Part shown: in pieces, positions 1-64,000 of the stretch | Layout of the letters: the number at the start of each line of letters is the position of its first letter | How positions within the stretch are numbered: position 1 is the stretch's first letter | Program-made: the position numbers and the translations under genes | Notes under the pieces: generated by a model | Told to the model about the DNA's origin: nothing | The model's input: only the letters and a program-made list of their open reading frames with translations | Database searches by the model: none | NCBI RefSeq assembly: GCF_000158175.1 | Contig: NZ_DS999411.1 | Location: 3,124,749-3,188,748 of the forward strand | Origin: Luminiphilus syltensis NOR5-1B | GTDB taxonomy: Bacteria; Pseudomonadota; Gammaproteobacteria; Pseudomonadales; Halieaceae | DNA length: 64,000 bases | Direction: 5' to 3'

Positions 1-516
1 CGTGTCACCTCGCCGGATGATGATGAAGCCCAGCCCAGCTGGGGCGGCGCGGAGTTTATCGAGCTGGGTGACCGCGGTGCACGCAGCATCAGCGATTACT
101 ATCGATTACCCAGCGAACCCGGGAAACGCAGCACAAAAACCGATCGATACGCCAAATCCGGACTCAGCGAGTCGGCTATGGAGCAGGTGCTTACCACGCT
201 CGATCAGCTGATGGGCAAAAACAAGCTGTTTCTCGACCCTGAATTGACGCTTCCGCGACTCGCCGAACGGGTCGGCTGCTCAGTGAACCACCTCTCTCAG
301 GCCATCAACGCCGGTCACGAAATGAGCTTTTTTGATTACATCAACCGTTACCGCGTTGATGAAGCACAGCAAATCCTCGTGCAACCCGATAACCGCTTCC
401 CCGCGATTCTTGATGTCGCGCTTTCAGTGGGCTTCAACTCCACCTCTACGTTTTACACCGCCTTCAAGAAAGCAACCGGGCAGACACCCGCAAGTTTCCG
501 CCGCAGCCACAACTGA
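1..516 (+). CDS. AraC-family transcriptional regulator, C-terminal part (5' truncated by window)
   Basis: The frame is open from base 1 to the stop at 514-516, giving 171 residues of a protein that begins outside the window. The last ~100 residues form the AraC/XylS DNA-binding domain with two helix-turn-helix units: the first around LPRLAERVGCSVNHLSQAI, the second around ILDVALSVGFNSTSTFYTAF followed by the typical KKATGQTPASFRR end. A stretch rich in charged residues precedes the domain, so the sensor part is missing and the inducer cannot be inferred. An internal ATG at 178 is only an apparent start. It may control the neighbouring PuuA/PuuB-like genes, but that rests on proximity alone. 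Confidence 0.9.
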   Translation, partial: RVTSPDDDEAQPSWGGAEFIELGDRGARSISDYYRLPSEPGKRSTKTDRYAKSGLSESAMEQVLTTLDQLMGKNKLFLDPELTLPRLAERVGCSVNHLSQAINAGHEMSFFDYINRYRVDEAQQILVQPDNRFPAILDVALSVGFNSTSTFYTAFKKATGQTPASFRRSHN

Positions 517-607
517 TTGAGCTCACGATTGTGGGCCCTGCCAGTCTTCAGTAACGATCCTGAACACCGCTGCAACTGAGATCAGGGTGTGGCATCGGAG
601 TGTGAGG

Positions 608-1987
608 TCAGAGTGCCCGCAGGTACCACTGGTAATCCAGATCGGGAATCTGGCTGTGATAATCGTCGCATTCGCCCTGGCGCAGGGTAGCGAACGCCTG
701 ACAATACTGCTCCCCCAGGTACGCCGGTAGAATTTTTCCGTTACGAAACATCTCAAGAGCAGCATCGAGGCGCTGGGGCAGGGTTACCGGTTGTTGGGTG
801 AAGTCAGTACTGCGCTCTGCCGGCGGCCCGGGATCGGCGTTGGTGGTAATGCCGTGATGGATCCCAGCAAGCACCGCAGCGACCACCAGGTAGGGATTGG
901 TGTCGGCGCCGGAGATGCGGTGTTCAATGCGACGACTCTTGTCATCGGAGGCCGGTATTCGCAGGGCGACCTCGCGATGATCGTAGCCCCAGCTCGGGCG
1001 CGATGGTGCGAATTCGCCGCGGGTAAATCGGCGATAAGAGTTGACGTTGGGTGCGAAAATCGCCATCGATTCGTTAACCGCTTCAGCCAGGCCGCCCACC
1101 GCGGCGCGCAGCGTAGGGCTATCGATCGGCGCCTGCCCGGGCTCGATGTCGGCGAAAATGTTATCCCCTGAAGCGTTATAAACACTCGCGTGAATATGCA
1201 TGCCGCTACCGGCAATGTCGGCAAAAGGCTTGGCCATAAAGGTAGCCGCGTAGCCATGCTGCCGAGCAACGCACTTGACAATTCGTCGCAACAACGGCGC
1301 GTGGCTGGCAGCCAAAATAGCGTCTTTCTGGTGATGCGTGTTGATCTCCCACTGCCCCGGCGAAAACTCGCTGTGTATTGCGGTCAGCGGCACGTCGTGT
1401 AGCTGGCAGGCTTTGCGAACGCCCTCAAGAAACGGCTCGCAGTCGATCAGGTCATCAGGCATGCAGTACTGAATACCCTGCTGGCTCAGGCCGGTACCCG
1501 TAATCCTTCCAGTTAGTGGTTTCGGCCGCGGCCCATCGCCATTTTCGAGCAGGTAAAACTCCAATTCGGTAGCCACCACCGGCGATAGGCCCCCAGCCTT
1601 GTAGCGCTTGAGTACTGAGAGCAAGGGTGACCGGGGATCCATCCAGGCCAAGCTGCCATCGTCATTGGCAAATCCGGTCACCACCTGCGCCGTCGGTGAA
1701 TCGAGCCAGGGCACCCGGGCCAGTGTTCCTGAAATCGGCCGCAGTAACTGATCGGGGTCACCGCCGATGATGTTGAGGTCTAAACCGTCGTACAGATCAC
1801 CGCGAATACCCAGCAGCGGAATCGTAATCGGAACCGTAAACTTACCTTCGAAAAGTCCGGCAAATTCGCTGCGCTGGATACGCTTGCAGCGGAGCAAGCC
1901 GTGCATGTCCGGCATCAACAGCTCCAGGAGCTCAATATCAGGGTTCTCGCCAATAAACGCTTCGAGCTCTTCAGGCTGTGCAAACAC
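608..1987 (-). CDS. puuA: Glutamine synthetase family protein, PuuA-like (gamma-glutamylpolyamine synthetase)
   Basis: A 459-residue cytoplasmic ligase of the GS type III/PuuA branch, which joins glutamate to putrescine or a related amine with ATP. It carries the GS nucleotide and metal motifs: VATELEFYLL (~residues 140-150), SPGQWEIN, FMAKPFADIAGSGMHIH, and APNVNSYRRF followed by WGYDHREVALRIP. These align well with what I recall of E. coli PuuA, and the length matches. Two GTG starts are possible (2008 and 1987). I prefer 1987 because an ideal GGAGGAG lies about 7 bases upstream of it. It is divergent from a PuuB-like oxidase, the usual partner that oxidises the gamma-glutamyl amine. The true substrate could be another primary amine. 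Confidence 0.86.
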   Translation of the reverse strand: MFAQPEELEAFIGENPDIELLELLMPDMHGLLRCKRIQRSEFAGLFEGKFTVPITIPLLGIRGDLYDGLDLNIIGGDPDQLLRPISGTLARVPWLDSPTAQVVTGFANDDGSLAWMDPRSPLLSVLKRYKAGGLSPVVATELEFYLLENGDGPRPKPLTGRITGTGLSQQGIQYCMPDDLIDCEPFLEGVRKACQLHDVPLTAIHSEFSPGQWEINTHHQKDAILAASHAPLLRRIVKCVARQHGYAATFMAKPFADIAGSGMHIHASVYNASGDNIFADIEPGQAPIDSPTLRAAVGGLAEAVNESMAIFAPNVNSYRRFTRGEFAPSRPSWGYDHREVALRIPASDDKSRRIEHRISGADTNPYLVVAAVLAGIHHGITTNADPGPPAERSTDFTQQPVTLPQRLDAALEMFRNGKILPAYLGEQYCQAFATLRQGECDDYHSQIPDLDYQWYLRAL

Positions 1988-2131
1988 CGCTTTCTCCTCC
2001 CGACTCACCGGATTTCAACCTAGGACGCACCTTGATCACGATCTACCTGACGTATAGGGGTGAATTCGATAACAGCCCCCCTGCGCTATTCTTTAGTTTA
2101 TTTATGTTTTCGCTTTCCCAGAGGACTTGGC

Positions 2132-3433
2132 ATGTTTGGCTTGCGCGCGCCAGAAATCAGTACCGGGCACACCGGCTCCTATTACGCCGCCAGCGTGAAT
2201 CGCAAGACCGATTACCCTCGCCTGGAAGGGGATCATACGGCAGACGTGGTGGTGGTCGGTGGTGGTTTTACCGGCGCCAATCTCGCGCTGGAACTGGCGG
2301 AACGTGGCATGGATGTCGCGCTGGTTGAGGCCCACCGCATTGGCTGGGGCGCCAGCGGCCGCAACGGCGGACAAATCATTGGGGGCTTGGGCCATGACCC
2401 GGAACGCTTCGTCAAAACCATTGGTGAGGAGGGCGTCAAGGCCATTTATGGAATGGGCCTTGAGGGCCGTGAGATCATTGCCGAGCGTGTTGAGCGCTAC
2501 GGTATCGAATGCGATCTCAAGTGGGGCTACTGCGACGTAGCGCTCAAGCCCCGGCATATGAAGCAGTTTGCCGAATGGCGGGATTTCGAGAAGCAGATCG
2601 GTAATCCCCATACGTATCGTCTTCTCGACCGCGATGAACTCAAGCACTACGTCAATTCTGACCGCTATCTCGGTGGGCTTTACAACGACGGCAATGGACA
2701 CATACACCCCCTGAATCTGTGTATCGGCGAGGCCGCGGCACTCGAACAGCTCGGCGGTAGAATCTTCGAGCAATCCAAAGTGACCGACATCGAGTATGGA
2801 GCGCGTACCGTCATCCGAACCGAGCAGGGGAGTATTTCGGCCAAGCGCGTAGTGCTGGCAGGTAATGCCTACATGGGCGGCCTGGTTCCAAAACTGGCGA
2901 CCCGCGTTCTGCCCTCCTGCAGCTCGGTCATCGGCACCGAGCCACTGTCTGAGGAAATGGCCCGTGAAATCCTCCCGGGGGATGTGGCGGTCTGCGATCC
3001 GCGCACGGCCTTGGACTACTTCCGACTCTCCGGTGATAACCGACTGCTGTTCGGCGGGCTATCCAACTACACCGGGCTTGAACCTCGCGACCTCCACGGC
3101 GTTATGCGTAAAAAGTTGGCGGCCGTCTACCCACAGCTCGCTGACGTCCGCATCGATTTCGCCTGGAGTGGCTGGATCGGAATTGGTATCAACCGCATGC
3201 CCCAGCTGGGCCACCTTTCCGATAACGTGAGCTATATCCAGGCGTACTCAGGCCACGGCGTTTGCCCCACGCACATCATGGCGCGAATTACCGCAGAGAT
3301 GCTGGCGGGGGACCCACGACGCTTCGATATTATGGCGAGTATCCGTCACATGCCCTTCCCCGGCGGAAAGCTATTGCGGCGGCCGGGCCTGGCTTTGGGT
3401 ATGGCCTATTACAAACTTTTGGACGCGCTTTAA
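2132..3433 (+). CDS. FAD-dependent oxidoreductase, DAO/PuuB-like (gamma-glutamylputrescine oxidase type)
   Basis: A 433-residue flavoenzyme of the D-amino-acid oxidase (DAO) fold. The dinucleotide-binding motif VVVVGGGFTGANLALELAERG is near residue 40, followed by the ASGRNGGQIIGG signature found in PuuB/OrdL proteins. The C-terminal FAD contact WSGWIGIGINRMPQLG and the YSGHGVCPTH segment are also typical. The ATG at 2132 has AGAGGA six bases upstream, while the longer in-frame start at 2060 has no such site. It is expected to oxidise the gamma-glutamylated amine made by the divergent PuuA-like enzyme to an aldehyde, releasing ammonia and peroxide. It is followed 28 bp later by a CrtI-like gene on the same strand, probably co-transcribed. 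Confidence 0.82.
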   Translation: MFGLRAPEISTGHTGSYYAASVNRKTDYPRLEGDHTADVVVVGGGFTGANLALELAERGMDVALVEAHRIGWGASGRNGGQIIGGLGHDPERFVKTIGEEGVKAIYGMGLEGREIIAERVERYGIECDLKWGYCDVALKPRHMKQFAEWRDFEKQIGNPHTYRLLDRDELKHYVNSDRYLGGLYNDGNGHIHPLNLCIGEAAALEQLGGRIFEQSKVTDIEYGARTVIRTEQGSISAKRVVLAGNAYMGGLVPKLATRVLPSCSSVIGTEPLSEEMAREILPGDVAVCDPRTALDYFRLSGDNRLLFGGLSNYTGLEPRDLHGVMRKKLAAVYPQLADVRIDFAWSGWIGIGINRMPQLGHLSDNVSYIQAYSGHGVCPTHIMARITAEMLAGDPRRFDIMASIRHMPFPGGKLLRRPGLALGMAYYKLLDAL

Positions 3434-3461
3434 AAACCGCTGACCTAGCGAGGAGAACCCA

Positions 3462-5042
3462 ATGAAGCAAGACTACGATGTCATTGTCATCGGTGGCGGA
3501 CACAACGGATTAACCTGCGCTGGGTACCTCGCGGGCGCGGGTCAAAAAGTGCTGGTGCTGGAGCGGCGCGATAAAGTGGGCGGCGCGGCAGTTACCGAGG
3601 AGTTCCACCCCGGGTTCCGCAACACCGTGTACTCCTACTCCGTAAGCTTGCTGCACCCCGCGGTGATCAAGGACCTGCAGTTGGAGGAGCACGGCCTGGA
3701 GATCATGGAACGCAGCGCGGGTAGTCTCAGTCTGCTCGAGGGCGATACGCTGCAGCTCACCCGCGACGGCGAACAGGCGAAGCGCGAGATTGCGCGCTTT
3801 TCAAAGCGCGATGCCGAACGCATTGATGCCTTCGAAAACGAAATTGAAGTGGTGGCCAAAGCGGTCCGTGCCCTGGCCATGGAAGCCCCGCCCAACATGG
3901 GTGGCGGCCTGCGCGATCTCTGGAATCTGGCAAAAGGTGGCAACGCCCTGCGCAAACTCGACGCCAAACATCAGATGGTGCTCGGGGAGTTAATGACCCG
4001 CTCCCTCGGTGACCACCTCGATTCCTGGTTCGAAGGCGAGGCACTCAAGGGTCTTCTCGGCTTCGAGGGCATTATTGGTAACTTTGCCGATCCCTACCAG
4101 CCGGGAACCGCCTACGTCCTGCTTCACCACGCCTTCGGCGAGGTCAATGGCAAAACCGGTGCGTGGGGTATAGCACGCGGCGGCATGGGCGCCATTAGCG
4201 ATTCGATGGCGGCATCGGCCAGGGCCCGCGGTGTGACCATAGAGACCAATGCAGCGGTCGAGAAAATCCTGGTAGAACGCGGGCATGCCTGTGGCGTTGT
4301 GACCGAGGACGGCCGAGAGTTCCGCGCCAAGCAAATCGCGGCCAATGTGCATCCGCAAATACTGTTGAACAAGCTTTTGGGGGACGAGCCCAAGGCTCCT
4401 GACGATCAGCGTCGGATCGATGCTTACAGAAGCCATTCGGCGACCTTCCGCATGAACGTGGCGATATCCGAACTCCCACAATTTACCCAGATGAAAGGTA
4501 AGGGCGAATTTCACTTTGAAGGCGCTATCGAACTGTGCCAGTCACTGCCCTATATCCGCGATGCTTATGACACCGCTAAATCTCACGGGTGGTCACAGCG
4601 ACCTATTGTGTCGATGCAAATACCCAGCACCCAGGATGACACCCTCGCACCGAAAGGCGCACACGTCGCCAGCTTGTTCTGCCAGCATTTCCAGCGCCAT
4701 CTCCCGAACGGGCAAAACTGGGATGACGTCAGGGAACAGGTTGCCGACCACGTCATCGATGCGATTGACCGACAGGCGCCCAACTTCAAGGCTTCGGTCG
4801 TCGGTCGCCAGATCAAAACGCCCCTCGATATCGAGCGCGATCTGAATATGGTGGGTGGTGATATCTTCCACGGCGCGCTGCATCTTGATCAGTTTTACTC
4901 GATGCGCCCCATTCCCGGACACGCCGCGCACAAGATGCCTACGGAAGGCGTTTACCTCTGCGGCTCGGGTGCCCACCCCGGCGGCGGTGTCAGTGGCCTT
5001 CCCGGACGAAATGCCGCCAAGGTAATCCTGCGGGAGCGCTAG
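3462..5042 (+). CDS. NAD(P)/FAD-dependent oxidoreductase, phytoene desaturase-like (PYROXD2 type)
   Basis: A 526-residue flavoprotein of the CrtI/amine-oxidase superfamily. It opens with DYDVIVIGGGHNGLTCAGYL (Rossmann FAD motif) and KVGGAAVTEEF, and ends with the family signature GVYLCGSGAHPGGGVSGLPGRNAA. The GAHPGGGV ending is typical of the PYROXD2-like branch rather than true carotenoid desaturases, and no crtB or crtE is nearby. The start has AGGAG seven bases upstream. It follows the PuuB-like oxidase closely and ends 4 bp inside the convergent MFS gene. A second, clearly related copy lies at 6271-7857. The substrate is unknown; oxidation of an amine-derived or lipid-like intermediate is possible. 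Confidence 0.85.
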   Translation: MKQDYDVIVIGGGHNGLTCAGYLAGAGQKVLVLERRDKVGGAAVTEEFHPGFRNTVYSYSVSLLHPAVIKDLQLEEHGLEIMERSAGSLSLLEGDTLQLTRDGEQAKREIARFSKRDAERIDAFENEIEVVAKAVRALAMEAPPNMGGGLRDLWNLAKGGNALRKLDAKHQMVLGELMTRSLGDHLDSWFEGEALKGLLGFEGIIGNFADPYQPGTAYVLLHHAFGEVNGKTGAWGIARGGMGAISDSMAASARARGVTIETNAAVEKILVERGHACGVVTEDGREFRAKQIAANVHPQILLNKLLGDEPKAPDDQRRIDAYRSHSATFRMNVAISELPQFTQMKGKGEFHFEGAIELCQSLPYIRDAYDTAKSHGWSQRPIVSMQIPSTQDDTLAPKGAHVASLFCQHFQRHLPNGQNWDDVREQVADHVIDAIDRQAPNFKASVVGRQIKTPLDIERDLNMVGGDIFHGALHLDQFYSMRPIPGHAAHKMPTEGVYLCGSGAHPGGGVSGLPGRNAAKVILRER

Positions 5043-6271
5043 GCGCGCATGCCTATCGCCTTGGCACCTATGCTCTTGGCGCCGGCAACCACATCAGAGG
5101 GCAGTCCGCGCAACAACAGGTAGGCAATAAAGTACACGACGAAGGCTGCGAGTGATGCGAGGGCGCAGAGCAAAAATACCGATGAATAGCCGTGGCCCGC
5201 GGCGAGCAACGAGGCGGCGATATTGGGGCCAATAATCTGTCCAATACCCTGAGCCGCCGGCATCAGGGTCGCAAAACGCCCGGTTTTGCAGACACTGGCG
5301 ACCGACCCCATCTGGTAGACGTCGATAAAAATCCAGAGAAAATTGAACGCATAGACGCTGATGAGAAAACGCGGCGGATCGATATCATTGACCAGAAGGT
5401 AAACAACAAAGGCGTGTAGCAGCAGGGTTAATAGCAGCGGCTTACCCATGCCCACCCGATCACTGATAACCGTAGCGACAAGGCAGCCGATAAGTCCAAA
5501 TAACGATACCCACACCAAAACGCTGGAGACCCACTCGGCATCGAGTCCAGCGCGGGCGCTGGCGAGTTCAATATAGGTCCAGTACGCGCCGATATTGACG
5601 TAGGTTAGTGCCATAGCGATGAGAAATAACCAGGGCACCGATTTGGGTATCGCGGGACTAACCGCGACCGATGAATCACCCTCGTCGGTCTCTTCAGACA
5701 GCACCGTTTCGGGAGGACGCTCGGGCAACCAACGGAGCAATGGCACCGTAATCAAGTAAGTCGCCGCAAACACGAAGTAGATAGTAGTCATTGGTAACCG
5801 GGGCAACACATACATCTCACCGGCCTGGACAAACGCAAAACTAAACAACAGGTAATTGAACGCCTTGGCCGGATTGCTCCTTGCTCCCAGCGTGGCAACG
5901 GCGACACCCGTGAACAAGCCACTGCCCACACCCGCTATAAACCGTAAGATCAGGGTTGTCATGTAATCCTGATAAAACGCGCATGCCACGTTGGCTACCG
6001 CCGCGATGGCAATCGCTACCAAAACAATTTGACGCCGATTCGCCTTGGCCACGAAGAGTGCAGCGAGCACCGCCCCCGCTGCAAGACCACCGAGGTCGGC
6101 TCCCGCGACTCGGCCCACCTGCTCCTCGGTAAAACCCAGTAGATTCGACCAGGCAGTACTGATGACGGGAATGCCCGCAAGCACGGCATACCCCGCGAGG
6201 GCCATATAGAGGCCCAGGATGAGTGATTCCCTGCTTTCTGCGATCGTTTTTGTCGGCGTCGTATCAGTCAT
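5039..6271 (-). CDS. Major facilitator superfamily (MFS) transporter
   Basis: A 410-residue integral membrane protein with about 12 hydrophobic segments in two halves, separated by an acidic loop (EETDEGDSSVAVS) near the middle. The ATG at 6271 sits in an ATGATGA overlap with the stop of the upstream CrtI-like gene, and AAGGA lies seven bases before it. A longer frame to 6355 exists but runs into the upstream coding sequence. The overlap points to translational coupling with the flavoprotein, so the carrier probably imports or exports that enzyme's substrate or product. The family placement is firm; the substrate cannot be read from the sequence. Confidence 0.85.
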   Translation of the reverse strand: MTDTTPTKTIAESRESLILGLYMALAGYAVLAGIPVISTAWSNLLGFTEEQVGRVAGADLGGLAAGAVLAALFVAKANRRQIVLVAIAIAAVANVACAFYQDYMTTLILRFIAGVGSGLFTGVAVATLGARSNPAKAFNYLLFSFAFVQAGEMYVLPRLPMTTIYFVFAATYLITVPLLRWLPERPPETVLSEETDEGDSSVAVSPAIPKSVPWLFLIAMALTYVNIGAYWTYIELASARAGLDAEWVSSVLVWVSLFGLIGCLVATVISDRVGMGKPLLLTLLLHAFVVYLLVNDIDPPRFLISVYAFNFLWIFIDVYQMGSVASVCKTGRFATLMPAAQGIGQIIGPNIAASLLAAGHGYSSVFLLCALASLAAFVVYFIAYLLLRGLPSDVVAGAKSIGAKAIGMRA

Positions 6272-7857
6272 CATCGATCCTTCAGTATTCGCCGCGCAGC
6301 GTTGTGGCCGGGTGCTCCGGTGACTCCGCCCCCAGGATGCGCGCCCGAACCGCAAAGATAGAGACCGGGCATTGGCGTTGCATATTGCGCCGCATCAGGA
6401 TGTGGGCGCATCGTGAACAATTGATCCGGCTCGAGCCGTCCGTGACAGATATCACCCCGGGTCATACCAAAGGTTCGTTCGAGATCGAGCGGAGTCAGGC
6501 ACTGGTGCGCCACCAGTATTTCTTTCAGATTGGGTATAAAGCCCGCCACATGATCGAGAATCTGATTCACGACGCGGGGTTTTTCCTCATCCCAGTGCGC
6601 ACCGCCCGCCAGATCGTAGGGCATGTATTTGCACAACAGACTCATGACATGATGGCCATCCTGATCGGTGAGATCGGAATCCATGGTACTGGGAATAATC
6701 GATTCGATGATCGGCGGATGGGCGGGAACACCCGAGCGCGCGCTGTGGTAAGCCGCGTCAAGATGCTCCGCATTTTCGATCAGAGTAATGCTGGCGGTGT
6801 GGTGGGGACCGATCCCCTGGGACGGCAGCGCTGCAAACTCAGGCAAACCGGATAAAGCCAGATTCATCCGTAGCGATGCCGACTCCTGACGAAACGCCTT
6901 GATATCCCTGACGAAATCGCCCGGTAAATGCTGTTCGCCGAGCATGCCGAGAAAAGTTCGCTTAGGGTCCGTATTGGCGGCAACCACCGGTGCCGACAGC
7001 TCGCGGCCATCGGACAGCTTCACTCCGCCTACCGCGCCTTTGTTGACCAGAATCTGCTCGACCGAAACCCCTGTGCGGATCTCAACGCCCTTCTCCCGGG
7101 CCGATTCAGCCATCGCCTGGGTAATCGCCCCCATGCCGCCGCGAACAACCCCCCAGGCTCCTTTGCGACCATCAATCTCTCCGACCGCATGGTGCAACAT
7201 CGACAGGCTGGCACCGGGTTGCGTGAGTGGTGCGTAGTTGGCAGGCATGATGTGCGCAGCCACCATGGACTTGACTTTGTCGCTCTCAAACCAGCGATCG
7301 ATAATCGACTGCGGCGCGCCGATGAAAAACTGCACCAAACGCCAGCGGGCGTCATCATCAAGACGCCATACGTCCTTGCCAATCCTCAGGCTGTCAATCA
7401 GGTCGGTAACGCCTCCACCGGCTAGCTTGGGCGGCTCGCGGAGCCACTGCTTGGCCAAAAGGCCACCGATTTGCTCGATTGAGTGCTCAAACGCGAGGTA
7501 AGCGTCGTAGTCGGTGAGGGAAAACTTTTCAAACTGGGTACGATCGTGGGCGTCATCGCCGGTGAGCAGCAGGTAGTCCCCTTTGCTATCGAGGTACAGC
7601 GAGTTACCGAGTGGAATCGGCTCGTAACCAAAACGCTTGAGTTCGAGGTCGGCCACAACTTCCGGGCGCAACAGGCTCACCACGTAGGACGCCAGCGAAT
7701 TGCGATAGCCAGGAGCGAACTCTTCGGTGACCGCGGCACCACCGACAACATTACGTTGCTCGAGTACACAGACCCGCATACCACCGCGTGCGAGGTAGTT
7801 CGCCGCTGTAAGGCCGTTGTGACCGGCCCCAATGACAATCGCGTCGTAATCTGCCAT
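6271..7857 (-). CDS. NAD(P)/FAD-dependent oxidoreductase, phytoene desaturase-like, second copy
   Basis: A 528-residue paralogue of the protein at 3462-5042. It has the N-terminal FAD motif DYDAIVIGAGHNGLTAANYL, the segment VVGGAAVTEEFAPGYRNSLASY, an internal AWGVVRGGMGAITQAMAESA and the C-terminal GLYLCGSGAHPGGGVTGAPG. The ATG at 7857 is preceded by AGGAGG, whereas an in-frame extension to 7923 lacks a ribosome site. The gene overlaps the downstream MFS start and forms a two-gene minus-strand unit facing the first copy. Having two such flavoproteins beside amine-oxidising genes suggests successive oxidations of a common pathway, but nothing identifies the compound. Confidence 0.85.
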   Translation of the reverse strand: MADYDAIVIGAGHNGLTAANYLARGGMRVCVLEQRNVVGGAAVTEEFAPGYRNSLASYVVSLLRPEVVADLELKRFGYEPIPLGNSLYLDSKGDYLLLTGDDAHDRTQFEKFSLTDYDAYLAFEHSIEQIGGLLAKQWLREPPKLAGGGVTDLIDSLRIGKDVWRLDDDARWRLVQFFIGAPQSIIDRWFESDKVKSMVAAHIMPANYAPLTQPGASLSMLHHAVGEIDGRKGAWGVVRGGMGAITQAMAESAREKGVEIRTGVSVEQILVNKGAVGGVKLSDGRELSAPVVAANTDPKRTFLGMLGEQHLPGDFVRDIKAFRQESASLRMNLALSGLPEFAALPSQGIGPHHTASITLIENAEHLDAAYHSARSGVPAHPPIIESIIPSTMDSDLTDQDGHHVMSLLCKYMPYDLAGGAHWDEEKPRVVNQILDHVAGFIPNLKEILVAHQCLTPLDLERTFGMTRGDICHGRLEPDQLFTMRPHPDAAQYATPMPGLYLCGSGAHPGGGVTGAPGHNAARRILKDR

Positions 7858-7964
7858 TGGCCCCCTCCTAGCTTGATCTATGCAATGCAGCATAGCCCAG
7901 CGAGCCGCACTACGCTTTCGCATCCTACAGGGCGATAATCGTCAACCCGAGATCCTTCTGTCTG

Positions 7965-8474
7965 ATGACAGCGAGTGCTCGTCAAACTATAGTCCGTCGA
8001 GCTGCGAAAAAGGAAACGACTATCAAACCACACCACATCGCCCCCAAACAGAAACCGGCCAATGACCGGCAGCGTTTATTCACTCGCTACCTGATTGCGA
8101 TTCTCGTCGACCTCGTCGTACTGAATCTTTTCGCGGAGTACAGCACATCGGTGCTCATCCCCAGTTACGGGGCTTCCATACTGGCAGCAGTCCTACTCCA
8201 GCTTCTGCTCCAGGCCACACTCACTCTGGAGCACCGGGTAGGCGACTGGTTTGCGGGACGGGACGGAAAACTGTGGCTGGTAATCCGCGTTCTCTTCACC
8301 TGGGTCATCCTATTTGGGTCCAAGTTCATTATGTTAGGGGTCATCAACTTTCTACTGGGTGACGCGGTCCAGTTCCTGGGGGCCCTTCACGGGGCGGCCA
8401 CACTGATAGCGATCATTATTGCTATGCTCGCGGCAGAGGGGCTGGTTTTTTGGGTTTACCGCCGGCTTGGCTAG
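7965..8474 (+). CDS. Small integral membrane protein of unknown function
   Basis: A 169-residue protein with a basic N-terminus (residues 1-40, many Lys/Arg) followed by about four hydrophobic helices, roughly 43-60, 66-87, 104-129 and 137-162, with short polar loops such as HRVGDWFAGRDGK. I do not recognise the family. The only upstream ATG in frame is at 7965 and it has a weak ribosome site, so the start is uncertain. It opens the run of small stress- or envelope-related genes between 8 and 18 kb and is followed 54 bp later by a secreted basic protein on the same strand. Confidence 0.65.
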   Translation: MTASARQTIVRRAAKKETTIKPHHIAPKQKPANDRQRLFTRYLIAILVDLVVLNLFAEYSTSVLIPSYGASILAAVLLQLLLQATLTLEHRVGDWFAGRDGKLWLVIRVLFTWVILFGSKFIMLGVINFLLGDAVQFLGALHGAATLIAIIIAMLAAEGLVFWVYRRLG

Positions 8475-8528
8475 GCAATATCGCTACCTCATCGGCTTCA
8501 GAGCAAGACGCATTACAGGAGAGTAAAC

Positions 8529-8897
8529 ATGAAAGCATTAAACGCAATAATACTGATCGCCACCCTGGCCATTATTGGCACGGCGCAGGCGTCGCACCAC
8601 AAAACGGGCGAGAAGGCTGGAAAAGGAATGCCCGATGGTCGTCAGCACTCCCAGGAGTGCAAGGAGGCCACCGGTGGTAAAGGCAAGGCCATGGGTAAGT
8701 GCCGCAGCGAGAAAGCGCAGGGAAAGGCGAAAAAGTCTCAGGCTGAAGTAGCCGGGGAAGATCAGCAATCCGAAGCGAAAAAAAACGGCGAGAAACAGCG
8801 CGAGGATAACGATAAGAAAGGGGTTAAATCCCGTGACGGTGACGGACTGAAAAAATCGGGTCGCCCCGAAGACCGAGGCGATGAAAGCGACGATTAA
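8529..8897 (+). CDS. Secreted, low-complexity charged protein of unknown function
   Basis: A 122-residue protein with a clear Sec signal peptide (MKALNAIILIATLAIIGTAQA, probable cleavage after AQA-S). The mature part of ~100 residues is almost free of hydrophobic residues and rich in Lys, Gly, Glu, Asp, Gln and Arg, so it is probably intrinsically disordered. Two Cys (QECKE and GKCRSE) could form a disulphide in the periplasm. AGGAGAG lies just upstream of the ATG. The acidic tail (RGDESDD) follows a basic middle. I recognise no domain. Such proteins can bind anions, metals or envelope polymers, but that is speculation. Confidence 0.7.
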   Translation: MKALNAIILIATLAIIGTAQASHHKTGEKAGKGMPDGRQHSQECKEATGGKGKAMGKCRSEKAQGKAKKSQAEVAGEDQQSEAKKNGEKQREDNDKKGVKSRDGDGLKKSGRPEDRGDESDD

Positions 8898-8962
8898 CCC
8901 ACCTCCGATAAGCAATCAGGGCAACGCCGTCTGTAGAAGATCTCTACCGAGTGTTCTCTATC

Positions 8963-9469
8963 TCAGGCGGCGCTGCTTTCGAGGTCATTATGCAGCAGTA
9001 CCCTGCTGCCCTGCGACTCAATAACTGCCACCACATCTGCATATACCGTATCGTTACAATCAACAATCACCATGACTTCGCCACGGTCCAGACGAGATCG
9101 ATATTCCTCAACGTCCTGATTGGGAACACTGACCCCAATCATGGTGCTAAACCATGTGCCGAGCGCACTGCCAAGCACAGTCCCTGCCACCACGGCGCCG
9201 CCGCCAACCGCAAGTGTCGCCGCGGGCACTGTTACGGCGACAATACCGCCCAACAGGCCAATCGCACCACCCGTCACTGCGCCGCGCTTGGCGGCATCGA
9301 CCACATCGCTGCGATGCGCAATATCGGCCTCCGGTAAAGGTTCCAGTGACATCGAATCGTTGCCGATTGCGTGTATATCGGAATCATCGATGCCCTTTTT
9401 TTTCAATTCATCGACCACGCCTTCCGCGCTCTCTACCGTTGGCGTGAAGAAAAAATAACGGCTGTTCAT
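8963..9469 (-). CDS. DUF1269-like glycine-rich stress protein with membrane-insertion segment
   Basis: A 168-residue protein. The first ~50 residues form an alpha/beta fold (YFFFTPTVESAEGVVDELKKKGIDDSDIHAIG) typical of DUF1269 and general-stress-protein-17M-like proteins. A central Gly/Ala/Val-rich hydrophobic hairpin (residues ~65-105) could insert in the membrane. A C-terminal segment (DVEEYRSRLDRGEVMVIVDC) again looks like the family's second alpha/beta half. GAGGATCTT precedes the ATG. The family is often linked to osmotic or general stress. It lies 45 bp downstream of another minus-strand small gene, so the two are probably co-transcribed. Confidence 0.7.
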   Translation of the reverse strand: MNSRYFFFTPTVESAEGVVDELKKKGIDDSDIHAIGNDSMSLEPLPEADIAHRSDVVDAAKRGAVTGGAIGLLGGIVAVTVPAATLAVGGGAVVAGTVLGSALGTWFSTMIGVSVPNQDVEEYRSRLDRGEVMVIVDCNDTVYADVVAVIESQGSRVLLHNDLESSAA

Positions 9470-9514
9470 AAGATCCTCGTTTCAAAAATGAATGGTGATG
9501 ATTTGTAACCCAGC

Positions 9515-9856
9515 TCATAGAGCGACCATTCGCACCATGGCAGACTCGGTGTAATACAGAGTTTGGCCGCCCCGCTCATTCGCCACCAAATGGAACTGGC
9601 CGTTTCCGGTCGCCGGATCGATAAACAAGCGCAATTTACAGTTTTCAACATCGCCACATTCGGCTGGAGTCCTGAGGGCAATCACGGCTGGGTCCACCTC
9701 GTAGTGCAAATCTTCGCGGCCCGACTGCTGCAGCTGCTTTTCCAGCGTCTCCAATGTTCTGTAAAGATTATCGGCAATCATCATCGACGATGTACCCAGT
9801 GCATCGGACCCATTGTGCGGGTCGGTTTTCCTATACGTTTCCAGTGTTAGTTCCAT
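9515..9856 (-). CDS. Hypothetical protein, 113 residues
   Basis: A soluble protein with no signal peptide or membrane segment. It starts with a helical part (DNLYRTLETLEKQLQQSGRED) and continues with a probable beta-rich half (NCKLRLFIDPATGNGQFHLVANERGG). I do not recognise the family. The start is well supported by GGAGGAGG just upstream. It is the first gene of a likely two-gene minus-strand unit with the DUF1269-like gene. The 260-bp gap upstream is shared with the divergent DUF3365 gene. Confidence 0.6.
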   Translation of the reverse strand: MELTLETYRKTDPHNGSDALGTSSMMIADNLYRTLETLEKQLQQSGREDLHYEVDPAVIALRTPAECGDVENCKLRLFIDPATGNGQFHLVANERGGQTLYYTESAMVRMVAL

Positions 9857-10117
9857 TTCCTCCTCCGCTTCGATTCATCTGCCCGTCGACCAAGTCGAAA
9901 ACCGACTTGCAGCCCACACTCACTCGGTAGGTTGTGTCCAGTCCGCCGCGACGAAGCATCGCTGGCGCAGTGAAAACTCAACGGGTTATTCTAGAGTGGT
10001 AACGAAAAGGCATTTGAAAAAAAAGTGGTCGGCACTTCGCATTCATAGCCCATGGCCGATATTCGGGCCGACTGAGTAAAGTTACGATTGAAAGCACACT
10101 CGACAGGAGGGGGATGT

Positions 10118-10735
10118 ATGCGCATTACCGTGAATACCGTTTTCATGGGATTGATCGTGCTCACAGGAGGTTGGCTAATGCCCGCCGTCAGCTCCTCCGC
10201 AGGACAAACAGGGGCCACAATCGCCCATGATTCAGTCAGTGAAAAGCCCTACCTACAGCGTGGCAAAGCCATTGCTGCCGACACAGGAAATGCATTGGGC
10301 GCCAAATTAATCGAGGCTTTGGGGGTCGGCGGACCGACGCACGCCATCGACTTTTGTAATCTCAATGCCGAATCGATTACCCAGAGCATCGCTGAAAAAC
10401 ATCGGGTAGGGGTGCGTCGGGTTAGCGATAAGCCACGCAACCCCAATAACGCGGCGTCAGAGTCCGAGCTCGACTATATAAACGCGAGTAAAGCCCTGCT
10501 TGCGAAGGGGGAGGCACCCGCGCCCTGGATACTGGAGCAACCGCACTCAATAACCGGCTATTACCCCATTGTCGCAGGCGCGATGTGCCTCCAATGCCAT
10601 GGCACACCGGGAAAAGACGTCTCAGCGGCCACGGCTGCACTACTGAATCAACTCTACCCCGAAGATCAGGCGCTGGGTTACAGCGCCGGTGATCTGCGTG
10701 GAGTCTTTGTTATCACTATGCCGAACGCTGAGTGA
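10118..10735 (+). CDS. Periplasmic DUF3365 (Tll0287-like) mono-haem c-type protein
   Basis: A 205-residue exported protein. It has an N-terminal signal peptide (MRITVNTVFMGLIVLTGGWL, cleavage near SSA) and a DUF3365 domain with the family features RRVSDKPRNPNN (~residues 100-112) and a C-terminal CLQCHG haem-c attachment site (~166-171). The domain is found in periplasmic redox or gas sensors and as free-standing proteins. The ATG at 10118 follows AGGAGGGGG, while the longer frame from 10088 lacks a ribosome site and would bury the signal peptide. It is convergent with the DUF2254 membrane protein. A role in periplasmic redox sensing is likely but not proven here. Confidence 0.8.
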   Translation: MRITVNTVFMGLIVLTGGWLMPAVSSSAGQTGATIAHDSVSEKPYLQRGKAIAADTGNALGAKLIEALGVGGPTHAIDFCNLNAESITQSIAEKHRVGVRRVSDKPRNPNNAASESELDYINASKALLAKGEAPAPWILEQPHSITGYYPIVAGAMCLQCHGTPGKDVSAATAALLNQLYPEDQALGYSAGDLRGVFVITMPNAE

Positions 10736-10789
10736 GAATTTTTAGCCGTGGTCTCGCTCACCAAGGCGCAGGAGTACCCGTTACCCTGC

Positions 10790-12118
10790 TTATGATGCCT
10801 GCGTGAGACGAACCAGTTTTTTAAATCTTCGCCTTACCGGTGCTCTGTCGTGCTCAGGATAGTCCTGTCGCTCCATTTGTTCCCAGAGCCTCTCGCCTTG
10901 CGTGCGCAGGGTTAACAATCGCTCGGGACGGTCAGTGCACATTGCCAGACGATTCAGGGAGTCAAAAAGCCGTTGGTAAACCTGTAGATTACTCCCACTA
11001 AATTGACGCAAAGGGGAATACACCGCATCGGCGACTGCCGCAAAGTCAAGGGTGGTCACCAGCAAACGACACTTGCCCTCCTTATCAAGAACCGTCGACC
11101 CAGGCAGAGCGGCATCCACGATTTCTGCCAGCGCAAGAGTTAGCCAGTCGATACAGGTAATGGCTGTGCCGGGGTCATTGATACCCGTCGATAATGCGCG
11201 GGCGGCAATCTGTTGGATCTGTGTAATTGGAAAATTAGGGTCCTGAATGGGCGTTCTTACGGGCCCCAGGCGGATCGCCTCCTCGATACCCAATTTGCCT
11301 TCATCAATATCAAAATTGCGGGCCTTGAAAAGCGTAAACAGCTCAGCGCCACGAACCACGAAATCCCCGGGCCGTACGCGCAGTATGGCCATGGCTTCGA
11401 GTGTCGCCAGCTGCTCGGCGATAGCCGGAATATCCGTTGTCTGGACGTAGCCCTCATAGCCCGACCGAATCACGATGGGGATTCGGTCGCGAGCCCTGCG
11501 ACGCCATTGAGCCGACCCATGAAGACGATTGGCCTGTTCAGCGACCTCACAAAGCCGGCGCATGTCCTGCCTCAACTGAGTACCCAGCCGCTGAATAAGT
11601 TGATCCGCCTGAAGATCAGAGGCGGTTCGATGAATAAATGCAATAAACTCAATCAGTGCGGCCAGCGCGAGCAGCAAAGCTATGATGACCGAAAAACGCG
11701 GGTGATCTCCGTCGTGCAAGGCGACAGAAATTACCAGCGCGTAAACAGCGGTCGCGAAAAAAAGACCCAACGACAGCTTGCTTCGGCTGTCCTCGAGAAA
11801 GTGTCGCAATACCTTTGGTCCGTACTGACCCGAGGTAAGCGTCAGGGCAACCATCGTCACCGAAAAAGAGACCCCGCCAACACTGAGAACACTGGTGATC
11901 AGTACGCCCAACAGACCGCGCGCCGCATCGAGTTCAATCTGCAGCGTGGGCAGGATCAGCAAGCAGGCCTGGCAGTGTCGATCGACCTGAAGAGCAGTAA
12001 CGGCCAGCCCTATTGCCGCCACGCAGAGCCCAATGGGTACTACCCAGATACTCGTGCGTATCCAGTGCCAGCGATACTTTATTGGCGGAGAATCGAGTGG
12101 AGGCGTGGCCTGACTCAA
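10790..12118 (-). CDS. DUF2254 family membrane protein
   Basis: A 442-residue protein with an N-terminal membrane half: hydrophobic segments at ~23-45, 65-90 (LLGVLITSVLSVGGVSFSVTMVALTLTSGQYGP), 115-133 and 143-165. A cytoplasmic C-terminal half contains the family motif INDPGTAITCIDWL (~295-310). The length and order match DUF2254, whose function is unknown. The only in-frame start before the first helix is a TTG at 12118 with a weak ribosome site. It stands in the stress region between a haem protein and a small lipoprotein. Confidence 0.8.
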   Translation of the reverse strand: MSQATPPLDSPPIKYRWHWIRTSIWVVPIGLCVAAIGLAVTALQVDRHCQACLLILPTLQIELDAARGLLGVLITSVLSVGGVSFSVTMVALTLTSGQYGPKVLRHFLEDSRSKLSLGLFFATAVYALVISVALHDGDHPRFSVIIALLLALAALIEFIAFIHRTASDLQADQLIQRLGTQLRQDMRRLCEVAEQANRLHGSAQWRRRARDRIPIVIRSGYEGYVQTTDIPAIAEQLATLEAMAILRVRPGDFVVRGAELFTLFKARNFDIDEGKLGIEEAIRLGPVRTPIQDPNFPITQIQQIAARALSTGINDPGTAITCIDWLTLALAEIVDAALPGSTVLDKEGKCRLLVTTLDFAAVADAVYSPLRQFSGSNLQVYQRLFDSLNRLAMCTDRPERLLTLRTQGERLWEQMERQDYPEHDRAPVRRRFKKLVRLTQAS

Positions 12119-12154
12119 GTAAGTACCTGTTTTCGGCTTAAACCGGCGCTACGT

Positions 12155-12505
12155 TTATTTGCAGCTCACTGAAAGCGCATCATTACGACACTCGACCTCA
12201 CCCAAGAAGCCCAGTCCCTGGGCAGCACAGGTGTCTATGAGCGCGCGAGCACCTGGCGAGCCGGGATTGTTCAGAGATGTGCGCGCTGCTGGCAGCAACT
12301 CGCTACAACTAAGGTTCAGTGATGCCACCTCCCCCTCCAGCAATGCTCCCTGTGACGCACTGCTGGCGAAAAATTCTTCGGCCTGTACTGCGGGATACCA
12401 AACAGAAGAATCCGACGTCTTTGCGCAAGCGACCAGCAGTAGCGATAACGCAGAGATCGCCGTTAGGCGATGAACGGGAAATCGATTAGCGGAGGCTGTC
12501 TGCAT
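12155..12505 (-). CDS. Small putative lipoprotein
   Basis: A 116-residue protein with a basic N-terminus, a hydrophobic stretch and a lipobox-like LLVAC (Cys at ~27), so it is probably a lipid-anchored envelope protein. The mature part contains four more Cys (SLNLSCSELL, IDTCAAQG, VECRND, VSCK), which suggests two disulphides. AGAGGAG lies eight bases before the ATG. I do not recognise the family. It is divergent from nhaA and its end is 37 bp from the DUF2254 gene on the same strand, so the two may be co-transcribed. Confidence 0.6.
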   Translation of the reverse strand: MQTASANRFPVHRLTAISALSLLLVACAKTSDSSVWYPAVQAEEFFASSASQGALLEGEVASLNLSCSELLPAARTSLNNPGSPGARALIDTCAAQGLGFLGEVECRNDALSVSCK

Positions 12506-12626
12506 AAATCATCTCCTCTTGATCAATGGTATTCCCAGCTTACCGATGGACAACGCGTATTACCAATCGATGGACAAACACCGAAATTTTGAAGGCCGCG
12601 CGGAGTCCGGCAGGCTCGCACAATGA

Positions 12627-12661
12627 GATATCAAATAAAATCAGCTACCCTGATTGATATC
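12627..12661 (+). promoter_or_regulatory. Bulged inverted repeat in the nhaA leader
   Basis: The arm GATATCAA plus ATCAG (separated by a 5-nt bulge) pairs with CTGATTGATATC around a short CTACC loop. It ends 20 bases before the ribosome site of nhaA. It could be a regulatory stem-loop in the mRNA or a protein-binding palindrome. It does not resemble a sodium riboswitch class I can name, and there is no U-run after it, so it is not a terminator. Confidence 0.35.
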
Positions 12662-12694
12662 CATACATTGCGAACTTAATGAGAGGTTGCCCTT

Positions 12695-14053
12695 TTGCCG
12701 CCGTCCGACGACTACCGCAATCCTGCCCCCCTCGAAAAACCGGTTGAAAAGTTGCTCACGCCATTGGAGCGATTTGTCAAAAGCCAGACGTCTTCCGGCA
12801 TTTTGCTCGCGCTGGCGGTCACGCTGGCGTTGTTTCTGGCGAATTCGTCTTATGCGGATGTTTACACGACGCTGAAACACCTCTCGCTGTCGATCTCGCT
12901 GGGTGACTGGGCAGTGAGCATGTCGCTTCGACATTGGATCAATGACGGTCTAATGGTGTTCTTTTTTTTCCTGCTTGGGCTTGAGATAAAGCGCGAAGTC
13001 CTCGCCGGCGAGTTGCGCGATGTGCGCCAGTCCGGGCTCGTTTTCTGCATGGCAGCCGGTGGCATGATATTCCCCGCCGTGGTTTATCTAACAGTTAACG
13101 GCATCACCGGGGCCGACGCCCTGAGGGGTTGGGGTATACCCATGGCAACGGATACCGCGTTCGCTCTCGGTATCCTGGCGGCGCTCGGTGCCCGGGTACC
13201 GCACGTAGCGCTGGTGATTCTTTCCGCACTTGCGATTGTCGATGATATCGGTGCCGTGTTGGTAATCAGTATTTTCTACTCTGAGGGTATCGTGCTCGGT
13301 GATCTGTATAGCGCAGCCGCATGTTATTTCGGGCTCATCGTTTTAAACCTGACGGGGCACCGACGGCCACCGCTTTATATCTTACTGGGAGTCGCCCTAT
13401 GGTGGTTTGTTTTACAATCCGGGGTCCATGCGACAACCGCCGGCATTCTCACCGCCCTGGCCGTGCCGGCGCGCCCCTATGCCTCCAAGGAGCTCTTTAA
13501 AAAGCGATTACCGCGGATTATCCAGCGCTTCAAGAAAGCAGATGATCCCGAGCAAAGCGTGCTGGAAACACAAGAGCAAGAACAGATGGTTGACGAGGTT
13601 CGGCAAGTGGCTGACAGCACGCTCGCACCCTTGCAGCGCTGGGAAACGTCGATAAGTACCACGGTCATGTTGATGATCGTCCCGGTATTTGCCTTTCTTA
13701 ATGCCGGCGTTGCTCTTCCCGGGTCCGCCGAAGCCCTGCTGGAATCTCCCGTATCCATTGCCGTTGCTGCTGGACTCGTAGTTGGCAAAGGGGTTGGCAT
13801 CGTGAGTTTTGCCTGGTTCGGTATCCGCCTGGGCATCGGTACGCTTCCCAAAGATCTGAACTTTCATCATGTCACCGGGCTCGCGCTGCTTGCGGGTATT
13901 GGCTTCACGATGTCGCTCTTTATCAGCTCGCTGGCATTCGAACAAACCGAGGCCCTACAGGACGACGCCAAGATCGGCATCCTGGTCGGCTCACTGGCCG
14001 CCGCAATTATCGGTACCACGATGCTGCTTGTCGCCAACCAAAAAGCCAAGTAA
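12695..14053 (+). CDS. nhaA: Na+/H+ antiporter NhaA
   Basis: A 452-residue inner-membrane antiporter exchanging Na+ (or Li+) for protons, used for pH and sodium homeostasis. The catalytic Asp pair lies in LALVILSALAIVDDIGAVLVIS (~residues 165-186), and other NhaA blocks are present: DGLMVFFFFLLGLEIKRE, ATDTAFALGILAALG and GLALLAGIGFTMSLFISSLAF. The start is a TTG at 12695 with GAGAGG eight bases upstream; no ATG fits. It is longer than the ~390-residue E. coli protein because of a hydrophilic insert (~270-320, with KKADDPEQSVLETQEQEQ) in the cytoplasmic region. It is convergent with dps across a terminator. Confidence 0.95.
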   Translation: MPPSDDYRNPAPLEKPVEKLLTPLERFVKSQTSSGILLALAVTLALFLANSSYADVYTTLKHLSLSISLGDWAVSMSLRHWINDGLMVFFFFLLGLEIKREVLAGELRDVRQSGLVFCMAAGGMIFPAVVYLTVNGITGADALRGWGIPMATDTAFALGILAALGARVPHVALVILSALAIVDDIGAVLVISIFYSEGIVLGDLYSAAACYFGLIVLNLTGHRRPPLYILLGVALWWFVLQSGVHATTAGILTALAVPARPYASKELFKKRLPRIIQRFKKADDPEQSVLETQEQEQMVDEVRQVADSTLAPLQRWETSISTTVMLMIVPVFAFLNAGVALPGSAEALLESPVSIAVAAGLVVGKGVGIVSFAWFGIRLGIGTLPKDLNFHHVTGLALLAGIGFTMSLFISSLAFEQTEALQDDAKIGILVGSLAAAIIGTTMLLVANQKAK

Positions 14054-14075
14054 CCGCTCAGAGGCTTAAAGTGGC

Positions 14076-14102
14076 AAAAAAAACCCGGGCAATCGCCCGG
14101 GT
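14076..14102 (-). terminator. Rho-independent terminator of dps
   Basis: An 8-bp perfect stem, ACCCGGGC/GCCCGGGT with an AATC loop at 14083-14102, is followed on the minus strand by a run of eight U (A-run at 14076-14083). It lies 29 bp beyond the dps stop. On the plus strand it has no U-run, so it probably does not end nhaA efficiently. Confidence 0.88.
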
Positions 14103-14130
14103 CTAAGTGCTTTTCTCAACGCGTTAAGCG

Positions 14131-14700
14131 TTAGGCATTGGAGGCCGCGCGGGCCGCTCCTTTTTCGGTGGTTGCCTTCTGCGTCGGAAGCTCGCCGGTT
14201 GAGGATTCCAAATGGGCTCTGATAAACCATTGGAACTGCTCAAGGTCTGCAAGATCGCCGGTCAGTATGTCCTCCGATACCGGGTCATGCTTGGCAAGCT
14301 TCTGCAACGTTTCGCGGTGGTCTGCATTCACACCCGAGTAGACTTTATCGAGCGCGCCCAAGTGCTCCACAACGGTGGCCTTACCCAGTGAGTAGTCGTC
14401 CCAGCGACGAACCGAGCTCACCGCACCTGGTGTACCCCAAGGCTCACCCCCAAGGGTCGCAATCCGCTCTGCGATCGTATCAGTCATTGCCCTGACGGCA
14501 TCCACCTGCGGGTCAAGCATTTCATGCACACCGATAAAGTTGGGGCCAATCACGTTCCAGTGAACATGCTTCAGCGTCATCGACAGATCAATCAATGCCA
14601 CCATTCGATCGCCAAGCAGTTTGATCGCCTCCTCGGCGGATGCGTCCTTGATACCCGGCACGGTGAAATTCGCGATCTTCTGTGCTGAATTACTACTCAT
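14131..14700 (-). CDS. dps: Dps-family DNA-binding ferritin-like protein
   Basis: A 189-residue member of the Dps family, which forms 12-mer shells that oxidise and store iron and protect DNA in starvation and oxidative stress. The intersubunit ferroxidase residues are present: LKHVHWNVIG (His), followed by GVHEMLDPQVDAVRAMTDTIAERI (His, Asp, Glu). The C-terminal tail (TQKATTEKGAARAASNA) is weakly basic and could contact DNA. An AGGAGG-like site precedes the ATG. A sigma-54 promoter at 14770-14786 gives a leader of about 59 nt, and a strong terminator follows. Sigma-54 control, rather than OxyR or sigma-S, would be unusual. Confidence 0.93.
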   Translation of the reverse strand: MSSNSAQKIANFTVPGIKDASAEEAIKLLGDRMVALIDLSMTLKHVHWNVIGPNFIGVHEMLDPQVDAVRAMTDTIAERIATLGGEPWGTPGAVSSVRRWDDYSLGKATVVEHLGALDKVYSGVNADHRETLQKLAKHDPVSEDILTGDLADLEQFQWFIRAHLESSTGELPTQKATTEKGAARAASNA

Positions 14701-14769
14701 TGTTCCTCCTTATCCAGTTTCAGGTAGCGACTGCGCATCCAAGGCGCGTCGCGGCTGGACCCTGTATTA

Positions 14770-14786
14770 AGCACAGACCGTGCCAA
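14770..14786 (-). promoter_or_regulatory. Sigma-54 (-24/-12) promoter of dps
   Basis: Read on the minus strand the element is TTGGCACG-GTCT-GTGCT. The GG (14784-14783) and GC (14772-14771) doublets have the required spacing, and only one base differs from TTGGCACGN4TTGCT. Transcription would start near 14759, about 60 nt before the dps ATG. Confidence 0.7.
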
Positions 14787-15068
14787 CCGATGATTTAGTG
14801 CGGTTAATCCGCCTGTTTGCGCCTTGGCTGGGCTGTGCGCCTTACGAAAAAGACCGAAAGATATTCGGAATTACTGCAACATCTGCAGACCTTGCGCATT
14901 TCTTGCAGACTTTCGCGAAGCATTCTGCAAAACGCGCAGGCTGTCCGCCGTTTCGCAAACTATCGAAAGGCTTTAAATGGCAGTGGGGCGCGGGTTAACC
15001 GCTGCGTTCCAGCGGTATCGTGGGCGCGGGCTTCAATCAGCAGATACCTTCTCCGTTGTGAACTGCCA
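14787..15068. other. Intergenic region between the dps promoter and the 15069 gene
   Basis: About 280 bp with no gene I can support. Short open frames here have no ribosome site and no recognisable product. The stretch holds several TTGCAG/CTGCAA copies, and at 14903-14930 an imperfect palindrome centred on TTCGCGAA with TTGCAG and CTGCAA ends. Binding sites for an activator would be expected in this region, upstream of the sigma-54 promoter of dps. Confidence 0.4.
14903..14930. promoter_or_regulatory. Imperfect palindrome, possible activator-binding site upstream of dps
   Basis: The ends TTGCAG and CTGCAA flank a central TTCGCGAA palindrome, with a two-base asymmetry between the halves. It lies about 145 bp upstream of the predicted dps transcription start, which is a typical distance for an enhancer bound by a sigma-54 activator. 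Assignment to the local activator is inference. Confidence 0.3.
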
Positions 15069-15512
15069 CTACTGCAGATCCTGGGAAGTCACTATACCCA
15101 AAGCAATACGTCGATTGGTCCCTTCCAACTGCCGGGTTAAATCACCCACCAACTCGGTAAATTCAACCGGCGGGGCGGTCTCTGCGGCGGCACTCAGCGC
15201 TTCGACAATCGCATTGTTGAGGTCAATCGTCTGTCGCATCGCAGCCTCCGTCGACGACGGGCTGGACCACTCGGCATGACCCGGTTCAAACTGCAGACGT
15301 CGTTTTACTACTCCATCGGGAGCCTCCTCAGCACATCGCTCCAGACCCTGCGCAATATTCGCCTGCCTTTTGGCAACCCATTCCAAAAGCTCGGGTAAGA
15401 CCGTGTGTGACACCTGTTGATTGGCCTTTAGATAGGCACAGCAGTCATTGCACTGCTGCGCAAAACTTGAGAGTACCTCGCCAGTTGTCACGAATGTTTC
15501 GCTGTTGTTCAT
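15069..15512 (-). CDS. Hypothetical helical protein, 147 residues
   Basis: A soluble, mostly helical protein without a signal peptide. It starts with VLSSFAQQCNDCCAYLKAN, which has three Cys within five residues, and has later helices (ELLEWVAKRQANIAQGLERC; EAAMRQTIDLNNAIVEALSAA). The periodicity would suit a four-helix bundle. I do not recognise a family, and the metal ligands of ferritin-like proteins are not obvious. It lies 149 bp downstream of the sigma-54 activator on the same strand, and upstream of dps, so it is probably part of the same stress group. Confidence 0.6.
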   Translation of the reverse strand: MNNSETFVTTGEVLSSFAQQCNDCCAYLKANQQVSHTVLPELLEWVAKRQANIAQGLERCAEEAPDGVVKRRLQFEPGHAEWSSPSSTEAAMRQTIDLNNAIVEALSAAAETAPPVEFTELVGDLTRQLEGTNRRIALGIVTSQDLQ

Positions 15513-15661
15513 TCTTGCCTCCTAGGGCACTGGTGAGCGCCATGTGAATGGATTAACCGCACCGCCAACGTTCGCGGTAGGGCTCTGACACGGGGGCGTT
15601 CTGTCGCTTCCTCTCACCGTGGTTGCTGTCGTGCCAGAGACTCCGAGACGAACCGCAAAAT

Positions 15662-17059
15662 TCACGCCAATGGCTGCTGCTCTTTGGGCGACGAGGCCGT
15701 TCGGTATTCTTTCAGCCGGTTATAGAGCGTCCGCACACTGATACCCAGACGATCGGCGGCCCTCTTTTTATCGTCATCACTATCGCGCAGTGTCTCCAAC
15801 ACCATGATTTTCTCGACATCGCGCAGTGATGTACCCACCCGCAACGAGACGTACTGCCCGTTGTCCGCATTGATAGAGGCCTTCTCTTCGCTGGGCACAC
15901 CGGGCTCTGAAGCGTTGCCAAGCCCCAGGTGTTGCGCATCGAGCGCGCCCCCACTAACGCGGCATGCGCTGTAAACGGCGTTGCGCAGCTGTCGTACATT
16001 ACCAGGCCAGTAATACTCGCCTATAAGGCTCTCAGCTTCGGGCGTCAGCTCACAGGCCATACTCCTGTCTTCGTTAAACTGCCCGATAAAGAACCGCGCG
16101 AGATTCAATGCATCATCTTCTCTATCGCGGAGTGGAGGGACCTCAACGGGAATCTGGTTCAACCGATAAAACAAATCCTCCCTCAGCACACCCTCCTCTA
16201 CGGCTCGCTGGGGGTCCCTGTTGCACGCGGTGATCACCCTCGCATCGCATCGAAGATCCTGCTCACCGCCCACACGGCGGAAATAACCCGTCTCCAGCAC
16301 CCGAAGCAGTGCTACCTGGGCAGACTCGGGCATCTCGGTGACTTCATCCAACAAGAGGGTACCGGCGCCCACGCGCTCAAACAGGCCAGCGTGGGCTTTG
16401 TGAGCCCCGCTGAAACTGCCCTTCTCGTGGCCAAACAACTCACTCTCAACAAGCTCGGCGGGTAACGCACCGCAGTTAACACCGTCGAAGTTGTGTTCAC
16501 TCCTCGCGGAATACGCGTGAACCGAACGGGCCACCAATTCCTTACCCGTGCCACTTTCTCCAAAAACGAATAAGGTGGCATCGGAGCTCGAAGCCTTACG
16601 CAGCAGCCGAAAAAGACGCTTCATCGCCGGTGAACTACCGTATAACAGTCCAAACTGATCGAGCCGTGGGTCGGGGGTATGATCCAGCGCGGCAGCGGAA
16701 CACGCCACTTCTTTAGCGCGGTCGATGATCAACTGCTCGAGGAAATCGCTATCGATGGGACGTCGCAAAAATATCGCATTCCCCCTGGCGAATAATTCGG
16801 AGAAGCGCTGCTGCTGAGCAGACTCACCAAAAAGAATCAGCTCACAATCATCGTCGAGCGCATGCAAATAATGCTCAAGCTCGTTCGGGAGCGCATCTGC
16901 GTCGACGATCAGCAATTCAGGTAATCGGGAATTGCTCGCATCCAACAGCGTGGGCAGCGAATCAGGAGTTAGCTGATGCGCTGTAAAACGATGGCGCTCA
17001 AGCTGACTATTGACCAGCTCTGATTCCTCGGTCGCCGGCACGAGAAAACTTGCTCGCAT
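15662..17059 (-). CDS. Sigma-54-dependent transcriptional activator with degenerate receiver domain
   Basis: A 465-residue bacterial enhancer-binding protein. The AAA+ domain (~residues 140-375) has Walker A GESGTGKE, a GSFSGA loop (the GAFTGA variant that contacts sigma-54), Walker B LLLDEV, and REDLFYRLNQIPVEVPPLRDR. A Fis-type helix-turn-helix is at the C-terminus (KKRAADRLGISVRTLYNRLKEY). The first ~110 residues resemble a receiver, with LLIVDAD at the phospho-acceptor strand. However, the acidic pair near the N-terminus is missing and the usual Lys in the last strand is Arg (FLRRPID). No histidine kinase is nearby. I chose the ATG at 17059 because GAGGG lies just upstream; a TTG or ATG at 17083/17080 is possible. 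Confidence 0.9.
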   Translation of the reverse strand: MRASFLVPATEESELVNSQLERHRFTAHQLTPDSLPTLLDASNSRLPELLIVDADALPNELEHYLHALDDDCELILFGESAQQQRFSELFARGNAIFLRRPIDSDFLEQLIIDRAKEVACSAAALDHTPDPRLDQFGLLYGSSPAMKRLFRLLRKASSSDATLFVFGESGTGKELVARSVHAYSARSEHNFDGVNCGALPAELVESELFGHEKGSFSGAHKAHAGLFERVGAGTLLLDEVTEMPESAQVALLRVLETGYFRRVGGEQDLRCDARVITACNRDPQRAVEEGVLREDLFYRLNQIPVEVPPLRDREDDALNLARFFIGQFNEDRSMACELTPEAESLIGEYYWPGNVRQLRNAVYSACRVSGGALDAQHLGLGNASEPGVPSEEKASINADNGQYVSLRVGTSLRDVEKIMVLETLRDSDDDKKRAADRLGISVRTLYNRLKEYRTASSPKEQQPLA

Positions 17060-17225
17060 TTTTACCCTCAAGTGAAACATCAAGGCTTACAGGGTAGCGA
17101 TATCGTCGCGACGACTGCAAATCCTGCATGATTCCTAGTGAAAAATGTGCAAGATGCGTATGAAAATTAGCGTCGATTCAAGCACCCCTCCCATAAAGGC
17201 CACTATTCATGCCATTCCGATCGGT

Positions 17226-17242
17226 TTGGCACGCTCGTTGCT
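17226..17242 (+). promoter_or_regulatory. Sigma-54 (-24/-12) promoter of the OB-fold gene
   Basis: The sequence TTGGCACG-CTCG-TTGCT matches the sigma-54 consensus at every defined position, with GG (17228-17229) and GC (17240-17241) correctly spaced. Transcription would start near 17253, about 60 nt before the ATG at 17314. The gene for a sigma-54 activator is divergent directly next to it. Confidence 0.85.
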
Positions 17243-17313
17243 CTACTCGTGGCAGAGGCTCGCGTCACACGCCGTCCGACGCCTCGTACAGATACTCGCA
17301 ACAGGGAGGAATT

Positions 17314-17994
17314 ATGAAAACGCACAACGCAAAACATACACTGACACCGCTTGTACTGAGTGCGGCAGTAGCGGCCAGCAGCGCTGTGATGGCAGATACC
17401 CCCTACACGAAGCCCGATGGCAGTTTCGTCAGTATAGGTGGCACCGTCACCTCACCCACCGCTGACACGTTCGTCCTCGATTATGGAGACGGTACGATTC
17501 TCGTCGAGATGGACGACTGGGATCGCTATGGCGATGCCTACGGTTTACTTGATGGCGACAGAGTGACGGTCTATGGCCGAATCGACGATGACTTCTTTGA
17601 AATGGCAAAGATCGAGGCGGGTTCGGTTTACGTTGAGAATCTGAATACCTTTTTCTACGCCGATAGCGACGATGAAGAGGGCAGCGTAATGCCCAGCGCA
17701 TCCTGGACTACTGCCGCGCCCGTCGTGGTAAGCGGATTTACGCTTCGCGGCGAAGTGACTGAAGTGGATACCGAAGATCAGGAATTCGTCGTACAAACGG
17801 GAACCGATGAAATCACGGTGCAAACCGATCAACTGGGTTACAACCCTACCGACAATCATGGTTTCCAGCGCGTCGACGAAGGTGACTGGGTCAGTGTCTC
17901 AGGAAGCATTGATTACCAGCTCTTCGACGGACAGGTGTTGTCGGCTAGTCGTATCACCACGCTGATCGACAACGCACCCGCCGAAAATTCATAA
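17314..17994 (+). CDS. Secreted protein with two OB-fold-like repeats
   Basis: A 226-residue exported protein. Its signal peptide spans ~1-28 (HTLTPLVLSAAVAASSAVMA, cleavage before DTPY). The mature part has two similar beta-rich units: GGTVTSPTADTFVLDYGDGTILVE...GDRVTVYGRID (~45-95) and RGEVTEVDTEDQEFVVQTGTDEITVQ...GDWVSVSGSID (~140-205). Both recall bacterial OB-fold (BOF/YgiW-like) proteins, but the tandem arrangement and acidic composition differ from E. coli YgiW. It is strongly acidic. GGGAGGAATT precedes the ATG, a sigma-54 promoter lies 73 bp upstream and a terminator follows, so it is a single-gene unit. A periplasmic stress role is inferred from family and context. Confidence 0.7.
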   Translation: MKTHNAKHTLTPLVLSAAVAASSAVMADTPYTKPDGSFVSIGGTVTSPTADTFVLDYGDGTILVEMDDWDRYGDAYGLLDGDRVTVYGRIDDDFFEMAKIEAGSVYVENLNTFFYADSDDEEGSVMPSASWTTAAPVVVSGFTLRGEVTEVDTEDQEFVVQTGTDEITVQTDQLGYNPTDNHGFQRVDEGDWVSVSGSIDYQLFDGQVLSASRITTLIDNAPAENS

Positions 17995-18008
17995 CGTCAG
18001 GTAGCCGT

Positions 18009-18038
18009 CGGGGGCCGTTCATGGCCCCCGCTTTTTTT
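18009..18038 (+). terminator. Rho-independent terminator after the OB-fold gene
   Basis: An 8-bp stem with CGGGGGCC and GGCCCCCG arms around a GTTCAT loop is followed by seven T (18032-18038). It ends transcription 40 bp after the stop of the upstream gene. Confidence 0.92.
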
Positions 18039-18061
18039 GCCCATGCCTAGAGGAGTTAACG

Positions 18062-18433
18062 ATGACACAGCGCAATACATACGATACGTTCATGAACACC
18101 TTGGACACGGTCAATTCGGCTATTGAAGAACACGCCGATACCGCTGTTTTCGGAAAGGTACTGGAAATGGCGAAGACACGGCTTGACGGGGAACGCCTGG
18201 GAGTCGCAGTTTACGAGGAAGATCCAGACGCACCGTTTGACTACTACACGGTACAGTTCAACAAAGGGCGTCTGGAATTGAAGGCGCGCGGCAAGGCATC
18301 ACCAACCGTTGACTGGAAAGTGTCCCAGGAATATCTGTCGGCGATCAGTGAGAATCCAGACGCGTACATCGCCAATCCAGCGAAGTTGGATATCGACTGG
18401 CTCAAAGCTCGTGTCGGGATGGACATCCACTAG
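18062..18433 (+). CDS. Small soluble protein, possibly SCP2-like
   Basis: A 123-residue protein with AGAGGAG seven bases before its ATG. The N-terminal half is helical; the second half (YYTVQFNKGRLELKARGKASPTVDWKVSQEYLSAISENPDAYI) resembles the strand-helix pattern of SCP-2 sterol-carrier proteins, in which a ligand-free beta sheet is followed by threshold-type helices. The resemblance is visual only. It lies directly behind the terminator of the OB-fold gene, so it depends on read-through or a promoter I cannot see. It is convergent with putA. Confidence 0.6.
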   Translation: MTQRNTYDTFMNTLDTVNSAIEEHADTAVFGKVLEMAKTRLDGERLGVAVYEEDPDAPFDYYTVQFNKGRLELKARGKASPTVDWKVSQEYLSAISENPDAYIANPAKLDIDWLKARVGMDIH

Positions 18434-18454
18434 CGTTGGGATTCAGCGGACGAT

Positions 18455-21400
18455 TCATTCCACCGACGCCAGCAAGCTGGCGTTGCCCCCCGCTGCCGTC
18501 GTATCAATACAAAGGTGTCGCTCAACAAGAAAGGCATCTGGCGCCAAGACTGCAGTGGTCAGCGGGACTATCGCGCCTTCTCTTGACGCCATTGCTTTTC
18601 TGATTGATCCAGCCCAATTCGAGCTGTCCGCAGCCGCAACCACCGTCACCTCGTCAAGTTCCGAGAGTGCAGCAATATCGGCCACCCCGTCGATAATGGA
18701 GAGAGGCAGTTCATCTCGAGACAACAAAGACTCAAAAATGGGCGCGGCGTCAGGAACCACCACCAAAACGGCGCATCCGGCGGCCAAGGCCTGGATTGCC
18801 TGAATCAGCGCGACCTCAGGGGTAGGCCCAAGGCACAGGGCGGGCCCGCGAGGATGAACGGTCAGGCGGTTACTCTCCCCCGTGGGCCCCGGCAAAGACT
18901 GCGCTGGCAGTACGGAACGAGCAATGGCTGAAAATACCTCAGCCAGATCAATACCTGAGTCTGTATTCCATGCCTTGAGTTTTTCACTTCGATCAAACCG
19001 CGCCGCCCAAGACGTATTATCCAACGACCCGATAGCAGCGAGCAGTTGATCCAAACCAACAGGCTGACCAACAGGTGCGGCAACATCAGCCGTCAAGGCT
19101 GGTGCGCGGAAGCGGTCGACGTAACGCGGTCCTCCCGCTTTGGGGCCGGTACCCGACAATCCCTCACCGCCAAAGGGCTGTGAGCCGACAATAGCGCCGA
19201 TCTGATTTCGATTGACGTAGGCATTACCCACGCGAATCCGATCGACCACCTGCTGTACCCGATCGTCAATCCGTGTGTGTAAACCAAACGTCAGGCCATA
19301 ACCCGTCGCATTAATGGCGTCGACAACGGCATCCAGCTCCTGCGCCTTGAACGACGCAACATGCAGAACCGGCCCAAAAATTTCTTCTTCGAGATCCTCG
19401 ATACCGTCAACGGCAATCACCGAAGGCGGCACAAAATAGCCATGATCAGGCACCGGTATCGACTTAAGTAGCTTACCCGCTGCCTGCTTCTGCTCCAGAT
19501 ACCCTACAATTTTTTCCTGTGCTTGGGCATCAATCACCGGCGACACATCGGTATCCAAAAGCCAGGGATCGCCAACGGTGAGTGCCTCCATCGCCCCGTA
19601 GAGCATTTCAAGCAGCCGCTCCCGTGCTTCCTCCTGAACGTAAAGCATGCGCAATGCAGAACAGCGCTGCCCCGCTGATTGGAAAGCCGATATCACAATG
19701 TCACGTACGGCCTGCTCGGTGAGCGCGGTCGAATCAACAATCATCGCATTCAATCCGCCGGTCTCGGCGATCAATACCGTATCGGGTCTAGCCGTCTCTG
19801 CCAGCGTTCGATTGATCAGCTGCGCAACTTCCGTTGAACCGGTGAAACACACGCCACTAACCCGTGGATCGGCGGTCAGCGCCCCACCTACCCGTGCCCC
19901 GTCGCCGGGCAACAGCTGTAGCACTGACCGCGGAATACCCGCCTCGAGCATCAACTCAACCGCACGGGCGGCAATCAACGGCGTCTGTTCAGCGGGCTTT
20001 GCGATGACGGTATTACCGGCGGCCAATGCGGCGGCGATCTGCCCCGTAAAAATCGCCAGCGGGAAATTCCAGGGGCTGATGCAGACAAAAATACCGCGAC
20101 CGCTGCGCCCATCGATGGCCTGCAAACGCTCGGCCTCGCAGGCATAGAAGCGCAGGAAGTCCACGGCTTCACGAATTTCAGCAATACTGTCCGCCAGTGA
20201 CTTCCCTGCCTCTCGAGTAGTGAGTGCGCTCAACTCAGCGGTGTTAGCCTCGTACAGGTCCGCAGCCGCGCGAAGTGCGTTGGCACGTACGTTTGCCGCG
20301 GTGAGAGACCACTCCGGAAATGCCACGTCCGCCGTGCTCAGCGCTCGCTCCACCGCTTCCTGTGTAGCCTCACTAACGTGACCGACCAGTGCGTGTGGAT
20401 CCGCCGGAGAATACACCGGCATCGCCGTTGGCAGCTCATCACCGGCCGTTTCGTGCAGCAGGGAACCGGCACTCCATTGATGACCAAACCAGCGCTCTCG
20501 CTCAACCCGCAATGTTTCGATCGAGGCGGGCTCCGTCACCTGGTAGCCCCTGGAGTTTTTTCGCTCGGGCAGGAATAGGTCAGATGGAGGCCGAATACTG
20601 GAATTGACGCCTAGTTTCTCGGGCTCCAGTCCACTCAAGGGATCTCGGGCGATGGTCGATGCCTCGATAGCCGTATCCACAATCTGATTGACAAAAGACG
20701 AGTTGGCACCGTTCTCGAGCAACCGTCGCACCAGGTAAGCCAGCAGGTCTCGATGGGCACCGACCGGTGCATAAATTCGGCAGCGAGTACCTGAATCGGC
20801 CCTCACCACCTCATGCAGCGATTCGCCCATCCCGTGTAACCGCTGGAACTCGAAACTATCGAGATCATCACCGGCCATGGCGATGACGGCGGCACAGGAG
20901 TGGGCATTGTGCGTCGCAAACTGGGGGTAGATGACGTCGCGACGCTCAAGCAGAAGTTTCGCACAGGCGAGGTAGCTCACATCCGTATGCTGCTTGCGGG
21001 TAAACACGGGAAACTGCTCGATACCCGCCTCCTGTGCCAGTTTTATCTCGCTGTCCCAGTAGGCGCCCTTCACCAGTCGTATCATTATGCGCCGGCTGTA
21101 TTTTCTCGCCATCTGGTCGAGGGTATGAATAACCTTAGTCGCACGCAGACCATAGGCCTGGACCACCACCCCAAACCCCGACCAGGCGGGCAGATCGGGA
21201 TCCGCCAGGATATGCTCGATCAACTCGAGCGATAACTCCAGACGATCCTGTTCCTCAGCATCGATATTGAAACCGATATTGGCCTGTGCCGCCTGGAAGG
21301 CCAGATCTCGCAATCGTGGAAGCAGCACCGCCATTACCTGTTTGCGGTGGGTGGTTTCATAACGTGGATGGAGCGCGGATAGCTTGACTGAAATACCGGG

Positions 21401-22123
21401 GCTGCTTCGAACGTCACCGGAAGCGCGCGCCGCAATCGCCGTTATCGCAGTGCGGTAGGCGCGATGGTAGCGCAAGGCATCCTCATCGGTTCGGGCAGCC
21501 TCACCCAGCATGTCGTACGAGTAGGTATAGCCTTCAGACTCGGCAGAACGAGCGTTATCCAATGCCTCAGTAATATCTCTGCCGAGCACAAACTGCCGAC
21601 CCAGTATTCGCATCGACTGGCGAACCGCGTTACGCACCAGTGGCTCCCCTGCCCTACGGATCAACCCACGCAGTGCGGCAGCGGGCTTGTGGGGATCATC
21701 ATTGAGGACCTTACCCGTCAGCATTAACGCCCAGGTCGATGTATTGACCAACGATGACGAGGAGCGACCCAGATGGGCACCCCAGTCAGAGGGTTCAATT
21801 TTGTCGTGTATGAGCTCATCGATAGTATCCGCATCGGGAACACGCAGGAGCGCCTCTGCCAGACACATTAACCCTACCCCCTCCGCTGTCGACAACCCGT
21901 ACTCGGCCAGAAAGGCCTCCATCATCGATGGTGACGACTCATTGCGTACACGGTCAACATACCCAGTGGCAACCGAGACAATATCGGCCCGCAACTGGGC
22001 ATCAAGATCAAGATCCGATATCAATAATTGCAGCGCTTCAACCTCACTGCGTTGATATTGATTTCTCAGGGCCTGGGCCCATCCCTGATGACCTTCATTA
22101 ATCATTGGGCGATTCTGGTTCAT
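18455..22123 (-). CDS. putA: Bifunctional proline dehydrogenase / L-glutamate-gamma-semialdehyde dehydrogenase PutA
   Basis: A 1222-residue enzyme that oxidises proline to glutamate in two steps, passing electrons to quinone and then NAD+. The PRODH barrel spans ~150-500 (PGISVKLSALHPRYE, FNIDAEEQDRLELSLELIE, RLVKGAYWDSEIK). The aldehyde dehydrogenase part spans ~570-1040 and includes ISPWNFPLAIFTGQIAAAL, CFTGSTEVAQ, the catalytic Glu in AETGGLN and the catalytic Cys in SAGQRCSALR. A C-terminal ~180-residue domain makes it a long (type B-like) form. There is no ribbon-helix-helix DNA-binding domain at the N-terminus, so it should not be a self-repressor. I chose the ATG at 22123; the frame extends to 22252 but that stretch looks non-coding. 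It follows pepQ on the same strand. Confidence 0.95.
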   Translation of the reverse strand: MNQNRPMINEGHQGWAQALRNQYQRSEVEALQLLISDLDLDAQLRADIVSVATGYVDRVRNESSPSMMEAFLAEYGLSTAEGVGLMCLAEALLRVPDADTIDELIHDKIEPSDWGAHLGRSSSSLVNTSTWALMLTGKVLNDDPHKPAAALRGLIRRAGEPLVRNAVRQSMRILGRQFVLGRDITEALDNARSAESEGYTYSYDMLGEAARTDEDALRYHRAYRTAITAIAARASGDVRSSPGISVKLSALHPRYETTHRKQVMAVLLPRLRDLAFQAAQANIGFNIDAEEQDRLELSLELIEHILADPDLPAWSGFGVVVQAYGLRATKVIHTLDQMARKYSRRIMIRLVKGAYWDSEIKLAQEAGIEQFPVFTRKQHTDVSYLACAKLLLERRDVIYPQFATHNAHSCAAVIAMAGDDLDSFEFQRLHGMGESLHEVVRADSGTRCRIYAPVGAHRDLLAYLVRRLLENGANSSFVNQIVDTAIEASTIARDPLSGLEPEKLGVNSSIRPPSDLFLPERKNSRGYQVTEPASIETLRVERERWFGHQWSAGSLLHETAGDELPTAMPVYSPADPHALVGHVSEATQEAVERALSTADVAFPEWSLTAANVRANALRAAADLYEANTAELSALTTREAGKSLADSIAEIREAVDFLRFYACEAERLQAIDGRSGRGIFVCISPWNFPLAIFTGQIAAALAAGNTVIAKPAEQTPLIAARAVELMLEAGIPRSVLQLLPGDGARVGGALTADPRVSGVCFTGSTEVAQLINRTLAETARPDTVLIAETGGLNAMIVDSTALTEQAVRDIVISAFQSAGQRCSALRMLYVQEEARERLLEMLYGAMEALTVGDPWLLDTDVSPVIDAQAQEKIVGYLEQKQAAGKLLKSIPVPDHGYFVPPSVIAVDGIEDLEEEIFGPVLHVASFKAQELDAVVDAINATGYGLTFGLHTRIDDRVQQVVDRIRVGNAYVNRNQIGAIVGSQPFGGEGLSGTGPKAGGPRYVDRFRAPALTADVAAPVGQPVGLDQLLAAIGSLDNTSWAARFDRSEKLKAWNTDSGIDLAEVFSAIARSVLPAQSLPGPTGESNRLTVHPRGPALCLGPTPEVALIQAIQALAAGCAVLVVVPDAAPIFESLLSRDELPLSIIDGVADIAALSELDEVTVVAAADSSNWAGSIRKAMASREGAIVPLTTAVLAPDAFLVERHLCIDTTAAGGNASLLASVE

Positions 22124-22226
22124 GACTGAAGCCTGACTATCGGTACGTGTAGAAAAACGGGTGTGACGATGAATTGAAAAACGCGATGATCTGCACGCTA
22201 CACTGTTAATGAGGCGGCGAACGCCA

Positions 22227-23540
22227 TCACGCTTCAAAAGCAGAAAAAGCATCCCGGGTCAGATTCTCAACACCCGTTGTCGTCACTGCGACGTTATCTT
22301 CAATTCGAATTCCGCCGAACGGAGTAAGCTGATCAATCAACGACTTGTTCAGTAGACTCTGCTGATCAAAACCGGCTAGTAATGCCGGGATAAAATAAAG
22401 TCCGGGCTCAACGGTGAAGACCATCCCTGGCTCGATCGAACGCGTTAGTCGCAGGTGCGGATGCTCTTTCGGTGGCGCTGCAACGGAGCCATCGGCAGCA
22501 GCGAGGAAACCTCCGCGATCATGGACCTGTATGCCCAGCAGATGGCCCAATCCGTGGGGGAAAAACACCCTGGAAGCACCGCTGGCCAACGCCTCGTCGA
22601 CACCGCATTGGACGATGTTATGGTCGACCAGTAGCTGGGTAATCAGGGTATGGGCGCGCTGGTGCAGCTCGGGAAATGTTGCCACGGTGTCGACGGCCGC
22701 AACCAACTGCTGCTGTCCCCGATCAAGATCGGCAACCAATTGTGCAAATACCGACATGGCCTCGTTTTCTGCAACATAGGTTCGTGACACATCAGCGGCA
22801 TATCCTGCGCACGAGGCGCCCGCATCAATGAGAAAACTCCTTATGGTTTCGGGTGCTGCTTTTGCCCGCGCCATATGGTGGAGCGTCGCTGCATTTTCGT
22901 TGAGCGCGATAATATTGCGGTAAGGAAGCTCCTCATCAGCGGTGCGGGAAGCACCCAGATAGGCCAGATGAATGTCAAGCTCGCTGGCACCGGAGTAAAA
23001 CGCCGCTTTCGCCGCCTGATGACCAACAGCGGCCCGCTGACTCGCTGACCGCAAGCAGGACCTCTCGTAATCTGACTTGTAAGCGCGATTAAAGTCGACG
23101 ACATTAAGAACGGCCTCAGGATTTTTGACCAGCCCATCGAGCTGTTCGGAAATCGGATCAGAGGGACCAATCCAGACCCCCCTTCCCTTTCCCGCCAGAT
23201 GTAAGCGGCAATCGTCGGCGTCCTGGTAGCCGATGACATCAACCACGTCCAACACCGGCGCGGGGATAGCTTCAGGAAGACTGTCCCAGAATCCGCCCGC
23301 TTCCGGTAGTAGCAGACGCGGACGCTCACCGGGCTGAATAAGCAAATAGCCGCCGGGTCGATCCTGAAGCGGAACCCACTCGTTGAAATAGGAACTGGGC
23401 CGGAAGGGATAATCGAGATCATCGTTGAATCGATAAATCAGGCAGCCCGCACTGATAATCGCGTAATCAAAATTGCCAGCCGCGAGCGCGCCTGCGTAAA
23501 TAGCTGACTTGGTGGCGATGTGCTCTGCGTAGTTCAACAT
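22227..23540 (-). CDS. pepQ: Xaa-Pro dipeptidase
   Basis: A 437-residue M24B metallopeptidase that cleaves dipeptides with C-terminal proline. The dinuclear metal ligands are visible: Asp in FLIDAGASCAGYAADVSRTY (two Asp), His in FFPHGLGHLLGIQVHD, Glu in TVEPGLYFIP and Glu in GIRIEDNVAVT. The length matches E. coli PepQ, and the fold also includes enzymes with side activity on organophosphates. It lies 103 bp upstream of putA on the same strand, so proline released from peptides feeds directly into the next enzyme. The upstream gap is shared with the divergent MOSC gene. Confidence 0.93.
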   Translation of the reverse strand: MLNYAEHIATKSAIYAGALAAGNFDYAIISAGCLIYRFNDDLDYPFRPSSYFNEWVPLQDRPGGYLLIQPGERPRLLLPEAGGFWDSLPEAIPAPVLDVVDVIGYQDADDCRLHLAGKGRGVWIGPSDPISEQLDGLVKNPEAVLNVVDFNRAYKSDYERSCLRSASQRAAVGHQAAKAAFYSGASELDIHLAYLGASRTADEELPYRNIIALNENAATLHHMARAKAAPETIRSFLIDAGASCAGYAADVSRTYVAENEAMSVFAQLVADLDRGQQQLVAAVDTVATFPELHQRAHTLITQLLVDHNIVQCGVDEALASGASRVFFPHGLGHLLGIQVHDRGGFLAAADGSVAAPPKEHPHLRLTRSIEPGMVFTVEPGLYFIPALLAGFDQQSLLNKSLIDQLTPFGGIRIEDNVAVTTTGVENLTRDAFSAFEA

Positions 23541-23634
23541 AGTCTAGCCTTCGTTGTATTCGCCAACTTCGATCGATACTTCGTATAGACTAAGTCGCCG
23601 GTAAGCAGATAACCACCTGAGATTGAAACGATCT

Positions 23635-23662
23635 GTGACATCCCTCAGAAATTGGGTGTCAC
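23635..23662. promoter_or_regulatory. Imperfect inverted repeat in the pepQ/MOSC divergent region
   Basis: GTGACA-T-CCC pairs with GGGTGTCAC around a 9-nt spacer, leaving one bulged base. It lies midway in the 260-bp divergent gap and could be an operator for either gene. No downstream U-run, so it is not a terminator. No known regulator site is recognised. Confidence 0.3.
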
Positions 23663-23801
23663 CGCAATACTTCATACGCCCTATTTATAGACAAGCATTT
23701 ACGGTCATTACTGTCGGTGAGAAATGGCGTGTACTCTTCAAGCATGTTGAGATCAAGCTACAGGCACACGGCATGTACAGTTAAGGAAATATCCATCCGC
23801 A

Positions 23802-24335
23802 ATGAATAAAAGAAGTAACCCATTAGATCGCTTTGCCCGGGATCTACCCCCCGGCGAATTGTTATGGATAGGTCTGCGACCCGCGCGGCGCGCGCCCATG
23901 GAATCCGTCTCAAACGCCATGGCACTGGCTACGCTCGGTCTGGAAGGCGACCATCGCACCACCAAAACAGCGGGATCCGGACGACAAGTCACCCTTATTT
24001 CGCAGGAATTTATCGCGCAAACCGCGCATTTCCTCGGCCGCGCCAGCATTGACCCCGCCCTGCTGAGACGAAACCTTGTGGTTAGCGGCATCAACCTTCA
24101 CGCGCTTCGCTATCAGCAATTTGCCATCGGTGATGCCATCCTCGAAGCCAATGCACTATGTCACCCCTGCTCGCGGATGGAGTCGGCGCTCGGTCCTGGT
24201 GGTGTCGCGGCGATGATTGGCCACGGGGGGCTGTGTGCAAAAATTATAAGCGGCGGCGAGATTCGTATCGGCGATGCGGTCCGCGTGATTACTCCCGGCA
24301 GCATCACAGATCTTTTCGCTAACGAGCCCACCTGA
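23802..24335 (+). CDS. MOSC domain protein
   Basis: A 177-residue protein consisting of a MOSC (molybdenum cofactor sulfurase C-terminal) domain. The fold signatures are LGLEGDHRT (~47-55), QVTLISQE, the RRNLVVSGINLHAL block and the Cys-containing CHPCSRMESALGPGG (~127-141). MOSC proteins bind molybdenum cofactor or carry sulphur, and YiiM/YuaD-type stand-alone members act on base analogues or as export factors for sulphur. Which role applies is open. The ribosome site AAGGAA is rather far (13 bases) from the ATG. It is followed by the PrnB-like gene on the same strand. Confidence 0.8.
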   Translation: MNKRSNPLDRFARDLPPGELLWIGLRPARRAPMESVSNAMALATLGLEGDHRTTKTAGSGRQVTLISQEFIAQTAHFLGRASIDPALLRRNLVVSGINLHALRYQQFAIGDAILEANALCHPCSRMESALGPGGVAAMIGHGGLCAKIISGGEIRIGDAVRVITPGSITDLFANEPT

Positions 24336-24462
24336 GGGCCCAACCGTTATCGGGATGGTTTCCCACTTCGAATGACGCCGGTTACACTGCAACGACTGTG
24401 GCAGTCCCGAAGACCCAGCACGTGTCTTGAGACAATGCCTCCAGCTCAAGGTATGAAAAACC

Positions 24463-25629
24463 ATGACCGGAAATGTCGAGAATTTTGATCGGTGGATACG
24501 CAGCGAATTTGCTGATCTCAACACTGTGCTCGAAAACGCCTACTTTCAGCGCAGTGACCGAGCCGATGTTACCGCGGTCGGCGCGGCTGAAAAGGGCCAA
24601 CTGCGGGCGGCAGGCACTGCGCATATTGTCGAATTACTTCGTGAAGGAAATACCGACGAGGGCTTTGATGCGGGGTTTGACCTGCTCGGCAACGTCGGGC
24701 TTTTCATGGCCGCCTGCGCCCGCCACGGTATTGCCGACCAGAACGCCAAGGACGGTGATATGCCCGAAGCATCGGGCCTGGCGCTTCAACTCGGTGCTTC
24801 TCTAGGCGTGACTCCCCGCTTTGCCACCAGCCACCTGACCACCCACAACCGGGCGATCGACGGCCGCTACAAAAGTTTCACCACACTGCGGGATGACTAC
24901 CTGTTTACCGACTACAACACCCGGGGCATCCTCGGTTACAAACGCGCAGCCGATGCGCTTCTGCGTATCTTACCGCTGGGCATTACCCACCCCGTCGCCG
25001 CCGACCTGCTCGCCGCGGCCCGTGATGCCCTGAAATACGTGGTTCAGTCGAATGAAACGCTGTTCACGGAGCTCGATACGGATCGTTTTTTCTACTCTGT
25101 GAGACCCTACTTTAAACCTCATCGAGTGGGTCAACATAGTTATCGCGGTGCCAACGCCGGGGACTTCGCTGGTATCAATGTGATCGATATGCTGCTGGGC
25201 CTCTGCCGCGCTGACCACGCCTACTACTCACAACTGTTGGTCGATAAGTTTCTTTACATGATGCCGGAGGACCAATCCATTCTTCGTGACTGTATGCGCC
25301 GCCGCAGCCTGATGGATGAATTTTTGTGCCTGCCCGACTCAGCGTGGCACGATACTCATTGCCGCGACAATCTGGCGCTGTTTCTGGAGGTCTGCGATTT
25401 GCACGGCCAAACCGCCACACAGCACCACAATCAGCTGGTCACCAAATTTATCGAACAACCCGCCGTGCACATCGACGACAAGCACCAGGAAAATCTCACC
25501 GCCAGCGGTCCACCCCTGGAAGTGTTGATGCGCGCCCTGGCCCGGCTGCGGGACCTTCGTAGTGCGGCCGATCGCGATGACATACCCTCGCGTTACCACG
25601 ACATTGTCAAACTACGCGCTAAACTGTGA
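24463..25629 (+). CDS. PrnB-like (DUF1864) protein of the IDO/TDO haem dioxygenase superfamily
   Basis: A 388-residue soluble protein. The segment VRPYFKPHRVGQHSYRGANAGDFAGINVIDMLLGLC (~residues 210-245; motif from RPYFKPHRVG to GDFAGINVID) is characteristic of the family of monodechloroaminopyrrolnitrin synthase PrnB, a haem enzyme of the tryptophan/indoleamine dioxygenase superfamily. Several His residues (for example in SHLTTHNRAIDGRYKSF and TQHHNQLVTKFIEQ) could ligate haem. No other pyrrolnitrin genes (prnA, prnC, prnD) are present, so the product is not pyrrolnitrin. It lies 127 bp after the MOSC gene and 96 bp before a flavoenzyme. The reaction may be oxidative rearrangement of an aromatic amino acid, but this is inference. 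Confidence 0.75.
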   Translation: MTGNVENFDRWIRSEFADLNTVLENAYFQRSDRADVTAVGAAEKGQLRAAGTAHIVELLREGNTDEGFDAGFDLLGNVGLFMAACARHGIADQNAKDGDMPEASGLALQLGASLGVTPRFATSHLTTHNRAIDGRYKSFTTLRDDYLFTDYNTRGILGYKRAADALLRILPLGITHPVAADLLAAARDALKYVVQSNETLFTELDTDRFFYSVRPYFKPHRVGQHSYRGANAGDFAGINVIDMLLGLCRADHAYYSQLLVDKFLYMMPEDQSILRDCMRRRSLMDEFLCLPDSAWHDTHCRDNLALFLEVCDLHGQTATQHHNQLVTKFIEQPAVHIDDKHQENLTASGPPLEVLMRALARLRDLRSAADRDDIPSRYHDIVKLRAKL

Positions 25630-25725
25630 TTGACCGACATCTTCGAACGAGCTTACGACCGTCGCGCAAAAAATAGCGCTTAGGCGGGCTTGAGATAGCC
25701 GCTTTCATTGCAAGGAGAACCGAGC

Positions 25726-27120
25726 ATGGTGCAGATAGAACCCCTGGTTACCGAGTTGACACCGCTGTATGGCGATCGAATCACCACCAATCCCACGATC
25801 TGTGAACACCACGGGAAGGATGAAAGCTGGCACCCCATGCAGGCGCCCGACGCGGTCTGCTTTCCGGCAACCACCGAAGAGGTGGCGGCCGCGGTAAAGG
25901 CCTGCGCGGAACACAGGATTCCGATCATCCCCTTTGGCGCCGGTTCCAATGTTGAGGGTCAGGTCATCGCTGTTCAGGGCGGGCTATGTATCGACCTCTC
26001 GCGTATGCAAACGATTATTCGAGTCTCCCCCGAGGATATGGATTGCACCGTCGAAGCCGGCGTGACGCGCAGCCAGCTCAACAGCTACCTGCGTGAAACC
26101 GGGCTGCAGTTTCCTATTGACCCGGGCGCCGATGCCTCGCTCGGGGGGATGGCGGCAACCCGCGCCTCAGGCACCAACGCGGTGTGTTACGGCACCATGC
26201 GCGAAAACGTTCTCTCATTGCGCGTCGTGCTGCCCTCGGGAGAGATTATTGAAACCGGTGGCCGGGCGCGTAAATCGTCCGCGGGCTACGATCTCACTCA
26301 TCTCATGGTGGGTTCGGAAGGCACACTGGGCATCATCACCGAGGTGACACTCAAGTTGCATCCTCGTCCCGAAGCGGTATCCGCTGCCCGGGTGCAATTC
26401 GACTCCGTCGAAGCGGCCGCCAATGCCGTTATCGAAACCCTGCAATGCGCAATCCCGGTGGCCAGAATTGAACTGCTCGATGCCGCGCAGATCGCCGCCA
26501 TCAACGCCTATTCAAAAACCAGCTTTGCGGAAATGCCAACACTCTTTGTCGAATTTATCGGATCGCCAAGCAGTGTTCAGGAGCAGGCCGAGCTTTTCGG
26601 AACTATCTGTAGCCAGCACGAGTGCTCAGCATTCGACTGGACCGCGGATAGCGATGAACGGAGTCAAATGTGGAAGGCGCGCCACGATGCCGCCTACGCA
26701 GCGGGGGCTATTCGTCCCGGCTGCAGTGCCGTGGCCACCGATGTGTGTGTACCGATCTCAAGACTCGCCGAATGTATTGGTGCTACCCGTGCTGATGCCG
26801 ACCAACACTGTAAATTCCCGACCATGCTCGCCGGGCACGTCGGTGACGGTAACTTTCATTTTGTTTATGTGGTCGATCCGAACAAGCCCGACGAAGTGCG
26901 CGTCATGCACGAGTGTCATGAACGCCTGATCGAGCGCGTACTGGCGATGGGCGGTACCTGTACCGGTGAACACGGTATCGGACTCGGCAAACAAAAATAC
27001 ATGTTATCCGAGTTTGGCGCGGCCACACTCGGCGCCATGCAAGCCATCAAAACCGCCCTCGACCCCCATGGCATTATGAATCCCGGCAAAAAGCTGCCGG
27101 ACCCCACCACCTATCATTGA
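25726..27120 (+). CDS. FAD-linked oxidase, D-lactate dehydrogenase / GlcD type
   Basis: A 464-residue flavoprotein of the VAO/PCMH family that oxidises D-lactate, glycolate or another D-2-hydroxy acid to the 2-oxo acid. The FAD-binding half has PDAVCFPATTEEVAAAVKACAEHRIPIIPFGAGSNVEGQ, with the loops DPGADASLGGMAATRASGTNAVCYGTMRENVLSL and GSEGTLGIITEVTL. The C-terminal FAD-oxidase half ends with GHVGDGNFH (metal-binding His) and GGTCTGEHGIGLGKQKYM. The ATG at 25726 has AAGGAG nine bases upstream; an upstream TTG is less likely. It is convergent with an MFS carrier of the monocarboxylate type, which may supply the hydroxy acid. Confidence 0.9.
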   Translation: MVQIEPLVTELTPLYGDRITTNPTICEHHGKDESWHPMQAPDAVCFPATTEEVAAAVKACAEHRIPIIPFGAGSNVEGQVIAVQGGLCIDLSRMQTIIRVSPEDMDCTVEAGVTRSQLNSYLRETGLQFPIDPGADASLGGMAATRASGTNAVCYGTMRENVLSLRVVLPSGEIIETGGRARKSSAGYDLTHLMVGSEGTLGIITEVTLKLHPRPEAVSAARVQFDSVEAAANAVIETLQCAIPVARIELLDAAQIAAINAYSKTSFAEMPTLFVEFIGSPSSVQEQAELFGTICSQHECSAFDWTADSDERSQMWKARHDAAYAAGAIRPGCSAVATDVCVPISRLAECIGATRADADQHCKFPTMLAGHVGDGNFHFVYVVDPNKPDEVRVMHECHERLIERVLAMGGTCTGEHGIGLGKQKYMLSEFGAATLGAMQAIKTALDPHGIMNPGKKLPDPTTYH

Positions 27121-27128
27121 AGCGTAGC

Positions 27129-28442
27129 TCAGGGCGCCTCGGCTTTCTCATTGGGATGCCGCTCGGCCTCAAACAGATCGTGGTAGCGGTCGTAGCGTCC
27201 CATGGTGACGAACATCAGTGCCACAAGCACCATAACGCCGACCATAATAAACAGCGCCTCGTCATAGGTACCCAGTAATTCCTGAGCCTTCGACAACAGA
27301 TAGGGGCCGCCGGCAGTGCCTACAAGGAAACCGACAAAAACGCTCCCGTAAATCGCGCCGAAGGCCCGAAGCCCGAAATAGCGACTGACCATAAAGCCAA
27401 TCAGCTCGATCTCAGCGCCAAGGCCGGTCCCCAGTAACGCCGCGGCAAAATAGACCCCCCAACCCGTGCCGCCCGTCGCCAGCAGCCAGAACCCTGCGGC
27501 ACTGCCGAGAAAGATAACCATTGCCACCAGCGGCGCGAACACGCGATCCAGCGTCCAGCCGATAATCAGTCGTGACGCGGCCATTGACAGGCCCAATGCC
27601 GTTGCCACTTGTGCGGCATCAACCGCACTCATCCCGCGATCACCAAGCAGCAATGCCAATTGATTGGTGATCCCCCACAGCGCAAAAGAAGCCAGCAGAA
27701 TACCCGCAGCCAGCACCCAGAAGACCCGGGTGCGAAGCGCCTGGGCCAGCGTGATTCCGGAGAGGGGCTGATGGGTATCAATATTGTCTTCGGTAGTGGG
27801 GTCACCATCGGGTAGCAGCCCAAGGTCACGGGGGTGATCTCGGGCAAATAACACCACCACGGGAACGGTAACAAACGCGATGTAAATCCCATACCAGACG
27901 AAGCCGCCCTTCCATCCGAACTCATTGATCACCTCCGCCGTGATGCGCGGCAGGATAGCGAGCCCGAGACCGGTAGCTGACGCGACGATGCCAATCATCA
28001 GCCCCCGTTTGCGATCAAACCAGGCCGCAGCCAGTCGAATAAACGACATGGTGTTGTTGGCCACACCGAGTACGGCGGCGAGCGCAAAGCCCAACCAGAG
28101 ATGCCAGACTTCGGTGGCAAAAATGGGGATTGTCGCCAGAATCGCCGCCATAAGCAGTAGCGAGATGGCGGTGGGCCAGCGCACACCAAAGCGATCGACG
28201 ATGGCACCGAAACCCGGTTGCGCGACGGCGGTAAAGAAGGTGAGAAAGGAGATGGCCAGGGTCAAATCAGACCGGGCCCAATCAGTTGTTCGCTGCAGGT
28301 CCTGAACGATAAACGCAAAACTGGCGTAGATCAGCGGGCCGACATTACCGAACATCCCCATAAACCCGGCCGCCAGCACCGGCAGGCCAAATATGGGTTT
28401 CTGGTACCAGCTATCAGGAACGAAGCGCAGTTCACCCGCCAT
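27129..28442 (-). CDS. MFS transporter, monocarboxylate/oxalate-formate (OFA/MCT) type
   Basis: A 437-residue protein with about 12 hydrophobic segments. The first half includes FVPDSWYQKPIFGLPVLAAGFMGMFG and the MFS motif GAIVDRFGVRW. An R-rich loop (FDRKRGLMIGIVAS) lies between helices 4 and 5, as in OFA/MCT carriers. GGAGAAG precedes the ATG. The gene ends 8 bp from the convergent D-2-hydroxyacid dehydrogenase gene and is divergent from a TonB-dependent receptor. Uptake of a small carboxylate is the most likely role; the specific substrate is unknown. Confidence 0.82.
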   Translation of the reverse strand: MAGELRFVPDSWYQKPIFGLPVLAAGFMGMFGNVGPLIYASFAFIVQDLQRTTDWARSDLTLAISFLTFFTAVAQPGFGAIVDRFGVRWPTAISLLLMAAILATIPIFATEVWHLWLGFALAAVLGVANNTMSFIRLAAAWFDRKRGLMIGIVASATGLGLAILPRITAEVINEFGWKGGFVWYGIYIAFVTVPVVVLFARDHPRDLGLLPDGDPTTEDNIDTHQPLSGITLAQALRTRVFWVLAAGILLASFALWGITNQLALLLGDRGMSAVDAAQVATALGLSMAASRLIIGWTLDRVFAPLVAMVIFLGSAAGFWLLATGGTGWGVYFAAALLGTGLGAEIELIGFMVSRYFGLRAFGAIYGSVFVGFLVGTAGGPYLLSKAQELLGTYDEALFIMVGVMVLVALMFVTMGRYDRYHDLFEAERHPNEKAEAP

Positions 28443-28748
28443 TACTTACTTCTCCAATCAGAGCCTACCGCTACCACTGAAGCACCGCGCGGTAGGGAAA
28501 ACAACGGTGCGCGGTGTGGCCGATACAGCAATTAGGGCGATTTCTATGGGGGCAAAGCGCCAATTCGGGCATGAATCGCAATATTTCGCACAAAAAGTTG
28601 TGTCAGGCTGCGTAGACATGCCACTTATTTCAAGACTAAAATAATTTCGCGGATCACACAACGACTCGAATAGGTCATACCCACAAAAGAATAGCCACTC
28701 ACCGCCGCAACCGTGAACGTCCTTCATTTCCAATCCCAGGAGAACAAG
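28443..28748. other. Intergenic region between MFS carrier and TonB receptor
   Basis: A 306-bp divergent control region. It contains no gene I can support, but holds the 20-bp palindrome at 28625-28644 described separately. No clear sigma-70 boxes stand out. The palindrome is 105 bp upstream of the TonB receptor ATG. Confidence 0.5.
28625..28644. promoter_or_regulatory. AGAC-centred palindrome, copy 1 (TonB receptor promoter)
   Basis: TTATTTCA-AGAC-TAAAATAA: 8-bp arms with one mismatch around an AGAC spacer. The core AAGACTAAAATA occurs again at 36893-36912, where the arms are perfect, so it is a likely operator for a dimeric repressor or activator shared by both loci. The regulator is not identified. 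Confidence 0.5.
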
Positions 28749-31169
28749 ATGAAATCACCCAAGCAACCCGGACCATTCTTTAAAACCAGCAAAAGCCGCC
28801 TCGCCCTCGCTATCGGCTGTACCGGCCTGTCCACATTGATCGCCAGCAACGCCCTTGCGCAGGAGGAAGCCCCGCAGTCGCCCGAACAACTCGAGGAAGT
28901 ATTGATTATTGGTAAGCGTGCCGTCCGACTGGATCCCCAGAATTACGGCGGTGGTTTAAACCTGGTGACCGGCGAAAGTATTGCTGAGCAGAACATCTTG
29001 GACTTCGAGGAACTGGTAACCCAGCTGCCTTCGGTCAACCTCCAGAGCTTTGGCCCGGGTGACAGCAGCTACATCATCCGCGGCATTTTCTCCGGTGCCG
29101 AGGAATCCACAGTCGGGGTCTACTTCGATGAGTCGCCGATTAGTGGTCGTTTTCAGCAAAACGGCGGCGGCCGTCAGGCGGGCTTCGTACTCACCGACCT
29201 GCAAACCGTCGAGGTTTACAAGGGTCCGCAAGGCACCCTGTTCGGTGCCAACTCGCTGTCGGGTACCGTGCGCTTTGTGACCAACAAGCCCAAGCTCGAT
29301 ACCGTTGAGGGCCGCGTCAGTGCGACACTCACCTCCATGGATGAGACCGACGACCTCGGCGTCCGTATGGATGGCATGTTTAACCTGCCACTGGTTCAGG
29401 ACAAACTCGGCCTGCGTGCCGTGCTATGGGGTCAGGAAGGCCAGGGTTTCCTCGATCAGCCCGCGCTCAATCTTGAAGACGTCAACGACAGCTCCATCAA
29501 GGGTGGTCGATTGCACCTGTTAGCCGAGCCCAACGACAGCTTCTCGCTGCTGGCATCGGTGAACTACCAGGAACGCGAATCGGGTAACAATAGCCGCCAG
29601 ACACCCTCTGGTCGGTTTGGACCTTCACAACCGCAAACGGATACCCCCGGACAGTTCGCCAACTACCAGTTCATTGGTGGCGGTATTGGCGGCCCCGAAG
29701 CCGGTGGCGACTGGATCAATACCGATGCCACACGCACGCCGCTGGATGAAGAGTTCCTGCTGGCATCACTGACAGCGAATTACCGTACGGACGCCGGTGT
29801 ATTCACCGCAAGCTACTCGCGCTTCGATCGCGAGTTTGAATACGTCTATGATTCCACGGCCACGAACACGTCTCCGGGCCTTTCGGGTTTCTTCCTCGGC
29901 GCGCTTGGCTTTGATCTTCCGCCCACCAGCGTGGTCAATCAGCCCCAAGAGCGAGAAATTGACTCAGGCGAATTGCGCTTCGCGTCTACCTTCGACGGTC
30001 CGTTCAACTTCCTCGTCGGTGGTTTTATGGCCAAGGAAGACAGCCGTTTTGAACTGAATGTGATTAACAGTAATGCCGCCGGCTTCCCGGTTGAAGAGTT
30101 CGTTCCGGCGGCACCCACACAGGTTACTGGCGCCGCAGGACCGGGCGAAGTCAACAGTGTGTTCGGTCGCTTCCTGCAGAACGAGCGTGATCGCTGGGCG
30201 GCGTTCGGTGAGGTCTATTACCAGATCAATGACAAAATGGAACTGACCGTCGGTGCGCGTTATTTCGACTTTGAAGTAACCGATACCCAGAACAATAACG
30301 GCCCTGACTTCCTCAGTGGAGGTCCAGATCAGGTGGTGGAGAACGATGAGAGCGATACCACCTATCGCTTTAATGTGACCTATAACCCCAATGACCAGCT
30401 AACCACTTATGTTGAGATTGCATCGGGCTTCCGTCCTGGTGCGACCAATATTTCAGCGGGTGTTGCCGCCATTGGCGGTGGTGACGTGCCGGGATTCTTT
30501 GAATCCGACACCTTGTGGAACTACGAACTGGGCGCCAAGTTCCAGAGCGATGACGGTAAGTTTCAGGGGAGCGCTGCGGTGTTCTGGATGGATTGGGAGG
30601 ACGTGCAGATCGTCCAGGGTAATAACTTTACCTACACCACCAACGGTCCTTCCGCTGAAGTCCTTGGGCTTGAGTTGGATGGTACCTATGAGATGGGCAT
30701 GTTCGAATTCGGTGCTGCATTTACTTATGTGGACACCGGCTTCTCTGAAGATCAGGAAATTATTGAGGGCGTCACCGATCGATTCCTGGTTTTTGAAGAC
30801 GATGAGTTGGCAAAGACACCCTCCTTCTCGGGCAACGTCAGTGTCACGTCACGGTTTAACCTCGACGTTGATGGCGGTCTCGACGGCTTTGCCCGTCTCG
30901 ACTACACCTACCGCGGAAGCTCGGATACCGTATCCCAGAACCGTGATGTCAACGGCGTCGTTAACCCGTTCTTCGAAGACATTCCCTCCTATGACGTGAT
31001 CAATCTGAACGTGTCGGTCGGTCGGGATGAGTGGTCGGCGGGCGTGTTCGTGAAGAACCTGACCAATGAAGTCGCGGTCATGGATGCCTTCGCCTCGGAG
31101 CAGGATCCGTACTTCTACGTCACTCTGCCGCCACGAACTATTGGTGTGACTGTCTCTAGCGGCTTCTAA
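28749..31169 (+). CDS. TonB-dependent outer-membrane receptor
   Basis: An 806-residue outer-membrane transporter with a signal peptide (cleavage near SNALA-QEE). The TonB box region is EEVLIIGKRAV (~50-60). The plug domain (~65-185) includes SYIIRGIFSGAEESTVGVYFDE and ends with VEVYKGPQGTLFGANSLSGTVRFVTNKP. The rest is a beta barrel with long loops ending in an aromatic residue (GVTVSSGF). AGGAG lies before the ATG at 28749; the frame runs further to a GTG at 28713 with no ribosome site. The ligand is unknown: no iron-sensing genes adjoin it, and such receptors in marine bacteria often import organic carbon. Confidence 0.93.
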   Translation: MKSPKQPGPFFKTSKSRLALAIGCTGLSTLIASNALAQEEAPQSPEQLEEVLIIGKRAVRLDPQNYGGGLNLVTGESIAEQNILDFEELVTQLPSVNLQSFGPGDSSYIIRGIFSGAEESTVGVYFDESPISGRFQQNGGGRQAGFVLTDLQTVEVYKGPQGTLFGANSLSGTVRFVTNKPKLDTVEGRVSATLTSMDETDDLGVRMDGMFNLPLVQDKLGLRAVLWGQEGQGFLDQPALNLEDVNDSSIKGGRLHLLAEPNDSFSLLASVNYQERESGNNSRQTPSGRFGPSQPQTDTPGQFANYQFIGGGIGGPEAGGDWINTDATRTPLDEEFLLASLTANYRTDAGVFTASYSRFDREFEYVYDSTATNTSPGLSGFFLGALGFDLPPTSVVNQPQEREIDSGELRFASTFDGPFNFLVGGFMAKEDSRFELNVINSNAAGFPVEEFVPAAPTQVTGAAGPGEVNSVFGRFLQNERDRWAAFGEVYYQINDKMELTVGARYFDFEVTDTQNNNGPDFLSGGPDQVVENDESDTTYRFNVTYNPNDQLTTYVEIASGFRPGATNISAGVAAIGGGDVPGFFESDTLWNYELGAKFQSDDGKFQGSAAVFWMDWEDVQIVQGNNFTYTTNGPSAEVLGLELDGTYEMGMFEFGAAFTYVDTGFSEDQEIIEGVTDRFLVFEDDELAKTPSFSGNVSVTSRFNLDVDGGLDGFARLDYTYRGSSDTVSQNRDVNGVVNPFFEDIPSYDVINLNVSVGRDEWSAGVFVKNLTNEVAVMDAFASEQDPYFYVTLPPRTIGVTVSSGF

Positions 31170-31238
31170 GTAGCTTAAACGGGGCAACCTAGTACCGGTC
31201 TATATCAAAAAGTCTGGGGCTAGGCCCAGGAACCAAAG

Positions 31239-31274
31239 AGCCGCGCTGGTTATGTCACTAGCGCGGCTTTTTTT
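31239..31274 (+). terminator. Rho-independent terminator of the TonB receptor gene
   Basis: A perfect 9-bp stem AGCCGCGCT/AGCGCGGCT around a 12-nt loop (31248-31259), followed by a run of seven T through 31274. It lies 70 bp beyond the stop. Confidence 0.92.
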
Positions 31275-31276
31275 AT

Positions 31277-31587
31277 GGTTTATCGCGGATTAGCGGGACC
31301 AAGGGCTGCGTGATACCTCAATCACTGCTCAGGAAGGCATTCGCTGACGACCACACCCTAGGTTTTGAAGTCGGTGCCACCTTCAGGAATGTTTCCACCG
31401 CACTTGCAGCGACTGCTCAGGGTGGCTCGGCCGCGGTTTGCTCGAGCGTCGACGAGCGAGCTGTTTAGCAATCCCTAGCCGATGGAGCTACGCGAGCAGC
31501 TCGAGTAATCCGGGGCTGAGCCGCCCGGCCCTGGCACGACTTCATGCTCGAAGCCTATGCGGGGCCATGAACGATCCGCGATAACCC
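31277..31587. repeat. 311-bp segment bounded by 14-bp inverted repeats, possible non-autonomous element or relic
   Basis: The left end GGTTTATCGCGGAT (31277-31290) is an inverted copy of the right end ATCCGCGATAACCC (31574-31587), with one mismatch in 14. Between them there is no supported gene: a frame of roughly 55 codons is open but has no start or ribosome site. The interior has further palindromes, for instance around CGTCGACG and AGCTACGCGAGCAGCT. The left end directly follows the receptor's terminator. No clear target-site duplication is visible, so a transposable element is only one possibility. Confidence 0.4.
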
Positions 31588-31615
31588 TTTGGTCGAGCGA
31601 CGGAGTTCCCGCGGA

Positions 31616-32215
31616 TCAGTTCGCCGCCTGTAAACGCTGGGAGACCCGCGCTGCTACCGCCTGGACAGGGCTGCTTTGCTCATCGGCCAATAGCTCAGGA
31701 GCCACGGCAGCCAGGGTATTAACCAGCGACGTCGCGGTAATGTCGGCGAGAGTCATGTCGTCACCACACACGTAGGCATTCTCGTTGCAGTGCTCGCTCA
31801 ACCACTGCAGGGCCTCTGCGATCTGCGTCTCAAAGCCCATTATCGTAGTGGCACAACGCAGCGAGGCGTCGCGTCGCGTCTTTTCATAAAACCAGAGCAC
31901 CAGCTTTTCAATCCCAGCAATACCGACCGCATCGGCAAACAGCATCGCCATACGATCATCCTCGCGCTGGGGGAACAAGGTCGAACTCTCCGGGCGATGG
32001 CGCTCGAGATAATCGAGAATGGCGTGGGAATCGATAATCACCCTCCCGTCATCGAGCACCAGATTGGGCACTCGCCCGACGGGGTTATAACGACGGATTA
32101 ATTCCCCATCTTCGACGGTGCGCACAACTTCTTCCTCGTAGTCATGGCCAAGGGCTTCCAGCACCATGGCAATCCTGCGAACAAAGGGTGAATGGCGTCC
32201 ACCGATCAGTTTCAT
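31616..32215 (-). CDS. Glutathione S-transferase family protein
   Basis: A 199-residue GST-like protein. The N-terminal thioredoxin-like domain starts MKLIGGRHSPFVRRIAMVLEALG with a probable glutathione-binding Ser, and has NPVGRVPNLVLDDGRVIIDSHAILDYL, the glutathione-site block. An alpha-helical C-terminal domain follows (WLSEHCNENAYVCGDDMTLADITATS). The ATG at 32215 overlaps the stop of the upstream oxidoreductase in an ATGA, so it is translationally coupled to it. Detoxification or isomerisation of a pathway intermediate is plausible. Confidence 0.86.
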   Translation of the reverse strand: MKLIGGRHSPFVRRIAMVLEALGHDYEEEVVRTVEDGELIRRYNPVGRVPNLVLDDGRVIIDSHAILDYLERHRPESSTLFPQREDDRMAMLFADAVGIAGIEKLVLWFYEKTRRDASLRCATTIMGFETQIAEALQWLSEHCNENAYVCGDDMTLADITATSLVNTLAAVAPELLADEQSSPVQAVAARVSQRLQAAN

Positions 32216-35200
32216 GCCGCATACTCCCGAACAATCGTCGACAGTACTCGATCGCGACACTCACGCAATTGTGGCTCGATACGGTCGCCGTTAGCTTTCT
32301 TCACATGCCCAAACCCGCGAATTTCCAGACTGAGTGCCGCGTAATAAACGACGTCATCATAATTACCCGGGTTGAGCTCGGGCAGCATGGCGTCAATATC
32401 ATCCATGAGCTGGGACCGCAGTGCCCGCTCCCATCGGCGCTCTTCGGTAAGTCCGAAGACATCAAAGGGGGTTTCGCGTAAGGGTCTAAGCTTCGCGAGC
32501 ACTCGAAACGCAGGCAATATCCAGCTGCCAAATTGCCGTTTGATCAATTCTCCGGTAACCGGATCGCGCTTCGACAATAAGGGTGGTGCGAGGTGAAACA
32601 CAGGCCGGGCATCACCGGAAAAATTCTCCTGCGCCCTGGCCATAAAGTCGGTTTCTGCATACAGGCGAGCCACCTCATATTCGTCTTTAATCGCCATGTG
32701 TTTGAACAGTGCCTCGGCCACTCTCCGGGTGAGCGCCTGATTACGATCGGGAAAAGCGTTGTCTGCTGCGGCGACCTTTTTCATAAACGCACGGAACCGG
32801 TCGGCATAGGCCCTGTTCTGGTAGTCCTCGAGTAGCGTAGCTCGCTGAGCAATCAGCGCGTCTGCGGTCTCCGCAACCGGCGCACCCGCCATGCCCTCGA
32901 TTTGATCGAGTTCAGCGAAGCGCGCCGAGTCGGCAATCACCAATCGTCCCAGATCGAAAGCGACCAACGATTTATCGACTGACGCGCCGTTGAGGGTAAT
33001 CGCCGTCTTCAACGCGTCGGCCGACAGCGGTATCGTGCCACTTTGCCAGGCAGCACCGAGTAGGACGAGGTTGGAAAAAATCTGATCGCCGAGTAATCGC
33101 TCCGCGGCGCCACCGGCATCAATGACTGCCATCTTTCGGGAGCGCTCATTGATTCGCTGCCGCATTCGCTCTTCACCAAAGTCCTGATCACCGTCATCGA
33201 TAAAGTCTGCCGAGGGCGTAAACACGGCATTCAGAAAGGTTTCGGTCTGATTTGCATTGAGCGTTTTAGCCGCGCCTTCTCCCGCTGCGGCGATCAAATC
33301 AAAACCCAGCACCACATCGGCACAGCCTTCGGGAATCCGGCCACTGGCCAGCCTGTCGGGATCGCGACTGAATCGGATATGGCTGTAAACCGCCCCGTTC
33401 TTCTGCGCCAGTCCGGTCACATCGAGAATGCTGGCTCCCAGACCCTCAATATGGGCCGCCATCCCCATAATTGCGGCGACGCTGACCACCCCACCACCAC
33501 CGATGCCCGCCATGGCAAGACTGAACACATCCGGGAGTGCTCGCGCTTCGGGGGTGGGCAGCTCGGCACGCCAACTCTGCTCAAGCTCGCGGGTTTTCCT
33601 GGGCGCATACTCGCCGCCCTCGAAACTCACAAAACTGGGGCAAAAGCCCCGTAAACAGGAGAGGTCCTTGTTGCAGGCCGATTGATTGATTTTACGCTTT
33701 CGACCCAGCGGGGTTTCCAGCGGCTGGATCGCCACACAGTTTGACTTGCGGCCGCAATCACCGCAGCCCTCGCAAACCCGATCGTTGATCATGACCCTGA
33801 CTGCCGGGTCCTCAAGCTGCTGGCGTTTGCGCTTACGGCGTTTCTCCGCCGCGCATCCCTGGGCGTAAATGAGCACGGTCACGCCGGCTTTTTCCCGCAA
33901 TCGCTCCTGGACCTCGTCGAATTGTTCACGGGGCAGCAATGTCACCGCCCGAGGCAGAACCGCGCCGTCAAATCGGTGCAGATCATCGGTTACCACGACG
34001 ACCTCGGCAACGTGTTCAGCGAGAACAAGTTCGCAGATCTGTCCCACCGACAGGCCCGCCTCAACCGGCTGCCCACCGGTCATGGCAACCGCTTCGTTAT
34101 AGAGAATTTTGAAGGTCATGGTCACGCCGGCGGCCACCGCGGCTCGGATATTCAGCGACGCGGAGTGGGCGTAGGTGCCGTCTCCCACATTCTGAAAAAT
34201 GTGTGACTCGTCGGTAAAGGGCGCGCGACCCAGCCAGTGCATGCCCTCGCCTCCCATATGGGTCATCGACACGATGGAGCGACTCGGTATCCAAGCTGCC
34301 ATGCCATGGCAGCCAATCCCCGCCATGGCATGGGACCCCTCGGGCACTCGCGTCGATGTATTGTGCGGGCATCCCGCACAGTAAAAGGGTTTGCGCGGCG
34401 GTGGTGCGGCGATAGCATTGTCTTGCGGCTCGCGGCGATGCTTAAGATCGGTGAGTCGCGCCTGCGCGGTGTCTCCCAGCGTCCCCTTGCCCTCAAGCCA
34501 GTCACCCAGTGTGACAGCAAGATCCAGCGCCTGAAGATCTCCTGCCACAGCGATCAGCGGATGACCCTTGGCATCCTGCTCACCGATAATCTGGGGCGCA
34601 CCGGCGAGACCGTAAAGCAGTCGCGCGGCCTGATCTTCAATAATCGGCCGCTTCTCCTCGACGACCATCATCTCATTCAGACCCAGTGCAAATTCCCGCA
34701 ACCCGGTCGCGTTCAACGGCCAGATCAGGCCGGGCTTGTACAGCGCGAGACCCATCCGGCGGGCCTCAGCTTCATCGATACCCAGCAGAGACAGCGCCTC
34801 GCGCACGTCCAGCCAGCTTTTACCCGCCGCGACAATCCCGAGCCGACTGCGTTGTTCCCGCCATAACGTGGCATCAAAACCGTTGGCATTGGTGAATTCA
34901 TGGACGCGGGGCAGCCGCACTTCGACCAGGCTGCGTTCCATCATTAATGGCGGTGCGGGCCAGCTGATTTCGCAGGCGGGATCGTACTCGAGGGGCGAGA
35001 GCTGATGCCGGTCGAGCCCGACCGCCGTAATCCGCGAGGTTTCCGCGATCTCCGAGACCAGTTTTATACCCACCCAGCACCCGGAAAAGCGCGATAGCGC
35101 CCAACCTCGAATGCCAAAGTCGATCAGCTCTTCCAGCGTTGCCGGATAGAGCACCGGCATCGAGGCACCGATCAGCATATGATCCGACTGATGCGCGTTC

Positions 35201-35655
35201 GAAGAGGAGAACGCGCCATGGTCATCCCCCGCCACCGCCAGCGCACCGCCAAACCGGCTGGTACCCGCCATATTGGCGTGTTTGAGGGCATCCATTGAGC
35301 GGTCGACACCGGGGCCCTTGCCATACCAAAGCCCAAAAACACCGTCGACGGTACGTTTGGGATCGATGCCGGTGAGCTGCGACCCCCATACCGAGGTGGC
35401 GGCGAGATCTTCATTGAGACCGGGTTGGAACTTTATATGGGCGTCGGTGAGTAATTGGGACTCGCTCCACAGGGCTTTATCGAAACCGCCGAGGGGCGAA
35501 CCGCGATATCCGGAAACAAAACCCGCGGTATTCAGACCTGCCCTGCTATCCACCTGCGCCTGTGTCAGCACCAGCCGCACCAGCGCCTGCATGGGGTTGA
35601 GAAACACCAACCCCTGCTCCAGCTCATAGCGGTCCCTGAGAGAAACAGCCTGCAT
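32212..35655 (-). CDS. Fused indolepyruvate:ferredoxin oxidoreductase (IorA-IorB type)
   Basis: A 1147-residue enzyme that oxidatively decarboxylates 2-oxo acids of aromatic or branched amino acids to acyl-CoA with a ferredoxin-type acceptor. The alpha part has GYRGSPLGGFDKALW near the N-terminus and the TPP region FQNVGDGTYAHSASLNIRAAVAAG with NEAVAMTGGQP (~470-530). A bi-cluster [4Fe-4S] segment follows with CEGCGDCGRKSNCVAI and CNKDLSCLRGFCPSF (~630-680). The gamma-like part starts at GIGGGGVVSVAAIMG (~730). The length and order match the fused aerobic proteins. AGAGGATAG lies before the ATG. It is followed by a coupled GST gene and preceded by a thiolase, consistent with feeding acyl-CoA into thiolysis. 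Confidence 0.92.
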   Translation of the reverse strand: MQAVSLRDRYELEQGLVFLNPMQALVRLVLTQAQVDSRAGLNTAGFVSGYRGSPLGGFDKALWSESQLLTDAHIKFQPGLNEDLAATSVWGSQLTGIDPKRTVDGVFGLWYGKGPGVDRSMDALKHANMAGTSRFGGALAVAGDDHGAFSSSNAHQSDHMLIGASMPVLYPATLEELIDFGIRGWALSRFSGCWVGIKLVSEIAETSRITAVGLDRHQLSPLEYDPACEISWPAPPLMMERSLVEVRLPRVHEFTNANGFDATLWREQRSRLGIVAAGKSWLDVREALSLLGIDEAEARRMGLALYKPGLIWPLNATGLREFALGLNEMMVVEEKRPIIEDQAARLLYGLAGAPQIIGEQDAKGHPLIAVAGDLQALDLAVTLGDWLEGKGTLGDTAQARLTDLKHRREPQDNAIAAPPPRKPFYCAGCPHNTSTRVPEGSHAMAGIGCHGMAAWIPSRSIVSMTHMGGEGMHWLGRAPFTDESHIFQNVGDGTYAHSASLNIRAAVAAGVTMTFKILYNEAVAMTGGQPVEAGLSVGQICELVLAEHVAEVVVVTDDLHRFDGAVLPRAVTLLPREQFDEVQERLREKAGVTVLIYAQGCAAEKRRKRKRQQLEDPAVRVMINDRVCEGCGDCGRKSNCVAIQPLETPLGRKRKINQSACNKDLSCLRGFCPSFVSFEGGEYAPRKTRELEQSWRAELPTPEARALPDVFSLAMAGIGGGGVVSVAAIMGMAAHIEGLGASILDVTGLAQKNGAVYSHIRFSRDPDRLASGRIPEGCADVVLGFDLIAAAGEGAAKTLNANQTETFLNAVFTPSADFIDDGDQDFGEERMRQRINERSRKMAVIDAGGAAERLLGDQIFSNLVLLGAAWQSGTIPLSADALKTAITLNGASVDKSLVAFDLGRLVIADSARFAELDQIEGMAGAPVAETADALIAQRATLLEDYQNRAYADRFRAFMKKVAAADNAFPDRNQALTRRVAEALFKHMAIKDEYEVARLYAETDFMARAQENFSGDARPVFHLAPPLLSKRDPVTGELIKRQFGSWILPAFRVLAKLRPLRETPFDVFGLTEERRWERALRSQLMDDIDAMLPELNPGNYDDVVYYAALSLEIRGFGHVKKANGDRIEPQLRECRDRVLSTIVREYAA

Positions 35656-35700
35656 GTCTATCCTCTTAATGAAGTGACGGGAGGCACGGGTGCGCTTGAG

Positions 35701-36894
35701 TCAGCTCACCTTGATCACAGCCGCCATCCCGGTATCACCGGCAGCACAGCCCTGAAACAGTCCGTAACCGCCGCCGCTGATGACCAGCTCTTCGATGAGC
35801 TCGATGATGGCGCGCAGCCCCGTCGGTCCCTGGGGATGCCCCCATATTAACGAACACCCGTAATTGTTGAGCTTTTCAACGCCGATACCAAAGGCCCGGG
35901 CGAACGCGATGTCGTTCACAGCGAATGGGTTGTGGGACTTGATAGCCGCCACCTGGTCGATTCCGATATCGGCCGCCGCCAGCGCCCGTCGGCTGGCGCC
36001 TATCGGTGCTGCAGGCATATAGGCCTTGCGCTCCCGGAACTGGCCAAAACTTACGATCTCGATGGTAATCGCCGGATCCTGTGAAAACGCGGCGGCCTTG
36101 TCTGCACTGGTGACGATCATTCCCGCAGCGCCATCCGCCGGATGGGTCTGACCGGCGTACGTCACGGTGCCGTCGGGAAGCGCCGGCTTGAGCGCCTCCA
36201 CTGCGGCACGCTCCATCGGTCGAATCCCCTCGTCGCCGGTGCAACTGACCAGCACGCGGCCTTTTCGATCCGTAATCTCAATAGGCTCAACCATATAACG
36301 CCGCTGAAAGGCTCGGTCATTGGCCAGAGCCGCCTGGTATTGCTCGGACCGCAGCAGTACCAGCTCGTTCTGTTCAGCGGTGGTGATCCTAAATTCGGCA
36401 GCCACATTTTCGGCCGTCTGCACCATCGCACAGCCCGCCCAGGGATCCTTGGCGAAATTATCCAGCACCCAGACCTCGTGCTCTCCGGCGCCACCCATAC
36501 CACTGGGATTCGGGTAGTAGATATGGGGACCATTGGATACACGATCGGTGGCTATGGCCAGCGAGGCGGAAGCATCACCATTGCGGATCGCCGCGGTCGC
36601 CTCCGCAAGAATACGAGCGCTGGTGGCGCAGGCCTGGCTAATGGTCGGGCCCGCCAGTTGCGGCGCACCGATTTCAGCGGCGAGCCAGGGTAAGCCATAA
36701 AAAGCACCCCGCTGGGGTACCGTTGTGCCCAGGACGCCAAAGTCGAGCGCTTCCAGGGGCAGGTGGCGTTTATCCGCTGCCTTCGCCGCCGCCTGCGCAG
36801 CGAGGTCAAAGGAATGGAGTTCCGACAGACTCATCTGCCAGCGACTGAATGGGGTGGACCAGTAGGCCCCGTAGGGCACATAGACACTTTGCAT
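35701..36894 (-). CDS. Thiolase family protein
   Basis: A 397-residue thiolase-fold enzyme. The nucleophilic Cys is in ISQACATSARI (~residue 90), the C-terminal Cys in GCAAGDTGMA, and the His motifs are KSHNPFAVND (in place of the common NEAFA) and GCSLIWGHPQGPTGLR. The departure from biosynthetic thiolases places it in a divergent branch acting on larger or unusual acyl groups. The ATG at 36894 has no ribosome site: the bases upstream form a 20-bp palindrome that overlaps the start codon, so the transcript is probably leaderless or has an unusual leader. It is divergent from the HCDH-ECH fusion and 45 bp upstream of the oxidoreductase gene. Confidence 0.85.
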   Translation of the reverse strand: MQSVYVPYGAYWSTPFSRWQMSLSELHSFDLAAQAAAKAADKRHLPLEALDFGVLGTTVPQRGAFYGLPWLAAEIGAPQLAGPTISQACATSARILAEATAAIRNGDASASLAIATDRVSNGPHIYYPNPSGMGGAGEHEVWVLDNFAKDPWAGCAMVQTAENVAAEFRITTAEQNELVLLRSEQYQAALANDRAFQRRYMVEPIEITDRKGRVLVSCTGDEGIRPMERAAVEALKPALPDGTVTYAGQTHPADGAAGMIVTSADKAAAFSQDPAITIEIVSFGQFRERKAYMPAAPIGASRRALAAADIGIDQVAAIKSHNPFAVNDIAFARAFGIGVEKLNNYGCSLIWGHPQGPTGLRAIIELIEELVISGGGYGLFQGCAAGDTGMAAVIKVS

Positions 36895-36912
36895 ATTTTA
36901 AGACTAAAATAT
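36893..36912. promoter_or_regulatory. AGAC-centred palindrome, copy 2 (thiolase/HCDH-ECH divergent promoter)
   Basis: ATATTTTA-AGAC-TAAAATAT: perfect 8-bp inverted arms around AGAC. It touches the thiolase start codon and lies 118 bp before the HCDH-ECH start. It shares its core with the element at 28625-28644, so it is a likely operator of a regulator controlling both loci. Confidence 0.6.
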
Positions 36913-37029
36913 TTGGCTCGAGCGCACAATCAATACTCAATCTATAGGGCGATTGCGGTCGCCGATTTCACCCCCCCGTATCCCGCGACTGCAAACGCCC
37001 ACGTTTATCCCCAATACAAGGCCCACGCT

Positions 37030-39027
37030 ATGCCCTCGCACCACGCTTTCAATCCCGCACTCGCCCCGTCACCGGAGAGCATACCGACGCGTGTGGGTAT
37101 TATCGGTTGCGGCACGATCGGACCCGATATTGGCTACTACCTGAAAAGCGCCTTACCCGGACTCGAACTGGTACTGATCGATGTTGTCGATGAGGCTCTG
37201 GAAAAGGCAGTCGATCGCATCCGGGCCTATGCGGCAAAGGGTCTGGACAAAGGGAAGCTCTCTGCGGCCCAGGCCGAAGCGGCAGCGGCACACATCTCCG
37301 CGAGCTGCGATTACAGCGCCCTCGCTGGCTGCGAGTGGGTTATCGAGGCCGCCACCGAGAATCTCGCGGTAAAACGACAGATCTTCTCTGATGTCGAGGC
37401 CGTGGTCAGTGACGAGGCAATGATTACCTCCAACACCAGCTCGCTGCCGGCGGAGCGACTGTTCTCACACCTTGAAAATCCGACCCGGGCGACCGTTACC
37501 CACTTTTTCGCTCCCGCGTTCAAGAATCCGGCGGTAGAAGTGATCGAGTGGTACGGCGTCAGCGAAAAGACCGTGCAAGCACTACGCTGGATTTTTTACG
37601 CCACGGGTAAGACGCCGATGATGACGTCTGACGACGTCTGCTTCATGCTCGATCGCATCTTCGATAACTGGTGTAACGAGGCGGCACTACTGCTCCCGGA
37701 AGCAACCCCTGCGCAGATCGACAGCGTCGCCATGGCCTTTGTCCACGCCGGTCCCTTCCACGTGCTTAATCTCGCCAATGGCAATCCCATCATTATCGAG
37801 ACCAACCGGCTGCAGCAGGAGGAGGAAGGCGACCACTACGCACCGGCCGCCATTTTTGAGGACGATCCCGATTGGGATACCGCTGCACCGAGCGCGCCCG
37901 TTGAGGTGGGTCTGGAGCTGAGCGCAAAAATTCGGGACCGATTGCTCGGGATCCTGTTTTCCCAAAGCGCCGATATTCTTAACCGCAACATCGGCACCCC
38001 CGAGGATCTGGATCTCGGTTGCCGACTGGCTTTTGGCTTTCGTGAGGGACCACTGGCGATGATGCAGCAACTGGGCGAGTCGGAAGTGCGTCGAATCGCC
38101 GATTCGTTTGCCGCCTGGAAACCGGCGATGCCCCGGGGCGATACCGCCATCACCGCGGCGATGGGGGCGCGACAATTTATTGGCGTGGACCGACATCATG
38201 ACGCGCTACTGATCACCCTTCGCCGCCCCGATGCCCTCAACGCCCTGCACGATGAAATGACCGATGAAATCCTCGATGAGCTGGAGCGCGCGGAAGCCGA
38301 TCCCTCGATCGAGGCCATTATCATCACCGGCTATGGCACCCAGGCCTTCTGTTCCGGTGCGGATATTGGCCGTTTCCCGAGCCTGCTTGGTGACCACGGC
38401 TCCTGCGTCGACTACGCGCGCGCCTGCTCGCGGTTGTTGCTGCGTATGGATGTGTGCAAAAAGCCTATTATTGCGGCGCTCAATGGTCTGGCGCTCGGCG
38501 GCGGGCTGGAGCTGGCATTGCGCTGTGACGCCATGGTGATGATGAAAGACGCTTACCTTCAGTTTCCGGAAATCTCGCTGGGTATTGCGCCAGGGATTGG
38601 TGCGCTGGCCGTACCTTACCGGCGCTACCCCGCTGCGGCTGCCACGTTCCACGACATGATCATGAAGGCGGAACGCCTGTCGGCTGCGGACGCCCTGTCG
38701 CTGGGCGTGGTCCGATCCCTGTCCACTGATCTATCCGATCTGTTCGACCAGGCCCAGTCCGCTGCGCGGTGGGTACGGGATCACGGAAAACCGAATCTCG
38801 ATGCTCCGGTTGATGTCGGCACCGTGAATCCGGAAACCCCCTTCAGTGCCGAGGTCGGTTCGATCATGGCCCGGGCAATCACCGACGCAGCGGCGGCGCC
38901 GAGCTTTAATAAGGCACTGGAAGTGGGTTACCAGGCCTTTGGCGATACCGGCATGACCAAGGCAGCACGCGAGGGTATCGACGCATTTATGGAACGTCGT
39001 CGGCCCGATTTTACCCGTACCGGATGA
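37030..39027 (+). CDS. 3-hydroxyacyl-CoA dehydrogenase / enoyl-CoA hydratase fusion (HCDH first)
   Basis: A 665-residue two-step beta-oxidation enzyme. The NAD domain starts TRVGIIGCGTIGPDIGYYL (~18-36), with the catalytic His in THFFAPAFKNPAVEVIEW. The hydratase domain (~390-650) has QAFCSGADIGRFP, the oxyanion loop NGLALGGGLELALRCDAM with Glu, and FPEISLGIAPGIGALAVPYR with the second catalytic Glu. Domain order is the reverse of E. coli FadB, where hydratase comes first. I chose the ATG at 37030 with AAGG upstream; the frame is open to 36763 but that part overlaps the thiolase gene. It overlaps the next gene in ATGA and is divergent from the thiolase. Confidence 0.9.
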   Translation: MPSHHAFNPALAPSPESIPTRVGIIGCGTIGPDIGYYLKSALPGLELVLIDVVDEALEKAVDRIRAYAAKGLDKGKLSAAQAEAAAAHISASCDYSALAGCEWVIEAATENLAVKRQIFSDVEAVVSDEAMITSNTSSLPAERLFSHLENPTRATVTHFFAPAFKNPAVEVIEWYGVSEKTVQALRWIFYATGKTPMMTSDDVCFMLDRIFDNWCNEAALLLPEATPAQIDSVAMAFVHAGPFHVLNLANGNPIIIETNRLQQEEEGDHYAPAAIFEDDPDWDTAAPSAPVEVGLELSAKIRDRLLGILFSQSADILNRNIGTPEDLDLGCRLAFGFREGPLAMMQQLGESEVRRIADSFAAWKPAMPRGDTAITAAMGARQFIGVDRHHDALLITLRRPDALNALHDEMTDEILDELERAEADPSIEAIIITGYGTQAFCSGADIGRFPSLLGDHGSCVDYARACSRLLLRMDVCKKPIIAALNGLALGGGLELALRCDAMVMMKDAYLQFPEISLGIAPGIGALAVPYRRYPAAAATFHDMIMKAERLSAADALSLGVVRSLSTDLSDLFDQAQSAARWVRDHGKPNLDAPVDVGTVNPETPFSAEVGSIMARAITDAAAAPSFNKALEVGYQAFGDTGMTKAAREGIDAFMERRRPDFTRTG

Positions 39028-39482
39028 GTTCCTTGCCGACTATCGTAAAACCAATCGAGCTCGGCATTGTCGTCGGTGACCTCGCGACATCGGTGCCCTT
39101 TTATCGAGACCTGCTCGGACTGGCGCCCGAACGGGACATCACGATTAGCGCCGAGATCGGCGAGCGCACCGGAGTGGCCGCCAATGGCTTCTCCATCAGC
39201 CGACTGACTGCACCCTGCGGCGCTGTGGTGAAGTTACTGGAGCGCCAGGGTTTACCGTCGGCACCGGGGCAACTCCACGACGAGATTTGCGCGCGCGCCA
39301 CCCAGAGCTTTCTAACGCTTGTCATCGACGACCTCGACGGGATCATCAAAAAACTGCAAGAAGCGGGTGTAAAGGCGCGCTCCGACCCGGCGATCGTCGA
39401 TGTCCGCCCGGGCATGCGGCTTGCCTTCATCGTCGACCCCGACGGTTACCCCATCGAGCTGGTTGAATATTCGGCGAATTAG
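39024..39482 (+). CDS. VOC/glyoxalase superfamily protein
   Basis: A 152-residue protein with the vicinal-oxygen-chelate pattern: an N-terminal ELGIVVGDLATSVPFYRDLLGL and a C-terminal AFIVDPDGYPIELVEYS, with a metal-ligand Glu in the last strand. The first strand has Glu in place of the more usual His (IELGIVVGD), so the metal site may be altered. The start overlaps the upstream stop in an ATGA, so it belongs to the HCDH-ECH unit. A role as an acyl-CoA epimerase-like or lyase-like enzyme is possible. Confidence 0.82.
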   Translation: MSSLPTIVKPIELGIVVGDLATSVPFYRDLLGLAPERDITISAEIGERTGVAANGFSISRLTAPCGAVVKLLERQGLPSAPGQLHDEICARATQSFLTLVIDDLDGIIKKLQEAGVKARSDPAIVDVRPGMRLAFIVDPDGYPIELVEYSAN

Positions 39483-39524
39483 TCGCCGGATGGTGGGTCT
39501 CAGGCCGGTTTGGGCGCCTTCAGG

Positions 39525-40691
39525 CTATTCGCCGAGATAGCGGGCCATACGCCTGAGTGCTTCCTCAATGCGTTCGTAGGGCTCCGAGCCGAAGCAGATA
39601 CGAATATGCCCCTCGCCCGCCGGACCATAAAAATCCCCCGACTCTACGACTACGTGGGCGTTATCCAGCATCTCGTCGGCGAACACCTGCGAGGTTTTGC
39701 CCGTGCCCCGAATATCGGCAAAGGCGTAAACCGCACCCTCAGGTGGACGACATTCAACCCCGGGCAAGGCATTGAGCCCCGCCACCGTAAGGTCGCGTCG
39801 GCGCGTATCCTCGGCGTGAATCGCAGCGCGAGGCGCCGGATCCCCGGTCAATGCCGCCAGTGCGCCGTGCTGGGCGAAGACATTCACGTGGGCGACATCG
39901 GCGATGGTAATTTGCAGCAGTGCGGGAATAAATCGGGGGTCGGCTGCGATATAGCCAAGACGCCAACCATCCATCGCATAGGATTTTGTAAAGGCGAACA
40001 GGCTAAAGGTACGCTCGGCCATTCCGGGTAACGATGCAATACTGATGTGCTCTACATCATCAAATACTATTTCTTCGTACACCTCGTCGCTCAGCACGAG
40101 CAGGTCATGCCTGATAGCCAGGTCGGCCACCGCATCCAGCTCCGCCCGGGTGTACACCCGTCCGGTCGGATTCGAGGGGTTGACCAGGCAAATCATTCGC
40201 GTGCGCGGGGTAATGGCCGCCTCGATGGCGGCAGCGTCGATGCTGTAGCCATTGTCGCGATCAAGCGGCACAAACACCGGCACACCGCCGGCCAATTCGA
40301 TTTTGCCGATATGCTGGGGGTAATAAGGCGCCAGCACAATCACCTCATCACCGGGGTCCACTGCCGCAAAAAATACGGCGAAAGACGCGTGGGTGAGCCC
40401 GTTGGTGACAATGATCTGGTCGGCGGTCACATCGAGCTTTTTGTCGCGACGCAAGCGCGCAACAATAGCTTCACGCAAGACGGTTTCACCGGCAAATTCG
40501 CCGTAATGGACAATGCCATCGTCGAGGGCTTTCTTGCTCGCTTCCTTGATGTGCAACGGGGTGTCGCAGTTGGGCTTGCCCACTTCGAGGTGAATCAGGT
40601 CGATGCCCTGATACTTCGGTAAACGGGCTTTTTGATACATGCCGAAACCCGCGGGGGTACTGTCAGCAATGCGCGTTGCAGGCCACTTCAT
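39525..40691 (-). CDS. Class I pyridoxal-phosphate aminotransferase
   Basis: A 388-residue fold-type I aminotransferase. The PLP-binding Lys is in FAFTKSYAMDGWRLGYIA (~residue 235), NPSNPTGRVYTRAEL gives the Asn motif, and FADIRGTGKTSQVF and GEGHIRICFGSEP give the C-terminal Arg contact. The substrate pocket resembles aspartate/aromatic aminotransferases. GGGAAG lies before the ATG. Together with the fused 2-oxoacid:ferredoxin oxidoreductase it could provide the 2-oxo acid from an amino acid. It follows the CDGSH-cupin gene on the same strand with a 40-bp gap. Confidence 0.9.
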   Translation of the reverse strand: MKWPATRIADSTPAGFGMYQKARLPKYQGIDLIHLEVGKPNCDTPLHIKEASKKALDDGIVHYGEFAGETVLREAIVARLRRDKKLDVTADQIIVTNGLTHASFAVFFAAVDPGDEVIVLAPYYPQHIGKIELAGGVPVFVPLDRDNGYSIDAAAIEAAITPRTRMICLVNPSNPTGRVYTRAELDAVADLAIRHDLLVLSDEVYEEIVFDDVEHISIASLPGMAERTFSLFAFTKSYAMDGWRLGYIAADPRFIPALLQITIADVAHVNVFAQHGALAALTGDPAPRAAIHAEDTRRRDLTVAGLNALPGVECRPPEGAVYAFADIRGTGKTSQVFADEMLDNAHVVVESGDFYGPAGEGHIRICFGSEPYERIEEALRRMARYLGE

Positions 40692-40731
40692 AGTTTGCTT
40701 CCCAATTCCGCTTCCACAACCGTGGTAAGCG

Positions 40732-41802
40732 TTAGTAATTGATTGATGGGTTGTCTCCGGGGTAAATCACACCGACCACATCCATGCCCGCCGCGTTGGT
40801 TGCCTCCAGCGAATGCTCGCATTTGGCGGGCAGGAAGATAACGTCCCCCGCCTCCACCGGCGCCCGACCCGTTTGCGTCCACATCATGCCCTTACCTTTG
40901 AGAATAATCAGGGCTTCCTCGTAAAGATGGCGATGCGGCGCCGCCTTTGACTCCGGGATGTGGCCAATAAACTGAGTCGCCACATCGGAGCCAATCGACT
41001 TGTCGACCAGCATCTGGAAATACCGCGCCGCCATGGCATTGCGCTTATCCGGGTCAACCGCTACTCGCCGTTCCGGGTAATCGGCATCGAAGCCCGCACT
41101 CGAAGTCGCTGAGAACTCGGGGGCCTCGGCTGCCGGGCATGCGGATATATAGACCTCGAGCGTGGGCTCAGGGCACAACTGGAAATCTTCGCCAGGGCGG
41201 ATATAAACGCCACTGTCCGACGCTATGGACAGGGTCTTGGTACCAATGGTGATGCGACCACCACCGTCGGCAATGAACAGCACCACATGGCGATCGCCAA
41301 AGCTGATGAAGTCCGTCTCATCACGAACAGTAGCGTGAAACTGCGACTGGTACAGCGCGCCCTGCGCGGGGGAAATCACCTTGCAGTAATCCATGCCCCG
41401 GGCCGACACCCGCTCAGCCCTGGAGGTCGAGAACACGTAGCAGTTGTCGTCCAGCGCAGCGGTCGCTGTAGCGGCATCAAAATCCCGCTGGGGGATCGCA
41501 CGATTGGCGGCGCTTTGGGGGTCGTCGAGGGAGTAAGCACCCGGGATGGCATTATGCGATCCGTCGCAGTGGGGACCGTCGCTGGTCTTCTTGCAATTGC
41601 AAAACAGAACTTCCTCGCCCTCCGACCGGGCCTCGTAAATCAAGGGCTCGATACCCGTGCCCTGGTGCGAACCGTCACAAAACGGCTGCCGCTTGGACAA
41701 ACCGCAGGCACACCAACGGTATTTGCGGCCTTTGGTAAGCTCCTGATAACTCGGCTTTGTGTCAGCGACTGCGGGCAGGTCGGACGAGGCTGTATCATTC
41801 AT
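40732..41802 (-). CDS. Two-CDGSH iron-sulfur plus cupin fusion protein
   Basis: A 356-residue soluble protein of unusual architecture. The N-terminal ~100 residues carry two CDGSH units: CACGLSKRQPFCDGSH (~28-43) and CNCKKTSDGPHCDGSH (~66-81), each with the 3Cys-1His pattern for a [2Fe-2S] cluster. The rest contains two cupin-like barrels: one near RDETDFISFGDRHVVLFIADGGGRITIGTK, the other near ESKAAPHRHLYEEALIILKGKGMMWTQTG...GDVIFLPAKCEHSLEA with HxH, Glu and His metal ligands. The ATG at 41802 is chosen; the frame is open to 42093 but overlaps the divergent transporter. It is probably a redox-linked dioxygenase or sensor. The aminotransferase follows. Confidence 0.82.
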   Translation of the reverse strand: MNDTASSDLPAVADTKPSYQELTKGRKYRWCACGLSKRQPFCDGSHQGTGIEPLIYEARSEGEEVLFCNCKKTSDGPHCDGSHNAIPGAYSLDDPQSAANRAIPQRDFDAATATAALDDNCYVFSTSRAERVSARGMDYCKVISPAQGALYQSQFHATVRDETDFISFGDRHVVLFIADGGGRITIGTKTLSIASDSGVYIRPGEDFQLCPEPTLEVYISACPAAEAPEFSATSSAGFDADYPERRVAVDPDKRNAMAARYFQMLVDKSIGSDVATQFIGHIPESKAAPHRHLYEEALIILKGKGMMWTQTGRAPVEAGDVIFLPAKCEHSLEATNAAGMDVVGVIYPGDNPSINY

Positions 41803-42046
41803 AATGTGAAAATCCCGACGAATTGACGTTGGCGGGCAGAATACGCGCAAACCGCTAGAGGTGTAAAACCCCGTTTGAGGGGAGTGCTGTAGGGTCAGAA
41901 AGGCACTGTGGCTGCCGACGTAAACCGGGCGCGACCCTGCTACCATGTCTCCTTGAAACATGATCGGGCGGTACCCGCCTGAGAATGCTGACGGCGTGGC
42001 CGCGACAAGGCTACGTTTTTTGTTTATCCGACCGAGCGCGTAATGC

Positions 42047-43366
42047 ATGAAAGAAATCGCTGAGAATGCTCGTTTTTCGTCTTTTTTCACCACGGTAATG
42101 ACGTTGCTCGGCGTGGCGGTCGGGTTGGGTAACGTCTGGCGCTTTCCCTATATGATGGGTACCCACGGCGGTAGTGCGTTCCTGATGGTGTTTGCACTGC
42201 TCATGGTGATTATCGCCGTGCCGGCGATGATGTGCGAACTGGCGCTGGCGCGCAGTCAGCGCGGCGCCACCATAACCGTGCTGGCGAACAGTCTCGGTTC
42301 GATCGGTCGCGTACTGGGCTACGTTCTGGTGGGTGGCGTGTTCGTAGCGGGATCGTATTACACCCTGGTAGTCGCCAACGTGTTCTACAGTGCCTGGTTT
42401 TCGATAAGCAGTGGTTTCAATGAACAGAATCTGGATCTGTTCGCCAACAACCTGGCCAATCCCGTGATGCAATACCTCATGGCGGTGAGCGTGCTTTGGG
42501 GGGCACTCTTTGTTATCTGGCACGGCCTGAAAGGGGGAATCGAGCGAGTCAGCGACACCTTCGTACCCTTCTTTTTTCTGGTCGCCGTCTACCTCGGCTA
42601 CGTGGCGTTGACACTGCCGGGCGCCAAAGACGCGACCTTACAATTCATGCGTCCCGATTTTTCCCAAATTGGCATTCGGGAACTGTCAGCGGCACTGGGA
42701 CAATGCTTTTTCTCCCTGGGCTTGGGCGCTACCTTCGCCATGGTGTACGGCAAATACATCAGTGACAGTGAACGACTGGGCTCATTGGCGATACTCTCGG
42801 CGGTGGGTGACACCACGGCGTCGTTATTGGCAGCGCTTTTCATCGTGCCGACGATTATGGTCTTTGGTCTCTCGCTGGACTCCGGCCCAACCCTTCTGTT
42901 CGATACGGTACCCACCCTGCTGGCGCAGATGGACAATGGTCGGTGGGTAGGCTCGCTGATGCTGCTGGCGCTGGCACTCGTAGCGTTTCTCTCGGTCATC
43001 GCCGTGTTTCAGGTGGTCGTTGTATCGCTGGAGGAGGCGCCCGTTGGTATCTGGCTGGGCAAAGGGCGGCTGTTTCTGATTATTGGCATCGCCGAAACCG
43101 CGCTGATTGCCTACCCCGGCTGGCACCCCGAAATTATCGGCACCCTCGATCTCATTATCGGCTCCTGGTTTATGGTGACCGGCGGGCTGCTGGCGGTGAT
43201 TGCCATCACCTGGTCGTATACCCGTGCCGATGCGCTGCGCGCTGTGTTCAATGCAGGCAATCCGCGGCTCTATCACCGGATCATGTTTCTCTGGATGCGC
43301 TTCGTCATCCCCATCGCTCTCTTCTCAATAGTGGCAGGCTCTATTTATGACACCTTCTCAAGCTGA
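42047..43366 (+). CDS. Sodium-dependent neurotransmitter:sodium symporter (SNF) family transporter
   Basis: A 439-residue integral membrane protein of the LeuT fold, with about 11 or 12 helices. The first helix has the diagnostic LLGVAVGLGNVWRFPYMMGTHGGSAF, whose unwound part carries the substrate and Na+. FSLGLGATFAMVYGKYISD is also typical. These carriers import amino acids or amino-acid-like solutes with sodium. It overlaps the class V aminotransferase by 20 bp and is divergent from the CDGSH-cupin gene, so the transported amino acid is probably deaminated by the coupled enzyme. Confidence 0.93.
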   Translation: MKEIAENARFSSFFTTVMTLLGVAVGLGNVWRFPYMMGTHGGSAFLMVFALLMVIIAVPAMMCELALARSQRGATITVLANSLGSIGRVLGYVLVGGVFVAGSYYTLVVANVFYSAWFSISSGFNEQNLDLFANNLANPVMQYLMAVSVLWGALFVIWHGLKGGIERVSDTFVPFFFLVAVYLGYVALTLPGAKDATLQFMRPDFSQIGIRELSAALGQCFFSLGLGATFAMVYGKYISDSERLGSLAILSAVGDTTASLLAALFIVPTIMVFGLSLDSGPTLLFDTVPTLLAQMDNGRWVGSLMLLALALVAFLSVIAVFQVVVVSLEEAPVGIWLGKGRLFLIIGIAETALIAYPGWHPEIIGTLDLIIGSWFMVTGGLLAVIAITWSYTRADALRAVFNAGNPRLYHRIMFLWMRFVIPIALFSIVAGSIYDTFSS

Positions 43367-44534
43367 TTTGGCACCGGCAGAGGCCAATGAAAAATCGCTC
43401 GAATTGCTGCGCAGTTACTTCCCTATTTTGGCTGAGCAGTGTTACTTCAACGCCTGCTCTTATGGCCCCTTATCCCTGCAGGTAGAGGCCGCGCTCAATG
43501 AGTACATGACCATTCGCCACGAGCAGGGTGCACGGTGGGACATCTATGTGGAGAAAGCCGAATCTACCCGGACGCTCCTCGCAGACCTGCTGTGCTGTCC
43601 CGCCGATGACGTATCGATTTCAACCTCGGTGAGTCAATCGCTAAATACACTGCTCTCAGCATTCGATTTCAGTGCCGGTCGCAACGGTATCGTGACCACC
43701 GACTTTGACTTCCCGACCACGGCACAGATTCTGCTGGCCCAGGAGGCCCGGGGCGCAAAAGTGAAGCGCGTAGCGGTTGATGACACGGGCACCGCGCTAC
43801 AACTGCACCAGTTTGATGAGTTGATCGACGACAATACGCTGATGGTTCAGGTGCCACTGGTCTGTTATCGCAACGGCGTATGGACCGATATCGATCCCAT
43901 CGTAAAACTCGCGCATTCCCGCGGTGCTTTGGTATTGATTGATGCCTATCAGGGTATCGGTACCCGCCGCTTCGATGTAACCGCCTCCGGCGCCGACTTC
44001 CTGGTCGGGGGTTGCACCAAGTACCTGCTTGCGGGTGCGGGCACCGGATTCATGTACGTCAGGGATTCGATGACTAATGGTATCCAACCCGTTGCCACCG
44101 GCTGGTTCGCCCAGGCCAACCCCTACGCCATGGACATCTACCACAACGAACCTCACCCCACCGCCCGACGCTTTGAGGCGGGTACGCCGAATGCGGTCGG
44201 CCTGTTCGCCGCAGAGGCGGGTTTGAAACTACTGCTGGAGGTCGGTATGGAGACCGTGGAGCGCAATATCGCTGCGGTAAACTACGGCATCAAGGAAATG
44301 GTTTATCGCAACGGATGGGATCTGGTGACACCCCGGGATCGCCACGGGGCCATGCTGGCGATTCGGTCAACCGATGCCCCGGCGCTGGTTCAACGACTCG
44401 CGGGCCGCAAGGTCATTCTCACCGAGCGGGATAACAACATTCGTGTCGCGCCCCACTTCTATAACAGCACCGACGATGTTACAGCCCTGGAAGCGGCGTT
44501 AAAGGCCGAAGCCGAACTGCTACCCACAGTTTGA
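43347..44534 (+). CDS. Class V aminotransferase / cysteine-desulfurase-like PLP enzyme
   Basis: A 395-residue fold-type I PLP enzyme. The PLP Lys is in DFLVGGCTKYLLAGAGTGFMYVRD (~residue 227), IDAYQGIGTRRFD is the Asp motif, and the C-terminal GTPNAVGLFAAEAG resembles aminotransferases of class V and kynureninases. The catalytic-loop Cys of true cysteine desulfurases is not evident. The start lies 20 bp inside the transporter gene, so translation is coupled. Likely acts on the imported amino acid; kynureninase-like or serine-type transamination are alternatives. Confidence 0.86.
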   Translation: MTPSQADLAPAEANEKSLELLRSYFPILAEQCYFNACSYGPLSLQVEAALNEYMTIRHEQGARWDIYVEKAESTRTLLADLLCCPADDVSISTSVSQSLNTLLSAFDFSAGRNGIVTTDFDFPTTAQILLAQEARGAKVKRVAVDDTGTALQLHQFDELIDDNTLMVQVPLVCYRNGVWTDIDPIVKLAHSRGALVLIDAYQGIGTRRFDVTASGADFLVGGCTKYLLAGAGTGFMYVRDSMTNGIQPVATGWFAQANPYAMDIYHNEPHPTARRFEAGTPNAVGLFAAEAGLKLLLEVGMETVERNIAAVNYGIKEMVYRNGWDLVTPRDRHGAMLAIRSTDAPALVQRLAGRKVILTERDNNIRVAPHFYNSTDDVTALEAALKAEAELLPTV

Positions 44535-44579
44535 CCCCACCGGCCGTTCTTCCCTGCGGTGGGTACGAGAGGTGCAACC

Positions 44580-45254
44580 GTGAGTGATTCAGCGACGCTT
44601 TACATCGGCAATCGTAATTACTCCAGCTGGTCGATGCGGGCATGGTTGGCACTGCGTTTCATGGAGTACCCCTTCAGTAGCGTTCGCATCCCCCTCGATA
44701 CGCCCGAATTTGATGCGCGTATCGGCGACATTTCAGCAGCGCGCCGGGTTCCCGTATTGGTGGTGGGTGGGCAAACCATCTGGGATTCCCTCGCCATCTG
44801 CGAGACCGTGGCTGAGAGCGCCCGAACCGGAGCCTGGCCTGCAGATCCCGCGCTTCGCGCCCATGCCCGCAGCGCGGTGGCGGAGATGCACTCGGGCTTT
44901 GCCTCACTGCGGGCGGCAATGCCGATGAATATTCGGGCACAGCGCAAGATCGCGCCCGAACCCGACATCGCGAGCGCCATCGAGTCGGATATCGATCGAG
45001 TCTTTGCGCTATGGAGCGAGGCACTGGCACTCTGTGGCGACGATAACGGCTGGCTTTACGGTGAAAAATCGATCGCTGATGCGTTTTTTGCGCCCATCGT
45101 ATTTCGCTTTTTAACCTACGGAGTCGATATTTCCCGTCGGCATCAGCCATGGGTCCACCAGTTATTAAGCAATCCTGATGTTAAATCGTGGGTTGACGAA
45201 GCGCGCCTGGAGACCGAAGTCGTCGATGCCGACGAAGCGGGTATAGAAGCTTGA
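44580..45254 (+). CDS. Glutathione S-transferase family protein, second
   Basis: A 224-residue GST-like protein. The N-terminal domain has TLYIGNRNYSSWSMRAWLALRFM (a Ser/Tyr-rich glutathione site) and AARRVPVLVVGGQTIWDSLAICETV. A helical C-terminal half follows (NGWLYGEKSIADAFFAPIVFRFLTYG). The start is a GTG at 44580 with GAGAGG seven bases upstream; an earlier GTG at 44559 lacks a site. It lies 45 bp after the class V aminotransferase gene and may belong to the same unit. Confidence 0.85.
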   Translation: MSDSATLYIGNRNYSSWSMRAWLALRFMEYPFSSVRIPLDTPEFDARIGDISAARRVPVLVVGGQTIWDSLAICETVAESARTGAWPADPALRAHARSAVAEMHSGFASLRAAMPMNIRAQRKIAPEPDIASAIESDIDRVFALWSEALALCGDDNGWLYGEKSIADAFFAPIVFRFLTYGVDISRRHQPWVHQLLSNPDVKSWVDEARLETEVVDADEAGIEA

Positions 45255-45348
45255 ATACAGATTTCGAACTATGCGAAATTTTCAGAACATCTAGATCTTT
45301 AGTCTCGACCTGCGCCTTCATTTCCCCTCGGGACAATCAAGCGCCGAC

Positions 45349-46536
45349 ATGCCGTTAATGGGCTTCTGTCTTTCGAACAGCTCACAGCGGCTATTTCGGA
45401 CGGTCCGGACTCTTTTTTTATCGCCGATCCTGCTGCTGTTGCTCAGTAGCTGCGCCAGTAATCCCGAGCAGGCGATCAGCGCCGTACTCAGCGGCGATCC
45501 CGAGCGTATCGCCCGTGAAATCATTGAGGTCGAGTTGGAGGGAGCGGGACTGCCCTCGGATTTCGAAAACCTGCCTGAACTGGTTCGAGTGGCCACGACC
45601 ATCCTGCGGGATATCTGGGGTGAACGGGAACCCGAGATCGCCTCGGAACATCGCTATGTCAAATACAGCAATGCCTATGAAGCGAGGGCCATCATCGACT
45701 TTGACGAAGGCTGGCTGCAGGTCGAAACCGTCGCTGAAGAGCAGCCGCTTGGCAAACTTCGCGACGCCATGGTCAGTACTTTACTCACCAGTCGAGACAT
45801 GCGGGTCGAGGATATTTTCACCGATGCGGAGCCGGATACCGACGGGGAACCCTTTTTACTCGGGCAGGTACTCGATCACGATGGTGAAGCCATTCGCTGG
45901 CGCTGGCGTGCCGAACGTTATGCCGACTACCTGATCGCCAACGAGCTTCGTCGCCTGCAGCAAAATGGTCGATCGCTGCACCTGCTTCGTGTTTCACTGG
46001 TGGATAACCACCTACAGTTACGGGAACTCGAGTACGCCGATCAGGTTATCGCGGCATCGCGGCAGTACGGCATATCGCCCACCCTGATCTACGCCGTCAT
46101 AGAAGTCGAAAGTGCCTTCAACCCCTACGCCGTAAGCCCCGCCAATGCCTTTGGCCTGATGCAGGTGGTTCCCGCTACCGCCGGTCGCGACGTCTTCGAA
46201 CGCATTAAAAAACAACCGGGTGAACCTACCCGTCAGCAATTGTTTGAGCCACCCTTTAACATTGATATTGGCAGCGCCTACCTGCATCTGCTCGATGATG
46301 TTTACCTGTCCCGTATCCGCGATCACGAGAGTCGACACTTCGCGACCATCGCCGCCTATAACGGCGGTGCCGGCGGCGCACTGCGTACCTTCGACAGCGA
46401 TAAGAATCGAGCCGTCGAACGTATCAATCGACTCACCGCTGACCAGGTCTACGATCAGTTGGTAACGCGCCATCCCTTCGCGGAGACCCGCAACTACCTG
46501 AAGAAAGTGCGTGCAGCAGAACAACGGTACCGCTAA
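45349..46536 (+). CDS. mltC: Membrane-bound lytic murein transglycosylase MltC
   Basis: A 395-residue lipoprotein that cleaves peptidoglycan with 1,6-anhydro product formation. The lipobox LLLLSSCAS is at ~residue 35. An N-terminal DUF3393 part (~45-180) is followed by the SLT domain (~220-370) with the catalytic Glu in IYAVIEVESAFNPYAVSPANAFGLMQVVPATAG and AYNGGAGGALRTF. The length and order match MltC. The start at 45349 (or Met4) has a weak ribosome site. It is unrelated to the catabolic genes around it. Confidence 0.92.
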   Translation: MPLMGFCLSNSSQRLFRTVRTLFLSPILLLLLSSCASNPEQAISAVLSGDPERIAREIIEVELEGAGLPSDFENLPELVRVATTILRDIWGEREPEIASEHRYVKYSNAYEARAIIDFDEGWLQVETVAEEQPLGKLRDAMVSTLLTSRDMRVEDIFTDAEPDTDGEPFLLGQVLDHDGEAIRWRWRAERYADYLIANELRRLQQNGRSLHLLRVSLVDNHLQLRELEYADQVIAASRQYGISPTLIYAVIEVESAFNPYAVSPANAFGLMQVVPATAGRDVFERIKKQPGEPTRQQLFEPPFNIDIGSAYLHLLDDVYLSRIRDHESRHFATIAAYNGGAGGALRTFDSDKNRAVERINRLTADQVYDQLVTRHPFAETRNYLKKVRAAEQRYR

Positions 46537-46647
46537 TCGGTAACCGTCGCGTATCGATTTTTACAGTCATACCCCAGCCGCATTGCCTTGCTTTACCGAT
46601 GCGAGGGGTCGAAAATCACAAGGACTAATAAGAAGGAATAAAGCGCC

Positions 46648-48612
46648 ATGCCAAAACAGTTATGTGTTGGTTTTTTGTTCTCCTGCGCCATTATCAGCGC
46701 CGCCTCTGCGGTTGCCCAGGACACCGCGCATACCTTGTCGGAATGGTCTGACTGGGGGGCGACACCCGGTGGTACCCGGTATGTCAGTTCCGACGAGATC
46801 ACACCTGAGAACGTAGAGCAGCTGACGGTCGCCTGGCGCTACAGCACCGGGGAGTTACAACGCCGCTCCAGCGAGATGTTGCAAAACAGCTCCTCTGAAA
46901 CCACACCGATACTCGCGGCCGGATCGATTATTACCTGCACCCCGTTTGGACGGGTTATCGCACTCGACCCGCTCACGGGTGCGGAACGCTGGGCCTTTGA
47001 CCCGAAGATTGATGCCACCTTCGAGCTACCCAATCAATACGTCTGTCGTGGAGTGTCTCAGTGGATCGACCAAGAAGCCCCCAGCGAGTCCGCCTGTGCC
47101 CATCGCATTGTCTATGCCACCGTCGATCTTCGACTGATTGCTATTGACGCGCACACCGGCGCCGCCTGCGAGAGCTTTGGCAATGGCGGCCAGGTCGCAA
47201 TCGATGTGCCTAACCAACAACACAACGGTGAGGTCAAACTGGCCTCTCCACCTACGGTCACCAACAATGTTATCGCCGTCGGCTCGATGATCCTCGACAA
47301 CGTTCGAGCCAATGCGCCGCGTGGCGTTGTGTACGGCTTTGATGCCCGCACCGGACAACCCGCCTGGACCTTTGATCCGATTCCTCAGGACTCCGGACCG
47401 ACCGACAGCGATTGGCTGGAAGGTAGCCGTCACCGTACCGGTGCGGCCAATATGTGGTCGGTGATGTCATCGGATGAGGCGCTTGATCTACTGTTCATAC
47501 CCACCTCCAGCCCCGCACCCGATTACTATGGCGGTGAACGACCCGGTGACAACCGTTATGGCAATTCTCTGGTCGCACTCAAGGCGAGTACCGGTGAGGT
47601 CGTCTGGTCCTTCCAACTGGTTCACCACGACGTCTGGGACTACGATACACCCGCACAGCCCACGCTAATGACTATTGATAAAAACGGCATGGCGATTCCC
47701 GCTGTCGTCCAGACCACCAAACACGGTTTCATCTTTGTGTTTGATCGGCGCACCGGCGAACCCCTCTTTCCCATTGAAGAGCGATCGGTGCCTCAAAACG
47801 GTGTCCCCGGTGAGCAGTTGTCCAAAACCCAGCCCATACCCACGCTCCCCGAACCCTTGTTCCACACCAACTTGACGCCCGATGACGCCTGGGGTTTTAC
47901 CTTCTGGGATCGCGGTGCCTGTCGTGATCTGATCGAGAAATACCGTTTCGATGGCTTATTCACCCCGGCAAGTATTGAGGGCAGCATCCATTACCCCAGC
48001 GCTGCCGGCGGTGCGAATTGGGGGGGTGCAGCCATCGATCCGGCCACCCAGTCGCTGTTCGTCAACTCGAGCCGCGTCGCGTCGGTAATCACCTTAATTC
48101 CCGACGATGGCACTGCCGGTGATTCGGTAGCACTCAGCGGTGGTGTCGATATCTCACCGATGAAAGGTACGCCCTACGCGGCCAAGCGGGAGTTCCTGTT
48201 ATCGCCGTGGGGTGCACCCTGCACTCCTCCACCCTGGGGAGGTTTATCGGCTTACGATCTCAAGACCGGCAAGAAACGCTGGGATGTGCCATTAGGGAGC
48301 ATCAATCATGTAGTGCCGGTTCCCTTACCCTTTGACTGGAACCTGGGCACACCCAACATTGGTGGCCCGGCGGCAACCGCCGGTGGCGTGCTGTTTATCG
48401 CCGCCACCATGGATCAGTACCTGCGCGCCTTCGACATGAAGACCGGCGAAGAACTCTGGAAAGACAAGCTTCCCGGGGGAAGCCAGACCACGCCCATGAC
48501 GTACTCGGTCGACGGTAAGCAGTATGTGGTTATCGTCACCGGCCAGCACCTGTGGTTCCAGACCGACGCCAGTGACACCATCGTCGCCTACGCATTGCCC
48601 GACGGCGAGTAA
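46648..48612 (+). CDS. PQQ-dependent dehydrogenase, soluble glucose-dehydrogenase-family type
   Basis: A 654-residue periplasmic quinoprotein with an N-terminal signal peptide (cleavage near AVA-QDT) in place of the membrane helices of E. coli Gcd. The eight-bladed propeller has blade motifs such as GRVIALDPLTGAERWAFDP, GVVYGFDARTGQPAWTFD and YLRAFDMKTGEELWKDKLPGG. The active-site block is FQLVHHDVWDYDTPAQPTLM, with the catalytic Asp, and GGANWGGAAIDP. Substrate could be an aldose or other polyol. AAGGAA precedes the ATG. No PQQ biosynthesis genes are in the window. The NTF2-like gene follows after 143 bp. Confidence 0.92.
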   Translation: MPKQLCVGFLFSCAIISAASAVAQDTAHTLSEWSDWGATPGGTRYVSSDEITPENVEQLTVAWRYSTGELQRRSSEMLQNSSSETTPILAAGSIITCTPFGRVIALDPLTGAERWAFDPKIDATFELPNQYVCRGVSQWIDQEAPSESACAHRIVYATVDLRLIAIDAHTGAACESFGNGGQVAIDVPNQQHNGEVKLASPPTVTNNVIAVGSMILDNVRANAPRGVVYGFDARTGQPAWTFDPIPQDSGPTDSDWLEGSRHRTGAANMWSVMSSDEALDLLFIPTSSPAPDYYGGERPGDNRYGNSLVALKASTGEVVWSFQLVHHDVWDYDTPAQPTLMTIDKNGMAIPAVVQTTKHGFIFVFDRRTGEPLFPIEERSVPQNGVPGEQLSKTQPIPTLPEPLFHTNLTPDDAWGFTFWDRGACRDLIEKYRFDGLFTPASIEGSIHYPSAAGGANWGGAAIDPATQSLFVNSSRVASVITLIPDDGTAGDSVALSGGVDISPMKGTPYAAKREFLLSPWGAPCTPPPWGGLSAYDLKTGKKRWDVPLGSINHVVPVPLPFDWNLGTPNIGGPAATAGGVLFIAATMDQYLRAFDMKTGEELWKDKLPGGSQTTPMTYSVDGKQYVVIVTGQHLWFQTDASDTIVAYALPDGE

Positions 48613-48755
48613 TGGCCCGATGACACTGCGCAGCGACAGCGCGCCGACCGCGACGGCTTGCCGATATTTTTTTGCGGTGCTCCTGCATCGAAAGCGCGTG
48701 CGAACCTTGTGATGCTGCCATTTTTGTACGCAATGACTACCAAAGGGAAAAGACT

Positions 48756-49277
48756 ATGAGATTAATGACCACCGGTTCACTCCTCTTGCTCGCACTGACA
48801 CTGGGCAGCGTTGGGTCAATGGCTGACAGCCACAATGCCGATGAAGTCGATGAAGTCGCTGTGATTGAGGCGTTCTACGCCGATTACCGTGACGCGGTCG
48901 AGGCCAGCAGTATTCCTGGCTACCTCGATGCGCTCCATCCCGACGTCCGCCTTCTTCCCCCGGGCGCCAAGCCCATTGATGGGCGCGACCGGTACAGCAC
49001 ATTTCTGGGTCCGGTCTTTGAGATGGCCACCTATAAAATAGAGGTCATCAGCTATCCTGAAATCACCGTGGTCGGTGATATGGCCGTAGCGGATTATGAA
49101 TACATTATTCATCTGACGCTAAAAGACCCCGAGGTTGGCATTGAACAGGAGGGCGCCCTGACGGCACAAAAGACCCACTCCTACTATACCGACGTGCTAC
49201 TTAAAGAAGACGATGGAACCTGGGGTATCTGGCGCCACACGTGGACAACCATCTCCGCCACTTCGGAAGACGAATGA
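48756..49277 (+). CDS. Secreted NTF2/SnoaL-like (DUF4440-type) protein
   Basis: A 173-residue exported protein. The signal peptide is MRLMTTGSLLLLALTLGSVGSMA. The mature part is a cone-shaped alpha+beta fold of the NTF2/DUF4440 type: VIEAFYADYRDAVEASSIPGYLDALHPDVRLLPPGAKPIDGRD, then beta strands ending GTWGIWRHTWT. It may bind or hydrate a small molecule; the catalytic residues are not identifiable. AGGGAAAAG lies before the ATG at 48756. It follows the PQQ dehydrogenase and probably belongs to the same unit. Confidence 0.8.
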   Translation: MRLMTTGSLLLLALTLGSVGSMADSHNADEVDEVAVIEAFYADYRDAVEASSIPGYLDALHPDVRLLPPGAKPIDGRDRYSTFLGPVFEMATYKIEVISYPEITVVGDMAVADYEYIIHLTLKDPEVGIEQEGALTAQKTHSYYTDVLLKEDDGTWGIWRHTWTTISATSEDE

Positions 49278-49347
49278 ACACCATCGATGGCTTCCGTCGC
49301 CGGGTTCTTAGTTGTACTTGGCTAACAACGCCCAAGTTAATGCCAGA

Positions 49348-49899
49348 ATGGCGCTGAAATCGTCGGTTTTTCGCATCACTTTGCAAGTCGCCGATCTGGA
49401 CCGTCACGTGTATCAGGATTTTCCGCTGACGATTGCCAGGCACCCGTCCGAAACCGAAGCCCGTATGATGCTCCGTGTGCTCGCCTTTGCCCTTCATGCC
49501 GACGAGCGTCTGGAATTCGGCCGGGGCATCAGCACCGAGGATGATCCGGACCTGTCCGTGCAAACACTCGACGGGCAAATAGACACCTGGATCGCTCTCG
49601 GCGCGCCGGATCCCGAGAGACTGCGCAAGGCCTGCGGCCGGTCAGAGCACGTGGTGCTTTATGCGTATGGTGACAAGGCGTTACCGGTCTGGTGGCGCAA
49701 GAATGAACCCGTACTGAATCGACTCGATAAACTCCATATCGCCCAGATCAGTGATCAGGACATGCACGCTTTAGCCAGCGCCTGCCAAACGGGTATGGAG
49801 CTTCAGTGCACTATCAGTGAAGGCGAAGCGCTGCTTTCATGGAGTGATGGGTCAATGACGGTGGCTCCCACCGTCATCAAAAACACCGGAGATCAATAG
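49348..49899 (+). CDS. yaeQ: YaeQ family protein
   Basis: A 183-residue cytoplasmic protein. It matches E. coli YaeQ from its first residues MALKSSVFRITLQVADLDRH, with the shared LTIARHPSETEARMMLRVLAFALHADERL and IDTWIALG blocks, so I place the start at the ATG at 49348 rather than 49312. The fold resembles PD-(D/E)XK nucleases with Glu and Asp residues in the right region; the role in the cell is unknown. It is unrelated to the flanking catabolic genes and ends 2 bp from the convergent AhpD-like gene. Confidence 0.93.
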   Translation: MALKSSVFRITLQVADLDRHVYQDFPLTIARHPSETEARMMLRVLAFALHADERLEFGRGISTEDDPDLSVQTLDGQIDTWIALGAPDPERLRKACGRSEHVVLYAYGDKALPVWWRKNEPVLNRLDKLHIAQISDQDMHALASACQTGMELQCTISEGEALLSWSDGSMTVAPTVIKNTGDQ

Positions 49900-49901
49900 C
49901 C

Positions 49902-50810
49902 TCAGGCAAGTCCCGCTTCGGCAACCGGCCCCTCAAAAAGAGGCTGTCCCTGCTCATCAAAATTCAGCACGTGGATGCCTTCCCAGGGCGGCGCATCGAT
50001 ATGGGTGGCAACCAGCGCTTTTTGCTGACTCCATTTGACGACGTCAAAACAGAGCTCGGCAATTTGGCCGGGAGAAAAATGCTGCTGCACTTCCGCCGCT
50101 AACGCAGCATCGGCATCCGATGGGGTCATAATTAACGTGTCGACAAGATGAAGCGCGGCGACTACGGAGTCACTGAAGCCACCCTGCTCGTAGCGCGAGA
50201 CCTTTTCCGCCATCGATTCCTCAAAACCATTCTGCAGGGCGCTACGCTGACGCAGCGAGCCACACATACGGCAGTGGTGGATCTGCGCACAACGCAGCCG
50301 CACCAGTTCGCCGGTGAGTGCGTCGATTTCATCGGCAAGCACCGCTGTAGCCGCGAAATCCGCGATCACTTTGCCAGTCACCGACTCCTGATCACCGGTA
50401 GGCGCTTCCGCAGAGGCAGTAGTCTGCCCGGCGTCAGCGTTCTCTGCATGGGGTATGACAACAGGTACCACCTGCTCTAGGCGCAGGGCCATATCGATCA
50501 AATAAAGTGAGTTCACCAGGGCGGTTATCGCCGCGGGCTCCAGGTATCGGCCCAGTGACTCGATCTGCTGCTCGCTGATGCCATCAACGGAGACCGCGAA
50601 CTGATCGGCCAGCTGGCAGGCCGCCAACTCCAGAGCGCCCGCTTCTGTGGGTGGTGCCCACACCCTGCGCTGCTGCGCCGCCTTGAGCTGCGCCCGGCAC
50701 AGCTCCAATAGCGACTGATCAACCATAGGGAGCACAGTATCCATCGCGCGCTGATAGGCATTGGCCGTTTCCGGCTGGAGCGTGTAAAGCATTTGAGGCA
50801 GCTGAATCAT
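49902..50810 (-). CDS. Carboxymuconolactone decarboxylase / AhpD-like protein
   Basis: A 302-residue helical protein of the CMD/AhpD superfamily. The conserved helix holds CAQIHHCRMCGSLRQRSALQNG (~residues 180-200): the CxxC pair is present but the following His of AhpD-type peroxidases (CxxCxxxH) is replaced by Arg. The rest is helical, with AELCFDVVKWSQQKALVATHIDAPPWEG. It may be a disulphide reductase-like protein or a non-catalytic relative. GGGAGAG precedes the ATG. It is the last gene of the minus-strand block, 59 bp after the quinohaemoprotein. Confidence 0.78.
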   Translation of the reverse strand: MIQLPQMLYTLQPETANAYQRAMDTVLPMVDQSLLELCRAQLKAAQQRRVWAPPTEAGALELAACQLADQFAVSVDGISEQQIESLGRYLEPAAITALVNSLYLIDMALRLEQVVPVVIPHAENADAGQTTASAEAPTGDQESVTGKVIADFAATAVLADEIDALTGELVRLRCAQIHHCRMCGSLRQRSALQNGFEESMAEKVSRYEQGGFSDSVVAALHLVDTLIMTPSDADAALAAEVQQHFSPGQIAELCFDVVKWSQQKALVATHIDAPPWEGIHVLNFDEQGQPLFEGPVAEAGLA

Positions 50811-50869
50811 GGGGTGCTCTCCCTGTTATACGAATAATTGGTTCGTTGCGGAACCCAGTGTTTACGGGT

Positions 50870-52750
50870 TCAGTCGCCGCCCGGAGTAAACACCAATAAG
50901 GCGTTACCCGGCATCCGACCACCGAACAAATAACCGCTGTTAATCAGTAAGTGGCCATCGGTAACGACCGGGCCGTCCGACTCGATTGACCCACCGCGAG
51001 CGACAGCGCCGTTGACGGCTTCAAATTCCCGATTGGTCTCAAACGACCACACTACCTTACCACTTTCGGCCGCATAGGCCTTGAGGACCCCATCAAAGCC
51101 ACCTGCGAAAACCACACCGGGAATGGCGGTGGGTGCCGCGGATAGGCCCGGGTCACAGGCCGGCAGCTGACTGTCGTCACAATGCTCACCCGCGGGCGTA
51201 AACCAGACTGTCTCACCATTGACTGGATTCAGGGCATACAACCCCGGCTTGGGTTCACCCTTAAACTTACCGATAAAGTTTGTGTCGGCATTGGTCGCAA
51301 ACAGTCGCTCGCCATCGCTGGCCATACCCCAGTGTACGCCGCCGGCAAAACCACCCCGGCCAATTCGGGTCTTCCACACCAGCTCACCCTTGTTCTCGGG
51401 GTCTATGGCGTAAACCATGCCCGACTTCTGGCCAACCAGAATCAGATCCCGCCCTTCGGGCCCTTTCCAGAGTACCGGTGAGGCGCCAATATCGAGGTCG
51501 GGGCCATCCTCCTCGGGGCAATTGTCGCGCATGCCTGGGAGATTACAGGCCATGTTCCAGGCATCCCCAGCCAGAGCCTGAAACGACCAGACGATATTCC
51601 CGGTATCGAGATCGATTGCTATCACCGAGTCGCTGTTGCCGTGGGCTGGCGAGGTATAGGACTCTCCGGTGCCCACGTACAAGAGACCTCGTTCCTCATC
51701 GATGGTGGGACTGTTCCAAACCGGTGCTCCGGAGGGCGCGAGAATGGGCAAACCGCGCTTGTTGGTTTTTCCCGTCGGGCTCGGCGCTTCCGGAATAACG
51801 TGCGTCCTCCAGAGCTCCTCGCCCGTCTCCGCGTCTAGTGATATGACATTGCCACGAAAGGTGCAGCAGGTGTAACCCGGGTCAGCGGCGCTGGCCCACT
51901 CTGATGAGGATAGGGGTACAAACAAGCGCCCATCAAAGTACCGCGGCGACCCGGTGATGGTACCCACCGGGTGATCCCGAACCGCTGATCGCCAAAGCTG
52001 CTCACCCGTTTCAGCATCGAGTTTGTAGACGTTACCCTCGAAATCACCGAAGTAGGCGGCGGCGTTATCGCCTTCCATCACGAGGGTAATGGCAGAGCGC
52101 ACTTCTGCATCCGCTGTAAAGGTCCATCTTGCGCAGCCGGTCATCAAATCCAGCGCGTAAACCGCACCCGGTTGCGACCCAACAAATACGGTCTGGTTTG
52201 CCACCGTAGGCTGCGAACGGGCGCGGGTTGCTCCCGGGTAGGCAAACGCCCATTTCAACTCGAGATCGGAGACGTCATCGGCGGAAAACCCGGCTATGGT
52301 TTCGGGGACGTAGCGTGTGCTCTCAAGACTCATACCCCAGCCGGTCAAGGCCGGAGCGGCAAACGGCGACGGTGCTACTTGATCAGTCCCACACAGTGCA
52401 ACCGACGCATCGTTCGCCGCACCCAGCTGTTGTCCCGAGAGGTGCTCCGCCAATGCAATACGCTCGTCAGGCGATAATGCGGATCCCTGAGCCCGCATCG
52501 CGCCGTCGGTCAGCGCGGTGTGGATTGCGGAAGCGCCCAACATCTCAAAATTGATGCGATGGGGGGCTTTGGGTACACCGCCATCATGGCAATGGGAGCA
52601 GTGCTGCTGATACAAGGCTTCAGGCTCCCCCGCTCGGTCTCCCGACGGTCCTGCGGCCCCAGCGGAGAGACTTAGCAACACGCCCAAAAGACCGCAAAGC
52701 CCCGGAAGAACCTGCCGCCCAAATTTTAACCCGTCGCTTGATCGTGACAT
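50870..52750 (-). CDS. Quinohaemoprotein, polyvinyl-alcohol-dehydrogenase-like (cytochrome c plus PQQ propeller)
   Basis: A 626-residue periplasmic enzyme. The signal peptide is LPGLCGLLGVLLSLSAGAAG. A cytochrome-c domain with CSHCH (~50-54) and a Met-containing segment (GAMRAQGSALSPDERIALAEHLSG) follows. The remaining ~480 residues form a PQQ propeller with repeats such as VYALDLMTGCARW, VYKLDAETGEQLWRS and LYALNPVNGETVWF. The domain order, haem first, matches polyvinyl alcohol dehydrogenases, which oxidise secondary alcohols. The ATG at 52750 is chosen with AAGGGG upstream. It lies 14 bp downstream of E2, so the alcohol is probably the precursor of the ketone handled by that complex. Confidence 0.85.
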   Translation of the reverse strand: MSRSSDGLKFGRQVLPGLCGLLGVLLSLSAGAAGPSGDRAGEPEALYQQHCSHCHDGGVPKAPHRINFEMLGASAIHTALTDGAMRAQGSALSPDERIALAEHLSGQQLGAANDASVALCGTDQVAPSPFAAPALTGWGMSLESTRYVPETIAGFSADDVSDLELKWAFAYPGATRARSQPTVANQTVFVGSQPGAVYALDLMTGCARWTFTADAEVRSAITLVMEGDNAAAYFGDFEGNVYKLDAETGEQLWRSAVRDHPVGTITGSPRYFDGRLFVPLSSSEWASAADPGYTCCTFRGNVISLDAETGEELWRTHVIPEAPSPTGKTNKRGLPILAPSGAPVWNSPTIDEERGLLYVGTGESYTSPAHGNSDSVIAIDLDTGNIVWSFQALAGDAWNMACNLPGMRDNCPEEDGPDLDIGASPVLWKGPEGRDLILVGQKSGMVYAIDPENKGELVWKTRIGRGGFAGGVHWGMASDGERLFATNADTNFIGKFKGEPKPGLYALNPVNGETVWFTPAGEHCDDSQLPACDPGLSAAPTAIPGVVFAGGFDGVLKAYAAESGKVVWSFETNREFEAVNGAVARGGSIESDGPVVTDGHLLINSGYLFGGRMPGNALLVFTPGGD

Positions 52751-52763
52751 TGTGAACAACCCC

Positions 52764-53960
52764 TTAGTAATCCAGCTTTTCTGGCGCCTGTACGGCATCA
52801 TGCAACGCCTGCAGGAACTGCGCACCAAGCACGCCGTCGACCACTCTGTGGTCACAGGACAGCGTCACGTTGACGCTGGACTGGGGCGCATCGCTGCCGG
52901 GTAAAACGCGGGGCGCTACGGAGCCTACCGCGAGAATCGCGACGGCGGGTGGGTTGATAATCGCGCAAAAGCGATCAATACCGTGCATACCCAGATTGGA
53001 AACGGTAAACGTCGCACCTTTGATGTCATCGGCGGCAAGACTGTTACTACTGGCCGCCTCGTGGAGTCGACGCGTCTCCGCGCCGATTTCGCTGGCGCTC
53101 TTTCCTCCCGCATCCCTGACAACCGGCGTGATCAAGCCGCTATCCACCTGCATCGCAACGGCGATATTCGATTTCCTGAAACGCAGGACCTCGTCACCCT
53201 GTAACTGGGCATTGACTTCGGGCACGGCCGCCAGTGCCTGTGCACAAGCCCGCAACATGTAGTCATTCAACGTCGCATTGCTGCCCGCCGCTTTGCGCGC
53301 AGCGCGAAACTCAACGAGTTGCGCCAGCGGCAGCGTTCGCTCGAGATAAAAGTGGGGAATATCGCGCTTCGCCTCGGTCAGACGTTTGGCCGCAGTTCGC
53401 TGTCGGCTGGTGAGTGCCACTCGCTCAAACTCGGGACCCGAGCTGGCGTCATCATTGAACAGACCGCGAGCCTTGGCGGCCTGCTCGATATCCTGAAGCG
53501 TAATGCGACCTTTACGTCCGGTGCCCTCGACCGAAGCGACATCGATCGACAACTGCATCGCCAGTGCTTCCGCCTTGGGTGAAATCGCCTTATTGGCGGC
53601 GGAGTGTTCAGATTTTGGCGTCGGCGCTGCCGAAGCACCTGGCGCGTCAGCCTTGGATTCGGCACCCGGAGCACTGCCGCCAATAAAGGCATCCACGGCA
53701 TCATCGCTGACCCCGGCATCGGCAATAACTGCCAACATGGCTCCGACAGGGTACAATTCACCGGTCTGCGCGATTATCCGACGCACGACACCTGCGGTAT
53801 CCACTTCAACTTCATTGGCGATCTTTTCGGTCTCAACGACGACGATGGCCTGCCCAGCGACAACCGCATCGCCCTCGGCAACCAACCATTCCTCTACGGT
53901 GCCATCCTGCATCTCCATGCCCCACTTGGGCATGGTGAAGGCCTTGATACTGTCAGTCAT
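52764..53960 (-). CDS. Dihydrolipoamide acyltransferase (E2) of a 2-oxoacid/acetoin dehydrogenase complex
   Basis: A 398-residue E2 component. The N-terminal lipoyl domain has the lipoylated Lys in VVETEKIANEVEV (~residue 43). An E3-binding domain follows a Pro/Ala-rich linker (KAISPKAEALAMQLSIDVASVEGTGRKGRITLQDIEQAA, ~120-160). The catalytic domain ends with TLSCDHRVVDGVLGAQFLQ, containing the His-x-x-x-Asp-Gly motif. GGGAAG lies before the ATG. It belongs with the E1-alpha and E1-beta genes upstream. No E3 (lipoamide dehydrogenase) gene is in the window, so a shared E3 must be used. Confidence 0.93.
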   Translation of the reverse strand: MTDSIKAFTMPKWGMEMQDGTVEEWLVAEGDAVVAGQAIVVVETEKIANEVEVDTAGVVRRIIAQTGELYPVGAMLAVIADAGVSDDAVDAFIGGSAPGAESKADAPGASAAPTPKSEHSAANKAISPKAEALAMQLSIDVASVEGTGRKGRITLQDIEQAAKARGLFNDDASSGPEFERVALTSRQRTAAKRLTEAKRDIPHFYLERTLPLAQLVEFRAARKAAGSNATLNDYMLRACAQALAAVPEVNAQLQGDEVLRFRKSNIAVAMQVDSGLITPVVRDAGGKSASEIGAETRRLHEAASSNSLAADDIKGATFTVSNLGMHGIDRFCAIINPPAVAILAVGSVAPRVLPGSDAPQSSVNVTLSCDHRVVDGVLGAQFLQALHDAVQAPEKLDY

Positions 53961-53983
53961 CGGATTGTCTTCCCATCATCGTA

Positions 53984-54418
53984 TTAGCTGATATCAGCAT
54001 TGACATCACCGGTGGTGACGTCGCGCAAAAATTCGTTGTCGAGGATAAATCGGATTTCACCTTCATCGCCGGTAAAAGCCACGGCGCCGCGACCCATGAA
54101 AATCATTTCGGTATCGATCTCGCATCGCGCCTGGGTATGGATCGAGCCGATCGGTTCATAACCATAGGTTCCTGCGGGGGCAGAGCCCACGTCGTAAAGA
54201 AGCTCACCCTTGGTCACGTAGTATTCTGAGTTACTCAGATGACGGTGCGGCGCGAAAGCAGCGCCAGCCTCCATCCGCACATAAAGCGTCCACTCCCCGC
54301 TTTGCATATTGCAGCGCAGAAGTTTGAACTGGGTGCCACCGCCCAGATCGCACCATTCCTTGTCGTCGACCTTGACGACGATATCGCCGAGGCCATGGGG
54401 GTCAGTAAGATCAGTCAT
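53984..54418 (-). CDS. Cupin, 2,4'-dihydroxyacetophenone-dioxygenase-like, copy 2
   Basis: A 144-residue single-domain cupin. The metal ligands are HxH in FAPHRHLSNSEYY (~75-77), Glu in SEYYVTKGELLY and His in GYEPIGSIHTQARCE. The layout, including FKLLRCNMQSGEWTLYVRMEAG and GTYGYEPIG, recalls the 2,4'-dihydroxyacetophenone dioxygenase family, which cleaves an alpha-hydroxyketone with O2. The ATG at 54418 has AAGGAG six bases upstream; the frame is open to 54454. It stands between E1-beta and E2, which is unusual, and is a paralogue of the gene at 56714-57166. Confidence 0.8.
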   Translation of the reverse strand: MTDLTDPHGLGDIVVKVDDKEWCDLGGGTQFKLLRCNMQSGEWTLYVRMEAGAAFAPHRHLSNSEYYVTKGELLYDVGSAPAGTYGYEPIGSIHTQARCEIDTEMIFMGRGAVAFTGDEGEIRFILDNEFLRDVTTGDVNADIS

Positions 54419-54457
54419 CGCAAACTCCTTAAATCGTTGGAATAGTTCTGGCAATGA

Positions 54458-55471
54458 TTAGCGATAGGCGTAAACACTCTCGATGGCGGCGCTGATACGC
54501 GCAGCTGTCGGTGCATACTCCGCCTCCAGAACCGGTGACGCCGGCACGGGCGTGTGCGGCGCAGTGACCTTTTTCACAGGCGCGCGCAGTGAAGAGAAGC
54601 CATCGCTGACAATCATGCTGGCGATTTCCGAAGCCATCGAACACATCGGCGTTGCCTCATCGACGACAACCACACGGCCGGTCTCTTCGACACTATCGAG
54701 GATCGTATCGACATCGAGTGGCGAGATGGTTCGCGGATCAATGACTGCGGTCGAGATGCCTTTTTCCTCTAGGGCCTCGGCAGCCTCAACAGCAAGTTTG
54801 ACCATCCGCCCCAGAGCGACGACGGTAACGTCGGAACCCTCGCGAACTACCCGCGCCTGACCCAGCGGGATCTGATAGCTCTCCTCAGGGACCTCATCCT
54901 TATCCCCGTAAAGCATTTTGTGCTCGCAAAAAATGACCGGATCGTTGTCTCGAATCGACTGGATGAGCAGGCCCTTGGCATCATACGCGCAGGAGGGCAG
55001 CACCACCTTGAGACCAGGGATGTGAGCGAAGATCGGATAGATCGCCTGTGAATGTTGCGGCCCCGAACCCATACCGGCACCGATCATCGTCCTGACCACC
55101 ATGGCGGCACCCTGCTGCCCACCAAACATGTAGCGAAATTTCGCTGCCTGATTATAAAGCTGATCGAAACAGACCCCGAAAAAGTCGGCGAACATCAACT
55201 CGGCGATGGGCCGCATACCCGTCAGTGCCGCACCAGCTGCAGCACCCATGATCGCCGACTCGGTGATCGGCGTGTCGATCACCCGGGCCTCGCCAAACTC
55301 ATTAAAAAGGCCTGCGGTCACACCCATAACACCGCCGGCGGCTTCAACATCATCGACGGGGCAGCCGCGCCCTCCGGCGACATCTTCCCCAATCAAAATA
55401 ACTTCCGGATCCCGGCGCATCTCGAGTCGCATCGCGTGGTTGATGGCTTCGCGCATTGTCATCTGTGGCAT
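54458..55471 (-). CDS. E1 beta subunit of a 2-oxoacid/acetoin dehydrogenase complex
   Basis: A 337-residue E1-beta protein. It opens MPQMTMREAINHAMRLEMRRDPEVILIGEDVAGGRG, with FNEFGEARVIDTPITESAIMGAAAGAALTGMRPIAELMFADF and GRVVVVDEATPMCSMASEIASMI, all typical. With E1-alpha it makes the TPP-dependent heterotetramer. AGGAAG precedes the ATG. The gene is 75 bp after E1-alpha and 39 bp before the second cupin. The split alpha/beta form is found in acetoin, branched-chain and pyruvate complexes; the cupin context favours an acetoin-like substrate. Confidence 0.93.
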   Translation of the reverse strand: MPQMTMREAINHAMRLEMRRDPEVILIGEDVAGGRGCPVDDVEAAGGVMGVTAGLFNEFGEARVIDTPITESAIMGAAAGAALTGMRPIAELMFADFFGVCFDQLYNQAAKFRYMFGGQQGAAMVVRTMIGAGMGSGPQHSQAIYPIFAHIPGLKVVLPSCAYDAKGLLIQSIRDNDPVIFCEHKMLYGDKDEVPEESYQIPLGQARVVREGSDVTVVALGRMVKLAVEAAEALEEKGISTAVIDPRTISPLDVDTILDSVEETGRVVVVDEATPMCSMASEIASMIVSDGFSSLRAPVKKVTAPHTPVPASPVLEAEYAPTAARISAAIESVYAYR

Positions 55472-55546
55472 TTAGATTCTTCCTGTTAATTTGTTTGACC
55501 GACGGTCACTTGACGTAACCCCGAACTGAGAATTCGTGGTCAATGG

Positions 55547-56518
55547 TCAGTCATAAACCTCGTAAACATCCGTCAGCAGATCCGCAGGCTCTGGCTGTGG
55601 TGCCGCTTTGGCAGCAGCCATGGCCTTCTCAACATGCTCAAGTGACTCGGCATCAATCGCATCGAAATCGGACTGGGTGAGCCCGGTCTCAGCGATGACC
55701 CGGTCGCGGAACAGGAGTATGGGGTCGCGATTCTTTTCAAGGTCGGCAATTTCTTCCTTGGTGCGGTAACTTTGCGGATCGCCTTCAAAGTGGCCGTACC
55801 AGCGCGGTGCGATACATTCGATCGACACGGGACCCTTACCCGATCGCGCGTGCTGGGTGGCCTCCGCCATCGCCTCGTACACCGCGAAGTAATCGGTACC
55901 ATCAACCTTGTGCGCGGGCATCCCGAACGCCCCCGCCCGGGCCGCAATATCGCCACTGCCGCAGTGGTAATCGACTCCGGTCATCTCCGCGTAACCGTTG
56001 TTTTCATAAACAAATATCGCCGGGAGCTTGAGCACTACCGCCAGATTCATGGCTTCAAAGACCGTGCCCTGGTTGGACGCGCCATCACCGATAAAAGCGA
56101 TCGATACCTTGTCGGTACCCCGGGTCTTGGCCGTCAGCGCCGCGCCCACAGCCAATGGTGCCGAGCCACCGACAATGGCGTTCGCACCGAGCATGCCTTT
56201 CTTCAGATCGGCGATATGCATCGAGCCGCCCTTTCCGTGGCAAAGCCCGTCCTGGCGGCAAAAAATCTCAAGGGCCATGTCCTCAATGGCACACCCCTTG
56301 GCGATGCAGTGACCATGACCCCGGTGAGTACTGGCGATATAGTCCTCATCGGAAAGGTGAGCACAGACACCGGCTCCAATCGCTTCTTCCCCACAGTACA
56401 TGTGCATAAAACCCGGCAGGGTTCCCGCCATAAATTCACGCCGGCCAATCTCATCAAAATTGCGCATGTGACGCATGGTCCGGTAGGCCGTTTTGAGCTC
56501 CTGCTCACTAAAATCCAT
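55547..56518 (-). CDS. E1 alpha subunit of a 2-oxoacid/acetoin dehydrogenase complex
   Basis: A 323-residue thiamine-diphosphate subunit. The TPP/Mg2+ motif is FIGDGASNQGTVFEAMNLAVVLKLPAIFVYENN (~residues 145-178), and the phospho-loop region (GKGGSMHI; RTKEEIADLEKNRDP) is present. The small size matches acetoin-type E1-alpha rather than the larger branched-chain subunits. AGGAG lies before the ATG. It follows the first cupin after 195 bp and precedes E1-beta. Confidence 0.93.
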   Translation of the reverse strand: MDFSEQELKTAYRTMRHMRNFDEIGRREFMAGTLPGFMHMYCGEEAIGAGVCAHLSDEDYIASTHRGHGHCIAKGCAIEDMALEIFCRQDGLCHGKGGSMHIADLKKGMLGANAIVGGSAPLAVGAALTAKTRGTDKVSIAFIGDGASNQGTVFEAMNLAVVLKLPAIFVYENNGYAEMTGVDYHCGSGDIAARAGAFGMPAHKVDGTDYFAVYEAMAEATQHARSGKGPVSIECIAPRWYGHFEGDPQSYRTKEEIADLEKNRDPILLFRDRVIAETGLTQSDFDAIDAESLEHVEKAMAAAKAAPQPEPADLLTDVYEVYD

Positions 56519-56713
56519 TCAACACGCTCCTATTAAGTACTGGGGTTGGACACGGCGTTCAGCATGATGCAGTGGTACTACATTGCCGAAAAATCCCGCA
56601 TTCCGATGGTCTAAAACCGGCCGCGACAATCGCCACGTCCGAAAATTACTCGCCGACTTCAACGGCCACTCCGCCCACATTGACCGAAATTGCCACTGGT
56701 CCGTCAGATGTAA

Positions 56714-57166
56714 CTAGGGGTCAATGATATTTTCTGGCACCTCGCCCTCCCAGGCGCTCTTGAAAAAGGCCAGGTCACCGATGAACAGGGTTTTATCGTT
56801 TTCATCGAGATACGAGACGGGTCCGTGCCCCATATACAAAAACTCGGTGATCTCATCGCCACCGGCCTCTTCATGGATTTCACCGATCTCTTCATAACCG
56901 TAGACGCCCGCACCCGCCTGCCCACGTTCAAATTTGAGGACACCTTTGATGATAAAAAATTCGGCGGGAGTAATATGCTTGTGGCGGGCAAATTTTACAC
57001 CCGGCTGCAGCTGTACGTAGAGCACCCAGTCACCGGTGACCTCGCAGTAGCGCAGTAATTTGAATTTGACGCCCTCCGCCAGATCTACCCAGTCAATCTT
57101 GTTGATATCCGCAAGCATGGCGCCGCGCACACCGGGGTCGTGGTTCTCAGTCGCTTCTCGATACAT
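56714..57166 (-). CDS. Cupin, 2,4'-dihydroxyacetophenone-dioxygenase-like, copy 1
   Basis: A 150-residue cupin and paralogue of the 53984 gene. It has HxH in FARHKHITPAEFF (~72-74), Glu in AEFFIIKGVL, and a His in GYEEIGEIHEEAGGDEIT. The FKLLRYCEVTGDWVLYVQLQPG start and GVYGYEEIG are shared. It is the first gene of the downstream operon, with a promoter predicted at 57224-57253 and a terminator of the upstream unit behind it. It may oxidise an intermediate before the E1/E2 complex. The start has only a weak AAGAAG site. Confidence 0.8.
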   Translation of the reverse strand: MYREATENHDPGVRGAMLADINKIDWVDLAEGVKFKLLRYCEVTGDWVLYVQLQPGVKFARHKHITPAEFFIIKGVLKFERGQAGAGVYGYEEIGEIHEEAGGDEITEFLYMGHGPVSYLDENDKTLFIGDLAFFKSAWEGEVPENIIDP

Positions 57167-57223
57167 AAACGTTGACTTCTTTTGACGGCTTTATTATGTC
57201 GTGGATTCACTTTTTATAGCCCG

Positions 57224-57253
57224 AGAATAGCACCGTTTTTGAAGCCAGTTCAA
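57224..57253 (-). promoter_or_regulatory. Predicted sigma-70 promoter of the cupin-E1-E2 operon
   Basis: On the minus strand TTGAAC and TATTCT are separated by 18 bp, with the -10 hexamer 58 bp before the ATG of the first cupin. It lies directly after the terminator of the preceding unit. A regulator is not identified. Confidence 0.38.
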
Positions 57254-57343
57254 AAGCCAGGAATCGCTTTATCAGGACGACCGGGCAGTCGCCTTCGTCC
57301 GGAATTTCATCAAAGCAAAGGGCGGGCACCACCACCAAAACTG

Positions 57344-57367
57344 AAAAAGCCCGATAAATCGGGCTTT
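57344..57367 (-). terminator. Rho-independent terminator after the acyl-CoA dehydrogenase gene
   Basis: A 10-bp perfect stem AAAGCCCGAT/ATCGGGCTTT with a tiny loop, followed on the minus strand by a U-run (A-run at 57344-57348). It separates the acyl-CoA dehydrogenase unit from the cupin-E1-E2 unit. Confidence 0.82.
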
Positions 57368-57415
57368 GTAACACTAGATATGGCTCGCCGACGCGCAGCG
57401 AAAACCGCCCGACAG

Positions 57416-58594
57416 CTATACCGGGTGGCGCTTGACCCACTGTTTGGCAATGATCATACGCTGCATCTCATTGGTGCCCTCGCCAATGCACATGAGCAGT
57501 GAATCTCGATAATAACGCTCGATCTCATACTCCTTGGAATAGCCGTAACCGCCGTGAATCCGCATCGACTCTTCCGAATTACGGACCGCCGCCTCTGAGG
57601 CAAAGTACTTCGCCATACCCGCTTCCATGTCGCAGCGTTGACCGCTGTCATAGGCATCGGCAGCATCGAGCGTCATCAGGCGAGCCGCGCGGGCGCGGGT
57701 GGCCATTTCACCTAATTTGAGCTGGATGGCCTGGTGCTCACAAATCGGCTTGCCCATGGTGTGGCGGGTCTGCGCGTACTCGGTTGCCAGGCGCAGAGAG
57801 CCGTCGCAAAGCCCAACCCCCCGGGCGGCCACATTGATTCGACCCAACTCGAGACCACCCGTGGCCTGGAAGAAACCTTTTCCTTCTTCGCCGCCGATCA
57901 AATGATCCGCCGACAATCGATAGTCCTCGAACACCAACTCAGCACTGTCGATGGCGTTATAGCCGAGCTTCTTGAGTTTCTTGCCTACCGTGAACCCTTC
58001 GCCCTTGGGCGCGATAAACAGACTCATCCCCTTATAACGCGGGTCAGCATTGGGGTCGGTTTTCACCAGAAGTGCTACCGCACTGCCTTGGATGCCATTG
58101 GTAATCCACGTTTTGGTGCCGTTAATCACGTAGTCGTCGCCATCGCGAACCGCTGTGGTTCGAATCGCCTGCAGATCGGTTCCCGCATTGGGCTCGGTCA
58201 GGGCGAGGCCGCCACGAATCTCGCCGCTGGCAAAACGCGGTAGCCAGTGAGACTTCTGGGCCTCGGTACCAAATCGCTCCATGGCCGCCGCCATCATGAG
58301 GTGCGAATTGAAAATACCGGTGATCGCCATCCAGTAGGAGGATATCCGCATCACAATTTCGGCATAGGTGCGTGCGGGAAGTCCCAGTCCGCCATACTCC
58401 GGACTGATGGTTGCGCCGAACAGGCCCATTTCGGTCATCTGCTCAACCAGTTCCGCAGGCCAAACGTCATCGTGATCAAATTTCATCGCCACCGGGGCCA
58501 CTTCTTTTTCCACCCAGCGCTCAATAGCCTCGACCAGTGCGCGCTCGTCATCGCTATCGATGTGCGTCCCTCGGGCTGCCGTCGTGTCCGACAT
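57416..58594 (-). CDS. Acyl-CoA dehydrogenase
   Basis: A 392-residue FAD enzyme that introduces an alpha,beta double bond in an acyl-CoA. The family blocks are EYGGLGLPARTYAEIVMRIS, ALTEPNAGTDLQAIRTTAVRDGDDYVINGTKTWITNG (substrate/FAD), the GRINVAARGVGLCDGSLRLATEYAQTR helix and IHGGYGYSKEYEIERYYRD. The catalytic base is the Glu in CIGEGTNEMQR near the C-terminus. GGAG lies before the ATG. It is the last gene of the upstream unit, 48 bp after MaoC. With MaoC and CitE it makes a desaturation-hydration-cleavage series. Confidence 0.94.
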   Translation of the reverse strand: MSDTTAARGTHIDSDDERALVEAIERWVEKEVAPVAMKFDHDDVWPAELVEQMTEMGLFGATISPEYGGLGLPARTYAEIVMRISSYWMAITGIFNSHLMMAAAMERFGTEAQKSHWLPRFASGEIRGGLALTEPNAGTDLQAIRTTAVRDGDDYVINGTKTWITNGIQGSAVALLVKTDPNADPRYKGMSLFIAPKGEGFTVGKKLKKLGYNAIDSAELVFEDYRLSADHLIGGEEGKGFFQATGGLELGRINVAARGVGLCDGSLRLATEYAQTRHTMGKPICEHQAIQLKLGEMATRARAARLMTLDAADAYDSGQRCDMEAGMAKYFASEAAVRNSEESMRIHGGYGYSKEYEIERYYRDSLLMCIGEGTNEMQRMIIAKQWVKRHPV

Positions 58595-58642
58595 CTCAAA
58601 TCTCCATTGTAGTAAGTAACTGTTTAAATAGTGAGCAGGTGC

Positions 58643-59152
58643 TTAGTCGTCCGCATTACCGAAGCCGCGTTTCCATACCAGTACACTGCGTTCAAAGGAG
58701 CACACCTCAACACCGTCCTGGTTTCGGCCGATACTTTTTACAGTGACAATGCCCTGCTCGGGGCGCTTCTTTGATTCGCGCGTTGCCAGTACTTCGCTTT
58801 CCGCATAGAGCGTGTCGCCGGGAAACAGGGGATGCGGCAACTTGATGTCACCCCAGCCGAGATTGGCGATGGCTTTCTGGCTGATATCGGAAACGCTCAT
58901 CCCTACCACCAGGGCCACGGTGAATGGCGAACACACCAGCGGCTTACCAAACTCCGTATTTTTGGCGTACTCGTAGTCAAAGTGTGCCGGATGCGTATTC
59001 ATCGTCAGCAAGGTAAACCAGACATTATCGGTGTCGGTAATGGTTCTCCCGGGGCGATGCTCGTAAACATCACCCACTTTAAAATCCTCCAGATAACGAC
59101 CGAATGTCTCGCGGTAACGACCCTTCGATACTTCTACAACCCCATCACGCAT
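58643..59152 (-). CDS. MaoC-family (R)-hydratase
   Basis: A 169-residue hot-dog protein that hydrates an enoyl-CoA. The substrate-side segment is TMNTHPAHFDYEYAKNTEFGKPLVCSPF, with the catalytic Asp/His region, and the double-hot-dog core LPHPLFPGDTLYAESEVLATRESKKRPEQGIVTV follows. The Asp and His of the MaoC hydratase motif are visible (TDNVWFTLL..THPAHFD). The start overlaps the CitE-like gene by 8 bp with AAGGGG upstream. The MaoC-plus-CitE pairing recalls itaconyl- or mesaconyl-CoA hydratase with citramalyl- or methylmalyl-CoA lyase. Confidence 0.9.
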   Translation of the reverse strand: MRDGVVEVSKGRYRETFGRYLEDFKVGDVYEHRPGRTITDTDNVWFTLLTMNTHPAHFDYEYAKNTEFGKPLVCSPFTVALVVGMSVSDISQKAIANLGWGDIKLPHPLFPGDTLYAESEVLATRESKKRPEQGIVTVKSIGRNQDGVEVCSFERSVLVWKRGFGNADD

Positions 59153-59996
59153 TGCCTGCCCCTTCGTTTAATTTTAAAAGTGATTCCATTCGGCGGACGA
59201 TCGGCTCATCCAGCATCACGCCCTGGTGCATGATGGCCCCCCCGCCCGCCTGGTGATACGCGGCCACTGCCTGGGCCGCACGCTCGAGCTCGGAAGCCGT
59301 CGGTTTGAGTGCGGTTTTGACAATCGCGGCCTGATTCGGGTGGATAAGCGCCTTGGCAGAAAACCCCAGCGACTTGACGCGCTGGGTCTCTTCTTCGAGA
59401 CCCGTGTCATCCTTGATGTGGATATAGGGCACGTCGACGGCTCTGACGCCCGCTTCAACACACTGCATCACAAAACGACTGCGGGCGTGAAACAGGGGCT
59501 CCCAGGCGAGATCAACACCCATCTGACTGGAGAAGTCACCGCCTCCGAACATCACGTTGGCGACATTGGCGCTCTGACCGATAGCGACTACCGCAGAAAG
59601 CCCTTTCACCGTCTCTACAATCGGTACCACCGACACTGCTTTTCCATTGAAGGCGGCATTGAAGATGTCGAGCTCTACCGGACTTTCCACCATCGGCACC
59701 AGGACAATTCCCGGACTCGAATCGGTGCCAGAGAATGCGAGCAAATCCTGCAGACCCGCCCGCGTGCGCAAACCATTGATTCTGACCGCGGTACGAACCG
59801 TTGCATCGGTCGCTAAAAAATGAAGCACCCCCTCTCGGGCAGCGTCCTTTTCTGCCTCGGGTACTGCATCTTCAAGATCGATAGCCACGATATCCGCATC
59901 TGTGGCATGGGCCTTGGCGACCCGGTCCATACGACTACCGGGCACAAATAGCAGCGTCTGAAAGGCAAGGCTCAGCGCAGTAGCATCAGTGGGCAT
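59145..59996 (-). CDS. HpcH/HpaI/CitE-family CoA-ester lyase
   Basis: A 283-residue TIM-barrel lyase with retro-Claisen cleavage of a beta-hydroxyacyl-CoA. Features are LLFVPGSRMDRVAKA, the metal-binding AIDLEDAVPEAEKDAARE (~35-50), NVMFGGGDFSSQMGVDLAWEPL and AKALIHPNQAAIV. The product may be acetyl-CoA, glyoxylate or pyruvate, depending on the substrate. The start overlaps the alpha/beta-hydrolase-fold gene by 11 bp, and the end overlaps MaoC by 8 bp, so this is a tightly coupled operon. Confidence 0.9.
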   Translation of the reverse strand: MPTDATALSLAFQTLLFVPGSRMDRVAKAHATDADIVAIDLEDAVPEAEKDAAREGVLHFLATDATVRTAVRINGLRTRAGLQDLLAFSGTDSSPGIVLVPMVESPVELDIFNAAFNGKAVSVVPIVETVKGLSAVVAIGQSANVANVMFGGGDFSSQMGVDLAWEPLFHARSRFVMQCVEAGVRAVDVPYIHIKDDTGLEEETQRVKSLGFSAKALIHPNQAAIVKTALKPTASELERAAQAVAAYHQAGGGAIMHQGVMLDEPIVRRMESLLKLNEGAGNA

Positions 59997-60792
59997 TCAG
60001 GAAACCCAGCAATTCGCTGCCGAAGCGTTGGCGCTGATCTTTTCCCGCGAGGACGTGTGCCGCATCCTCAAATTTCACACCCACCGCGTTCGGCAGTGCG
60101 TCTTCAATCGGCTGGGTCACACGAGGTCCTGTGACCACATCCATTTCCGCATGCAATACGAATGCGGGGACCGTTACCGATCTCAGGTCCTCAATAGCAT
60201 CGTAATCAACGCTCGCCTCAATAAAGCGCCGGTGGGTATCGAGGTTTCCTTTAAGCTCTTTCCATGGCCCGTTTTCACCCAGCAATCGATCGATATTGGC
60301 ATCGTAAAAATCGGGATCAAAGGACATCGCACAGGCAAAACGCTGGAAATCAGCCCAGCCCATTTTCTCGTGGATATCCAGAAACAACCTGAGATGTTCG
60401 CGCAGCATGGCATCGACTTTTGCCCAGGCGCCGGTATTGATCAGTGTTCTTGCCAGATCCGGTCGCCGGATCGCAATCTGCTGGCAGATGCAGGCGCCAA
60501 TCCCCACCATGCCCAGCAGATGAACATTCTTCAGTCCCAGGTGGTCGAGGATGGCGATGGCATCTTCCGCGTAAAGGCCCATTGTCGCCGGTGTTTCCAG
60601 ATTATCAGTCGACTCGGCGAGACCGCGGTAATCCATGATGATGACCTGATACTGATCGATCAGCCCGAAGGGCAGACCCCGTTCTTCACCATGACAGAAG
60701 GTGCCCCAACCGCCCAGACACAGAACAGGATCGCCTTCACCAATCACCTCGTAGTAAATCTGCGCGCCGTCCCTGGTTTCAAGCGTTGCCAT
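59986..60792 (-). CDS. Alpha/beta-hydrolase-fold protein lacking the usual Ser nucleophile
   Basis: A 268-residue alpha/beta hydrolase-fold protein with the typical start TRDGAQIYYEVIGEGDPVLCLGGWGTFCHGEER and DYRGLAES. At the nucleophile elbow the sequence is HLLGMVGIGACICQQIA. The usual G-x-S-x-G serine is Val (codon GTG). The acid (Asp in LHAEMDVVTGPRV) and His (FEDAAHVLAG) are present. The ATG at 60792 is preferred, because the frame to 60933 lies inside the upstream amidase gene. It overlaps that amidase by 14 bp, so it is in the operon. It may be a non-hydrolytic relative, or use another residue. Confidence 0.82.
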   Translation of the reverse strand: MATLETRDGAQIYYEVIGEGDPVLCLGGWGTFCHGEERGLPFGLIDQYQVIIMDYRGLAESTDNLETPATMGLYAEDAIAILDHLGLKNVHLLGMVGIGACICQQIAIRRPDLARTLINTGAWAKVDAMLREHLRLFLDIHEKMGWADFQRFACAMSFDPDFYDANIDRLLGENGPWKELKGNLDTHRRFIEASVDYDAIEDLRSVTVPAFVLHAEMDVVTGPRVTQPIEDALPNAVGVKFEDAAHVLAGKDQRQRFGSELLGFLNAH

Positions 60793-61450
60793 TGGTCTGG
60801 TCCCCATACAATGTGTTGAGCGCGAGGCGCACCTGCTCACTGGGCATGACGTCGGCGTATCGTCGACTGACATCGCGCAGATTGGCGCGATGCGCCTCCA
60901 GTTCCTGATCACCGCAGCAGTCCTCGGGGACAATCACCCGATAACCGTGCGAAAAGGCGTCGACAATGGTTGCGCGAACACAGCCACTGGTCGTGGCACC
61001 GGTAATCAAAACGGTATCGACACCCTGCTTATTAAGAAACGTATTCAGTGGTGTTCCAAAAAACATGGAGGGTGCGCTTTTAATAAAATGGAAATCGGTT
61101 TTACCGGCAAGACGCGGATCCGTTTCAAGACTTTTATCCCCGTAAAACATATCGTTGTAAACAGCGCCGATCTTCCACCGCGCCATATCGCCCTCGCTGT
61201 GCCAACCGATCGAGCAACTGGCAACCGGAACCCCGAGTGGCCGCGCAAAATCAATAAGCTGCGCGGTCTGATCTACCGCGCTGCTGACATGTTCTGAACG
61301 CCCCATCGGATAGTCGGGGTCGGTGAAGGCCCGCTGAAAATCAACGACCAGAATCGCCGCGTGGGTCCCAAACCCCATGTCGCGGGCCGCGTAGGAAGCC
61401 GCGGCAAAGGCGTCGCCACCTGCTCCCGATGGATCCGATACTGACGACAC
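60779..61450 (-). CDS. Isochorismatase-family amidase, N-carbamoylsarcosine-amidohydrolase-like
   Basis: A 223-residue cysteine hydrolase. The nucleophile Cys is in LITGATTSGCVRATIVDAFSHGYRVIVPEDCCGD (~residue 163), and the triad Asp in AAILVVDFQRAFTD (~41). The likely Lys lies in the central part. The frame starts with a GTG at 61450, directly after the HyuB stop, with only weak ribosome evidence. Placed after hydantoinase-type HyuA/HyuB, it may hydrolyse an N-carbamoyl amino acid or amide, as in N-methylhydantoin and creatinine breakdown. Other amides, such as maleamate, are possible. Confidence 0.87.
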   Translation of the reverse strand: MSSVSDPSGAGGDAFAAASYAARDMGFGTHAAILVVDFQRAFTDPDYPMGRSEHVSSAVDQTAQLIDFARPLGVPVASCSIGWHSEGDMARWKIGAVYNDMFYGDKSLETDPRLAGKTDFHFIKSAPSMFFGTPLNTFLNKQGVDTVLITGATTSGCVRATIVDAFSHGYRVIVPEDCCGDQELEAHRANLRDVSRRYADVMPSEQVRLALNTLYGDQTNGNA

Positions 61451-63376
61451 TTAACCCGCAGCTCGAGCGCCGCTCGCCTGCTCACTCCCACGCTTTTGTT
61501 TTCGTGCCCATGCCGCAGCAATGGGTGCCTGAATGGGCGGTTTCGGCGGTTCAAAGCCCGTCTCTTCAAGACACTTTTCGCGTATCTCATCCAATGTGGC
61601 GCCAAAATCAAAGGGCTCGATCTCACCGCGTTCCTCGGTCATTTTGGCACGAAGCGCGTCGCTGGCAGACACATCGATAGTGCCGTCAGCCTTAACCACA
61701 ACGCCGTAACGCCCTACCCCGTTTTCAGTGACCAGGCCCGACTCAAGATCGTAGGCGATGGCATCGTAAGGACGCTCAAGCGGGTCACCCCAGCCACCGC
61801 CGCCCCACGTTTCAAACACCAGCAGGTCGCCGGGCTCAACCGCCACGTTATCGATCTTGGAGGGTAAGGTCTCGCGGCTGCCGTCGGTACGAATCAGTGT
61901 CTTCGTACTGCGGACGCCGGGTAGTCCACCTTTGACACCCCATGGGTAGGTGAACCAACGGTCATCGTGAATCGACACCTTGCCTTCGACCAGAAACGCG
62001 TACTCGGTCTTTACACCATTGCCACCGCGATGAAGGCCGGGGCCTCCCGTGTCCGGGATCGATTCGAAGCGCTCAACGCGAATCGGAAAGTACGCTTCGG
62101 TGTATTCATTGGGCACATTGCGCATCTTCGGCCACAGCGAATGCCCATCGGGCCCATCACCGCCCGGTTTACCCGGGATACCGCCAAAGCCAATCTGGAA
62201 CATCAGGAACCAGTCGTCGCGCTCGTTGAAACCGGAGAACATCATATGGGGGCTGTCGGAGAAACCCGCCGCCACCAAAAAGTCTGAATTTGCCGTGCCG
62301 AACAGGCCGCTGATAATGTCAAAAATTCGGCCGAGGGCGTGGGTTCGACCATTGAGCGCCGCCGGTGCCACCGGATTGAGCAGGCTGCCTTTGGGTATGC
62401 GCACATCAATCAGATCGATGTAGCCGTCGTTGAGAACAATCTGCGGATCAAACACGTTCACCATGAACTGACCACAGAACATCTTGAACATTCGATCGTT
62501 GAGCAAAAAGTTGACGCAACCGGCTGACTGGGGATCGGTTCGCGCAAAATCAAAAATCAGTTGATCGCCTTCACGCCACATTTCACAACCAATTTTATAA
62601 GGTCCGTAGCCCAGGGCGTCGTCGCAGATATAGTCCTCGAAAACAACTTTTTCCTCGGGCATGGTCGCCACAATCAGTTCACGCATGGCTTCCCGATTGC
62701 GCGCAAGCAACAACTTCTGAGCGGAGACAAGAACCTCAGGGCCAAAACGGTCGGCCATTTCAACCAGACGCGCGGCACCCGTGCGGCAGGCCGAAAGAAT
62801 CGCGTAGAAGTCAGCTTCATTCCAGTCGGGGGTGCGTGAGTTTCTCACCGCCATGCGCACGATATCCTGCTGCAGCTCGCCTTTTGAAACGACCTTGACC
62901 GGCGGAATGACAATGCCCTCCTGAAGAAGATCGGTGGAGGTAACCGGCATCGATGCCGCGGTCGAACCCGAGATATCACTCATGTGGCCAAACATCGCCG
63001 TCCAACCCAGCAGGCGACCGTTGTAGAAGACGGGGGTGCATACCAGCCAATCGTTGAGGTGGCTGATTGCACCGTCACAGGCGTAGGGATCATTGGTAAG
63101 CAGGACATCCCCTTCCTGAACGTCGCCATCGTAGTTATCGATAAACCCATCGACCGGAGATCCGAACTGACCGGCGAGCATCTGCCCATCGCGGTCGGTC
63201 AATACCGGAAAACCATCCCGCTGTTCGCGAATAATTGTCGATATCGCCGTGCGGAAAAGAATGGCATCCATCTGCACCCTTGCGTTCTGGATGGCATTTT
63301 CAATAACGTCCAAAGTGACGGCATCAACCTCGACTTCGTCCCAGGGCGTTGTGTTCTTTTCAATTAGCGTCGCCAT
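61451..63376 (-). CDS. hyuB: Hydantoinase B / oxoprolinase family protein
   Basis: A 641-residue subunit of an ATP-dependent hydantoinase, 5-oxoprolinase or acetone-carboxylase-like enzyme. Family blocks include the N-terminal VDAVTLDVIENAIQNARVQMDAILFRTAIS, LLTNDPYACDGAISHLNDWLVCTPVF (metal site), GHMSDISGSTAASMPV and DTGGPGLHRGGNGVKTEYAFL. GGGAGAG precedes the ATG. It follows HyuA by 18 bp, as a two-subunit enzyme would. The partner, amidase and lyase genes suggest cleavage of a cyclic amide or carboxylation of a ketone. Confidence 0.93.
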   Translation of the reverse strand: MATLIEKNTTPWDEVEVDAVTLDVIENAIQNARVQMDAILFRTAISTIIREQRDGFPVLTDRDGQMLAGQFGSPVDGFIDNYDGDVQEGDVLLTNDPYACDGAISHLNDWLVCTPVFYNGRLLGWTAMFGHMSDISGSTAASMPVTSTDLLQEGIVIPPVKVVSKGELQQDIVRMAVRNSRTPDWNEADFYAILSACRTGAARLVEMADRFGPEVLVSAQKLLLARNREAMRELIVATMPEEKVVFEDYICDDALGYGPYKIGCEMWREGDQLIFDFARTDPQSAGCVNFLLNDRMFKMFCGQFMVNVFDPQIVLNDGYIDLIDVRIPKGSLLNPVAPAALNGRTHALGRIFDIISGLFGTANSDFLVAAGFSDSPHMMFSGFNERDDWFLMFQIGFGGIPGKPGGDGPDGHSLWPKMRNVPNEYTEAYFPIRVERFESIPDTGGPGLHRGGNGVKTEYAFLVEGKVSIHDDRWFTYPWGVKGGLPGVRSTKTLIRTDGSRETLPSKIDNVAVEPGDLLVFETWGGGGWGDPLERPYDAIAYDLESGLVTENGVGRYGVVVKADGTIDVSASDALRAKMTEERGEIEPFDFGATLDEIREKCLEETGFEPPKPPIQAPIAAAWARKQKRGSEQASGARAAG

Positions 63377-63394
63377 TTCTGCTCTCCCTTCCGC

Positions 63395-64000
63395 TCAGGA
63401 ATTATCGCGGATCAATAGATTACCCACCGAGTCCACCGTGGCATGGCTGCCCGGAAGAATCACTGTGGTGGAATCGAGTTCGGTGACGATCGCGGGCCCT
63501 TCGATGCGATCCCCTGCAAGTAGCTTGGCCCGGTCATAGATCGTACCCGGATGGTGTTCGCCTTCAGAATAGATCTGGGTGTCGGCAATGGCCGCTCGGG
63601 TGATATCGCCATCGCCGTCTTCGAGACTCAGCTCGACGGCCTCGGCCCCCGGCCCCAGCACGATCACGCGCAGGTTCACAATCTCCTTGGCTTTCGCCAG
63701 GCGGAAATTGAACATCTGCTCGTGGAGCTCATCAAAGCGACCCACCGCCTGCTCGATACCATGTTTCGCAAAGTCCTCGGGGCTTAGGGTGACGGTGATG
63801 TCCGCCGATTGCCCGGCGTAACGCAAATCCACCTGAAAACGCACTTCCTGCTTATCCCGCGGAACGCCCTCGGAATCGAGCGACGCACAGGCGCGCGCCG
63901 TAAGCTCATCAAACGCCTCACTCAGCTCTTCCTTGCTCGTTTCATCAACGAGTTTGATCAAGCTGCGTGCCGCCTCATCCCGAAGATTGGTGGTCGCATC
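63395..64000 (-). CDS. hyuA: Hydantoinase A / oxoprolinase family protein, C-terminal part (5' truncated by window)
   Basis: About 200 C-terminal residues of the A subunit, with the frame open to the window edge; the true start lies beyond. The visible part matches the family end: FDELHEQMFNFRLAKAKEIVNLRVIVLG, the substrate-domain end GTIYDRAKLLAGDRIEGPAIVTELDSTTVILPGSHATVDSVGNLLI. A TTG inside (63961) is only an apparent start. It forms the large ATP-binding partner of HyuB, the next gene, and heads the minus-strand catabolic operon. Confidence 0.92.
   Translation of the reverse strand, partial: DATTNLRDEAARSLIKLVDETSKEELSEAFDELTARACASLDSEGVPRDKQEVRFQVDLRYAGQSADITVTLSPEDFAKHGIEQAVGRFDELHEQMFNFRLAKAKEIVNLRVIVLGPGAEAVELSLEDGDGDITRAAIADTQIYSEGEHHPGTIYDRAKLLAGDRIEGPAIVTELDSTTVILPGSHATVDSVGNLLIRDNS

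Follow-up and report, generated by a model that had tools for sequence, protein, structure and literature searches.

Paired -24/-12 elements and candidate enhancers around an orphan enhancer-binding protein gene of Luminiphilus syltensis suggest a sigma-54-dependent stress module

Results

Gene content of the locus

The DNA analysed here, referred to as the window, is a 64-kb stretch of the Luminiphilus syltensis NOR5-1B genome. It carries a gene for a sigma-54 enhancer-binding protein (EBP; 15662 to 17059, minus strand), which consists of a degenerate receiver, an AAA+ domain with a GSFSGA loop and a Fis-type HTH. To its left lies dps (14131 to 14700, minus strand; Ferritin, 4.6e-22), whose product passes the Dps model NF006975 with 114.6 bits against a cut-off of 114. 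To its right is a gene for a secreted protein with two OB folds like those of the YgiW/YdeI stress-tolerance proteins (17314 to 17994, plus strand). Judged by its match to TIGR00156 (2.9e-8 over two stretches, 33.8 bits against a cut-off of 108.15), this protein is related to the YgiW/YdeI family but not a member of it; a match to DUF5666 also falls below the cut-off. Between the EBP gene and dps, a 147-aa protein, P147, is encoded (15069 to 15512, minus strand), with no family match and a low-confidence four-helix model. P147 is possibly part of the module proposed below; only a weak -24/-12-like site, TGGCGTGAATTTTGCG (score 9.3), lies upstream of its gene. Comparisons did not support P147 as a DUF2383 member (hhalign probability 1%; model pLDDT 58) or as a homologue of the 156/160-aa neighbour in Thalassotalea (14-23% identity). 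Beyond dps is nhaA (12695 to 14053, plus strand), without a -24/-12 element; each of the three Thalassotalea loci also encodes NhaA close to the EBP.

Two -24/-12 elements face away from the EBP gene

The -24/-12 elements originally noted on both sides of the EBP gene were confirmed. The OB-fold gene is preceded by TGGCACGCTCGTTGCT (17227 to 17242, plus strand), the sole exact match to TGGCACN5TTGCW in the window, and dps by TGGCACGGTCTGTGCT (14770 to 14785, minus strand), among four copies in the window with one mismatch. Both contain GG-N10-GC in a TGGCAC/TTGCW context, and each aims at a start codon with a Shine-Dalgarno (SD) sequence about 70 nt away. For the OB-fold gene this start is 17314, where an SD and a signal-peptide-like N-terminus are found; its promoter element is flagged as inside an ORF only on account of an alternative, longer reading that begins at 17209 and overlaps the element. 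If sigma-54 transcription is taken to begin 12 nt past the C of the GC doublet at -12, the predicted starts are 14759 (dps) and 17253 (OB-fold gene), each +/- 3. The resulting leaders, about 59 and 61 nt, bear out the expected length of about 60 nt. The genome contains rpoN, and its glnA, taken as a positive control, bears TGGCATGTGCTTTGCT 92 nt before its start.

Loose matches to the promoter pattern do not exceed chance: with up to two mismatches the window has 38, against 34.5 +/- 5.3 in shuffles, and TGGCACN6TGCW occurs 21 times genome-wide against 16 for the reversed control. Two of these 21 strict sites flank one EBP gene, 2.5 kb apart, an arrangement that, unlike the loose matches, is beyond chance. 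A simple rule based on ORFs of at least 60 aa classed 20 of the 21. Seventeen fall inside such ORFs, some of which may not be genes; two of the sites, L052 (65-aa ORF) and L058 (76-aa ORF), may in fact lie between genes. L058 directly follows another EBP gene, 187 nt ahead of a 432-aa ORF. The three outside are the dps site, L116, with no ORF downstream, and L118, which precedes a doubtful 104-aa ORF.

Matching palindromes lie upstream of both elements

Each promoter has a TGCA-N5-TGCA palindrome some 100 nt upstream. For the element of the OB-fold gene the candidate enhancer site is CTGCAAATCCTGCAT (17115 to 17129), at a distance of 112 nt; for that of dps it is CTGCAACATCTGCAG (14874 to 14888), at 103 nt, with a weaker tandem partner, GCGCATTTCTTGCAG (14894 to 14908), 20 bp further upstream; at the OB-fold promoter a second site is weak only. 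These sites rank 8, 2 and 24, respectively, among 63,986 window positions by an enhancer matrix counted from the EBP's relatives, with a core chosen after viewing the window and the relatives. A joint scan of the window with the enhancer and promoter matrices returned exactly the dps and OB-fold sites. In the whole 3.26-Mb genome, a combined enhancer-promoter pattern written from the window's own two sites has two matches, both flanking this EBP gene, and its control none.

The EBP is a divergent member of a family

The EBP probably starts at the ATG at 17059 (SD GAGG, by eye) and not at the TTG at 17083. Its ORF is intact and its two downstream domains score strongly: the sigma-54 interaction AAA+ domain (PF00158, 1.1e-59), with the Walker motifs GESGTGKE and LLLDE, and the Fis-type HTH (PF02954, 3e-11). 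In the loop that contacts sigma-54, GAFTGA is replaced by GSFSGA, a change also present in L035, L040 and L042b. A receiver model of moderate confidence has the (beta-alpha)5 order of elements, and Pfam gave no Response_reg match. The acidic pair, the Thr/Ser and the Lys are all replaced; an Asp is kept, followed by one extra residue. The EBP thus lacks the residue set of a phosphorylation-controlled response regulator, and regulation through the amount of EBP or through a ligand is likelier than regulation by a kinase.

The order receiver, AAA+ and Fis-type HTH, with a sigma-54 activation domain, is shared with NtrC/NtrX-type EBPs (PDB 1ny5, 5m7o, 3dzd) and the TIGR02915 regulator. The window EBP differs from them in its degenerate receiver, its predicted general-stress targets and NCBIfam scores far below the curated cut-offs, by which it was rejected both as an NtrC (TIGR01818, 279.7 against 558.6 bits) and as a PEP-CTERM-box response regulator (TIGR02915, 283.9 against 502.6 bits). 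We take the latter regulator to be PrsR. In a tree of 29 chosen family sequences and eight paralogues, the 29 lie on one side of a branch supported at 100/97. The window EBP has the longest branch (1.71) and stands outside any starred small clade, and its half-site is GCA as against GTA in the relatives; by sequence it is a divergent family member.

Relatives' loci carry the same promoter type

Relatives of the EBP, at 37-47% identity, often adjoin stress genes: Dps and NhaA genes in Thalassotalea, and others with the same promoter type. Across 23 family loci, window included (L034, a near copy of L033, was dropped), 29 promoter-placed -24/-12 sites were found against 2.7 +/- 1.8 expected from 300 column-permuted matrices (maximum 9), and 17 against 0.36 at a stricter threshold. 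Ten loci fetched later gave 26 against 1.7 +/- 1.4 (200 permutations, maximum 7), and 11 against 0.27 when stricter. Many of the genes downstream are stress genes, among them those for Dps (three lineages), SodB, OsmY-like BON proteins, CsbD, DUF1328 and DUF2383, and at L210 a second rpoN has a consensus element near two EBPs of the family. Eight family loci (L040, L041, L043, L149, L151, L154, L157 and L164) have no such site, and the genes that follow some of the later-locus sites have no known tie to stress. The family has a blurred edge, as eight loci of paralogous EBPs have four sites (a count without a permutation control) and five lower-scoring later loci have 12 against 0.56 expected.

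The relatives also share an enhancer motif. The 24 regions used comprised 20 of 33 scan hits, kept by eye, and four sites with a variant -12; before this choice the family-locus scan had 35 sites, of which 13 were left out, two of them those of L034. In an exhaustive palindrome count over these regions, GTAA-N3-TTAC ranked first (6 against 0.13). The core motif matched 27 times, in 17 of the 24 regions, against 3.45 in shuffles, and tandem cores occurred seven times against 0.014. GTAA-N3-TTAC corresponds to the window palindrome, in the same register. For the later loci all 26 sites were used, which makes theirs the only enhancer count free of by-eye selection: 12 core matches in nine regions against 2.8, with none of 500 shuffles as high, from loci that are partly dependent (G602 and G086 belong to one genus). 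Five genomes of family f222 among the later loci gave a weaker signal (6 against 1.9; 9 of 500 shuffles as high), and tandem enhancers were seen at none of the 26. In 16 genomes a combined enhancer-promoter pattern of the relatives' GTAA type had 11 matches and its control none. Seven of the 11 are on contigs other than the EBP's; six of these precede genes for DUF2383 (three, all Thalassotalea), CsbD (one) and BON (one), and a short DUF1328-like ORF (one).

Conservation of the elements is mixed

The elements had been expected upstream of orthologous dps and OB-fold genes, and this held for dps where a family EBP and dps adjoin, in two Thalassotalea and in G307. It failed in G059, whose dps (66%) and OB-fold gene (51%) are the closest and lack the elements, and in G089, a carrier of a family EBP whose dps is located elsewhere, without the element there. 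On G059 the GTAA-type pattern is silent, because G000, whose half-site differs, also gives 0. A scan at 25 distant loci (23 for Dps and 2 for the OB-fold protein), reaching as far as 500 nt upstream with a threshold of 10.5, yielded no more than two sites, both weak and ending in TTGCC (L084 and L089). Conservation within the genus was fruitless as support: the 56 other genus genomes searched, many of them incomplete, gave no OB-fold gene, just two weak or frame-broken dps matches (G010, G033) and no orthologue-grade EBP (best match 2.2e-66).

Discussion

The matching palindromes, the relatives' loci and the enhancer-matrix ranks support the proposal that the orphan EBP belongs with dps and the OB-fold gene in a single sigma-54 module for stress, and we hold it to be very probable that the EBP with its degenerate receiver controls such a module. 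The sequence shows the elements and where they stand, their excess in the family and later loci, and the enhancer motif held in common; binding, sigma-54 dependence and an inducing signal are inferred. As for the signal, starvation or envelope stress is a guess. The EBP would bind the palindromes about 100 nt upstream (TGCA-N5-TGCA here; GTAA-N3-TTAC/TGTA-N5-TACA in relatives), and its AAA+ domain would open the sigma-54 form of RNA polymerase at the -24/-12 elements in front of dps and the secreted OB-fold gene. In other genomes the wider EBP family may do the same for Dps, SodB, OsmY-like BON, CsbD, DUF1328, DUF2383 and other general-stress genes, partly unlinked.

An unlikely alternative, which survives best, is that the locus represents a remnant, either in decay or transplanted not long ago, in which the promoters work and the divergent EBP is constitutive or poor, with no true stress response. 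The long branch and altered loop of the EBP fit this, as does the failure to find the OB-fold gene, a sound dps or a close EBP elsewhere in the genus. The intact EBP ORF, with strongly scoring AAA+ and HTH domains, and the pairing of palindrome and promoter at both genes argue against it.

It is rather less probable that the promoters are real sigma-54 promoters served by another EBP such as NtrC, with the genes in a nitrogen or other response. In favour of this, the sigma-54 activation domain has five further strong matches in the genome, and TGCA-type palindromes resemble NtrC sites. Yet the glnA promoter region of the same genome is without any core enhancer site, the enhancer-promoter pattern occurs only beside this EBP, and the motif keeps the register found for relatives of the EBP. 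Moreover, G059, with 12 EBP-like matches, none close to the window EBP and none better than 7.5e-63, has both genes without the elements. Least probable of all, and only slightly credible, is a chance GG-N10-GC resemblance, with dps under its customary control by OxyR, by Fur or from a sigma-70 promoter: loose matches are indeed barely or not enriched in window or genome, but the placement, the enhancer pairing, the joint scan and the enrichment in family and later loci led us to reject chance as the cause of the promoter pair, and a simple consensus scan of 14690 to 17320 found no sigma-70-type promoter, against 1.3 in shuffles.

The predicted sigma-54-dependent gene set overlaps in content with the general stress regulon of RpoS (sigma-S), which includes dps and osmY; the sigma factor differs. 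Sigma-54 needs an ATP-driven activator, so its on/off control would be tighter than that of RpoS. PspF, the sigma-54 EBP of the phage-shock response, likewise works without phosphorylation control; it has no receiver and targets psp genes, whereas the window EBP keeps a degenerate one. A Campylobacter RpoN stress paper (PMC3196706) and Borrelia RpoN-RpoS papers may bear on the idea of sigma-54 in stress.

In the literature searched, which included the accessible parts of PMC10104298, PMC8743547, PMC13101641, PMC4551910, PMC3844500, PMC10782981, PMC3162934, PMC4745423 and PMC2830190 and had most subscription journals outside it, no report of dps, BON, CsbD or DUF1328 genes under sigma-54 was found. 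Nothing there spoke against the novelty of placing dps under sigma-54, though control of another oxidative-stress gene by sigma-54 is already in print: in a Burkholderia, RpoN2 controls the stationary-phase catalase E gene, katE, by mutant and qRT-PCR data, in a paper whose main text contains neither "enhancer" nor "dps" (PMC4745423). In Burkholderia cenocepacia, according to the accessible part of PMC2830190, RpoN is uninvolved in peroxide resistance and dps follows RpoS. That statement lowers the probability of a broader proposal, which we regard as evenly balanced: that gammaproteobacteria have a sigma-54 general stress response parallel to RpoS, with a dedicated EBP family and the enhancer code TGYA-N5-TRCA, coupled in some genomes to a second, linked rpoN.

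The set-up points to a little-noticed way to switch on general stress genes. Dps, SodB, OsmY-like and CsbD-like proteins are usually regarded as targets of sigma-S, sigma-B, OxyR or Fur. If they are under sigma-54 here, which cannot initiate without an ATP-burning activator, their control would be tightly off and switch-like. A group of orphan sigma-54 activators would then have a function, and the pair of enhancer and -24/-12 element would be a DNA code with which to list such regulons in many genomes.

Two sigma-54 elements flank an EBP gene

The OB-fold gene (17314-17994, + strand) is preceded by the -24/-12 element TGGCACGCTCGTTGCT (17227-17242, + strand), which ends 71 nt before the ATG at 17314, and dps (14131-14700, - strand) by TGGCACGGTCTGTGCT (14770-14785, - strand), which ends 69 nt before the ATG at 14700. 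Between them, both on the - strand, lie a 147-aa gene (15069-15512) and the gene for a sigma-54 enhancer-binding protein (EBP), which runs from 15662 to 17059 or 17083, the two possible starts; gene starts were assigned by simple rules. Sequence checking placed both elements, with the EBP gene between them, where the original prediction had put them.

By themselves, counts of the -24/-12 pattern are unremarkable: 38 matches in the window with up to two mismatches versus 34.5 in shuffles, 227 in the genome with up to one mismatch versus 176 for the reversed control, and 21 for the strict form TGGCACN6TGCW versus 16. Two of the 21 strict sites, correctly oriented, lie on either side of a single EBP gene; by simple proportion, 0.016 would be expected per 2.5 kb. 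The genome has rpoN, a glnA with a good -24/-12 element and six strong hits for the sigma-54 activation domain. Another strict site (L058, G000:C1:513532-513547) lies directly after a different EBP gene (512232-513353), 187 nt upstream of a 432-aa ORF. A good look-alike at 10261-10276, TGGCAAAGCCATTGCT, is within an ORF (10088-10735) and is probably there by chance.

The OB-fold protein has two stretches resembling the YgiW/YdeI stress-tolerance OB-fold (2.9e-8, under the curated cut-off) and a start resembling a signal peptide; Dps is narrowly above its NCBIfam cut-off. The downstream gene, 18062-18433, could be co-transcribed with the OB-fold gene, and neither Pfam nor NCBIfam gave a significant match for its 123-aa product. 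Also near the EBP gene is a DUF2254 membrane protein gene (10790-12118), preceded by a weak -24/-12-like site only (score 9.6); DUF2254 is likewise close to the EBP in loci L040, L152 and L216.

Stress genes and promoters around related EBPs

Among 97 genomes, the best EBP matches are from other genera (G058, 47%; G057, 45%), and none of that grade was found in 56 other genomes of the genus. A 100/97 branch separates 29 chosen family sequences from eight paralogues (EBPs outside the family) in a tree whose longest branch leads to the window's EBP. The relatives' loci include three from Thalassotalea and one from a Lysobacterales MAG. Those of Thalassotalea partially repeat the window's neighborhood, with NhaA close to the EBP in each of the three and Dps in two, and EBP neighborhoods in several other relatives contain BON, DUF1328, CsbD, PRC-barrel, hemerythrin, Dps or DUF2254.

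Genes with placed -24/-12 elements ahead of them include dps in the window, two Thalassotalea (TGGCATAGCTTCTGCA/T) and G307 (CGGCACGGGCCTTGCA); sodB in G063 and G308; BON genes in Thalassotalea, G058 and G089 (TTGCC-ended in the last); and a CsbD gene in G057. G063 also has such elements before hemerythrin-like, metallothionein-like and PRC-barrel-like genes, all three under Pfam cut-offs. The element upstream of dps is seen in two Thalassotalea and G307, but not in G059, whose dps and OB-fold genes are the nearest: there, without a close EBP, neither gene is preceded by a -24/-12 element. Near the EBP pair of G063, a sortase gene (L042:14595-15407) has a -24/-12-like site (14482-14497) and candidate enhancers. 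A protein with a phosphatase-like and a diacylglycerol-kinase-like part (named by eye) is found repeatedly near the EBP (L204:10445-12028, L205:10843-12378, L206:12451-14004, L031:10379-11974, L033:9238-10833).

A site was counted if it lay outside long ORFs and 8-140 nt upstream of a start with an SD, and column-permuted matrices served as the null. The first 23 loci (384 kb, including 12.7 kb of the window) gave 29 sites versus 2.7 +/- 1.8 (maximum 9 in 300 permuted matrices), and 17 versus 0.36 at a stricter threshold; eight paralogue loci (120 kb) gave 4 and 2. A search of 398 genomes of the phylum found 22 with a match at 1e-125, and ten unseen high-scoring loci were taken, that of G602 being from the same genus as G086. 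These gave 26 sites versus 1.7 +/- 1.4 (maximum 7), and 11 versus 0.27 at the stricter threshold. Their targets again include BON (Pfam) and, by similarity or in some cases just by reading of their starts, DUF1328, DUF2383, CsbD, DUF883, an L037-type lipoprotein and an OtsA-like protein. Some other targets show no obvious connection with stress. Five lower-scoring loci gave 12 sites versus 0.56 expected, so the family border is not sharp.

In L210 (genome G692), a second rpoN (2388-3863, named by eye, then confirmed by Pfam) carries the consensus element TGGCACGAGTGTTGCT at 2327-2342. Two family EBPs are found no more than about 10 kb from it, alongside OtsA-like, DUF883-like and DUF2383-like genes, and this rpoN possibly encodes a sigma-54 dedicated to stress genes. 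Two rpoN genes occur in three of the five genomes examined in this group (f222); the second is on another contig in G764 and about 24 kb away in G766.

A shared candidate enhancer

We counted palindromes (half-sites of 3 or 4 bases, spacers of 3-11) in 24 upstream regions of relatives, where GTAA-N3-TTAC ranked top (6 versus 0.13 expected). The top palindrome in the window's two regions is TGCA-N5-TGCA, with one copy upstream of each promoter. The two agree in register and are one palindrome apart from a C/T change. Their common core, G(C/T)A-N5-T(A/G)C, picked after viewing window and relatives and with sites partly chosen by eye, had 27 matches in 17 of the 24 regions versus 3.45 in shuffles, and seven tandem pairs at 19-23 bp versus 0.014. 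Within these loci, 20 promoters had 6 tandems and 258 ordinary gene starts had 3. In the 26 regions of the later loci, where every site was used without selection, tandems are absent and 12 core matches fall in 9 regions versus 2.8, with 0 of 500 shuffles as high.

A matrix derived from the relatives ranks the window's dps and OB-fold sites 2nd and 8th of 63,986 positions, and scanning the window for enhancer and promoter jointly returned exactly these two. Genome-wide, TGCAN5TGCA-N75-105-TGGCRN7TGCW, a pattern derived from these two sites, matches only them (control 0). GTAAN3TTRC-N40-100-TGGCAYN6TGCW has 11 matches in 7 of 16 genomes (control 0); four of these matches had fed into the motif. 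Seven of the 11 are on contigs other than that of the EBP, preceding DUF2383 genes (three Thalassotalea), genes for CsbD and a BON protein (G307), a short DUF1328-like ORF (G268; E 0.0077, below cut-off) and a gene for an unclassified protein (G058).

The EBP and its probable control

Domain searches identified a sigma-54 AAA+ domain and a Fis-type HTH in the EBP, whose sigma-54 loop reads GSFSGA. A structure model from nine family sequences gives its N-terminal domain as (beta-alpha)5 (block pLDDT 56-76 there); the solved structures nearest to the model are EBPs, whole or partial, of the NtrC1, NtrX and NtrC4 kind. Pfam does not detect this receiver, and in alignment the acidic pair, Thr/Ser and Lys of a working receiver are all replaced. 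Pfam detects the receiver of the relative L035 (32.2 versus a cut-off of 30.2), and the residues are kept in L038, L039 and L042a, so receivers across the family range from normal to degenerate. Since most phosphorylation residues are lost here and domain searches found no histidine kinase among seven neighboring proteins, control of this EBP by expression or ligand seems likelier in this genome.

A proposed sigma-54 stress regulon

The window thus has two well-placed predicted sigma-54 elements, matched palindromes and an EBP neighbor, and the same architecture is seen at relatives' stress genes. We infer that the EBP would bind the palindromes upstream of the dps and OB-fold promoters and, once bound, would drive sigma-54 transcription of both genes under some stress. 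Sigma-54 control of dps had been predicted to be new; our full-text literature searches turned up none for dps, BON or CsbD genes, but RpoN2-dependent katE expression in a Burkholderia, the nearest case, is published (PMC4745423). The main text of a comparative sigma-54 survey is without dps or csbD (PMC3162934). In B. cenocepacia, RpoN is reported to play no part in resistance to peroxide, and RpoS is suggested to control dps (PMC2830190), which argues against a broad reading of sigma-54 stress control. An EBP with a sigma-54 regulon is a system of a kind already known; within the searchable literature, the content of this regulon and its enhancer code appear to be new.
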